A program made the translations under genes and the position numbers. From NCBI RefSeq assembly GCF_025698545.1, contig NC_068569.1, positions 2,542,001 to 2,606,000 on the forward strand: 64,000 bases of DNA, given 5' to 3'. Of this stretch, positions 1-64,000 are shown piece after piece; within the stretch, counting starts at the first letter, position 1; each line of letters opens with the position of its first letter. The notes beneath the pieces are model-generated. The model searched no databases and was not told the DNA's origin. It saw only the letters and a list, made by a program, of their open reading frames with translations. This stretch comes from Gossypium raimondii (lineage: Eukaryota > Streptophyta > Magnoliopsida > Malvales > Malvaceae).

Positions 1-3000
1 ACCTGTGGAAGGGTACCGGGAATCTAAACAGGGAATACAGCAAAGGGCTGTTTCTGATGCTCGATCAAGGTTAAATAATGAATCCCATGGCTTCAGGTAG
101 GGCTGCTGAAAGTGCTTCTGTTGTGCATATGCCATGACCTTTATTTGAATGCTTGCCTTGATAATATATATCAAGGGCATGCATAGGAGTAGCAGGACAA
201 CCACCCTTGAATACTAGTAACCCCTATTATCATTGTAAGCTTTTATCATTACAATCTTAATAACATAAGAATTATCAATGCAATTCAGTGTTGCCATAGC
301 CATATTAGACTGGCCTGTCAGACTGGTCAAGAATCACTCAGTTAAACTGGACCGGAGTCAGTATTGAACTGGTTTTAGGTATTTGTTTTATTATTTAATC
401 TTTCTGAAACTTCTTATAAATTATGTGGTTTGAACCCTTGACAACTTACCTTTTCATTAATGCCTAAACCATTGAGCCAAATGCCTGTTTTTCTTAATTA
501 TTCACTATACTTGATACTTGTTTAACGTCAAGATCATGTTTCTAACAATAACAACCCTATTTAATTAAACCTGCCAGTTGAAAGGGTAGGACTGGGAACG
601 CCACCAGGTCAACCTCCAGTCCTGTTTTGAAAACATTGGTTTAATACCCAATATATTATGATCGAAATCTTCTGCCAACTGCCAAGAGATTTGTTGGAAG
701 GGCTTCAATCATAATAATGATGGCAGTAGTAGCTTTTGTCAATATTCTCTTCTAACCTAATTTATCATGCTGGAATTGCTTTCTTTCATCCTCTTTCTTT
801 TTAATTGCTTATCTTTGGGGAAGATGTACTGAATGACAGATATTGAGCTTATATTTTATGCTTCTAAGGTTCTTTTCTAATCCGATTCCATTTGCATATT
901 TGTTTTTCAAGTTTCTTATTCTATTGAGCGTGCTGTTAATGATAATGTCAGGGTGAGTAACAATATAATTATGGTAACTCTTTGTTTATTATTTCATATT
1001 CATTAATTTGCTTTTGCCACGTTTTATCACTGCGCTGTCTTTTCCTTATTTGGCATGCTGGTCTGTTGAGATTTAAAATCTCAGTCCATTATATAGAGCT
1101 CTATATTAGGTGAGGTTGCTTATGACTTTAGTGTGTAGGACATCCAACAAATGCCCTAAAGGTGCGTTTACACTTGAAATATTTGCCAGAGAAGTATAAG
1201 ATGGTAGATTTACTAATTTTTACTATCTGTGTTTTCTCACTATAAAACATACAAACCCTTTGTTGTAATCTATCTTGCATATAATGTTTTGAGAGGTAGA
1301 TTACTTTTGTCATGATTTGACCTAACCTTCTCATTAAGATCTAAGCGCATAATTTTCAGACAGATAGAGCAAGAACTTTTATTGGGTCCGCCGCCTCACA
1401 CTATAGAGGGATGCAATTTCATTAATAGATTATCATAACGGGGCTTTCTTGTGTGCTATTTCTTCAAATCTTCTATTTGGAGCATTCTCTGAATTGAACC
1501 TTCCTTTTATTTTAATTTTCTAAGCTTTTAATGAATCTTATTCCTTTATATTAATAAATGTATACCTTGCAGGTCAGGAATTGCTAATGGATCTGTTGGA
1601 GTAGGAAAATCGGAAGGTATCTCGCCGCCGACTGGCTTGGGTCCACGCTCGTCTAACCCTAGGTCTGATCCAGACAACAGCTCCCCTCTCAGTGATCGGA
1701 GAGATCGTCCTGTTGCTTCTGATAAAGAGAGAGTGAATATCAGAGCTGTTAACAAGTATGCATAGCCTTCGTCATACATATTTCATTTTCCACATTTGCA
1801 TAGATTTATCTGGTCCACTTCTATTTTATAAAGCCTTTGTTTTTGTCATTTGGTGCAACTCTATTTCTGGCTTGTGGAGGACTTTTCCTTTTCAGGCCTT
1901 ACTGCAATATGCATACTTATTTCTATGCCCTTTTTTCTGCTAAAATGCAGGATGAATGTCTGTGATGAATTTAGTTCAGGTAGTCCTACTTCAAGCTCAA
2001 AAATGAATGCATCTGTTCGTGGTCCTCGATCAGGGTCTGGGGTCGGTCCAAAGTTGTCGCCAATTGTTCATAGGGTGGCATCAAATGACTGGGAGCTTTC
2101 TCACTGTACAAATAAACCACCTACTGCTGGTGGAGCTAATAACCGAAAACGCACGACATCAGCTAGGTCTTCATCACTACCTGTCACCCACTGGGCCAGC
2201 CAGAGACCACTGAAGAGCTCTCGTAGTGCAAGACGAACAAATATTGTTCCTATTGTTTCAAGTAATGATGAAACACCGTCGCTGGATGCTATGTCTGATA
2301 TGGCAGGTGATGAAACTGGGTCAGGATTTGCTAGATGCTTGTCAAGCAATTCTCCTCGACAAGTTAAACTAAAAGGTGATGCCTTATCTTCAGCTACTCT
2401 TTCTGAGAGTGAGGAGTCTGGGGCTGCTGAAATTAAATCTAAAGAAAAGGTGAAATTTTCGGATGAAATAGATCAGAAAGCTGGACGGAATGTTCAAAAG
2501 GTATCCCCTTTGGTCTTGCCATCAAGAAAGAATAAGCTGATGACTGGAGAAGATAAAGGAGATGCTGTACGTCGACAAGGGAGGACTGGACGGGGTATTA
2601 CTTCTTCAAGATCTCTTATGCCAATGACAGTTGAGAAGTTTGGCAATGTGGGGACGGCAAAACAGCTCAGAAGTGCCAGGCTTGGCTTGGATAAGGCTGA
2701 AAGGTTAAATATTTCTTCCTACCCATCCACCTTCCTTTTTCTCCAATAATATTTCTTTTATTGTGGTCTAGAACCATCATTTTTTCAGATTGAAATCTCA
2801 GTTTGATGAATTTTTTCTTCAGCAAGGCTGGTCGTCCTCCAACTAGGAAGCTAACTGACCGCAAGGCCTATGCACGCCAGAGGCATGTAGCTATCAGTGC
2901 AGCTGCAGATTTCCTTGGTAGTTATGCTTCAAACTAACTAAGAAACTTCCTTGAATTCTTAAATATACGATGCTTACAAAAATTTTTGAATTCTAAATCT

Positions 3001-6000
3001 TCTACCACATGTTTGTGGCTTCTAATCACTCTTGGTGCAATTTTCTTAGTTGGTTTGGAGGATGGGCATGAAGAGTTGGTAGCTGCTGTAAACAATCTTA
3101 TTAATTCTGGTAGTGTCTTTTGTGTCAAAACTTTTTTAATTTCTGTGGTGCAAAATTTGTCCTCTTTCATTGATTGATTTTACTTCCATTACAGCCCATG
3201 CCTTTCCAAACTCCTTTTGGAGGCAGATGGAGCCTTTTTTTGGTTTCATATCTGATGCAGATATTGCCTATTTGAAGCAGCAGGTATTGTTCCTTGTCCC
3301 CCCAATTAAGATTGGTTTTTACTGCTATTATAACACCTTGGAAAGCATATTTTTACTTAAAATATCTTGTTTGGATCTCATTTAATATATTACCCTTTTT
3401 ATCAAAAGAAAAAAAAAGGCTCATTGGGAAAACCATTTGGATTATATCTTTTACTGAAGTGATTTACATATGAATTACTGGCTGCAGTTTATGTTCCCTT
3501 TTTGGCCAGGGTGGGTGATTTCCTTTTTATAGGGGAAAGGAGGAATTGAACCTAGACCTTGTCCCTCCATTGCCTCTAGTACAGACATTGCCATTATTAA
3601 TGTCTTCATCAAATTTTGAAGAAAGCCATGAGATAAATAAATAAATAAATATATTTCTATTGACCTGCTGATATATATTAGGTATTGGTGGCTACTTTTC
3701 AAGAGTTCTTATTTGATTTTGGTAAGAATAGCATGTAATCTTAAAGTTTACCATGTGAAATTTATTTATTTACCTCATAAAGTTATGAGATTTCTTTGCA
3801 GTCACATATCTTTGAAATATTGCTACAAGGGGGGGGGGGGGATGAAAATAGAATGCCTAAACCTTTTCTGCATACACTATTTCCAGTGAAATGGGTAGGA
3901 GTACCATAGTCACAGATGTACTTACAACTTCGTGTTCTTATTGAATTGCATAAAATGTTTATGGTTTCACTGTGATTGAAGTTTAAGACTTCTTCTAGGG
4001 AAATTTCGAACTCGCCAAATTGGGATCAACACCAGTTCCTTCTATTACAAACGGTTGTCATACCATCTCCAGTGGGTGTGGGTTGCTTGAACAGGAAAGA
4101 GATGGCAGAATTGCTGCTGTAATACCAGATGGTGAAGTCCTTTCACCACAATTGGTCCTGGATACTGGAGACAAAAATGTGATTTCTCTCTGTCAGAGAT
4201 TTATAGCAGCTCTAATTCCAGAAGAAGTTAGTGACTGTGGAAATGAAGACCTTCCATGCGATTCGTATGGAACTGGATTTGAGATGGATGGAGAATTGGG
4301 ATCCAATGGTTTGAGTCATATTGTTAACTTCCAGTCTACTGGGCATACTTCGTTCAATGGTTATAGGATAACTGGGAAGCCAGAACATGATGATTCTGAA
4401 ATTGGTATGTTGAGAAATGCAGAAATTCACTCAAATTTTAGCCCATCCTTGAATGGCACTTTTGGAAACCAATCAATGCCTGGCTCGGTTTGTTCAGAAT
4501 TCCAGTATGAGAGTATGAATATAAATGAGAAACTCCTTTTGGAGGCCCAAAGTGTTGGAATTTTCTTAGAACCACTGGTTGGTCTGCTTCTACTTGAATA
4601 TTTACTTTAAATGCTGCATTAGCCTTTTGTTGCATAATATTGTTTCATCCAGCTCTTACCCTTTCTCTTTTTTTTTTTTTTGTTTCCAAATCAATAAATA
4701 TCATGATCTAGCAATGTAGTCTGTGTTTCTATCGTTATCTGAATAATGGTTGTTTGTTAAATGGTGGACGTATGCACACTGCAGCTTCTCATCATCTTCA
4801 AGGGTGATATTTTGGACACTGTGATGGTTTACACTGGATGTTTGTGTCTTTTTCTTTTCATTTACTCTAGATGTTTGTTAATGTATTTAACTTTGATGTA
4901 TTTCATTGTTTTTCAGCCTGATGTAGCACAGATGGAGGATGATGAAATTTGTGCAGACATTAGTAAGCTAGAGGAGAAGCTCAATGAACAGGTAGTTTCT
5001 CAATTGAATTATTGAAGCTCTTTTATGGAATCTTATAATTTCTTTTTATTTACATTACTGTCTTCACCCTTCCTTTTATGATAGCTGCCATTAGATATAG
5101 AACAGGTTCTTTCTGCTATCCCCTGCTACTTATTGTTGGATTTTCTGTCATAAAGTTCAAAACTTGTTCCAAGTTCATTTTGTAATTTCATTGTGAATGC
5201 AATAGGTTTCAAAGAAGAAAGGCCTGCTTGAAAAGCTGTTGGAAACTGCCACAGAAACAAGAAGAACTCAGGAGAAGTATTGTTTTATCCCTTCTCTTCA
5301 TATAGTTTGTGCATTTGCCTATTTTCTTAAAGTCTTGGTGTCTAGTGTATTTTTTGACATATCTTTTTTTTCAGGGGATTCGAACAGCTTGCTCTTGACA
5401 AACTTGTCATGATGGCTTATGGGAAGTACATGGTAATTCTCTTAATGTTCAGTCTCCCTCTTATTTTGGTTCTTATTTACACACAGCCATGTACTATATT
5501 GCTTTTACTCTTTGTTTCTCTTGAAGTACCTATGCCCGACACATGGTATCCACGCTCTGAGAATCCTCCAAATACATGGAAAAACTTTGAAAATCTGACC
5601 ATACCTATGTTGGATACATACCCGTGATGAGCCCTAGTAGGATAGGTCAGACATAGAATGCTTAATGTCTTGGCTGCCAGAATCAAGTCTGTTGTTCCAA
5701 AATTATTAAGTCCTTTTAACTTGAGAATATAGAAACTAAGCTCGGTAATAAGAAAAGCCAAGATTTCAAGGAAATAGTTGTGTGGGTGGCTAAAACTAAC
5801 AAAGAAAGAGAATAAGTAGAAAAAATAGATGCAAATGGGTAGAATGGAAATATTGTTGACTTTATTTAACCAATTGAACCAAATATAAAATACATATTTA
5901 TAAATAAATTTGGTGAAGATCTTCTATGTCACAGGAAAGAACTACCTCCAATTAGGTAGTTCAAACTTCTCATGGTATTCAGATACTGAAGAGACAACAT

Positions 6001-7656
6001 AGTTCCTGAAAAATCTTTTGGTTTCTAAGTTCCAAGTAGATATTTTGAACTTGTTTTAACCATGACTATTGTGTAGTTGAGTGCTTTGTCCTTTGAGGCT
6101 GGGTACTCTGTCCTTCCACTTCCTCGTATTTATGCTTGGGTGTTCTATTTGTCTTTCTCAGGAATCAACTGTTTTCTTATCTTTTGTGTCTCTGGGGTTT
6201 AGATAGTGGAAATTTTTTTTGAAGTTTTATGAAGATGTTGGCCAGCAGAAGTTTATCTATTAACTCTTACATTCTTTTCCTTCTCTTTAGCTGCATACAT
6301 GGTGAAGATAATTAAAATACTAAGAACTGGATAGCAGTTAGAGATTTTTGTTTAAAAATTATATTATAGATAGGATATTTTCTCAAAATTTGAATTTGCT
6401 TCTAATTTTTCTCCTCTCTAGTGTTTCCTACCAAGGTGGATAGATCTGCTTGATTCTCTGTGTTACTGCATTTTATTTCCATCGAGAATTATTATCTAAA
6501 AGTTGGGACTGTTTATTTACCCATTAGTTATTATGCTAGATGCTGAGATATAATGAAATGATGTTGGTATTTGGCTTTTGGTAACTTATCAATAATCTTG
6601 TAATAGAGTTGTTGGGGTCGTAATGCTGGTGGGAAGAGTTCCAGTAACAAAACGATCAAGCTAGCTGCCTTGGCATTTGTTAAACGGACATTAGATCGAT
6701 ATCATAAATTTGAAGATACAGGCAAGAGCTGCTTCGATGAGCCCATGCTTAGAGACATGTTTCTTTCTGGGTTTTTCCTAAATGATGGTCAATCTGGGAA
6801 GCCCTGTTCAAATAGCTCTATCCGTTCTAGAAGTTCAGGTATTTGCTTGATTTATATGGAAAGAATACACACTTTATTGTGTCTTTGTATTTGCGCTTCA
6901 TTGTATGTATATATAATCATCTGCAAGATGGGCTTTATGGTACTTTTGCAGTCTGCAGAGCTGTCTTCTCTTTCTCCTTTTTTTGTCTTATGAGATTTTT
7001 CAGCTGCATATTGGTACTTTGGTCTTTTATGCAGCTTCTGCTGTTTCTCACACTCAACTACTTATCTGGCAGGTCAAAATGGGGATAGCTATGCTGTTAA
7101 TTCGCCTGATCTGCTTCCACCCACAAATCGGTTATCTGGTCAAACTGCTGTTAAAGATGACTCATGGTCTAACAGGGTGAAAAAGAGAGAGTTATTGTTG
7201 GAGGATGTAGTTGGTGGTACTTCTTTGTCAAGCAATGCAAAAGGTAAGAGGAGTGAGAGAGACAGAGAAGGAAAGGGACATGGTAGAGAGGTTTTATCTA
7301 GAAATGGGACTAATAAGATTGGGCGACCAGTGTCCAATGTTAAGGGGGGAAGGAAATCAAAAGCAAAGCCTAAGCAGAAAACTACTCAACTATCTGTTTC
7401 TGTAAATGGCCTTCTTGAGAAGATGCCTGAGCAACCCAAAACATCAACTTCTGTATCAAAGTTAACTGAGATAACTGCCAACAATAATGCTGGAGAAAAA
7501 GATGAGTTTAGCCTGGATGCATTGGATGACTTGCAGCTACCAGGACAAGATCTGGGTTCATGGTTGAACATTGATGATGACGGGTTACAGGATCATGACT
7601 TCATGGGCCTTGAAATTCCCATGGATGATCTTTCTGACTTGAATATGATGGTTTGA
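1..7656 (+). CDS. C-terminal part of a large Ser/Arg-rich nuclear-type protein (At4g29790/At2g19390 family), 5' end outside window
   Basis: Twelve exons splice into one open frame of 957 codons plus TGA: 2-96, 1573-1755, 1951-2703, 2823-2917, 3050-3109, 3195-3283, 3999-4577, 4917-4991, 5206-5276, 5375-5432, 6607-6838 and 7073-7656. Every junction is GT-AG and the phases agree. The product is hydrophilic and low-complexity, with Ser/Arg/Lys-rich stretches such as KARSARLG-like segments in exon 3, a conserved middle part (FWRQMEPFFGFISDADIAYL), a short coiled-coil-like segment (DISKLEEKLNEQ, then KKKGLLEKLLETATE), and LALDKLVMMAYGKYM. It ends in an acidic tail (LDALDDLQLPGQDLGSWLNI). No catalytic domain is visible. 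The sequence matches my memory of Arabidopsis At4g29790 and At2g19390, annotated only as serine/arginine repetitive matrix-like. The function is unknown; a nuclear location is an inference from composition. The first intron in the window is about 1.5 kb and holds nothing I recognise. Confidence 0.88.
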
Positions 7657-8000
7657 GTTGCTTTCTTTGTATATTCTTGTTTCATTATACTGTTGACAAG
7701 CAAATTCATAGTCACTGTCATCAAGAAATGACCATTACATGGATAGATGTTTGACTCTCTGGTCCACAGTTAGGTTGCATAGATTCTTTGTAGACTTCTC
7801 CACAGTTTATTTTTGAGCGAACCATTTGGATGTCTTGAATTTTTCTCAAGTTGGTGATTTTGAGTGTAAAGATCTTTTGTTCCTGCCAGTTAGTTATGTC
7901 TTAGCAATTACATAGTAGCAAACCTTGTATCCTGGCTGTAGCTTTTACAAATCAGAGAGCAATGCTCTTCTTGTACATACATTTATATTCCTAATAAAAT
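7657..8000 (+). other. 3' untranslated region of the Ser/Arg-rich gene with a possible polyadenylation signal
   Basis: After the TGA at 7654-7656 the sequence stays T-rich and non-coding. An AATAAA hexamer lies at 7993-7998, in a plausible place for poly(A) addition on the plus strand. The true cleavage site is not visible. Confidence 0.35.
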
Positions 8001-10059
8001 TAGCTTTTTGTCCAGTTTAATTATACCATGCAAACATAATCATATATTTGGTTTATGGATCTTTATTTCACTTTGCCAACTGCAACCGCAGTTACAAGTT
8101 GCTATATTATATGTATTAGTTTTCCCCAGGTTTATTCATGAATTAGAGAGGTTTAATCCAGATGTCAATACAATAATTGATCGCGTTTCTTCAATCAGGA
8201 ATAAATGCTTTTGGTACTGAATGGTACTCTTAGCTCTGTACTTTTCTTGTTTTATTACTTGAAGTAGCAGAGTTTCACTTAAATATCCCAGGAACTATGG
8301 TTAGATCTTTATCTACTTATTAACCTCATACTAAAAAGGTTGTGGCGTCAAATTTGAGCTTCCTTTTACTGTGTTTCTAAGGTACTGGCTTTTAACTGTC
8401 CTATTGATATTTGATACTAGGAGGTTATGCTTTAATTCACTATTTGTAATTAATTTTGCATTTCATTCTTTACCTCCTATCTCTTGCTCTCTCTCTAAGT
8501 ACTAAAATGTTTGCAGGTGAAATTGTTCTCTTGGATACTAGCATCTAAGGTTGTGTGCTAGAATGCCATTGGCCACATTCTGATAAACCTGGCATTACCA
8601 GGGAAGTAAATCCAGAACACCCTGTTCTTATCTTGGCTGTAAACATCACCATGCATTTACATTGTCGTTTAGAATTATTTTTCCAAGAGCAAATATCTGC
8701 TTTTCTTTATCTTTTTTTTTATTTGAAAGGCAAGGCATGATCGCGAGGACAGTGTCGAAAGCTTAGCTGTAAAGGCTCATGTTCTGTAATGTTCATCCAC
8801 TGCAGTTTGAAGCTTGCATTTGATATGGTATTCATCTTCTCAACTTGCATGATATAAAAAGTCCGAGAATTTTGTCTCATCCATGTTGAGAATTAACTTA
8901 CCCTATAATTTCTTCTCTATAACTGTAGATTTTAGGCTTGAGCACACTGTTATAAATGGTCCTAGCCAAGGCCTTCAGGTTGGAACCCAAGACCAATATC
9001 CTAATTTTAGTCATTTTCCATGCATTATAATATTTCAAATGTCTGCTTCACTTCATGTCAAAATCTCAGGTTTGTCTTCTTGGTTATGTTTAATTACTTA
9101 AGACTGTCTCACGGTGCTATATGTTATTTATTTATTGGCATCCTCAATTATCATGTTTAAGAATCGCAGGGTTTGGCTGAAACTCGTGACCTGCAATTTG
9201 CAAACGGTTTGCATGGTTACTTCAGTAGGGGCCAGATGATTCTGAGGTACACTTCTTTGATTTACTTGTTGAGAACTTTGATTTGATCGCAACCTTTAAT
9301 GAATTCTATTCAGTTTCTTGAAATTAATCCAGCATGTTATGGTACAAGGATCAAGTTGCAAAGCCAAAAGATTAAAATTGTCAAGGTTGGCCCGTTTACT
9401 CTGTTCATTTTAACAACTAATTCAGAGAGTACCCTCCTTTTTGCATCCTTGTAAATTTTTTTTTTCTTCCTTTCTATTAAAAGATGCCACAATCTGTGAT
9501 AGAGAAAGGTGCTAGAAGTGTTGAGATTCAAATTCCAAACGTGCTGAATGTCACCTCTAAAGAAGGCAAGTCTGTTGTTGCCCCATGAAAAAAAGCCAAA
9601 TCAAGCTTACAAGTTCATCCTGGTGAACACCAAGGTTTCCATGGTTCTTGCCCATATAATTGTACAGCACCATCATGTTCACATGAAGATAGCCAGGGTG
9701 CATGATAAAACCATTTTGCCAAATCAAATGAAAATTGAGGATAGTAGCATTTGTAGAAAATATCTAGTGAGGAAGATGGATCCATAATATTTGGTGGCCA
9801 TCATGAAAATCCATTTTCTCAATCTGTTTCCCGTGATATCAGACAGCATATCTGTTGAGGGAGTCTCAGCTTGAAAGGTAAAAGCTGAGAGAAATTCATC
9901 ACCTACTCTGGTAGAGCAAAGAAATACAAGTGTTGCTCAAGAAGTTGATATTGCTGGTGATGATGACGGTAAGCTGAACGAGTCTGATCCAGAATCATTG
10001 CTCACCTGGTAACTTTTTCTCTCTTTTCCAAGTTGGTTTATGTAATAAATAATATTTCT
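8001..10059. other. Unassigned stretch between the Ser/Arg-rich gene and the PP2C pseudogene
   Basis: There is no intact gene. Short plus-strand runs look coding-like but connect to nothing, for example near 9170-9245 (GLAETRDLQFANGLHGYF), 9485-9545 (VIEKGARSVEIQIPNVL) and 9930-10010 (an acidic stretch with DIAGDDDGKLNESDPESLL). The last could be remnant N-terminal PP2C coding sequence, given what follows, but I cannot show it. The rest is AT-rich and featureless. Confidence 0.3.
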
Positions 10060-11107
10060 TTGCATAGGCTAAGCATCGGCTACAGAGACTGATTATTACC
10101 ATGATGCAAAGCATTGGCTAAAGAGAATGCAAAAGCATGCATTCATGATGGAAATATTGGGTACTACTGGCAGGAAGAATAGAAGAAAGCTTTCACCACT
10201 TGTGTCATCAAGTTGATGCTCATTTGGGAATTATACATCCTGTTGGCCCATAAAATATCGGTTCTACTGCTGTAGTTGCAATTGTTATTTAACACAATCG
10301 TTTCCAGATGTGGTGATTCAAGAGCGATTCTCATGCCTCTGTCTGTAGGCCACTAGTAAGTCATGCTTTGTATTTTGAGTTTCATTTTTGGTTTCTTTGC
10401 CACTGGACTACTTATTTCGAACACAGATATTCTGGTTGCCTCTTTTTTCGGCCTGATAGAGACACTGAGAATGCAAGGATAGAAGCCACATAAGGCAATT
10501 CGAATGGTTTTCGTTTTGGATTTTTTTTTTAAATCTTGCAACGTCTTCTATTGGTAGGTATTTCCAAACCTTGCCTTGTTGGAACTTGAACATTATAATT
10601 GATCATCCCCGACAAGCTTTTCACATGGTAGACATATTTGAAGGACTTAAACTTTTGGGATAATTGATACACTCGATTTAACGTCAATTTCCAAATTTCT
10701 ATATTGAAATACATACATATTAGCCTTGCTGTTGTTAATCATATTAACTAATGATACTAAATCATTTGATTATTGATGGTATTAAATATGATTATCATCT
10801 TTCATGATCCACAGGTGACACTGACATCGGATTATCCCAAATCCAAAAGAGATTTTGTTCCTCAAGCAATGAGTCTTTATATTTAGCCAATAATGGCTTA
10901 TGGGATGAAATTACCAACGAGGAAGCCTGTGAAGTTGCACAAAAGCGAATCCTTGGATGGTGTGATAAAGTGTACTCAAAAAAGGGTAAGGAACTCAGAC
11001 CCTGCTGCTTAAGCTGCAGGAGAGTACCTTTCAAGGCTTTTGCTAAAGGAAGAGAAGACAAATACAAGTGTCAGCGTGGTAGACCTAAAGGCTCTTAAGA
11101 ATATTCA
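10060..11107 (+). pseudogene. Clade A protein phosphatase 2C pseudogene (ABI1/HAB1 type)
   Basis: Remnants of the PP2C catalytic domain occur in the correct order on the plus strand but in shifting frames with stops. Near 10070-10215 there is ALAKENAKAC...DGNIGYYWQEE, then KKAFTTC and VDAHLG. At about 10258-10285 there is GSTAVVAIV, and at about 10308-10350 CGDSRAILMPLSVGH, the metal- and substrate-site region. Near 10453-10515 there is PDRDTENARIEA, and at about 10880-10950 NGLWDEITNEEACEVAQKRI, the DGLWD motif. Near 11000-11098 there is EYLSRLLLKEEKTNT followed by SVSVVDLKALKN, the C-terminal strand. Family members are negative regulators of abscisic acid signalling. This copy has many in-frame stops and frameshifts and cannot encode a phosphatase. 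Intron-like gaps between the blocks (for example about 10350-10450 and 10545-10815) suggest a decayed duplicate of an intron-containing gene, not a processed copy. It converges on the MKK2 gene. Confidence 0.82.
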
Positions 11108-11884
11108 ATAAGAAAACTTCTCCTCGAACTCTTGTAATTAGACTCGTCAAATTCTGTTCTAGACTTGAGACACTAATTCACTCTGTTTGAGCTTCAATCC
11201 GATTCAATTTCATTTTATCATAAAAGGCTAACACTCTAAAAGCAGACTTCATCCTCGAAATTGGAATCATACATGGAAGTAGTAACTCTTTGGAGAGGGT
11301 TTTTCACTATAAGAAGACAAAGCATACAAGATATAACAGTCTTATATGGTATTGATTGGAAAGGTTGTCAAACGGAACATAACATTAACAATTTGGATTT
11401 GCTATCAGATGCTGAAAGGACCCTTAAATTTTCCAGAACTTGAATGTCAATGCATGCTTTGTTACAATACAAGCTTAAGTGCATGCATATGCATGCGCCG
11501 GAGGATCATGCAGTTTACTAGACTAAAGTCCTGTAACACGTGATGCAATGATCCGATCAGAATTAATGCACCCAGAACATGAATAGACAGGTAAAGATTC
11601 TAATTCAGGAAGTTCATAAATTTGTTCTTGATATAAGACATCATTACCTTTCAAATTATGAAAAACACTAACAACACGGCAATAAAGGTGTACCTCACAC
11701 TCCGAGCCTCTGGCAAGAAAATTTTTTTGATAATCATTAAGGGTTAACTTTGGCCTTGTCATCACTACAGCCGCTCAAATAAGCCCTGCACATTACTTAC
11801 AACAAAAACTACAAATCTTCCATGCTCTTAGAACTTCGGTTTCTGCTGACATCAGAGTCTGATTGAAACTTGTTTCGTCTGAAT

Positions 11885-14456
11885 TCTGCCAAAAAATGTG
11901 ACACTTTTGTTTAGCTTTATTGTTATGTTTCAGATATGAAGTAAAGACCAGATAAATTTTATCTCATCATAGTGAAAACAAGCTTTTGGACAGATATATG
12001 ACAAAAACATGTAACCAAACTCAAGCATAACATATACATACCACACAAGTTCTAGCGTTGCAAGTGGTGATCCTGCACTCTTGAAGTAAGATTCGAGGTC
12101 CACATCACAATACATGTTCAAGAAAGGCAGTCCCAGCAGCTCATGAGCTGACTTTCTTTCATTCGGGTCTTTCTTTACACTGTCATGGATAAAAGAACCC
12201 AAGCCAGGCTTCAGTAAAACTCAAATGATCAAACAATTCTATAAAATCAAAGTAAAAGGAAAATTCCAACTGCAGAGGCTATCCCTCCAGTACCAAAAGG
12301 AACTAATAAATGATCTCTCTTGACAGAAGATCAATTTGACGAAAACATTTAATTAACAATATAGAACTCAATAACTCATTATAATGCAAAAATATTCTAG
12401 AACCTTTTAGGGATTATAAGTAACTGATTAAAAAAAATTACCATGCAGATATAAAAGAGCAAAATTCAGAAGAAAATCGATCTGAAGGTGCAAAAGGTGG
12501 TGGTTGTTCAACAATTTGTTCCATGAGCTCATAAAAGTTAGTCCATCCTTCTGCCTGATCAGGTGGGGAATATGGGAATTGACCTGTTGCACACTCGAGC
12601 AAAACTAGCCCCAAGCTCCAAATGTCACTTTTACTTCCATAATTGTCACCAATAATTCTCTCAGGCTACAAAAGAAGGTAATCGACGTCAACAAAACTAA
12701 TAACTTTCAAACAAATAATAATAAAATAACCTTAGCCACCAAAACAAAGTTTCTTTTCATCTTTTGGTACAGTCAATTAATTACTTACAGACATATAGTT
12801 GTATGTGCCAACAAATGTGTTTGCTTGTCCTGAGGTGCTTGTCATTATTGCACTCACACCGAAGTCAGTAATTTTGACTTCTCCTCTATGATTTATTAAC
12901 AAATTAGATGGCTTTAAGTCTCTGTGGATAATATGCTTTTCATGATGAAGATACATCAAACCCTTTAGCACCTGCAATAACAAGAAGAATATAAAATGAA
13001 TACCAGAACATCTGGTACATACTCTTGATTTCTTCAAAGTTCAAATGTACCAACCTGCTTACATATTGCAGCAAGATAGGGCTCGGGAATGGATTTAACC
13101 TTTCTCAGAAAATCTGCTAGGGATCCACCATCCATGTACTCCAAGATAATTGAAATGGCACCATTTTTATAAAAAGACTGATAACAAACAACAACATATG
13201 GACACTGAGATGACTGATTTATTTTCAATTCCTTTGCAATCTGCTTGCGAGCTGACTCTTCAATATTCATTTGAATAATCTAGCAAAAGAAACCGTGTCA
13301 GGATTTACCATGAGAGCAACAAGGAAATGCAAAACTCATAAGAAACACAACTTTTTTTGAATGGTTATTTGGCTAGCTCCAATTCTCAAAAAATAACAAG
13401 ATCTGTTTTAGAAGAATGACTTCTATAAAATCAAGAAAGGCTGAACATTCTTTTACTAATTCATAGTGTAACCAACAAGAGAAGCATCTTTTTAACAGTA
13501 ATAGCTCACAATACATCTATCAAGCATGATTTAGGAGCGATTTTTTGTTATCATTCATCATGATTAAACCTACCAATAAGTTTCCAGGAATCAGGCCCTC
13601 ATTAGAATACACATATGAGGTAAATGGATAAATCCGTCAACATAATTCAGACATTTTAATTAGATAACCACATTCACACTGTGTAATTTCGTCTCCCTAC
13701 AGGTGATATGTGCACATCATGCAAATGTCATTGAAATTTGAAACGGCAATAATTCTTGGTAAAAAAAAAACAGAGGACGGAAATTTTAAAACAAAAAACA
13801 CGAGAGTGAGAATTCAGAAAGTGTTAAAACACTTAAAACTTGGCTCTTGCATATTTACCTTCAATGCAAAAAATTGGCCAGTCCATTTGTGTTGGACCAA
13901 TTGCACAATTCCACCATTACCCTTGCCGATAACTTTAATGGCATCTATATCATCTAAATTCAACTGGTCGTCCGCGTCAGTTTCTGATGGCTTAATAGGC
14001 GGAGGCTAAAAGCAACAAAAAAAGAAAAGAAACAGATTAAAATCTTCAATAAATGAAAACTCTAACTAAGATCTTCTTAACTCGCTAGACGGCAAACATC
14101 TATTGAGTCAAGAGAATCTCAGCAATGAAAAGCGTTAAACTTAAGAAAAAAAAGCAAGTTCATTGAAAAAAGAAAAAAGAAATCATACAGCTTCAGATTC
14201 GGATTCAGATACAATTCGAACTCCATCCTTGTTAACGAGGAGATCGCCGTCTTTGAATGTACCGCTCTCGGTTCTGCCAAGAAAAAAAATTTAACGCCAA
14301 AATCAAACTTTAAAAATCCTTAAAAGAAAGTAGAAGAATTTGAAAGTGGACGTAAATAACTAATCATGCTTACAGAAATTTGGCGAAGGAGATCTCGGCT
14401 GGAAGAGGAAGAGAGAGCTTCAAATTAGGGTTTACAATTCCCTTTCCCTTCTTCAT
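11885..14456 (-). CDS. MKK2: MAP kinase kinase, MKK1/MKK2 subgroup
   Basis: Eight exons on the minus strand: 14456-14374, 14273-14189, 14005-13859, 13279-13055, 12971-12789, 12665-12442, 12179-12042, and a final exon starting at 11885. They give 361 residues, matching the family size (about 360). The N terminus is [17 protein letters not shown], then [20 protein letters not shown], typical of plant group A MKKs. Kinase landmarks are the glycine loop GKGNGGIV (83-90), ATP lysine K105 (FFALK), catalytic loop [10 protein letters not shown] with D198, DFG at 216-218, the plant activation pair T226-x5-T232, and GTYNYMSPER. In Arabidopsis MKK2 acts below MEKK1 in cold, salt and defence signalling and phosphorylates MPK4 and MPK6. 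The last coding exon contributes only the final A of the stop: TG at 12043-12042 joins A at 11885. A non-canonical alternative end would add a few residues. The exon phases are otherwise unambiguous. Confidence 0.93.
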
Positions 14457-14537
14457 CTGAGGTTTTGCTTCTTCTTTTTTCCAAAAGTGGGAGAGAAAAA
14501 AAAAAGAGTAGTTGAGAGTGTTTCTTTCAATGGTTGC

Positions 14538-14545
14538 TATTTATA
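14538..14545 (-). promoter_or_regulatory. Likely TATA box of the MKK2 gene
   Basis: The minus strand reads TATAAATA about 85 bases upstream of the start codon at 14456. A CT-rich leader follows, as is common in plant promoters. The position and consensus fit; no other element was assigned. Confidence 0.5.
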
Positions 14546-14556
14546 TACATATATAG

Positions 14557-16736
14557 GGAAGAGGAAAAGAGAGAAGCAGACCAGTCTCCTCCACGACCAC
14601 GAGGAAGATGACCTGACTTCACGTTGACTTTTCTTTTAATAATTATAAGTCGTAATTTAATTTTTTTAATTCTTAAAAAAATAGATAATTATTTTAAGAA
14701 TTTCATTAAATATATATATAAATTTCGTCCCAAAAAATATATATCAAATTAATATTATAAACTAATCATGGTAACATTGAAATATTAATGGAAAAGCCAA
14801 AATAATGATTACATTTTTAAATTTAAATGCCACACACAAAAACAAAATTATATTTTATAAGTAGAACTAAGAAAAGGATTAAAATTAGAAACCATGAGAT
14901 TTGAATATAGATTTTCAAAGCTTCCAAATGTAAATGCACTCCCATTGGCAAACAGATTTTAAAAGAAAATTTATTGTTTATAAAAAAAAAGCATTTTCAC
15001 ATTGGCTAGGAGGATGAGAACATATTCATATTTAAATAAAAAACAAATATATGAAAGCGGGAAAGTTACCATATAAAATCATAAAAAAGACCCAAATGGA
15101 TTAGTGTCATTTTTAGAGAAATTTAGATTAATGAAATTACACACAAGATGATAATAACGTGTATGAGCGACCCAGTTTCTAGAAACGAAATTCAATATTA
15201 GAAAAAGTCATTTCCCAATTTCCAATCAAAATTAACACTGTTTTGCGCACAAATTTTCCACGAATAAAAACGATAGCAGTCTATGAGACGCCTTTTGTAT
15301 TATAGTTGAATTTTCAAATTCACAACCAGCTGAATTACAATTTTAAGTACTGACAAGTTGTTCTACCACCTTTTTAGCCGGCCGGTTATTGACTCTGGAA
15401 ACAAATTTTTGATGCGATTAATATTGTGTTCATCAATAATTGCCTCACTGGGAAAAGGGTCATCTTTACGGCGTAATCTTATATTGTACGTACCAAGGCT
15501 TGGTTTCTCTATTACGTGACAAACTTTAGTAAGCTCTACCATATAATAGAGGTGGGCATTTGATCAAGTCAAATTGAGTTAAAAAATTTCGAGTTAGTTA
15601 AATTGATAAATTTTATTTTAGTAACTGAATTTAATTTAAAATTTTTTCGAATTGAGTTAAAAGATTTCGAGTTAAATCTAGTCAAGTTAACGAATACTAT
15701 TATTTATCTTGAATGTTGTGTTTACATAATCGATTATTTAATTAGTAGATGAACTACAAGATTATTTAACTTCATAAGTAAGATTGATGGATAAACATTT
15801 ATCGAATAATGTAATTTTGTCTTTTCCGGTTTGTTTGAATAACTTAAATTGTGTAATTTATATTCGAGTTAAAACGAAAATTTTGATTTTTTTATTTGAG
15901 TTTATCTGAATAACTCGAACTATTTAATTCAAAATTTAAATTATTTATCAAATTTTTCGAATCGAATCACTTTCTGATTTACCCATGAATTCCTTTTGTT
16001 TTCTTCTTCAAATAAGTACTGTCTATATATTATATTATGATTTGAATTATATTGGTATTGTATTTTGTGTATTATACCATGTTTTCTATTAATTAGTAAT
16101 TTGCAGAAAGGAAAGGAATGGCACATAGAAATTACTTAAAGAGGTTAAAATAAAGGTGACGTAAGAAATTACAAGTTGGTTCCAAATTACTACAATGTTT
16201 GTTTCGATTGTACAATGAATCCACTTGAAACCTGAAAGCACATCACATAATAGTTATCGATCAGTAATGACTACGGCACCCACTTGGTTCTCAGCAGTCT
16301 GTGGAACCCTTAAGGCTGTCTGCAAATTTATGATCATTAACTTTGGCTTCTTTTTTATTGGTCAGAATGACCTAACTTTGACTAATAACTATCATAGTGC
16401 ACAAAGGGTTAGCTTTTTTTGCACTTGCCTGCCTGCCGACGTGGGTGAAACACAATCTATCAAAATAGAATCAAACTATATCCATTGAAATATCCTGGAA
16501 ATGAACGTCAAAACCAACAAACAAGAAGATAAATTTGATATTGTCGAGCTCAATGTTAGTGTATCACATCTTGTAAGAAAACTATGGTATATAACATACT
16601 ATATACAAATGTATTTGGGAATTCCATGAAAAATTACAAACCTAAGATTTAAAACCCCGTACAGCTGCAGCACACATCTTCTCACCGTTCCTATTACTTA
16701 ACCTGGAAAGCAACGATTATTGTAAACAAGCATGTT
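14557..16736. other. Intergenic DNA between CFIS1 and MKK2
   Basis: AT-rich DNA holding the MKK2 upstream region on the left and the CFIS1 3' flank on the right. A repeat copy lies at about 15550-15968 and is listed separately. No gene, tRNA or conserved open frame is visible. Short open frames at 15941-16126 and 16225-16488 have no recognisable domains. Confidence 0.5.
15550..15968 (+). repeat. AT-rich interspersed repeat, copy 1 (GGGCATTTGATCAAGTC type end)
   Basis: The block starts with a GGTGGGCATTTGATCAAGTCA-like end and continues as short tandem variations on GAGTTAA, TTCGA and GTTAAATT. Its right part contains inverted versions such as ATAACTCGAACT and TTTTTCGAATCGA. The block at 27600-28293 has the same style in the opposite orientation, ending GAATGCTCACTCCTA. 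The right terminus seems lost here. It is probably a non-autonomous DNA element; the class is not determined. Confidence 0.5.
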
Positions 16737-18467
16737 CTAAATGTCAACAATGTTGATGGTGAACTTGGATAGCAACTGTGGCACTCCCGATATTATCGGT
16801 CCATATGTCTACAAAAACAAAACATGAAATGCATAATTACAACATCTATAGGGAGAAACAAGTTCGAAGCATAAATAGGGCAGTACAATGAAGCTACCCC
16901 ATAAAGGAGGTTATTTATTGATATATCCAGAAAGGACTTGTCAAAGTAATATCAAGTGTTCTACAAAGCACAATGTTCAATTTAGTCTTGATTGAATGCT
17001 CAAGCACCAATTTATAATGTTAAGTTGTACCTTGTGGTTTTCATGAACCTGGCGCAGTGGAACTGCAAGCAATTTGAGATTTTTGGGTACGATAAATTTT
17101 TGACTCTCCGGCAACCTCACAAGGAAGACTTTGGTGCACTCCTATGAAATTTAGAATAACATGAGAACTGAGAAAGGTATGGTACAGATGCAGAATCAAT
17201 ATAAATGTACCAACCGACGAACCTTAGGCTTTTTCGCATTGGATGGCAAGTATGGATACATTAAGGTTTCGAAATCATGCCGCCACCACATGCCAAGACA
17301 TTCACCCACCTGAATATTTAAGAAAGTGAGAATTTTCACACCATTTCACAATAATACTTGCAAATATAAATGGGGAGAAAAAAAAACCTGCTTTACCTGC
17401 CATTCAGTTTCATTGCCATCTTCACTAGCAGAAAGCTTCCTGGAAAGCTTACGGTTCAGTCCATCAATATCTGGAAATTCAGCTCAATCTTAGATCAGTG
17501 AAGCACAAGAATGGTTAAACCTAGCAAAACTCAAGTTTGCAAAAGATAATTTCACAGAACTAGTAACTTACCTGATTCACCAGGCCTCAAACGGCCACCA
17601 GGAAGCTTAAAGAAGGAATTCCTAACTTGCAGCAGCAAAAGATGAGGGTGCTTGAACAACTCAACCTGATTAGATAACATTGCTTAAAACATTTGCAAAG
17701 AACATAACTAAACTAATACATTCCCTCAATCTTGCATGAAATATATATAACAGTCGGAAATGTAGAAAACAGTCTACCCTTTATTAACAGTCGTATCTAA
17801 GTCCTAAATATCAGTGTTCTCGACTTCCAGGAGGCGCCTCTAATCGACTAACAGTATGCCATGCACTGCAAGTCTGGAAGTGACTTTCAAATTTCTTTAT
17901 TTAAGAAAAAATACAAAATAGTTCATATGTTTCAGCCTTGAACTAACTAAGTTCCCTAGGTTTCGACCAAAGTTTTCAGTAAGATCTCCTAACCTAGTCA
18001 ATCATCGGTCATTCATATTACTAAGCACAGGGCACAAAATAACTTCTAGCCTAAACTATACAATTCCTTCAAAATTTAAACAATTTGGAACATTGTTCTT
18101 AGGTTTTCAAAACTTCACAATCATAAAAATCAGAAAAACAGAGCAAACTAACCAGAATAACTGCTTCCACGGAAGTCCTCAATCCATAGGCAGCATAACT
18201 GGGGGGGGGGGGAGGTTAAAATTGTTAAACCCATAAATATTTTTGGCGCAGAAAAGAACCCAATTGAATTTAAGAGAGAGATCAGGTGAAGTACTTGGAT
18301 TTCATCCTATTGATACGATCGAACAGAGTTTCATCCTTGAAAACAATGGCTTCTTTGGATCCAAAATAGTAACAACTTAGTGGGTAAATATCCACCCTTT
18401 TACTATGATTATCGCTGCTACTATCGTTGATTGCATCTGCTTCTACTCCCATGTGAAGATCTCCCAT
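16737..18467 (-). CDS. CFIS1: Pre-mRNA cleavage factor Im 25 kDa subunit (CFIm25/NUDT21 family, CFIS1 type)
   Basis: Seven exons on the minus strand: 18467-18295, 18198-18153, 17665-17572, 17470-17397, 17309-17223, 17141-17031 and 16808-16737. They give 218 residues ending SKFTINIVDI. The start gives MGDLHMGVEADAI, followed by YPLSCYYFGSKEAI, as in the plant CFIS1 branch. The Nudix fold carries LPGGRLRPGES, but the catalytic REUxEE part of the Nudix box is replaced (GLNRKLSRKL), as in all CFIm25 proteins, so it binds RNA and does not hydrolyse nucleotides. The C-terminal block PKNLKLLAVPL is family-typical. The human counterpart is a dimer that binds UGUA upstream of poly(A) sites and guides 3'-end processing. 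It lies upstream of MKK2 on the same strand, as At4g29820 does relative to At4g29810. The acceptor of intron 1 follows a pure C tract. Confidence 0.93.
18201..18212. repeat. Poly-G/poly-C tract at a splice acceptor
   Basis: Twelve G on the plus strand are twelve C on the coding strand. They directly precede the AG acceptor of CFIS1 exon 2, so the pyrimidine tract of this intron is almost pure C. Confidence 0.85.
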
Positions 18468-19236
18468 CTTAAATTTTCCTAGACTCAAACGGCAGAAAGA
18501 AAGACGGGAAAAGAAAAAAAACAAGGGTGTCCGAATAAAGTCTAACGTGTCCTAAAAGAAGAGCATGTTTCGGTTGTTAAACTTGTCGTGAACGTGGCGC
18601 TCCATAGACATTTGGGTTTCTTACAAGACTAGAACTGTGGTCTCTGTAAATTTGCGGCGCACACTGCATTTTGTATATTCATGTTTGGAATCGGGTGGGC
18701 ATGAGAGAGACACGTCTCTTGGCCTGGACTTTTTCATTTAAACCTTTGGTTCTAGGCTTTGGCCTCCGATAAAGTTCCTTCCCATGCATTAAAATAATAT
18801 ATTTTTAATTAATATGGAAAAAAATTCAAATCGACTCAAAAGTTTAAGTGCATAAATTTAAATTATTGAAATTTTAATCATTTTAAAAAATCAGTGTTGA
18901 AATATATAGCACATAAGCTTTCTCTATATATACATATGGTCGTCCATAGGCGTTTTAAATGGTTTTTCAAAAAAATAAAAATGAATGACTATAAAACTGC
19001 CATGGAAAATCAATTACTTATGGTGACATAGCCATCTTCCAAAATATCCACCACAAAAGAGCTTCCATTAAAGCCAGTCTTTAGCCACTAAATGTACGTA
19101 TTTGTTTTCAACTGTATATCTGGAGTTTGAAATTATCTACAACACCAGAGAGAAAATAATCGACAACAGTAGTTTAAATGAATAGTCGATAGGAAAACCT
19201 TTCTAGAAATAAGGTTACACAAAGAACCACCCTCAC
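18468..19236. other. Intergenic DNA between CFIS1 and the LYAR-like pseudogene
   Basis: This is the upstream region of CFIS1 (right of 18467) and the 3' flank of the LYAR-like locus. The first 250 bases are less AT-rich and likely hold the CFIS1 leader and promoter. I see no clear TATA box and no gene. Confidence 0.4.
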
Positions 19237-21221
19237 CTAGTGCTCCAACATTTCACTTAGTTGGGACTTATCATCATCACCTACACCCGATTCTTGGAGG
19301 GCCTTAAGAACCAGTTTTTGCAGCTTCCGCATCTTCAAAACTCCATCCGGCCTCAGCCAAATGCATATAAAAGATAGCATAAATGCATGTACAAGGACAA
19401 CAATGAGAAAGATCATTGTAATTTTGATAAACGGGATGCAACTTCGTGACTACTTAGTTCCCGACCCCTGGTTCAAGGGAAAGGAAATGGCTGATCAGAA
19501 GTTGAATAATTTCTAATATAACATAAAAAAAGTTTGAAATAGAATGAATACTAGTTAGGAGACATATAGATTTCAAGGCTGCTTTAATAAACTTCTTCCA
19601 CTTTATATTTCTTTTGTTATCTTCTTTGTTAGTGATAAATGCTGCTTTATCTTCTCTCACAACATTGCAGGCTTTGCCTGAGCTATCATCCACACTCTGT
19701 ATTTCGGTAATATCCCTCACAGGCACATCTAGCTTTCTCTTCTTATTCGATGATATTTCTCCATTTGATGCTTCTGAGCAGCCTGACATTTTTGAGCCCT
19801 TGAAAGCTAAAAAAAATTAAATTTTGGGCCTTAAAAATTGGATTTAACCTTGGGTCCTGGGTGGCCGCAGCTCCAAACAACTACTGGGGCCGGGCCTGAG
19901 TTCTGAGTTTATTTGGACATGGCCATCTTTGGGCAGATCCTACGGTTTGGCCTCTCCTTTAGGTTTATTCTCCAGCGATTCACTATTCGCTTTATTTTCG
20001 GTTGTTTAGCATGAAAAGCCCGAGCCTTTGCCCTATGCTTCTTTCCTTCAGCGTGAAGAAGCAATGTTTGCTGGCTGGTAACCTTGGTATTGCAAAGACT
20101 GCAAATAGATAATAAAGAGAATCTTATCAAATCACAACATACAACGATTAATATAATATATAGGTAATATTTTATCATGTGAAATTTTTATATCATGAAA
20201 GTTGGGACCATAGCTCAAGAGATCAACATAAACTACCTTACTAGATTAATTGTCAGTTATTATAAATGAGACACCAAAGAAAAACTATCCAGCTAAATCT
20301 TATATATTAAACTTACAAAATCACCAAAATCCGTAGTATTGGGCCAAATACATTACAGCTAAAGGACTGAAATACTCACTGAAAACAAGACAACACCCAA
20401 AAGAATCAGAGAGAAAGAATGGTAATACTTTTGTGTATTAAGCTTCCATTGTTCATAAATGAAAACAAAGGAAAACAAGAAAGCTAGAATAATTGAATAA
20501 CTGATATTTAAAGTTTGCGGCCTGAGCACAATTGAGGGTAGTTATTTTTTTCACCATTGAGCAATAGCCATACACAATCACCTAAGTAAGGGTAAGTTTG
20601 GATGGCGGTGTTTTTATCTGTTATTAGTATAAAATAGAATGACGGTCAGATCAAATACTATAATAATATTATAACATAAAATAAAAAGTAAATTAATCAC
20701 ATGACTTCACCATCATCCAAACTCACCTAGAAAATTACTCAAACTCTTCAAAAGTATTTTCAGACAAGCAACACTTGAAAAAAAAAAAAGTGGCACAACA
20801 AAATCTGGATAAAAAAGAGAGTTACCTACAAAACCAAGGAGGACGAGGAGATAACCCCACATTTATATCAATATCGGGTTTTTCCTTTGTTTGCTTGTTG
20901 GGTTTTGCATTTGAACCATTTGGTGTTTTTACTTGCTCCTTAGGACTATATTTCTCCTAAATATGATTAAAAAAAAGGGACTCCAAGATCATTTATCAAA
21001 AACTAACAAACAAGAGCAAGCGAATAAGAGACTTACTGCCTCAGTGATGCATTGCGTACGACCCTGAACGGTTTGCTGCTCAAAAATCACTCCACAATCA
21101 ATGCACGATAGCTATGGAACCAACCAAATAAGAAGATGGAAGCAGAACAAATTCTAAAGCGATTTGATAGCTTGGGTTTCTTCAAGTTCTCGCCGCAATC
21201 CTCACATTGAACCCACACCAT
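19237..21221 (-). pseudogene. LYAR-type C2H2/CCHC zinc-finger protein gene, probably inactivated
   Basis: Minus-strand homology starts at 21221 with MVWVQCEDCGENLKKPKLSN and continues with CIDCGVIFEQQTVQG (to about 21038). The next exon is 20956-20826 (EKYSPKEQVKTPNG to GLSPRPPWFC). A U1-like C2H2 finger follows from about 20102 ([20 protein letters not shown]). Then come a lysine-rich part near 19789-19570 (IKWKKFIKAALKS) and a last exon ending at 19237 (PDGVLKMRKLQKLVLKALQE). Signs of decay are clear. Intron 1 lacks a usable 5' splice site and keeps only its 3' end before CTATCGTGC. The histidine of each N-terminal zinc finger is Arg (SNRFRIC, GRTQC). The region after the U1-like finger needs a frameshift and contains stops. 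Plant LYAR homologues (At2g19385) are poorly studied; animal LYAR is nucleolar. A spliced, shortened product cannot be excluded. Confidence 0.72.
20590..20727. mobile_element. Tourist-like MITE, copy 1 (138 bp)
   Basis: Terminal inverted repeats GGGTAAGTTTGGATGGCGGTG and, inverted at the right, GGTGAGTTTGGATGATGGTG. The left flank is TAA (20587-20589) and the right flank TAG (20728-20730), so the target duplication is imperfect. It sits in an intron of the LYAR-like pseudogene. Same length and ends as the element at 24518-24655. Confidence 0.75.
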
Positions 21222-22371
21222 ATTTCCCCCTCCTTTTTTCCTTAGTTTGTTGTTCCAGAAAATTAAGGAAGAAATAAAGAAGGATTGCAGAAAATGAAGC
21301 AGCACGGAGAAGATGATAGGCTTGGGGTGTTGATAGGTTGTTCTTTTGATTTCTTTCATTGACGGGATAGTCCAACAATTTAGGAACCAAAACGCAGCGT
21401 TACAAAGCCACCAATAGTGAAAGGGTAGGAACAGAAATAAGTTTATGAAGGGCTTAAGTTCTGCCCATTTTAATCCATAATCCATACCCCTAAACCAGAA
21501 ACCCAGGCCCGAAAGCGTTTTGTATTACTAGAATTCCATCACAAAATCAGTCACATGCATGTCAATGTGGCATATTTTAACCACTAATAAACGCAAAACG
21601 TCTTTCAATAGATTTTTGAATCTTATATCACACCAAAGTTTGGATATATTTTAGACTTTTTATCTAATGTTTACATGTTGAAAATTACATGAGAACAAAA
21701 TTGTTTTTAAACAAATGTTATGATTAGATGTCACATACATCACAGCTGTCGTTAATTTCTAATGGCTTAATGTATATGCTCAATTCGGATAATTCTTTTA
21801 ATAATTTAAACCATTTAAATGATTGTGATTATTATTTTAAAATAGATATTTTATTTAAATTTTGTTGTATATAAACATGAATGTATTTTTAATTTATTAA
21901 GGTATAATAATTTATTTAGTTTTTCAATTTTATAAAAATCATTTTAGCTTTTTATTTAATATTTTTCTCTTTTAATTCTTAAATCATGTTGTATGCCAAA
22001 TCACCTCAAAATAGATGAAAAATTAATGTATGTTTATTTTGTTGGTGTGGCATACATGTAGATGCCATGTCAAGAATTAATTAATTTTTAAAATTAAAAA
22101 TCAAAAAATAATATTACTAAAATTATTTAAAAGCATAAAAATATTTTAAAAATAAATATTTTTAGTTTTTAAAATTAATTGATAATGTGACATACATGTG
22201 GATTGTCACATAGTCCATGTAAATGTCACATTAACAAAATGAGCAAACCTAGCTTTCCATCCATTTCAATTAATTTGACAAGTAATACAAATTTAATGGC
22301 TAAAAAAGTAAAAAAAATTAAAATGACTTTTTTGTAAAGAGGTATATAATGCAAGTCAATGTAAATCCAAC
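21222..22371. other. Intergenic AT-rich DNA
   Basis: The first 250 bases are the former upstream region of the LYAR-like locus. The rest is AT-rich with dispersed GTGACATACATGTGG-type phrases near 21730, 22050 and 22190, probably old repeat debris. No gene is visible. Confidence 0.4.
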
Positions 22372-23760
22372 ATGGTTTTTAGTGTTAATACTCCATTGGA
22401 TGTTCAACTAAATATGGGGGACATGTTCGGGGTCTCTGTTGCGAAGAATCCAGGCACATATTTGGGGATCCCAAGCCTATGGGGGAAGACTAGAATGAAT
22501 GCTCTAAGCTATGTGAAGGAAAGGCTCATTAGCAAGCTCAAAAATCGGTTGCCAGTGCGGTTCCAATATACTACATGTCCTGTTTTAAATTTCCCAAGAA
22601 GCTTTGCAACGAGATGAATGAAGCTTTGGCTAACTTATTTTTTAATATTATTTTAATTTAATATTTATATATTTATTAAAAAATTTATTTATTAAAATTT
22701 TTTATATCGTCATCTTAATATTTTTTTAATGTATATATTAGAATAATATTATATATTTAGTATAAATTTATTTTTATAATATGTTATAAATTACATAATA
22801 TATAAAAATAACATAATATAATATTAAGTATTATAAATTTAAAAATGTGCCGAATTGGATAAGTTCAAGCCTTAAATATCCAAACTTGAGCCAGATTCAT
22901 ATTTTGAAAGGGTCTAATTTTTATTATTTAAGTCCATTTTTCAGGCATAATATTTTTATTCAAACCTACTAAATTTTGGGTTGGGCGGGTAATCCCACCC
23001 ATGAACAAGTATATTCAGGAGTGGTTGATAAGAAACTGGGGAGGAGTGTATGGGATCTTAAAGTACAAAGTAAAATAAAAATCTTCCTTTGGAAAGCTTT
23101 ATCTGGGGCCTTGGCTACGAACTTTAATATGTGGAACAAGTTTGGTTATAGAGATCCGATCTGCTGTTGATGTCACAAGGAAGCGGAAACTATTGAACAT
23201 TTACTATTGAGCTTTGGATGGGTTCGAAGGGTATGGTATGAAGCTTGCCATGGTCTTCGTGTGAACAAGGAAGATATTAGCAGCTTTGGTGGGTGGCTTG
23301 AGGAGATTTTTAGCTTGTTCAAAGGTAATATGCAAAATGCCTTGGATATGAAACTCAGAATCGCCTTTACCTGTTGGATAATTTGGAAGGAACAATGTGA
23401 AGCTATTTTCAATGGAAGTTCTGTTAGTGACAAGAGAGCCATCTATAGAGTTAAGATCGGTATGGTGGAGCTGTGTGAGCTTCAGAACAAGCAAAGCGAT
23501 TGTAGGAAGAAAACTACCTCTAATAATCGTGAAACTCTTCTCTGGTGGAAGCCGGAAACTGATTGGCTTAAAATAAACGTGGATAGCGCTTTTGAGTATC
23601 TCTTGAAGCAAGATGGGATTGAATCTTGTTGCTGATTCACCAGATGAAGTGGAGCTTCAGGCTTTATATTCCGGTTTGCAGCTTGCTAAGAGAAGAAAGT
23701 GGGATAAAATCATGATTGAAACTGACTCCAAAGTAATTTTCACTCAAGTTACAGAGAAAT
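22372..23760 (+). mobile_element. Degenerate LINE (non-LTR) retrotransposon fragment: reverse transcriptase end, zf-RVT, RNase H
   Basis: At 22372-22660 the C-terminal reverse transcriptase region is recognisable (GVSVAKNPGTYLGIPSLWGK). It shifts frame near 22560 to YYMSCFKFPKKLCNEMNEAL. About 315 bases of AT-rich DNA then interrupt it (about 22660-22975). At 22976-23250 the zinc-binding RVT domain follows (KIKIFLWKALSG, then ETIEHLLLSFGWVRRVW) with a stop between the cysteines. From about 23540 an RNase H-type domain begins (WWKPETDWLKINVDSAFE), shifts frame, and goes on as EVELQALYSGLQLAKRRKWD and IMIETDSKVIF to about 23756. Stops and frameshifts make it dead. No LINE ORF1 or endonuclease is visible. 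Confidence 0.85.
22660..22975. repeat. AT-rich insertion splitting the LINE
   Basis: Very AT-rich sequence, then a segment near 22845-22975 of the CCGAATTGGATAAGTTC / CAAACTTGAGCC / GTCCATTTTTCAGGC type. This looks like a decayed copy of a dispersed repeat inserted between the RT and zf-RVT parts of the element. Its ends are not defined. Confidence 0.4.
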
Positions 23761-24517
23761 GAATTAGTTACAAATAAAATTATGTTTCTATTTAACCATG
23801 CTTCTTTGGTTCCTAATAATCATTTAATTTTATGAATTAATGAACAATAGGCGACAAAAGCATCTACCTATGTTATTAATAATTGTAAGAAACTGCTTTT
23901 TGAAACCTTTTTCAAATGGGGTCTTATTCCAAAGATGTCATTCTTTTTGCTTAAAAATTTCAAAAAAACTAACTTATTAAGAATATAAGTTTCCTTTAAT
24001 TAAGCTAGGCGAAATATTAATCAAGATTTGAAATCAATACAAATCTTTTATTGACTTAATTAGCAAGAATATAATATTTAAATTGCGGTAATAACATGAT
24101 TGTTGTGATTTTTACTTGTTTTAGTATTATTTATTTATTATAATGGTTACTATTTAAGGGCGGACCATGATGGAGGCTGAGGGTCCCAATTTTTGTTTTT
24201 TGGAAATTTTCATTTTTTCCTTGAAATTTTATGAACTTTTTTGAAATTCTGATTAATTTCATAAAAGAAATTTAAAATTTTAATTAGAATTTTTTAAATC
24301 TCACTAAACTTTTAAAATTTTAAAATTCTCCCAAAACTTAATCTCAGTGTCTATTATAATTTACAAATATATATGATTACGATAATACGGGAAAGAAAAA
24401 CAAAATTCGTAATGGCATAGTCTAATTGTGAGGAACTAAATTATAAGCACGAGAGAAAGCAACAGGCTGGCTACCAGACGCTACAAAGCTGAATTGCTTA
24501 GTTGTTGGAGAGACTTA

Positions 24518-24655
24518 GGGTAGGTTTGGATGGGCGATTAAGTGCGGTGCGTTTAACCTACTTTTTGTCTCACGCTACAATTAATATCTAATCTCACCGC
24601 TACCGTTATTTTTACACTAACTACAGATAAACGCACCGTCCATCTAAACTCACCC
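24518..24655. mobile_element. Tourist-like MITE, copy 2 (138 bp) with TTA target duplication
   Basis: Left end GGGTAGGTTTGGATGGGCG, right end inverted GGGTGAGTTTAGATGGACG. It is flanked by TTA at 24515-24517 and 24656-24658, a 3-bp duplication as made by PIF/Harbinger transposases. The internal part includes GTGCGGTGCGTTTA and its inverse AAACGCACCGT, so the ends are extended inverted repeats. Confidence 0.85.
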
Positions 24656-25121
24656 TTAGAGTACACTTCGTGGTCAGTGGCAGTCCTTTCTTCTTCTTAT
24701 TCTTTTTTTTAATTTACGTGGTATTCTTATATGTTTCGAGTCCCTACTTCAACTTCTAATCAACTTAAACGCCAAATGATAATAAGCTTAAACCCACACG
24801 TTAACCACGCGCGTTATTATCAAAGCATGATTTAAAATCCGTTCAAGTCTTGCATTTGAAAACCTTTCTGAAGAAAGTAGGAAACCAACCATGGCATGGG
24901 GCCTCCCCAATTGTTTATCTTTTTTTAATAAATTTGATAATAATCTATCTCTTCAGGGAATTCGTGGGGTTGTAATAATATAATACGATAACATATATGT
25001 ATACCCTTCAAATTATTATCAATTTTCAGAAATGCTTGTGGCCATACCATGATTTTCCAGCACAATCACGCTTCTGAACTTTAAAAGAAAATAAAAAAAG
25101 TTTGGCTGTCATGAGATTGAG

Positions 25122-25162
<41 letters not shown>
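25122..25162. repeat. Compound (AC)n(AT)n microsatellite
   Basis: Five AC units followed by about fifteen AT units, uninterrupted. Likely length-polymorphic. Confidence 0.95.
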
Positions 25163-25164
<2 letters not shown>

Positions 25165-27082
25165 TTATTGTATAAAATAAATTCGAATTTATATATTCAT
25201 TTTTTCTGGTAAATTTAGAAACCCAAAGTGGAAAACGATGAAAAAGTGCGGCAAATTATCGTAACGATTTGTCTAATAAAAGTTGTTTTGTCTCTTCATT
25301 GATTCTATCACATACTGAAAAATCTTTACCGAAGATAGAGTTAAAAAAAGCGTCATTGGAATCCATTAAACCTACCATTCATGTTAGTTTTCCACAACTT
25401 ATAATAACATTTAATGAAACTTTACACGTTAAAAACTTCCACATTCTGAATTAAGGTGAACGTGATTTTTTCCTTTCTGTTTTTTAATGCTTTTGATGCT
25501 ATTTAAAAGTGAAAACCTAGTTGTTTCTCTAAGAGGTTGGAGCTGCACAGCCAACTGTAAATAGTTTTATTTTTATTAAAAAATAATTTTTTTATAAATA
25601 TCACTTAATCCATGCAAGAAAATTTCTCAAATTTTACCATTGTTTTTATATTGAAACTTAAAATTTTATTTTAATTAAAGTTTATTTTCAAATTTGATCA
25701 TTATTCTCACATTGAGATTGAATTTGATTCCTGTTTTGTATTTGACTTAATTTTTTTCAAATTTTGTCCATAATATTTCTTAAAAAAGTTGGGCTAAAAA
25801 ATGTTGAAGCCTTCCGTAGAAAAAATTTTCAAATTTAGGGATTAATTTAAACCAAAAAATAATTCAAGACCTAATATACGAAAAATTACCTAATTCAGGT
25901 CCCATTATAAAAACAATTATCAAATTCAGACCTCAATACATTAATCAAATAAAAAAAGTTCTTGTTTATTGATACAAAACCTAGTGATGTAGATTGAGAA
26001 TTGTTCATGTAGTAATGCGGAGAGCTACTAAAGGTTAGGAGGTTTTTGAGAAACTTTTACAAAGTCTTGATACATTAGTGAGCCTCTTTCTCACTGATAA
26101 TAAAGAGGATTTGTTAGAGTTGTTTGACCTAAATTCTTATTAAAAAAATAATACAATGATAAAATTAGGGGCTGCACAAGTAGAATCCATATGGAACTAC
26201 ACTTTTATATGATATTTATTAGAATAAGGTGTTTCAACCTTACTACATTGCTTTTATTTTACATTGAATAAAATAAGGTTTTTCAACCTAGTCGAGACTC
26301 CTCTTGTATCATTCGAATTCGACATTAGAGAATTTTCCTCTCCTCTACCCGTAATTTTTCCCCGAAAGGATTTTCACGTAAAAATCTATGTTTTTTGTTT
26401 TGTTTTCTTATTATTTTATGATCATTCTATTGCCATTATTAATGTTAGTTTTAACTGGATTTCAAACTTAACATAGGTCTTGCGAGATAAATGTTCTATC
26501 GTATAGGGTCTTAAAGAATTTTATTGAGACATAAATAAATATGACTGGTGTGATTAAACTCAATTAGGTATTAAAATTATAAGATATGACAATATTATTG
26601 AGATTTGTGACTAACTAAAACTCTTGTGGATGAATTCCTTTTCGTTTAAGTAGTTAATCTAACCAGCCATTTCTTGATGGTAAACAAAATTAATAATACA
26701 GTTGAAATTCAAGTTTTTATATTATTTGAGCAAAGGCACCGCATGGTATGCGGATATTTCTGCTGTAAAAAGGGTATGATTTCAATGATTGCAACCACGC
26801 TCCAATAATGTATAAAGGAGACTAGAAATATCTTTTTCTATAAGAGTTTCTCACTTTACATACAAATGGATTGGCCAACACGTGGGGATTACGGGATACA
26901 CGGAGTTTGGGTTTTTATTATTTATTTATTTATTTCCGCAACATATTGCTTAACTTGTAAAATCTCCCTGCACAAGTAAATGTCAGGAAGAATTTTGGAA
27001 AGGACACAACAAAAATCTTTCCGGAAGTCCGACAAAAAACATTTTAAATATTTTCATTTTAGTATATATACACATGTGAATT

Positions 27083-27546
27083 AAATTCAACACAGATGGA
27101 GCAATATCGTTCAATAGCACTAGTGTTTTGATGGGAGGCGTGTTTAGAGATCCTGATGTGAGATGAATGTGTGGGTTTTCAATGGCGGTTGGCAAGAAAA
27201 CAATTTTTCGAGTTGAAGCACGAGCCATACTTGAAAAATTGTGCATAGCATGAGAGAAAAGATCCAGACACTTAAAACTAAAATGTGATAATGCACTTCT
27301 AGCAAACACTCTGTTAGCTGGTAGAGCTGCCAATAGTAGTTTGGTGGATTTACATTTAATCAATTGTTTTCTCAGACGAATTTGGAAGATTAGACTTCGT
27401 CATATTCCAATGTCTCAGAATGCGGCTACTGATCAAATGGCTAAGTACATGAATAATGGTACACTGAATTTGTTGTTATTTGTGGATCCACCAAGTTCAG
27501 TACAAGGGGTTTTGCAGTTCGAGAGTAATGCCTTTACACGGGTTTG
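27083..27546 (+). mobile_element. LINE-type RNase H domain fragment (pseudogene)
   Basis: One plus-strand frame reads KFNTDGAISFNST, GGVFRDPDVR(stop)MCGFSM, FRVEARAILEKLCIA(stop), LKLKCDNALLANTLL, RIWKIRLRHIPMSQNAATDQ and DPPSSVQGVLQFE. This is the RVT_3 RNase H fold, with the NTDGA catalytic Asp and the late LRHIP...A.DQMAK block. Two in-frame stops inactivate it. It lies 3.3 kb downstream of the first LINE fragment in the same orientation, but it repeats the RNase H part and so is a second insertion. No RT remains here. Confidence 0.82.
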
Positions 27547-27599
27547 ATTGGTTTAATGTAATCACTTAGTGTTGTTCCTTTTTTCTACCAAAAAATATG

Positions 27600-28293
27600 T
27601 TATCTCGTCATCCCTACTCTATGTCTTCGAATAAGCTTGAATTGATTCAAAATTTGATTGGTTTAATGTAATGATTCAAAATTTGAGTTAATCGAATTGT
27701 GTTCTTTGAGTTAACTCAAATAAGTAATTCGAGTTTTGAGTTAGAGTTGAGTTAAATTTTATAATTCGAATAACAAATTAGTGTAAATACCCTTTGCTCC
27801 CTATCATTTTAGAAAATGAACAAATTGGTCTCTTTCTCAACAAAATTACAAAAAAAATCAAAATAATTTTTAAAATTCAAAATATTTATAAAAATTTTAA
27901 ACAAATCTAAAGAATACATAAAGAAAGTTCAATTTTAATTTTTTTCTAAAATGGTCATTTTAGGACTTAAATAAATTAATTAGTGATTCAAGTTTATCAT
28001 ATTAAAGTATCTTATTATTATTTTGCTTTGAAAGCTTTTCAAATATATATGGTTTCAAATTTATGTGCTCTAATATGGAACTAGTTATATTATTATTTTA
28101 ATTTGACATGTTTAATTTTTAATTTAAATCAAACAATTTCACTTAATTCGACTTAAGTCGAATTTCATTTCACTTGACTAGATTCGATAAAAATTCAAAT
28201 AGAATTAGAATAATAAAATATGATTCATCAACTCAATTAACTCAAAATATTTTCATTCGATTCAACTTGATTTGATTGAATGCTCACTCCTAA
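27600..28293 (-). repeat. AT-rich interspersed repeat, copy 2, opposite orientation to copy 1
   Basis: The right end read on the minus strand is TAGGAGTGAGCATTCAATCA, followed by GTTGAATCGAATG and GAGTTAATTGAGTTGATGAA, like the left end at 15550. The left part holds GAGTTAATCGAATTG and GAGTTAACTCAAATAAG. A non-autonomous DNA element is likely; the left terminus is unclear. Confidence 0.45.
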
Positions 28294-28339
28294 TCATGAT
28301 AATCAACATATAACTTTTATAGTTATACAAATGCCTATG

Positions 28340-28970
28340 CAACCTATTGTTAGTAACGCAAAGTGAAATCCCACGTTGATTAGGAATAAGCTTATAAGAA
28401 GATTTATATACAGACTTGCCTCTTTCTCTCATCGGGTTTTCAACAGATTTGTGTTGTTGCTCTAAATTTTTGTTCTTTTTAATATTTAAGTACATATATT
28501 TTTGAAAATTTGATCAATTTTCAGATGCTGAAAAATCTACGAAAATAAATTGGTCAATTGCAAAAACTAACCTTACTCTTTTTACTATTCTTTCCTTCGA
28601 CGAATAGTATAAATAGCGAGGCCTTTCCTCATTTTTTATACACAAGAAAAACAAAAAACACCGTTCTTTCCTCTATTTTCCTATTTGTTTCCTCCCTGTT
28701 TTCTTAAGTTCTTTTCTTGATTATATTTCCTTATTTTTTCAGCCCAAGTCCTCTGTTCTATTTTCTGGTCAATTGTTCGATTCATTTCACTTGTTGTTCC
28801 ACCTTCTTTATTCAAGTATAGGAATATAGAAATATTGTGTAAATATTAGGGATAACGTCTACTACTCAATTACACCGATCAAGACAAATTTACTTCTATA
28901 ATAGTGGTTTTTCCGCGACATAGTTGTTACTTATTTATGCTAAATTTATTCTTGCAATAAATGCTAACAA
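28340..28970 (+). repeat. Possible solo-LTR remnant of a retrotransposon
   Basis: Near 28345 TGTTAGTAACGCAAAGTGAAA leads into AATCCCACGTTGATTAGGA, a phrase I associate with promoter parts of plant LTRs. A good core promoter TATAAATAGCGAGG lies at 28610-28623, with a pyrimidine-rich leader after it and no open frame. The far end is not identified and no target duplication was found, so this is tentative. Confidence 0.3.
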
Positions 28971-30527
28971 ATTTATTTTATAATAGTATTTATCCAACAC
29001 TCGGTACATCATTTAAGACTTCATTTGGATACAATTGTAACTCGTTTAGAGTAAATTTTTTAAAGATTTTATTAAATATTGAAATAAGTTATAAATTGAG
29101 TTACATCATTAATATTCATTTTATGTTTTATTGCAATTTACCTCATCTCCATTTGTTGGTAAAATATTAAATAGATCATGGTTAATTATAGATACGTATA
29201 AATTTATATGTGCCATATATGTTATTTTACGTAAAATATTTACTTTTTTAACATGTAAATTGTATGACGAACATAAATAATTAAGATGAGAATCGAAAAC
29301 GGTGCGTACTATGTTTTAATTAATTAGCTTTGCGTATGAATTTGCACTCCTTTTTTTTTTTTACAGGTTGAATTATAAATTGCTGTTTTTTTTTTTTGCA
29401 AATATATATATGTAAATTGCTGTTTTTCCTGTCGGCTAGACATGAATGTATTTGTGTGCTGAAAAGTGTTTAGGTACGAAATGATAGAATAATTCAATTT
29501 TTTTATAATATTTCATTAAGAGTGAAAATGTTTAAAAAGAAAAAAGAAGAAGGAAAAGTTACTTCCCAATAATTTATTTTGGCTATCCATGCAAATTGCA
29601 ACCATATTTACAAATACTACAATAATTCAAAAGGGAGATCAAAGAATAAAGATGGTCTTTCATTTATCTCTTTTATTTTGGCTACGACTTGAAATTTAAT
29701 TGTTGGTGAGAAGACACCTGCTACTTAACGTGCATTAGTTAAGTCAACATTTATACATAAATATAATTACAATGTTTAAAATGTTTTAATGGAAATATAT
29801 TAAATAATACTTAAATCCTTAATCTCTTATTATCGTTAAAGTAGTAAAATTAATCTAAAAACCATAATTGATCTTAATACATAGACATAGTACATGGTAA
29901 AAATGATAAATAAAATATTATATCCTAATCCATCATCGTTAGATTACTCCGACAATAAATTTTAAATAATTAATTGTTGCGAAAGGCACCCAAAAAATTA
30001 GCACAAAAAATCAAGTCTCCGGAAGTTTAATTTTGTGATCAATCAATACAAAGTGGTAGGGATTTTGGATAAATTTGGTGGCATGCTTGCATATACATAA
30101 CACATTAGAACACATCTAGAAACAGAAAATAGAGTTAAAAGCACTAGGGCTTTTGGAACAAATAAAGTATACACATTGCATTTATTTACAAATTTTCATT
30201 AAGTGGTGTTTGATGGATTAAACGGCGATAAAATATGCGTGAAAGCGATTGAAAACGGAATCGAAAGAGAAGATGAATAAAATGAAGAGAAAAACAATTG
30301 AGAGAGCATAATGCCTTCCTTGTCCTTCAACCCAAAAGTAAGAAAAAGTAGCATATTTTAATAATTTCCGACGCACTATTAAAATTTATTACTTTAAAAT
30401 AAATTAATTGTTAGTGAAAATTATTTCCGACAAAAAATTAAAATTATTAAATACGTAAAGCAAATAAATTTGTTAGTAACAATCCGTTTTGTAATTAATC
30501 AGCTAAATCTCTCTCCTTTAATACAGT
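28971..30527. other. AT-rich intergenic DNA upstream of the DUF761 gene
   Basis: No gene, RNA gene or clear repeat boundary. Two poly-T runs lie near 29350-29400. The last 200 bases are the likely promoter of the gene at 30589. Confidence 0.4.
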
Positions 30528-30535
30528 TTATAAAG
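30528..30535 (+). promoter_or_regulatory. Possible TATA box of the DUF761 gene
   Basis: TTTATAAAG about 55 bases before the start codon at 30589, in front of a CT-rich leader. The spacing to the ATG would leave a short 5' UTR. Confidence 0.35.
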
Positions 30536-30588
30536 TCTTCCCCCTCAGAAACTCAAAAGAACAAAAACTCCAACACCGGCCATTTTCC

Positions 30589-32412
30589 ATGGAAGTAACC
30601 GGAGATCCTCCGTCTTTATGGTCACAGCCGACCATCTCCGCACATCGCCGACGGCCGCCTTCTCCTATTTTCAGCCTTCCTGTTCTCATCATTCTCCTAC
30701 CTATCCTCGCATTGCTTCTCTTGTTCCTCGTGGTCCCTCCTTTTCTCTCCGTCACCGCTCAGATTCTTAGACCTCTCGGTGTCAGAAAAAGCTGGGACTC
30801 TCTCAACGTCTTTCTGGTCTTGTTTGCTATTATTTGCGGCGTTTTGGCTAGAAGAAACGACGACGATGATGGCCACAACGGCAACGGCATTAGAAATGAT
30901 AGTATTAGTGGTGATAATAGTAAGCCAAGCGGCCACCATGTTTCGCAACAATGGTTTGGGCATCCGGAAAGAAAGATATATGATGACGGTGCTCCGATCA
31001 ATGTGAGACCGTCGCCGGCGACCAGTGTGAGGAGGTTGAAGAGAAGCAGTAGCTCGTACCCAGATCTGAGACAGGATTCTTTGTGGGAGAATAATGAAGA
31101 TCGATTTCGGTTTTTTGATGATTTTGAAATAAATAAATATCGATCTTCAACGGGTTATGGTGATCATCAAGTTCATGTGCTTCGTAGGAGTTGGAGGAGT
31201 GAGTTCGAAGAATCGGAAGCGAAGGTTATTCCCGTTGATACCTTTGTGCTTCGTTCTTCTACTTCATCAACTCCTTCAAAGACTCCACCGCCTTCAACGC
31301 CGCCTCCACCGCCGCCGCTGCCTCCTGCAGCCCCACGTCATAAACCAAGGCGAACTTATCAGGCAGCTGGACAGAAAGATAAGGTGATGAATCGGAACGA
31401 TCGTGTTGATCAATTCGATGAAATTAAATCTCCATCAGGAACAACACCACCGCCTCCGCCGCCACCTCCTCGACGGCCACCATCGCCGCTGGTTCAAGTG
31501 GGAAATAGATCAGAGCAGAAGTATTCGAAATTGCAACGTAGAAAAAGTAATGCAACCAAAGAAATTAAGATGGTTTTTGCTTCGTTAAGGAAGAGAAAGA
31601 AGAAACACAAGTCAACAGATCATGATCACCAGCAAGATTGTCCTTTACATTCTCCACCACAGCCACCGTCTTATTACTCTACTAGTACACGACCAACATC
31701 GCCCCCACCACCTCCGCCGCCGCCGCCGCCTCCATCCTCTGTCTTTCAGAAATACAATCTCTTCAGAAAAGGCAGCAAAAGCAAAAAAATCCATTCTGTT
31801 CCTGCACCTCCACCTCCACCACCGCCAGCAGCATTTTCGTTTTCAAAACGATCATCGAAGCAAAATATTCAGATTCCACCACCACCACCGCCCGCACCAC
31901 CACCACCAGTCACTTCTTATACAAAAATATTATCAAAGCAAAAGAGTCAGATCCCACCACCTGCACCACCAACAACGCCACCTGAATCTTCAAGGAAGGC
32001 AGACAACGGCAGACCGCCATTGCCAACAAAAGCAAATACTAGTTATTACGACGAGAACGTGAACAGCGGTGGACAGTCACCATTAATTCCGATGCCACCA
32101 CCGCCACCTCCACCACCATTTAAGATGCCAGAGTTTAAATTCGTGTTCCGTGGGGATTTTGTTAAGATACGAAGCAGTCCTAGTTCTCGCTGTAGCTCTC
32201 CGGACTTGGAAGAAATTGATGTTTCTTCAAGCAAAGGTGATACAGAAACAGCGAGCATGATGGAGGGTGATGATGGGGCTGGCATTGCAGGCGTCCCAGT
32301 GCTCTGTCCAAGTCCCGATGTTAACGCTAAAGCTGAGACCTTTATTGCCAGACTCCGGGACGGATGGAAATTAGAGAAAATAAACTCCTTGAGAGAGAAG
32401 CAAAGGACATAA
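30589..32412 (+). CDS. Proline-rich membrane protein with C-terminal DUF761-like motif
   Basis: Single exon, 607 residues, ending in TAA at 32410-32412. Residues about 28-50 (SLPVLIILLPILALLLLFLV region) and 72-87 (LNVFLVLFAIICGVLA) are hydrophobic, so the N terminus is probably membrane-anchored. The middle carries repeated polyproline blocks (PPPPPPPLPPAAP, TTPPPPPPPPRRPP, SPPPPPPPPPPPP and others) separated by basic segments such as KIQIP, KGSKSKK and RRKSNATKEIKMVFASLRKRK. The last 35 residues hold DVNAKAETFIARLRDGWKLE, the short helix of DUF761 proteins. Such genes are usually annotated as hydroxyproline-rich glycoprotein-like. There is no signal peptide or SP4 extensin pattern, so a wall protein is unlikely. 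The function is unknown; a formin-like profilin or SH3 binding role of the prolines is only a guess. Confidence 0.85.
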   Translation: MEVTGDPPSLWSQPTISAHRRRPPSPIFSLPVLIILLPILALLLLFLVVPPFLSVTAQILRPLGVRKSWDSLNVFLVLFAIICGVLARRNDDDDGHNGNGIRNDSISGDNSKPSGHHVSQQWFGHPERKIYDDGAPINVRPSPATSVRRLKRSSSSYPDLRQDSLWENNEDRFRFFDDFEINKYRSSTGYGDHQVHVLRRSWRSEFEESEAKVIPVDTFVLRSSTSSTPSKTPPPSTPPPPPPLPPAAPRHKPRRTYQAAGQKDKVMNRNDRVDQFDEIKSPSGTTPPPPPPPPRRPPSPLVQVGNRSEQKYSKLQRRKSNATKEIKMVFASLRKRKKKHKSTDHDHQQDCPLHSPPQPPSYYSTSTRPTSPPPPPPPPPPPSSVFQKYNLFRKGSKSKKIHSVPAPPPPPPPAAFSFSKRSSKQNIQIPPPPPPAPPPPVTSYTKILSKQKSQIPPPAPPTTPPESSRKADNGRPPLPTKANTSYYDENVNSGGQSPLIPMPPPPPPPPFKMPEFKFVFRGDFVKIRSSPSSRCSSPDLEEIDVSSSKGDTETASMMEGDDGAGIAGVPVLCPSPDVNAKAETFIARLRDGWKLEKINSLREKQRT

Positions 32413-34494
32413 GCTCAGTTCAGATCAGAATTCCCAGTTTTTTTCTGGTCGAATTTGGTTTCTCCGTATACATAAAGATTAATCAAAAGTTGACAAAACA
32501 TTACAACAGGGATATATATTGTATTAAATTTAGTAGATACATGACTAGGAATGGAAAGACAGCTTCATGGGAGTTAATTTTTAGTTCACTGTCATGAAGA
32601 TCCAATCCTTAAGTTGGGTTTTTACAGCTTCTGATGATGATTTGAAGAGTGTCATTACATATCTCGGATGCTAGCAGGGGTACTTACTGGCTCTGACTGT
32701 GACTTTGCCTTTTGTTTTCACCGTTTGAAGCCTGAACTGGAGGAGAATATTATTACAAGTTTGATCTTTTATCTGTTTGCTGTCATACAAGAATATTGAG
32801 AAATTAATTAATTTGATCTGTATTGACATTAATGAGCTCTGAGTGTGTGTTTTTTGTTTCATCCATTCAATCCCCCCTTCTTTTAATTGTAGCAGTGCAA
32901 ATGGTGTGAGAGTGTTATTTAAAGGCTTGTTCGATGTTATGAATACTTGTGCTATATAAAGGAATAGTACTATGTATACTACTCTTAGCATTTTGAGAAT
33001 AGACAATGGGTTATAAATATTTAAAAGTTAAGGGAATTAAATTTACATAAATGGCTGCAAATGTTGGGCAGAAGAAAAGTGTAATTTATTGAGGGACTTG
33101 AATTTAAAGTGACGACAGACAAAGGATCATTACGACTACCAGCACTCCAGCCATAACAGCAACCTCTTAAAGCTGTCCTTCATTTAAATACAAACTAGTT
33201 TTAATTAGCCAACAACTCATTATATATATACAGTTGTGTATACAAAAATGTCTCTTTCTTGGGGTGCCAGTGCCATTCATATTCATTGCTTCAAATTAAA
33301 CGAAAACTTTAAAACACATTGCTTTCAACTTGCCATTTGCCTAATTACATACATTAATCCTTTTTCATATTATTAAATATTATACACAAATTGTTATTAA
33401 TTTCTCAAAGTTTAATTTGGATACATACCATGGTACATAGAAAAGTGATAAACTTATACCTTATATATTTTTTAAACTTTTTGGCAGTGCCATGTCATGG
33501 GTCATATCATGATTGACAAATTGAAATTGATGGAAGGTCTCACCCAACTTAGCTTCTCCCTCCAACACTTTATTCTCTCTTTTTTTTTATATATATATTT
33601 TGTATAGTCTGGGCCAGACTATATGAGTTTTTTAATTGTATTTCAGAAATTATAACTTCACATCCAATGGAAAATGAAGAATCAACTAATAATGTCGATG
33701 CCCAATCCATAAAATTTGGACCACCAAAATCAGTCATGAGATGCAAGTAATTAATGTTAAAATTGATTAATGAGTTATTAATTAATCGATTAAATGTAAT
33801 GGTTAGGCTAAGACCGCAACGTATTAAAGCTCCAATAGCCTTGAATCCAAATCCAAGTTCAATATTGATTCACAACGTAAATTTAATCTTTGGGTGCGAA
33901 TTCTATTGTTACACTTTAATCACTAGATCATTAATTATTATGAATATGATGATATATCAACATTTCAAATAAAAATTTAGATTAAATTACACGATTAGTC
34001 TTTATACTTTTTTTTAAAAGCAATTTAGTTCTTTTTTTTTCTTTTTTTTCTTTTAAGTCCCTTCTTTTCTTCTTCTCCCTTTAATTTTAGGATTTTATGC
34101 ACGCATAGGGGTAGGGTTGTTGTGAAAAAGGTGTGGATCCAATACTAAAGTGAAAGTTGACAATGACGAATCCAGTATATTTTAGGACTATAACTAGTTA
34201 CAATTAACGTTTGGTTTCAGTTGATGTTTTTATTCTTTATTTTAAAATTCCATATGCCTAGCTTCGTTGACTTTGGAGGAACATTTTTGTCTAAAATTTC
34301 TATTGAATCTATCTAATGGATATATCTAAGACTTACAGACTTACAAGTATTTGTTTATGGATTGTGTTGTTGACCTAAACACAAACATATATGTATATAT
34401 AGAATACATACTCATACGGTCTAGTAAATTTTTTTTACTCTTTGCTGATTGCTTTCATGTTTCTTGCACTGGTACCGTAAGAAAAATTGGGAGC
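32413..34494. other. Intergenic DNA downstream of the DUF761 gene
   Basis: The first several hundred bases are less AT-rich and probably include the 3' UTR. Beyond that it is AT-rich, without a gene; open frames at 32671-33006 and 33754-33972 show no domain. Confidence 0.4.
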
Positions 34495-34740
34495 AATTTA
34501 GGGGCCGAAATTAAATTATAATTTTTACGATAGTAAAAATACAATTTCATCATTTTAATAACTTATATATTTATAATTTTTAAAGGATTAAATTAATTTT
34601 TATTATTTTTAGGGGGTCAAAGTGTAATTTTACATTTACTAATTTAAAATTTTAAAAAATTTTAAAAGACCTAAATGAATTTTTTTTTCATTTTTGAGGG
34701 CGTTGAGCCCCTTGTCAGCTCCCATAATTACGCCCCTTGA
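34495..34740 (+). repeat. GGGGCC-end AT-rich repeat, copy 1
   Basis: Begins near TTTAGGGGCCGAAATTAAATT, contains AGGGGGTCAAAGTGTAATTT, and ends TTGAGCCCCTTGTCAGCTCCC. The same plan occurs at 36288-36527: GGGTCAAAGTATAATTTTG, GGGGGTCAAAGTGTATTTTC and GGGCAGCCCCTGCCTTCTCCC in the same order and orientation. Confidence 0.6.
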
Positions 34741-36287
34741 GCTCGTATATTATATCTCTTTTCTGTTATTTTGTATTTAATTGGTGATTGCTTTCAAAGA
34801 GAGAGAGAGAGAGAAGAAGTTAAAAGGGGAATAAAGAAAAAAGGAAAGTTAAAAAGAAAAAGAATTAAATTACTAAAAGAGAAAAAGTATAAGGGGTAGC
34901 TGTGAAATTTGACCTAATTTTTTCATTGAAATAATGATACAATGTGTCATGTCTTTATATTGTTACTGTTGTCAACAGCTTAATCATATTATAATATTTT
35001 AAAGTTTAATGATCAAATTATGATTTAAATCATACATAAGTGATCAGCCAAATTTATATTATAAATTTTCCACCAATATTGAATTATTTTATTTTATTTT
35101 ATTTTTGATAAATGATCTGTTATCTTAGCTTTAAAAGCAAAAGCTAAGAACAAAGAAGTAACTAACAAGTGAAGTATCGCATCTTTTATGGGAAGTAAGC
35201 ACTTGATGGGCTTGTTGACCTAAAATTGATTCAACTCCTACGGGAGAAACGCAAAGCCCATATTTGAACAACATATGGAATAAAAGACACTTGTCTCTCT
35301 AAGTTTTGAAGTAAAATAAATTTACTTCCTACAATTTGAAAAATATTTTTTTATTCTCTTTTTTTTTTCGTTATTTTTTATTTATTTATTCTCTTTACAT
35401 TAACTCCTAACAGATGTATTTAAATTAAAATAATTATTTGATACATTGGTACTAGAAATTTTATTGTGCGTCTTTAAATTGTATTTAAAATTTTAAAAAG
35501 TAAATATATTTTTATCCCTATAGACCAAATAATTATCCAATTAAATTATATTATTATGATGTAATTTCTATATATTTTATTCATTTTCTCTATTTTCAAT
35601 TTCAAAATAATGGGAAAAATACTTTAAAAACTACAAATTAAATTCTAACTAAATTATATTTGAATTCAAGTAAAATAAGTATTTTAACCTTATATTTAAA
35701 TTCAATTATATATTAAACTTAAAATAAACTCATTAAGTTATTTTTATTTAAAATGTACTAATTTTCACTATTTAAATTTTTGATGAAAAGAAATTTATTA
35801 AAATATAAAAACAAAGAAAATAAAATAGAAATATAAAAATAGATTTATTTCAAAGTTAATACATAATTGAACTAAAATTAAGTTTAAAATATTTAAGATG
35901 CATTTACATAAAATTTTACTAAATGAAAAAAATAAAAGAGATGATAAAATAAATTATAATTATAATTCACAATTGTTTTACACAAGTAAACTTAAATATA
36001 CTAATTGAAAAATAGATAATGTTTGACATATTTTTATATTAGAATATAATTCCATCTATAATTTAATAATGATTAAAATATTTTTATAATAAATTAGATT
36101 TTTATTATTTTTAATTAAATCTATTTAATAAAAAGAATGAATATAAAAATTAAGTAAAATGATAAATTCATTTAATAAATAAAACTTTAGTATACTACCT
36201 AATGTAATTGAATTAGACAAGTATTCTGTTAATTACACAACTACCCAATGTACTAAATGAATTGTTATATCTCCTTTATCAAGGACA
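34741..36287. other. Very AT-rich intergenic DNA
   Basis: Contains a (GA)n tract at 34799-34815 and long A/T tracts. I see no gene and no repeat with clear ends. Confidence 0.4.
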
Positions 36288-36527
36288 AAGTCAAAATTTA
36301 TCTTTAGGTAGTCCAAATTAAATTATAAAAATATAAAGGGTCAAAGTATAATTTTGTCTTTATATATGTTTATTATTTTATAATTTTAAAAGGATTAAAC
36401 TGAAATTTTCAACTTTGGGGGTCAAAGTGTATTTTCATTATTAAACTAATTTATAACTTTATAAACTTAAAGGGACTAAAATGAGAATTTGCCATTTTAG
36501 GGCAGCCCCTGCCTTCTCCCCTTGGCA
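36288..36527 (+). repeat. GGGGCC-end AT-rich repeat, copy 2, next to the UGT pseudogene
   Basis: Same internal phrases as 34495-34740. Its right end (GGGCAGCCCCTGCC...) stops about 70 bases before the ATG of the glycosyltransferase gene, so it occupies the place of the core promoter. Confidence 0.6.
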
Positions 36528-36594
36528 CTTTCCCTGATGCTCTTACAGTAATCCTATCCAAAAACTTGACTGGTTAACGAAAGCTTTGCAAAAA

Positions 36595-38043
36595 ATGGCT
36601 TCCTTAAACCAGCAGCCGATCCATCATTTCCTGTTTATCCCTTTAATGACCCGAAGCCATCTTATTCCCTTCACCGATCTGGCCAAAGCACTCGCACACC
36701 ATGGCCAACAAGTTACCATTGTAATGACACCCCTTAATGCAGCTCGTTTCAGTGATGACTATGCCATAAATTTCAACCTCAATATCCAGTTTCTTCCTTT
36801 ATATTTTCCTGCCCAAGAAGTTGGATTACCTCAAGGGTGTGAAGCTATGGACTCACTCCCTTCTCCAGACATGGCGACAAAGTTCTTACAAGCTAGTAAT
36901 ATGCTACAACAACCATTGGAGAAATGGCTTCAAGGTTTAGACTCCCTTTCCCTTCCCAGTTGTATTATTTCCGACGTTTGTTTCCCTTGGACTTCAATTC
37001 TCGCTCTTAAATTCAATGTTTCCAGAGTTGTATTTCACACAGTTTCTTGCTTCACTCTCCTTTGCTCTCATAACATTGATCACTACAAGGTGTTTGATGA
37101 GAGGGACAAATCGGATTTTGAGCCTGTTTTGGTGCCTGATTTGCCTGATAGGATCGAAATTACTAAGGCCCAATTGCCTTTCTTTGGAAAAAACAAAGCT
37201 TTAGATGATTCTAAGAAAGTATTAAAGCAGTTTAAAGAAGCTGAAGCTTCGGCCATGGCGGTGGTAGTGAATTCTTTCCAAGAGTTGGAACCAGGGTACG
37301 TTAAAGCATACCAGAAATTCGTAAACAACCTTTGGTGTATTGGACCACTTTGTTTATACAACAAAACAACACGGAGCGAAGCCTCCATTGATGACCACAA
37401 GAGCTTAAATTGGCTTGATTCTCAGAAACCGAACTCTGTAATTTACGTTTGCTTTGGTAGCCTGTTTCATATATTTGATCAACAATTAATGGAGCTTGGG
37501 TTAGGGTTAGAAACCTCAAATTGTCCCTTCGTTTGGGTAATCAAAGAAGGAAGCTACACGGCAGAGCTAGACAAATGGTTCAAAGAGCAAAATTTTGAAG
37601 AGAGGGTTAAAGGGAGAGGGCTTATAATCCGAGGATGGGCACCCTAATTTCAAATACTGTCAAAACCGGCAATAGGAAGTTTCATAACACACTGTGGTTG
37701 GAGTTCAACACTGGAAGGAATCATTGCCGGTTTGCCATTGATAACGTGGCCGATGTCTAACGAACAGTTTTACAATGAGAAGTTAATAGTGCAAGTGGTG
37801 AAGATTGGAGTGAAGATTGGGGTTGAGAAACCCATGAAAGCGCCCGAGGTGTTGGTGAAAAAGGAGGAGGTACTGAAGGCTATAAAACAGGTGATTGATG
37901 GAGGAGAGGAAGGGGAAGAGAGGAAGAAAAGAGCTAAAAAGCTTGGAGAGATGGCAAAAATGGCAGTTGAAAATGGAGGTTCTTCTTGCTCCAACTTGAC
38001 GTCGTTGATCCACCTCGTAAGTTACTTCAATCAACACAGATAA
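36595..38043 (+). pseudogene. UGT73-type UDP-glycosyltransferase broken by a nonsense codon
   Basis: An intronless frame of 482 sense positions from the ATG at 36595 to the TAA at 38041-38043, interrupted only by TAA at 37645-37647 (codon 351). The upstream part shows the acceptor half: FLFIPLMTRSHLIPF with the usual catalytic His at 22, then GLPQGCEAMDSLPSPD, VVNSFQELEPGYVKAY, WLDSQKPNSVIYVCFGS and KGRGLIIRGWAP. The stop replaces the fourth residue (normally Gln) of the 44-residue donor-binding PSPG box. The rest is intact downstream: AIGSFITHCGWSSTLEG, LPLITWPMSNEQFYNEKLIV and NGGSSCSNLTSLI. Family enzymes transfer UDP-sugars to small molecules (UGT73C: flavonoids, brassinosteroids, triterpenes). 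The truncated product would lack the donor site. All other sequence is well kept, so the mutation is recent, or is an assembly or allelic variant. Confidence 0.88.
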
Positions 38044-38405
38044 AGACATGGTTGCGTGGTTCACTTTGTGGCTTTGATTAGCGCCGTAGTAATTATAATA
38101 ATATGAAAGTCATGAAATTAAGTATATAATATCCTTTAATTTCATCTGAAATTTGGAATTTTAGAAGTAATTTAAGACATGTATAGAAAAGAAAAAGAAA
38201 AAGGTATTTGCATCTATGCGTGTAAGTTATTTATTTATGCGTTGGTTTATTTTTATGGACCTTGATTAGCTTAGGGTTTTACCACACCCATGCAGCAAAA
38301 TAATAATGTATTTTTGTATTTTTATGTAGGCCTTCTAAAATCTTATTTACTTGTTCTTTTACTATTCCCGTTCAAGTTTTTTCCTCTTACCAACAACTTT
38401 TTAAT

Positions 38406-38414
38406 AATTTTATC
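38406..38414. repeat. Left 9-bp target-site duplication of the hairpin element
   Basis: AATTTTATC directly before the GGGTTTTTTACAC end; identical to 39060-39068. Confidence 0.88.
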
Positions 38415-39059
38415 GGGTTTTTTACACAAATAGTATAGAAAAAAAATACTGAAATAGGATGTCAGAAAAAAATTTACCAAAATAGGTTACTTTTTCATTG
38501 GAGCCTATTAGGTAGGTGCCAATGAATAAAATAATAATAATTTTTTTTGAATAAAATATTTTTTTATATTTTTAAAAAAAAATACGAGTCAAAATACGGT
38601 CAACGGGTTGGGTCGGGTGGCGCCTATCAGGTAGGCGCCAATGAATATTGTAATTTTGTATTAATATTGTAATTATTTTATAATTAAATTTGTATTTATA
38701 GTTTTGGATTAGTATTTTGTATGAATATTGTAATTTTTTATATGAATATTGTAATTTTGTATGAATATTCATTGGCGCCTCTCTATGAGGCACCTTCATT
38801 GGCGCCTCTCTGTGAGGCATCTTCATTGGCGCCTACCTGATAGGCGCCACCCGACCCAACCCAACCCATTGACCGTATTTTGACTCGTATTTTTTAAAAA
38901 AATATATAAAAGAATATTTTATTCAAAAAAAATTATTATTCTTTTATTCATTGGCGCCTACCTAATAGGCTCCAATGAAAAAGTAACCTATTTTGATAAA
39001 TTTTTTTTCTGACATCCTATTTCAGTTTTTTTTTTCTATATCATTTGTGTAAAAAACCC
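38415..39059. mobile_element. Long-TIR hairpin element, Mutator-type (MULE) MITE, 645 bp
   Basis: The left arm 38415-38645 and right arm 38822-39059 are near-perfect inverted copies. Both outer ends read GGGTTTTTTACACAAAT inward, with AAATAGGATGTCAGAAAAAA, TTGGAGCCTATTAGGTAGG, TACGAGTCAAAATACGGTCAA and GGCGCCTATCAGGTAGGCGCC shared. It is flanked by identical 9-bp AATTTTATC, the duplication size of Mutator transposases. The spacer (38646-38821) holds repeated GAATATTGTAATTTTGTAT and two 27-bp tandem units (38770-38796, 38797-38823) of CATTGGCGCCTCTCT. No coding capacity. The transcript would fold into a hairpin of over 230 base pairs. Confidence 0.88.
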
Positions 39060-39068
39060 AATTTTATC
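39060..39068. repeat. Right 9-bp target-site duplication of the hairpin element
   Basis: AATTTTATC directly after the GTAAAAAACCC end. Confidence 0.88.
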
Positions 39069-41455
39069 ACTATTCTAAAAATTTCTTATCGCTCACATTT
39101 TAATATTTCTTTTATTATTTTCACTTTTCCATGTTATTAATTTTTTGCCGACTTCCAAGTATTATTAGTATAATTAAAGATTAAAAATTTTATTATAAAA
39201 TTATGTATTAAAATACAAATATATAGCATTATGTGTTAATATATGCATTATGTTCATAAATTTGATTAATTTGTGTTATATTTACGTTATACAACAAGCT
39301 CGAAAGAAGAGAGATTCAACGTGGAAATGATTTGTTAGATTTAGTATCTTCCTACATATTAATATTTAATTCTTATTGTTTGGTTTAGTAGTCAATAGTG
39401 TATTTATTTATTTATTAATAATTTACGTATTTTTGGGTTAGGCTATCTTTTAATTATAATTGTTAGGATTGACCGATTAAATTGGAAATCGACTGAAGTT
39501 CAAATAAAGAGTTGAACTAAATTTTGAGCAAACTGTTCGAAATCAGTTGATCTAAATTAAAAAAACTAATTGAATCAATTGTTAAATCGATTTTTTATAT
39601 TGTTAAGAATTTTTAGTTTTTTATATTTTTCTAATAATTCACTTAATTAAAATCAAATGAAGGATGGATGGTCAGTTGAACCACAAATATGATTTTAAAA
39701 GTTTTAAATTTTCTTGGTACAAAAGCTGTTCGAAAGGATAAACTAGCTGACCAAATACGTAGGGATCAAACTGCTAAGGTTATGATTAAAGGATGGAGTA
39801 AAAGATGACCGCACCACATCTTATAATTGTTGTTAGTAATTAATTTGCCATTTAAAATTTCTTTTATAATGGATTTATAAATACGGCCCAAAGTCAATAA
39901 AGGGTAGGGCTTGACTAAACTTGTCACTTCACTTTTGAAAAGTGCAGTAAAAGTTGGTTTTGAAAAATATGGTTTTTTTCGAAGAAAAAGGGAAATATGA
40001 AATTTGAAAATTGTTTAGCTTTATTCAAAAAAGTTTATAAAAATTAAACTATTTATTTAAAAAACGATGTTATAAAGTATGCAAAATATTAATTTTAAAT
40101 GCACTTAAAGAAATTATAAATTTGATTTCAATAATTAAATCACACATAAACATAAGACTTCAAATTAATAAAAATTTGTAAGTGGTGGAATGTTTTTGTC
40201 TTTATTATTTTACCATTATGCATTACATTTAATTTAACAATTATTAAGACTATGATTTATGAAATTTAAATATTTTCAAACAATTAATATAACTTATTTA
40301 TAACTTTTAATTGTAATGTAAATTCTTATTAATAATAGAAGTCAAATTTTTAATTTAAAAAGCTAATTGTCTTAAATCCAAATTTAAAAATAAAGTGACG
40401 AAAATCTTACTATATTTAGCATTACTTATGAGTAAAAAAAAAAAAACCCTGGTTCAGCGTAGAACGATGGTTTGCGAAGTATTGGTGCAAAGTCATTATG
40501 AAACCAGCGGGCCTAAAATCCATGGAAAACACCCGCGAGGAGTCTAATAAAAGCATTGATTTTTAATTATATGAACTGTACTGTACTGCTAGGAAAAGCA
40601 TGAAAGTTACACGCCATCATTGTAAGCTAGAACCGGCAGCATTTCAGGTCATCATCTAGGTGAATCGAAATTCTGTAGAAAGGCTATTGCAACAGCATCA
40701 ATTGACACGAATGTAAGATAATGGATTTTAGGTAACAGAAGCTATAGAGACAATGAGCAATTACAGAGATCAAGTGTGGACAGCATTCCGAGTAGATTAT
40801 ATCACTGCATCGTCATTTCAGATGTTTATGGCTTGTTCAGCTATAAGTTTTACTATCCATGGCTGTTTCTCTGCTATGGATTCCCCGCGTTGAACTGAAA
40901 AAGCTTTGCTCATTCTCAATTCTAATTCAATTTGGGAATCTTCCAAATTGAAATCTAAATTGAACCAACTTCTATGGATGTTTACATCCAAGTATCTATT
41001 CATTGATATATGCCTCTTGGCAGCTAGGCTAACTATTATTGGAAAGATTCTTTTGATAATGAATGATCATTTTCATTTCCACATATTGAAAAAAGAAAAA
41101 AGAACAGTAAAACTACAAGCACTTACAATCCATAACTCCGCATAGATACAAACTTTGGGATGTGAACGCAGAGCGTAGATAGGCATATTCTCGAGGCACA
41201 ATCATCTATCTAGCTCATAATCCGACTGGTAAATGTCACATATACAAACCTTTTATTGAACAAGAAATTGATGCAACAGTAATATAAATCTCATACAAGT
41301 TTAGATTATTAACGTGGCTGACAGATGATTTCTAAACTAGGGCAATCTAGATCGAGATTTGTATACCACAAAATGAAAAAGCAAGGCAACAACTAAAATT
41401 AAAACCAAAGCATAAATCTCAGAGTACAAACTGCTAAACTTACAAAATGCAGCAC
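39069..41455. other. Intergenic DNA and 3' flank of threonine synthase
   Basis: The first 1.4 kb is AT-rich, with no gene. From about 40440 to 41455 the base composition is more balanced. This part probably includes the 3' UTR of the threonine synthase gene (minus strand) and one weak open frame at 40818-41003. Confidence 0.45.
40818..41003 (-). other. Unrecognised 61-codon minus-strand open frame
   Basis: The frame opens MNRYLDVNIHRSW, has an acidic middle NLEDSQIELELRMSK, and ends EKQPWIVKLIAEQAINI. Composition is protein-like in a locally balanced region, but I recognise no family, and no flanking exon could be joined. It could be the last exon of a lost gene or chance. I do not claim a gene. 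Confidence 0.15.
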
Positions 41456-46885
<5,430 letters not shown>

Positions 46886-47787
46886 GGGTAAACAACGCAT
46901 ATAGTCACGCTACTATAATTGTTTTTCATATTGGACATTCAAAATAAAAAAATTTACAACTTAAGTACCCACGTTACATATTTCAATCATTTTGATCACA
47001 CCGGTTAAAATCACAAACTGCAAGATGACATGACAGTTAAAAAAATTGACACAGTAACACATTTAGCCCTCAAATTTTACATATTATATCAAATTAGTCA
47101 TAATTTTAAAAAATTAACCTTCAAATTTTACAAATAATTTCAATATGATCCTAATTCTAAAAACTATTAATATTAAGATTAGTATTAAATAAATAAAAAA
47201 ATGCCCCCTCAATGAAGATGATGACACATTTCTTTAATATCTTTAAAAGTAGGCAGAGACAATTCCAACGACTCAAACTCAATATTCATTATCTTACTTT
47301 CTCCGATCCTCATTTTCTCCTATCTCTTCCTTATTTCCTTCTTCTTGTTCTTTTTCTTCATTGTTTCTCTCTTTTTCTTGTTTGTCATCATCTTCATTGA
47401 TCGTGGTAGATTTTTATTTTATTTAATATTAATATTAATAGTAATATTAATATAAATTTTAAATTTATTATTATATATTTTTAAAATGTTTATGTATTTT
47501 TATATATTTTTGAATTTTTAGAATTAATATCAAATTGTGACCATTTGTATGTTTAGAGAGTTAACTTTTTAAATTATGACTAAATTGATATAATATGTAA
47601 AAATTGAGTGCTAAATTTATCATTCTACCGACTTTTTAATTGTCATGCCATCTTGCCGCTTATAATTTTAACTGGAGTGACCAAAATGATCGAACTATAA
47701 AATATAGGTGGTTAAATTATAAATATTTTATTTTAAGTGCCTAAAATAAAATTTCTATAATTAAATGACTATTTGTATAATTTACCT
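46886..47787. mobile_element. Long inverted-repeat element, about 900 bp
   Basis: The left arm (about 46886-47170) and right arm (about 47520-47787) are inverted copies. Left GGTAAACAACGCATATAGTCA matches inverted right GGTAAATTATACAAATAGTCA. CAATCATTTTGATCACACCGG matches CGATCATTTTGGTCACTCCAG, and CAAGATGACATGACAGTTAAA matches CAAGATGGCATGACAATTAAA. The CAAATTTTACATATTATATC block is also shared. The flanks are not clearly duplicated. The loop contains a pyrimidine-rich 62-codon open frame (47212-47400) without domain signal. No transposase. Confidence 0.75.
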
Positions 47788-47970
47788 TTTAAGCAAAAAT
47801 GTTTTGTTGTATTCTAACAAGATATTGTAATTTCAACGTGCAAAGTGCCACCGCCACCCAGATTCTCTGTCGCCTATGGATTCTTTTTGAGCTATTCCCA
47901 TCCAAGCCATCCAATTCTCACTTGAGTTCACGTTGCCCCTTCATTAAGTATTAGTATTTTCTTTTTATGA

Positions 47971-49020
47971 TTAAGAGTGTAAAAAACTTTCAAGCTTAAA
48001 AAAAAATTAATTAAGTCATTATTTTTCTATTCAATTGGATATTTGAACTATTAAAATACATAAAAGACCCTTAATTTTAAAAATAATAATTAAGTCCTTT
48101 TTTACTAAATTGTACCTTAAACCATTAAAATACATCAAAAGATCATTTGACTATTAAAGTTAATCGCTTCAAAATTTTTTCAGTTAAAGTCACCCGTGTC
48201 ACAACCACAATGTGACATGTGGTAAAAATTATAAAAATATTTAAATTTTATTAAAATTAGAAAAATTATAAAAATCGTAAAAGAAATATAAAAAATAGTG
48301 AAATTTTATAAAAATCATAAAAATATATAAAATGCATCAAAAAGACTTTTTAACCATTGATCGTTAAAGTTAATGACTCTCGTTTTTTTAAGGTAAAACC
48401 ATAACGTGTTGCAACAAAGCGTGACATGTGACAAAAATGATAAAAATAAAAATAAATAAAAATTATAGAAATTTTATAAAATGATTCTTTTGGTACAAAA
48501 ATTTATATATATTTTTTACAAATTTTATATTTCTTTACATTATTATAATTCTCTTACGACTTTATAAAATATTACAATTTATAATTCTCTTACGACTTTA
48601 TAAAATATTACAATTTTACATTTTACATTTTATGATTCTTATAAAATTTTGTAATTTTTTATATTATTTCTATTTTTTAAAATAATTTAATATTTTATTA
48701 AAATTTAATAATTTTTATAAATTTTATTAGTTTTTTATTTTTTATAAATTTTTTTGCCACATGTCACGCCGTGATTGTGACACGGGATGGCTTTAACTGA
48801 AAAAATTAGTGGCAGTTTATTTTAATGGTCAATCATTAAAGTTAAACGTTAAAGAGCCTTTTTGATGCATTTTGAGAGTTTAAGTATCCAATTAAGTGTA
48901 AAAAAAAAAATAGAAGCTTAATTGCTTTTTTTGAAAAATGTTGAAGGCCTTATTTATATTAAATAAAAAATACAGAAATTTAAAATTTTTTTTTTAAGTT
49001 TGAGGCTTTTTACCCTTAAG
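47971..49020. mobile_element. Long inverted-repeat element, about 1.05 kb, with internal reiterated segments
   Basis: The outer ends TTAAGAGTGTAAAAAACTTTC and inverted TTAAGGGTAAAAAGCCTCAAA pair. Inward, CAATTGGATATTTGAACT pairs with CAATTAGGATAC-like sequence at about 48880. TTTTTTCAGTTAAAGTCACCC plus GTGTCACAACCACAATGTGAC (48175-48215) pairs with the inverse of GTCACGCCGTGATTGTGACAC (48765-48785). A third, direct copy of the CATCAAAAAGACTTTTTAACC ... CGTGACATGTGAC segment lies at 48330-48440. It starts about 180 bases after the previous inverted-repeat element. No coding capacity. Confidence 0.7.
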
Positions 49021-50561
49021 CCATTTTCTCTACCTCCTTTCTTTACCCATCAAACAGTTTCCACCGTTCCCTATATTGTGATCGGATCACGCGGCCAATG
49101 CTGGCTTTGAAATCCCACGCCTACTGTAAAATATTCTCCACTGCTTAACACAATAATTTTCCTCCTCAACCGAATTTATAGTTATATTAGTAATTTAGTA
49201 ATATTCAATGGGTGGATTTCCTAGTGTAATAACGTCTCGAATCAGTCTTTCTTTTTTAGTATACGCATAATTATTTTAGCTACTATTATTTATTTCATTT
49301 TATCACATTGATGTTAATTTTAAATATTTTACCTCTTAAATTTCAAATTTTAGTTAAATTATTCTTTTATATGAAGAAATTGATTGAAGGTTAAAGTTCT
49401 AACGATAATATGTGGAAAATCGTATGTACTTCAAATAAATATATAAAAAATTATTTAAAAATTCAAGAATGTTAAAAATTCTTAATTAAAAAATTATCCA
49501 TACTAATAAAGTATATGTCAACTGACATGTAAGTTATCGTTAAAATTATAACATTTTAATATTTTTTTTGGTTAAAAATTAATTTGAATAAAATTTAAAG
49601 ATTGATGTAAAAGGAGTAAAATCAAGTCGATCTCCTAATCATTTTAATATGCCATCATAATCAGATGCAACAAAGTGTTGGGTGGTGGAAGAGATGATAC
49701 TGTGGCTGGAAGCCAAGAGCAAAGGAATGAGAAGAGAAATGATGGAAACAAGGGTGGCAAGGAGGGGAAGAATGGGTTAAGTAAGAAGATGATGAACACT
49801 AGTGGGGAATAAAGATAGTATAAAAAAAAAACGATAATATCAATTGTCATTAAAGGTTTAATATTTTAGTGACTAAAATAAAAAATTATAATAACGGTAA
49901 CGAAATTACAATAATTTCTTTTACCAAAATGTAAACGCCCTAAAATTTGAGTGACCAATTAAATAATTTACTAAAACTTATAGAATTTACATATTATAAA
50001 TAGGCAATGCTGATCAGTTACCACATTTACTATGCCAACAACATGAAATTTATGAAAATTTATACGGTGCGAGTATATCAAATATAAATAATAAATTAAA
50101 TGTATAAGACTCTTAAAAGAGAAAAATTATTGCTTTTAACCATATATAAAATGCAAAATGACAAATCTACTTGATATTTTCCTTTTCTTTATGATAAAAA
50201 TTCTCTTAAATTTGCTTCACGTGACTTTTATATCACAATACTCAATACATTCATTGATATAGATCTAAACATCCATTTTAATGTAGTCCTAACACTTGAG
50301 TTGCCATGTGGAAGAAAACCTGATTTAGATAGGGATTGTATAATATAAATTTACAGCTCAGATTGATTAACTTTGAAATTTCTGCCAAATATTTTTAAAA
50401 ATTTAATTATAATAATATAAAATAATTTTAATAAATCAGTAAATTATTATTTTGAAATGATAAAATGATTTATTTCTCATGTTTTACCTGAACAAGCTCA
50501 AAGACATTTAAAGTATTAAATGGATACAGTAAGGTTTTTGAAATTAATTTCCTTTAATATA
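49021..50561. other. AT-rich gene-free DNA
   Basis: No feature with clear ends. The minus-strand open frame at 49644-49850 is hydrophobic and proline-rich but matches nothing known. Confidence 0.4.
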
Positions 50562-50941
50562 AGATGTGTTTGATAAATGATTGGAATTGAAAATTTTCAA
50601 ATATTTAAGATTTTAAAATATTTAATAATTGATTTAAGTTTTACTTGATAAATATTTCAATAAAAATATTAAATAAAATAAGTAGTAAAAATATTAAATT
50701 CATGTTATTTTATTAAAAATTAAAGTAAATTATCTTTTTAAAAAACATATTCAAAATACACATCTAAAACTAATTAAAAATATAAAATATTATATTAAGA
50801 ATATTAAAAGTAAAATAAAATAATATTTATTTTTATCAAATAATATAAATATATTTAATACTTCTATTTAATAATTATTTGGATAAAATATCGATACTTA
50901 ATATTTTAACACTTAAATCTTTAGTTTATCAAATACACCCA
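50562..50941. mobile_element. AT-rich MITE-like element, GTGTTTGATAAA ends, copy 1
   Basis: Left end GATGTGTTTGATAAATGATTG, right end inverted GGGTGTATTTGATAAACTAAA. Between them lie TAAATATT / AATATTTA runs. The same ends occur at 60043-60525 inside the myosin gene. Confidence 0.55.
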
Positions 50942-52229
50942 TAATTAACATAAAATGTTTGAAGAGTTTAGTCTAATCTTATTTAAGGTGGGAAGTATCT
51001 TATAATCTTGCGGCACTATATAAAATTATAACCACACTCTTTGTTGAAAACATATTAATAGGAATATTTTTTAATATATTGAAAAACCATTAAATTATTA
51101 CATTTGTTTAAATAAATCTTTAAAGTATTTTTAGTTAAATAAGCTCTATTTAGTGATTTTATCTATAAATGCCTTTAAATTTAATATTAAAGTAAATTCA
51201 TTTAGAATTCCAGGTTTTTATATTAATTTTTATTGATACAATAAAATTTTTATATAATTTTAATATTAATATAAAATTCAAAAGAGTAATTTTTTAAACA
51301 AGTGATTACGTGTGTTATGTACATAATCACTTTAAAGAAAATTTAAAATATTATTTTATTTTACTTTGAAAAAGTATTATTTTATTTTATTCAATAAATT
51401 ATTCTTATCAAATTCACAATAATATAAAATATAAATTAATTTAAATTTTTAAATATTTTATATTAAAATAAAAAGGTTTTCAAGAGTAAAAATATAGGTT
51501 AGGACATATTTAACTACAATATAATAAAACTTTTATTTAAACAAGGTATAATTTTTTAATATATTAACTAATAAAAAAAGAAAAAAAAATTCAAAATATT
51601 AGAATTAAATGCGACGATGATTTTCAGTTAACCCCAACCTTTCTTTTATATTTGAAAATGACTAGCCACCTTCGCTTAGTTGGGACTTAATTTTATGGCA
51701 AAATACCGTAAATAATAACAAGTATAAGACTTAAAACATTAACCAAAATCGAATAAAAAACACTTCGTTTAGTGTAAAAACTTTCACTAATGTCGGTTTT
51801 AGAGCCGAATACCCCACTATTTTTGCCATGGTGGCGACCGCGAATGTACAACTTGACCTTCTTCGCCACCTACTGTCTTTGGACCCCCGATGACCAGTAA
51901 AAAAAAAACCTTTATGCTTTTTTGCCTTTGTATATAAAACCACATCGACATTTTTATTTGCTTCCATTTTTTTTAATAAAAATTGGTCTGTGAAAAAAGT
52001 GGGAAAAGAGAGCAGAAATCTTGAAAAAAATTGTTTTCTTCTTGTTATCGTCTTCTTGTGAATTCAACTGCCATCTTTCTGTTATTCTTCTTTTCAATTA
52101 TACTTTTGCTGTTATAACTCTTGAGCTACCAGTCGGTTTTGGGGTCCGATCTGACTCGCCGAGTCTGTTTATCATCGACTTGGTTTTTTCTCGAATGAGT
52201 TGATAGGAGGAAGATCGCTGCATATCGTC
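50942..52229. other. Region upstream of myosin XI-K
   Basis: AT-rich to about 51600, then more balanced. The last 250 bases before 52230 include a CT-rich stretch and are the likely promoter and 5' UTR of the myosin gene. The minus-strand frame at 51731-51967 has no domain. Confidence 0.4.
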
Positions 52230-55200
52230 ATGGTACTCAATTGCTTTGACTGTTTTACTTTCTTTTTGGCTGAGTTGAATCGGTTGAACGTCGCATCTTG
52301 CTATTTGTTTTGTACTTTACTCTTTTTTTGAGTTATTCTATTTAGTTTCACTTATATTCAATATATCTTATCGTTTTGCAATCTTAAAAATATTGGTAGG
52401 AAATTCTTTGATGTATTCCTTGCTATTTCTTCTTCGCTTTTTCATGTTATATTGGAAAATGATGAATGGCTCTTGAATTATATATTACCAACATTCAAAT
52501 GTATCAGTTTCTAAGATTAGAAAATTTGAATGTTTAAGCTGACTTAAAAATCGAAATGCATTCAAGATGTAAAGCTAGGTTTGATTGGTGTTATTGTGTT
52601 TTATTTTTGCAAGTGAGTTTTATTTAAATGAAGTTTATGGTTAGGATTATTTTATTGGATCAGTCTATGAGGATATAAGTGTAATCTAGTTTCTATATGT
52701 TTAGGATCATAAGATTTGAAATCCTTTTTGTTACCAATTATTATTAGCTCTCACTCGATGTCTAACTATTAATAAAATACTGGAGATATTAAGTTGGCAG
52801 TATCAAATGAATAACTTTTAGTATTGGGTTTTGGATGGTGAAAATTGGTGGTAGTTATTTGAATCATAATTAGACTTAAGTTGGCAGTTGAAATGGAGGT
52901 TGAGGTTGCCATGCTGAGGTGATGCCACTATGCCAGTTAGTTTGGTGAGTGGCATTGACTGTCAATTTATGATTCTTTTGGATTTTGAATACTCATGTTA
53001 TGCTGCAAATTTGGTTCTCGATGAGGAATTACGTTCTTACGAACAAAGTTTAAGCGGTAGTACTTGATAGAGTGTCATGCCATTGTTAGGAAATTCACAC
53101 AGAATCTAAGAAATATTTCTTTGTTATAAGCTTTTCTTTACTTCATTTACAAAAAAATAGCACTATTTTACTCCTTGCCAAACACTTAGGTTTCATTCTT
53201 GCTCATCTTAAACTGATGTGCTTTGTTTATGATATGTAATGTTCACTACTTTGACATACTGCTTGTTTCAGGAAATCAAAAATAATTCATTCTTGATCTT
53301 TTTCATGACCTATTCTTTTTTGCATTATTGCTTCAGACAGTCAGTACTGTTTGTGTTTCTAATTTTTTTTTTTTTTTTTTTGTGTGGCTAATACTTTCAT
53401 ATACTCGCAGGCTGCTCCAGTTAACATTATTGTAGGTTCTCATGTATGGGTTGAAGATCCTGCACTTGCATGGGTTGATGGAGAAGTTTTTAAAATCAGC
53501 GGTGAAGAAGTTCATGTCCACACAACAAATGGAAAAACCGTGAGTTTATCTTATTGTTGTTATGAATATCTGTAGTGTGCCACATAATTATTTGAAAAAA
53601 AAAATTGTATTAGATGTCAATATGTTTGTGATTATTAACTCTACTATTTCAATCCTACTACATAACATACAAGTTCTAAAGGCAGACACAGCCGTATCAA
53701 GCAACTCCTATCTTAGCCATTGGTCTGCAGAATCTGTTTGTATCTAGTTTGAAACGTGCGGAGTTCATTTAGTTATTTCAGAGTGAACTTTGATATTTAG
53801 AGTTACTAGATTGTCTGCTATTTTTTCTTATATTTTCTAGTCTGTTTTTAGATGGATTCTACTTTTAGTCTCTTACTATTCTTACTGACCAAAGAACTGA
53901 TGGCAGGCTGTGGCAAATATCTCAAAGGTATTTCCAAAAGATACTGAGGCACCTCCCGGAGGTGTCGATGACATGACGAAGCTTTCATATTTGCATGAAC
54001 CTGGAGTGCTGCATAACTTGGCCATGAGATATGAACTTAATGAAATCTATGTAAGATATTTTTTGTTCTCGCTTTTCTATTGGCATGCTGAAGTAGATTT
54101 TGAGCAAAGATAATTGTCAATTTGATTTCAAAGCCATCATAGTCTTGCATGCTGAACTGCAGTTCTTTTCTACTTTCCTCAGACATACACTGGAAATATC
54201 TTGATTGCTATAAATCCATTCCAAAGGTTGCCACACCTCTATGATACTCACATGATGGAACAATATAAAGGGGCTGGATTTGGCGAGCTGAGTCCTCATG
54301 TTTTTGCTGTTGCAGATGTTGCATATAAGTAAATTCCCTCTTTTCTACATCAGATGTTTCCAAGTAATAAATACCCTCTGTTCTACAACAGATGTTTCTG
54401 AGTAATTCTGTCACTGATTTATGGTTTAAATAGGGCAATGATGAATGAGGGAAAGAGCAACTCAATTCTCGTTAGTGGAGAAAGTGGTGCTGGTAAGACT
54501 GAGACTACAAAGATGCTCATGCGATACCTTGCATACCTTGGTGGTCGATCAGGAGTTGAAGGGCGGACTGTTGAACAACAAGTTCTAGAAGTAAGAAAAT
54601 CTTAAACCTAACAACCTTCTTGGCTTCCTTGTTATTTGCTTAAATTCGTCATTCTTGTGTAGTTTCTGCTGTGGTTACCAAACATCCACCTGACTTGGTA
54701 CATATGGATGTTTAACATTTGCAGTCTAATCCTGTTCTTGAAGCTTTTGGAAATGCAAAAACTGTTAGAAACAACAACTCAAGGTGAGTGTCTATAGGAT
54801 TTGAAAATTACAACCTTCTTCATACATGATAGTCTATTCCACTCCCCATTTATAATATCAAATATAGGGTCTAAGGAGTTTTTCAAAGATGGGATTAAAG
54901 GTCAGTTCATGTTTTAGCCATTGCAGCTGGTTGGTCTATTTTAATACAACATGATGGCTTTTCCAATCAATTGTTTGATTTATCATTTATATGAATTAGT
55001 TTTTGTGTTTATCTGAGTTTTCTTGCCTGTTGGTCTGTTGGTTCTATGTAGTCGCTTTGGTAAATTTGTTGAGATTCAATTTGATAAGAATGGGAGGATT
55101 TCTGGGGCTGCTGTTCGTACATATTTGCTGGAACGGTCTCGAGTTTGTCAAATTTCAAATCCTGAAAGAAATTACCACTGCTTTTACCTTCTTTGTGCAG

Positions 55201-58200
55201 CACCGCCTGAGGTACTGATCTTTGAACTTATAATGAATATATCTGTTTTTGGCATCAACCTTAATGTGCATTTAGACTTGTCTATGATGCTAATGATTAG
55301 CAATTATTGGTTATGTTTTCTGACAATTTTCAGGTTAGAGAAAAGTTTAAATTGGGAGACCCTAAATCTTTCCATTACCTCAATCAATCGAGTTGCTATG
55401 CATTGGATGGGGTAGATGATGCTCAGGAGTACCTTGCAACTATAAGGGCCATGGATATAGTTGGAATCAGTGAAGAAGAGCAGGTCAGTCTTCTTTTCCA
55501 TTAGTTTGAATTTGAAAATATAGTGAAGTTGCAGTTGCATTCATAATTTTCACCATGAATGATTCTTTCAGGAGGCAATTTTTTGTGTTGTGGCTGCCAT
55601 TTTACATCTTGGAAATATTGAATTTGCAAAGGGAGCTGATGTTGACTCTTCGGTTATCAAGGACGAGAAATCTAGGTTCCATCTTAATATGACAGCTGAA
55701 CTGCTCAAGTATGATCTATTCCTCTTCTTGTTGAATGTATTTCTTTATTGTATTATTTCTTTAATCAGTATGTCTCATAAACAATGTATATAACAGATGT
55801 GATATCAAGAGCTTGGAAAATGCATTAATAAAGCGTGTGATGGTTACCCCAGAAGAAATTATTACAAGAACTCTGGATCCAGTTGCTGCAGTTGGTAGCA
55901 GGGATGCATTAGCTAAAACAATCTATTCTCGCTTGTTTGATTGGTAAAGGAACTTCATTTCTGCTTTATATTCGACCATGTGCATGAATTTCTAAAACAT
56001 TTTTCTTTGTTTCCATCAGGCTTGTGGATAAGATCAACTTTTCAATTGGACAAGATCCAAACTCTAAGCAATTGATTGGAGTACTTGATATTTATGGGTT
56101 TGAGAGCTTTAAGCTTAATAGGCAAGGCATTTTCCTCTTTAAGTACAATAAAATAAAGCGCTTGCTATTGTAGCTAACAAGGTTTCCATTATTTTCTTTT
56201 ATCTACAGTTTTGAACAGTTTTGCATAAATTTTACTAATGAAAAACTGCAGCAGCATTTCAATCAGGTTTGTGACTTTTATATAGTTATTTTCCCCTTCT
56301 TCAGATGCTAACTTGAGCATGCTTATTCTGAATAATTTTGTCTTTGCAGCATGTTTTTAAAATGGAACAGGAGGAATACACAAAAGAAGAAATTAATTGG
56401 AGCTACATAGAATTTGTTGACAACCAGGATGTTTTGGATTTGATAGAGAAGGTCTGAAATTGTTGCTTGCTTATCTCTTCTTCGTTTATATGAGCTAATC
56501 TTTTGAAGAATATGATATGTTTTTGTTTCTTCATAAGTATTCTTCTCCGTCTTGTCATGTGTCATGTTGCATAATTACAATCACTTGGTTCTATCTTTCT
56601 GCAGAAACCTGGAGGAATAATTGCGCTTCTTGATGAAGCTTGGTATGCTTCTATTATTTTTCTTTATTTGATATTTATTTTTTTCGTATTAAGGGACCCA
56701 AGTAGCTATAGTTGCTGTGTAGCTTATAGTGCTTCTGTGAACATGCATATGATGCTTATTTAGCGAAGAAGAGATTACTTCCTGTATCAGTTACCATCCT
56801 GTACACTGTTGTTACTTTCGGTTAATTTCATGTTTACTTGACTGCTTCATGCAGTATGTTTCCTAAATCCACACATGAAACATTTGCTCAGAAGTTGTTT
56901 CAGACATTCAAAAACAACAAGCGCTTTATCAAACCGAAACTATCTCGTACTAGTTTTACAATTTCTCACTATGCTGGAGAGGTAACTTGTTTCGCCTTAC
57001 AAGTTATATATCTCCAAAGTTTCTGTGACTGATGTTAACTTAACTGAATGTTTGTTGTCCTCTCCATAGGTAACTTATCTGGCTGATTTGTTCCTTGACA
57101 AGAACAAAGATTATGTAGTGGCTGAACATCAGGATCTCTTGACAGCCTCAAAATGCTCCTTTGTGGCTAGTTTGTTTCCTCCTCCTGCTGAGGAGTCCTC
57201 AAAATCATCCAAATTTTCATCCATTGGATCACGCTTTAAGGTATTATTGGTCCATTTATCAATTCTATTTTAAGTTGCACCTTGTGAAAAGTGAAGCTTT
57301 CAAAATGTTTCAAACCTTAAATAAAGGGATTAAAAATGCTCAGGCATCTAATTTAGAATATGGTCTCTATAACCCAGGTTTTGGGTGTCAGCATAGAGTA
57401 CCTGTTCCTGGTCAGAAAACTAATAATAGGACCACGAGAAATAGAATTCTAAGTTCATCAGTATGGTTTATATAGACGCCAGACTTTTGACCTAGTGTTT
57501 CTTTTTGTATCTTGGATGAAGTTCTTTTTTTTTTTTGTGTGTGTGTGTGGGTGTGTGTATGCACGTATTTTTTTTTGGGGGGGGGGGTTGATCCGCTCAT
57601 TCTAATAATACAATTATTATGCACCTATTTTGGTGGGTATATGGTATTAACATGAATGATTTCTAGAGACAGATGACCTGGTTGATAGATTCTTCTTCAT
57701 TTGCAGTTGCAACTACTAACTTGGAATTTTATATAATTTCCTCTGAAAAGTAAATATATATTTTTAAATTGCAGCTACAACTTCAATCTTTGATGGAGAC
57801 GTTGAATTCCACAGAGCCTCACTATATTAGATGTGTGAAGCCAAACAATGTCCTCAAGCCTGCTATTTTTGAGAATGCCAGTATAATTCAGCAATTAAGA
57901 TGTGGTGTGAGTATAATTTAGCAGTTTAATAATTCTATTTGTTTTGCTCCAAATTATCAAATCTGGTCCTTTTGGTGGTTGTTATGAAGTTATTTGTGTC
58001 TTTTCTTTCTTGTAGGGTGTTCTTGAGGCAATTAGGATCAGCTGCGCAGGATATCCAACAAGAAGAACATTTTATGAGTTTCTTCATCGTTTTGGTGTTC
58101 TTGCTCCAGAAATTTTGGCGGGGAAGTAAGTTGTATAGCACAGAGATGGACATTTTCATCCAATGGATGCTAACCTTGATAATGTATAAGATGAAAAAAA

Positions 58201-61200
58201 TGCATCACAGTTTTGCTAATTTAACATTACATGATAGACCAACTAAGATCTTTCTATTTAATATTTCTCATGAAGTGGGTGGTATAGAACTTCAAGTTGT
58301 GCTTTTGAAATTTTTGAGCCAAAGACTTGTACAATTGTACTATAATCCCCCCCCCTCCCTTTATGTTATATTGATTGATGTTGATATTAATGTAATGCAT
58401 CTTTTGTCTACTTTAATTTCTCCCTACTATTGCATATGGTTTTACTTGATGATTTTACCATTTACTTTTTCTTTCTTTGCATGTGCAGTCATGATGACAA
58501 GGTTGCATGTCAAATGATCCTTGACAAGATGGGATTGAAAGGTTATCAGGTAACTGAAACACAACCTTACAGTTTTTTATTATGGTCATGACATTTAGGA
58601 AGTATAATGGGATGAGAGGATTAAGGGGAGGTCCTGTCCATCATAGAAATCTAATTTCACTTTGTCCTAGCCCTTGTCAATAGGAATAGGTGTTCTCACT
58701 TCCCAGTCTTTGCTCCAACAGGTTGTTGTTAGATCTGTGAGAAATGGAGAATAGCTAGAGGATTACCGATTTTCAAGTACCATAATCTCTTGAGCATGCC
58801 TCTAACTGATAATTGATACATGTGATGTATTTCTCATGCCACACCTTTTTTCTGGTTAGCTTGGGCTATTAGCACCGCTGAGTTCATGGCAGTAGGAATC
58901 AAGAGATGATTTATAATGAAAATATCTGCTTGTATCTTTGAATCCTACTCGTAAACTGGGTCAGTAATGGCTGATTTGTCCTTAACATGTTCCATGCAAA
59001 ACAGGGCTGGAATATGTGAAATCCTTGATTAATTGCAGTTTACTCCAAGTAGTATGACCACAGGAAAAAAGGCTCCATGTTGGGCCTTGATTTGGCTTTA
59101 AAGACTACCTCACCCAGTTGTTATAGCCTGCCATCTCTATCGCTAAAGTACCTAATTTGGTTGGATTGATCATTGTTTCTTTCCATTTTCATTATGAATG
59201 CTGCTCATTTGAGTGGTTTGATGAGTGAATGTACCTTTGGTGAATTATTGTCAATTGCTATCTAGCATTTTTAGCTCTGTTAGAGGTGTAGCCATCTGTC
59301 TCTAATGTCCACTGTGATTAAAGACCTTGAGGGATCGTCCATGCAAAACATACACAACAATTAGTGTGCATTCACCGGTGGGTTTTTAATTTTGTGCATT
59401 ACTCTGTTTAACATGATTGGCATGGCAGATAGGTAAGACCAAAATTTTCCTTAGAGCTGGTCAGATGGCTGAGTTAGATGCCAGAAGGGCAGAAGTGCTT
59501 GGAAATGCAGCCAGAACCATTCAAAGACAGATTCGGACGTATATTGCACGGAAGGAATTCATTGAACTACGTAAAGCTGCAATTATGTTGCAGTCACATT
59601 GGCGAGGTATCTTTTTAGTGTCATTTGAAGTTCAAAAAGCAATGTGTGAAGCTGATGATATTCACTCTTCAGAAGTAGGAAGTGTAGAAGTATTTTTTGA
59701 AATGCAATCGTGGTTCAGATTCTCTTAGTTTTGACATTTTAGCACGCTGAAATGCATATCCGGTTTATGTCATGACCTGTTTGTTTTTATTTTTCGCTGT
59801 ATAGGTATACTAGCCTGCAAGCTATATGAGCAGTTGAGAAGGGAAGCAGCCGCTTTGAAGATTCAAAAGAACTTTAGGCGGCACATTGCCAGGGAATCCT
59901 ATTTAACAGTAAGGCAGTCCGCAATCACATTGCAGACTGGCTTAAGGGCAATGACTGCTCGGAATGAATTCAGATTCAGAAAGCAAACTAAGGCTGCAAT
60001 TATCATTCAGGTTCTGCTATAACTACTTAATCATGTTATCTTAGGCCTTGTTTGATGGACTATTGAAAAAATTAAATCTATTGAAAATTAATATTTTCAA
60101 TGATTTAATTTTTTATACATGTTTGATAATCCAAAATAAAAACAACCTGATAGAATTTTTGTCTGAAAAAGTGTGGAAAATAATAAATAGATAAGAGCTA
60201 CTTATCACTTAATGGAGAATATTTTCAATTAATTCAATTTTATTTTATTTATTTTAATATTATATTATCCTATAAAAACTTTATGTTTAAAATTTGATTT
60301 TTGTTTAGAGGAAAGTGAAATGTTTAAAATTAAGGATAAAATGTAGAATATAATTTTTTTGTAATTTAAAATCTATATTTATAAAACAACCTAATTGTAT
60401 TCCGTAATTAATTTTAAGTAATAAACAATTTTATAACTTAAATTCAGTACTTAAATTTTCAATATTTAATTTTTCAACACTTATTTTTTCAGCACTTAAT
60501 TTTTCAGTTTATCAAATAACACTTTAATCTTTATAAAATTAATGTGATTTTTGGATGAAAGTTGCACCTTATTGTGAAGCAATGAAGTTGTGGAACTCAA
60601 TTTGGAGAATTAAATATTTACTTAATACTTTTCTTAACATTCAGGCTGCTTTCCGTTGCCATGTTGCATACTCTTATTATAAGAGTCTCCAGAAAGCTGC
60701 ATTAACTACTCAATGTGGTTGGAGGAGAAGGGTTGCTAGGAGAGAGCTCAGAAAGCTCAAGATGGTTTGATCACTTTTTTTCTGTGCAACTTTGCTCAAA
60801 AAACCTTTAATGCACTTTGCATTTTAAACAAACTAATCATTACTTTAAATTTATTTAGGCTGCCAGAGAAACAGGGGCTCTCAAAGAAGCAAAAGACAAG
60901 CTGGAAAAACGTGTAGAAGAACTTACATGGCGTTTGCAGCTTGAGAAACGTTTGAGGGTAATTTATGCCATTTTTATGTTCTATCATACATTATTGTTTT
61001 TTTACAATTTTCTGTAAAACGTCATCATTACCTGTTTTAACCAGTAAAACCTTTACTTTTGATTTAATGACAGACTGATTTAGAAGAGGAGAAGGCACAA
61101 GAAATTGCCAAGTTGCATGATGCTTTGCATGCAGTGCAAATACAAGTGGAAGAAGCAAATGCTAGAGTCATAAAAGAGCAAGAGGCTGCTCGGAAAGCTA

Positions 61201-64000
61201 TTGAGGAAGCTCCTCCAGTTATTAAGGAGACTCCTGTTATTGTTGAGGACACAGAAAAGGTTAATTCCTTGGCTGCTGAAGTAGAGAATTTGAAGGTAAG
61301 AATTCTAACCTTCGCAATTGTGGTCGGTGTATGTCTATTTCCCTCCTCTGAGATTCTCTACAAATATATATATCTATCTATCTAGAATATATGCTCTCAA
61401 TGAATCTCAACTGTAGCACCATATGCTGACATGTTTAGTTGCTGCCAGCGGCTACAACATCATTTTGTTAGGGTGTAAAATTGAAAACCAGATGAAATTG
61501 CCAATCAAGACTGAGAATAGATGAATCAATTTATGTCAATGAATCTATGAAGTTACAGGATAAATGTCAGTCAAGGATTACAATAAATCAGAAATTATTT
61601 ACTGTTTTTTTCCCCCCTTGTGTTTAATGTGGATCGACTTCTGCCTGCAAAAGATATTGGCAAACAACTAGCTCAAACATTGTTGGCTATCCTGGAGTCT
61701 TTAGAAACTTTAACTATGACAGCAAGGATGAAATGTTCATTTGTCATTGTAGGCTTCGTTGCTATCTGAAACAAAGGCAGCAGAAGAGGCTCGTAATGCT
61801 TGTACAGATGCTGAAACCAGAAATGCAGAGCTGGTGAAGAAACTTGAAGAGTCTGAGCGAAAAGTGGACCAACTTCAGGAATCAGTGCAGAGGTCTGTGT
61901 AGAAAAGAAAGTTGTTTGAACACAAACTAGCTTTACTTTGTATCTGTTGAGCATCCACCCTAAAGCCAGCTGGCAATTACAAGGCAGGCCCAACTTTAAT
62001 ATAAGACCATAGGGAACTAGTACTTAACAGATGTGGGATAACACCACTTAACAGTATCAAAATGTGAAAAGAAAAACAAAGGAGGTAGAAACGGGACCCA
62101 ATCCCAATAATCTCAGAGCCGACAAATTGCAAAATTAATTCTCCTTTTTCGATCCTGTCTGGTTTTCAGTTGTTATGATGCACTAATTTATCTGCCACAC
62201 ATATATTACTTTACCTAATGCTTCAGTTTGCAAACACCCTTCCTTTGCCTTTTTCCCCCTTCTATGTCTAATTGAAACTTCTTGATTCAATATCGTTCAA
62301 CCTATTAAAGTTGATTTGTTCTATGCTCAGGCTGGAAGAGAAGCTTGCCAATTCGGAATCCGAGATTCAAGTACTTCGCCAGCAGTCACTGGCAATATCT
62401 CCAACCGGGAAATCTTTGACTGCAAGACAAAGAACAATGATTCTTCCTGTACAAATTAGATATTATTAGTTCATTACGCATTCTCATTTTGTAAACTTTA
62501 ATGTACAATCTTAGAGAAATATATTCTGATTATTTGTTAACTAATTTGCAGAGGACACCAGAGAATGGAAATGTTCTAAACGGAGAAACAAAGGTCCCAT
62601 CGGTAGTGAACATCATTATTTGTGATAATGGGAACTTAAAATTCGTAAGATAGATGATCTTCTAGATTTTATATTATATTGCTTACTGCTCAATTTCTTC
62701 TCAGGATACAACTCTTGCCTTATCAAATGTACGTGAGCCTGAATCTGAGGAAAAGCCTCAGAAATACCTCAATGAAAAGCAGCAGGTTAGTGGCCGTTGA
62801 AATTCATGAAACTTTTTATGAACTCGTTCTAATATCTTATCTGAAACTTAATTTTGAATATGATATTCCTATTCATATGGATGTACCGGTTTTGATTATT
62901 GCTTCTAATCTGCCTTTTGTGTTTCAGGAGAATCAGGACCTACTGATCAAGTGTATATCACAAAATTTGGGATTTTCCGGGAGCAAGCCGATTGCTGCTT
63001 GTGTCGTATACAAATGTCTTCTTCACTGGAGGTCATTTGAAGTTGAAAGAACAACTGTTTTTGACCGCATCATTCAAACAATAGCTTCTGCCATAGAGGT
63101 AAGCTATAATTTGGCTTTTAAAGTTTTGTGCATTATTAGCCAATAAATTTTCATCAGCTCTGAAAAGCACATTCTCAAGGCTGATAGGATTAGATTGGAA
63201 CCAACTGCAAGTCACCACTAACTTGTCTTTATATCATTTCTGGATGAAAAGATGAAAAGAATATCATTAATGTAAGCTATGTCTGCTTTACTGAAGGTCC
63301 AGGACAATAATGATGTCTTAGCCTATTGGTTATCTAATTCATCGACATTGTTACTGCTGCTCCAACACACACTTAAAGCAAGTGGAGCTGCCAGTTTGAC
63401 ACCACAAAGACGAAGAGCAACATCAGCTTCACTCTTTGGGAGGATGTCTCAAGTAAGCAACTATTATCTTGCTGAAATAATTATCCTAGCCTTTCCATAT
63501 ATTAAAGTAATTATCTTTTCCTGTTTTTCTTTTCTTTTAATATGAATACTAGGGTCTACGGGCATCTCCCCAAAGTGCTGGACTTTCATTTCTCAGTGGT
63601 CGTGGGCTTAGTAGATTAGATGACTTACGGCAAGTTGAGGCCAAGTATCCTGCATTACTGTTTAAGCAGCAGCTTACTGCCTTCCTTGAGAAGATATATG
63701 GAATGATAAGAGACAATCTGAAGAAAGAGATCTCTCCATTGCTTGGCTTGTGTATTCAGGTTATTGCTAAGTTATCTCTTTTTCAGTTAACGCTTTTTGT
63801 TCCCTTTTCACTTTTGAAAATGAAAATGAGAATGACAATTTTCTTTTTGGGAGAAGAGGGGGAGATGTGTGGTTGTGGGGGTTATGCAACATGGGGTCTC
63901 ACTGCTATGTTGTTTATGGTTATCTTGTGACTAAGGATGCAAATAAGTATGAATAAATACACCGCAGCACCTTTAATTGCATATTTTCAATACATTGCAG
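52230..64000 (+). CDS. XI-K: Class XI myosin heavy chain, XI-K type, 31 exons, 3' end outside window
   Basis: Exons: 52230-52232, 53411-53539, 53907-54050, 54183-54328, 54434-54590, 54725-54783, 55052-55211, 55334-55483, 55572-55708, 55797-55943, 56020-56121, 56209-56266, 56350-56451, 56605-56642, 56855-56981, 57070-57240, 57775-57906, 58016-58125, 58489-58549, 59429-59606, 59805-60010, 60645-60764, 60859-60957, 61074-61295, 61753-61892, 62331-62448, 62552-62602, 62705-62785, 62928-63098, 63297-63452 and 63553-63759: 1294 codons in one frame. Residues 1-50 are the SH3-like part ([18 protein letters not shown]), the P-loop GESGAGKT is at 156-163, and the motor runs to about 735 ([29 protein letters not shown]). 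IQ motifs follow (about 735-879; [28 protein letters not shown]), then coiled coil (880-1072) and the start of the cargo-binding dilute/globular tail. It most resembles Arabidopsis XI-K, which drives fast organelle movement on actin and tip growth. About 240 tail residues lie beyond the window, which ends on an intron AG. Confidence 0.95.
56122..56208 (+). other. GC-AG intron in the myosin motor
   Basis: The exon ends ...AGCTTAATAG, then GCAAGG, where a GT is expected, and the intron ends ATCTACAG. AG|GCAAGG is the usual extended match of GC donors. Splicing restores SFKLNSFEQF without a gap; the next GT downstream would insert extra residues into a conserved region. Confidence 0.8.
60043..60525. 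mobile_element. AT-rich MITE-like element in the myosin intron between IQ exons, copy 2
   Basis: Left end GGCCTTGTTTGATGGAC and right end inverted AAGTGTTATTTGATAAACTG resemble the ends at 50562-50941. It fills most of the 634-base intron between exons 21 and 22. Inner repeats CACTTAATTTTTCAG / CACTTATTTTTTCAG lie at the right. Confidence 0.55.

Follow-up and report, generated by a model that had tools for sequence, protein, structure and literature searches.

We identified a 645-bp inverted repeat (38415–39059; GC 0.29) in the window, the whole 64-kb stretch of DNA analysed here, that is very probably a non-autonomous DNA transposon of the Mutator superfamily (a MULE), of the foldback or MITE type with long terminal inverted repeats (TIRs). 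The left end of the element reads GGGTTTTTTACACAAAT and the right end its reverse complement, GTGTAAAAAACCC. Directly outside these ends lie two copies of AATTTTATC, at 38406–38414 and 39060–39068, and the first-pass annotation of this DNA had placed both the flanks and the repeat that they enclose correctly. The flanks match perfectly over 9 bp and differ at the tenth position, so that the match cannot be extended. When every offset up to 40 bp from each end was compared (81 × 81), with matches required to contain more than two kinds of letter, the AATTTTATC pair was the sole match of 9 to 11 bp and fell exactly at both TIR ends. At 8 bp, one additional and unrelated match (AGTTTTTT) was seen apart from the one nested within the duplication. 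Identical 9-mers are rare in the window, at 80 of 3,617,361 sampled pairs (about 2e-5), and equal 9-mers at the exact spacing of the element occurred at 2 of 63,337 positions, one of them being the AATTTTATC duplication itself. We do not think that chance is the source of an inverted repeat with exact 9-bp flanks, and the target site duplication proposed in the first-pass annotation stands.

Cut-and-paste transposition leaves a footprint of this kind, in which a 9-bp duplication directly borders both ends of a long inverted repeat. The ends of the element would be bound by a MuDR-like transposase, encoded at another locus of the plant genome, that excises it; the element would then be pasted into an AT-rich site through a 9-bp staggered cut, and fill-in of that cut would produce the duplication. 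Template switching can also generate long palindromes, and the 64-kb window holds no second copy of the element; elsewhere, the best 40 matches were short (20–77 nt, 72–95% identity). Both points could speak for an inverted duplication that arose by an error of replication or repair without transposition, but the 9-bp flanks would then be a coincidence. The low rate at which two given 9-mers are identical in the window, and the uniqueness and exact position of the AATTTTATC match, make this origin highly improbable.

The two arms account for 475 of the 645 nt. The left arm (38415–38648, plus strand, 234 nt) begins with GGGTTTTTTACACAAAT, and the right arm (38819–39059, minus strand, 241 nt) ends with GTGTAAAAAACCC. 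In the alignment of one arm to the other, 222 of 234 positions were identical, the differences being six transitions and six transversions, with three gaps that sum to 7 nt. The hairpin had been described as near-perfect; the long inverted repeat is real, but the identity of its arms is only about 95%. We scanned the window for ungapped inverted repeats and retained segments that scored at least 20. The three segments of the element ranked at the top (93, 49 and 41), and the next best, elsewhere in the window, scored 39. Nine of ten 64-kb order-2 Markov sequences had no segment at this threshold, and the remaining one reached 20.

The arms also pair with each other in the predicted RNA fold of the strand, which is very stable (−375.5 kcal/mol, compared with a shuffle mean of −124.8; none of 20 shuffles was as good). 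Such stability might be expected of a microRNA gene or a selected regulatory hairpin, and Rfam returned three weak matches to miRNA families (E 0.22–0.4). The bit scores of these matches (25.3, 21.1 and 19.3) lie far below the respective gathering scores (139.7, 139 and 70), however, and a fourth match of equal rank was to the Hairy RNA localisation element, so the Rfam matches look like chance. The length of the element and its duplication are, by contrast, typical of a transposon. We rejected a microRNA gene on the Rfam scores and give hardly any credence to an origin of this kind. A protein-coding element was ruled out as well, since the longest stop-free stretch in its six frames is 86 codons.

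Words and segments from the element gave little in other collections. A 17-mer from the TIR matched four contigs in a viral contig collection; the best ten comparison rows showed 17–21 nt shared with the TIR ends, together with two more chance-level matches (13 and 23 nt, E 0.52). Judging by these alignments, we take the viral matches to the TIR ends to be chance. One module word had no match in the viral contig collection and another had none in a collection of prokaryote genome contigs. In literature searches with words derived from the element, the matches listed were to unrelated work, as judged by title and the start of the abstract.

The transposon was compared with published descriptions of MULEs. 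Mutator elements are described as having target site duplications of 7–12 bp (PMC9168764), and the perfect 9-bp AATTTTATC falls within this range. For a tomato MULE library, inverted repeats had to be at least 100 bp long and at least 80% similar, with duplications of 9–11 bp (PMC3310237); the arms reported here are 234 and 241 nt long and identical at 222 of 234 aligned positions. In a table of MULE groups, most of the flowering-plant groups that state a duplication length, among the rows seen, give 9 bp and one gives 8 (PMC6446971). The element is also short, non-coding and bounded by TIRs and a duplication, as MITEs are (645 bp, at most 86 codons free of stops), and it has the build of a foldback element, with most of its length in the arms, two palindromic modules in each arm and 27-bp units on the right. 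Published MULEs of foldback shape whose long TIRs are modular include MuTAnT and FARE1 (PMC4486113) and Tm1 (PMC3169594).

The Mutator-type transposition proposed in the first-pass annotation is thus the best reading and a probable one, with a 9-bp AT-rich duplication, long TIRs and GGG...CCC ends; we infer the superfamily, however, because neither a transposase nor a second copy was seen, and Merlin fits too. A GG terminus, a duplication of 8 or 9 bp and TIRs between 24 and 462 bp are structural features of Merlin that the element has, and they do not separate Merlin from MULEs. In flowering plants, Merlin is far less common than MULEs, and for that reason we rate a non-autonomous Merlin-superfamily element, mobilised by an IS1595-type transposase, as very unlikely. 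In its favour, Merlin TIRs are described as 24–462 bp long and starting with GG, with 8- or 9-bp duplications, and the element fits all three (PMC8101967). MULEs, on the other hand, are abundant in flowering plants, with 28,041 counted in tomato and 1,576 in Arabidopsis (PMC3310237), and such modular foldback arms have been described in MULEs (PMC3169594, PMC4486113).

Among known MULEs, several resemble the element in part. MuTAnT, a Mutator family of Medicago truncatula, is likewise small and non-autonomous, with modular long TIRs that fold back into a hairpin; the likeness is one of architecture (PMC4486113). MuTAnT inserts into TA microsatellites, 90% of its copies are 200–300 bp long and its TIRs average 47 bp (PMC4486113), whereas the element described here is 645 bp long, has 234-nt arms and lies in an AT-rich site other than a TA microsatellite. 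FARE1, an Arabidopsis foldback family now placed among the MULEs, shares long palindromic repeats at both ends, a comparison made by description (PMC4486113). Tm1 of root-knot nematodes has duplications that are mostly 9 bp long, MITE-like members and composite TIRs containing tandem units, but differs in that tandem units of 13–15 bp make up the largest part of its TIRs, its outer motifs are asymmetric and its host is an animal (PMC3169594). The barley MULE Hvu_Abermu shares the GGG...CCC termini and 9-bp duplications in TA-rich sites; its TIRs are 138–145 bp long, and 267 of 278 bounded elements have 9-bp duplications (PMC9168764). It is 8,176 bp long and probably autonomous, in contrast to the 645 bp without a long frame that we describe (PMC9168764). 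Judged from its structure, the element is most probably an ordinary one for the greater part, and its novelty would be limited to being another family member; its single unusual trait is a cluster of possible binding sites for a cell-cycle protein.

The first-pass annotation had called the insertion young on the grounds that its arms are alike. No single template gives rise to both arms when a TIR element inserts. Arm identity similar to that found here is reported in two MULE families: the mean identity between the arms of an element is 93.15% in Tm1, a nematode Mutator/Foldback family (PMC3169594), and the outer TIRs of tomato PM-ZIBP elements are 87–95% identical in the nine complete rows seen (PMC3310237). 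Because the arms lack a common template at insertion and comparable identity is seen elsewhere, their likeness does not show youth, and we rejected arm identity as a clock. CpG retention was considered as another sign of youth. The CpG ratio is 1.03 in the element and 0.58 in the window, but an equal or higher ratio was found in 54 of 317 segments of the same size, and in 49 of 310 when those that overlap the element were excluded, and this sign was rejected as well. The intact duplication, 18 bases in total, is weak evidence for a fairly recent insertion. Correct placement of the element aids annotation of the region and cautions against taking arm identity as age.

Each arm carries two partly self-complementary modules, one inner and one outer. 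The outer module of the left arm (38494–38526; repeat family D1) has GGAGCC and GGTGCC instead of GGCGCC and is self-complementary at 24 of 33 positions, and the inner module (38613–38645) has two GGCGCC, at 38619 and 38634, with TTGGCGCC at 38634 on the minus strand. On the right, the inner module (38822–38854) again has two GGCGCC (38828 and 38843), and the outer module (38947–38979), self-complementary at 26 of 33 positions, has one GGCGCC (38953) and one GGCTCC, with TTGGCGCC at 38951. The window contains eight GGCGCC, seven of them inside the element, where about 1.2 would be expected per 64 kb from base composition. This agrees with the GGCGCC palindromes that had been pointed out in the element.

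Between the arms lies a loop of 170 nt (38649–38818) that consists of AT-rich, degenerate repeats of about 19 nt, followed by most of two extra 27-bp units. The degenerate repeats were delimited by TRF at 38644–38769, and GC is 0.13 in 38649–38767. The two extra units (38768–38794 and 38795–38821, plus strand), also found by TRF, are identical to each other at 25 of 27 positions. The right arm's own inner module doubles as a third unit and is identical to each of the extra ones at 21 of 27 positions. Tandem 27-bp units are therefore real (array 38768–38834, TRF score 120), but they are confined to the inner edge of the right arm and not spread over the inner ends as had been described. Slippage of the palindromic module may have generated them there. 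In a minus-strand reading of the element (38415–39059), the 27-bp units give the repetitive peptide GANEDASQRGANEGAS; 27 is a multiple of 3, so that these units may yield spurious repetitive gene models.

The GGCGCC modules contain five copies of TTGGCGCC, an E2F-like motif. TTSSCGSS is a consensus for E2F sites, and it has seven matches in the 64 kb, of which five lie in the 645 bp of the element, all reading TTGGCGCC, and two elsewhere. Among 2,000 order-1 Markov sequences generated with the composition of the element, none had as many as five matches. The five sites overlap CCAAT or ATTGG words, which we take to be NF-Y boxes. Both of the extra 27-bp units contain TTGGCGCCTC exactly. In Arabidopsis, a cell-cycle-related E2F motif is described as reading TTTGGCGCC, and the words identified there include TTGGCGCCTC (PMC1779545). 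Cell-cycle enhancer motifs are said to be present in MuDR TIRs (PMC3310237, citing other work), and Brassicaceae MITEs, including MULE MITEs, are reviewed as having amplified E2F sites (PMC12595863 and PMC13317346, both on the basis of a 2014 paper). Those MITEs resemble the element as transposons that bear E2F-like sites, but they are present in many copies and E2Fa binding is reported for them, whereas here there is one copy and a resemblance of sequence alone (PMC12595863, PMC13317346).

The five TTGGCGCC words suggest, short of proof, cell-cycle-linked sites in the TIR. On this basis, and in a manner compatible with a MULE, the GGCGCC modules might be putative E2F-type or transposase-binding sites and the element a movable cell-cycle regulatory element, an additional reading that we consider unlikely. 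The concentration of TTSSCGSS matches in the element and the precedents from Arabidopsis, Brassicaceae and MuDR speak for it. Against it, all five sites derive from copies of a single module and amount to about one observation, so that their number is not independent evidence. All five read ATTGGCGCC, one base away from TTTGGCGCC, and the general E2F consensus is given as TTTYYCGYY (PMC1779545). The scarcity of GGCGCC in the outer modules, with none on the left and one on the right, speaks against strong selection. The module might just as well be a repeat to which the transposase binds. If the sites were working E2F-type sites, duplication of the module on one arm might strengthen S-phase binding or transcription, and the element could be expressed or mobilised in dividing cells, where it would spread E2F sites near genes and make its own silencing double-stranded RNA; we regard this chain of events as quite improbable. 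Papers that matched literature searches with E2F words did not contain TTSSCGSS. In searches that combined E2F with MITE or MULE TIRs, the module was absent from the titles and abstract starts of the matches listed, which is weak evidence of absence. Should the E2F-like sites be real, they would be a further case beside the Brassicaceae MITEs, consistent with the cell-cycle motifs reported for MuDR ends.

The first-pass annotation also raised the production of small RNAs from the hairpin, which is plausible given its predicted fold. Transcription across the element, for example by read-through from an upstream glycosyltransferase (UGT) frame, would yield an RNA duplex of about 230 bp, and Dicer-like enzymes could cut this duplex into small RNAs that silence the element and perhaps its surroundings too. 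Of 885 inverted repeats in Arabidopsis Col-0, 634 are reported to lie within 3 kb of a gene; transposable elements, above all MuDR-family MITEs, are the probable source of about 68% of these 634, and around 486 of the 634 produce 24-nt siRNAs (PMC12595863). The element described here may, by analogy, produce them too. Elements of this type supply plants with inverted repeats near genes, 24-nt siRNAs and local methylation (PMC12595863).

The UGT frame (36538–38043, plus strand) is UGT73-like and is interrupted by an in-frame TAA at 37645–37647. Each of the two pieces on either side of the TAA alone matched solved UGT73-type enzymes by phmmer, and in Pfam the second piece, but not the first, reached 0.001. 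The frame is thus a pseudogene of recent origin or a null allele, or else contains a sequencing error. The first-pass annotation had placed the hairpin next to a broken UGT gene, and the frame does carry a stop, but the first duplication is 758 bp downstream of this stop and 362 bp downstream of the end of the frame; the insertion therefore did not break the UGT. The hairpin thus sits in the 3′ flank of the UGT frame, and the element most likely inserted behind a plant sugar-transferase gene.

Other features of the window were recorded in passing. Its gene content resembles that of a flowering plant. The inverted-repeat scan showed further repeats near 47–49 and 51 kb. One of these is a second, degraded inverted repeat at 47061–47616 (core arms of 51 nt, score 39), around which a weaker repeat was seen by eye at about 46940–47710. 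A third is a degraded nest of inverted repeats at 48193–48873, made up of 48193–48228 with 48751–48786 and of 48329–48354 with 48848–48873. No duplication of 8–11 bp was found at 47061–47616 or 48193–48873, the ends of which are placed loosely. A frame at 23171–23635 (plus strand) had no Pfam match at 0.001; it is reminiscent of the zf-RVT and RNase H end of a plant LINE. Downstream of the element, 41456–43204 (minus strand) matched Pfam PALP, a pyridoxal-phosphate enzyme family, and we take this to be a threonine synthase. At 30499–32412 (plus strand), the end of a long proline-rich frame matched the cotton fibre expressed protein family (Pfam DUF761) with E 3.4e-05.
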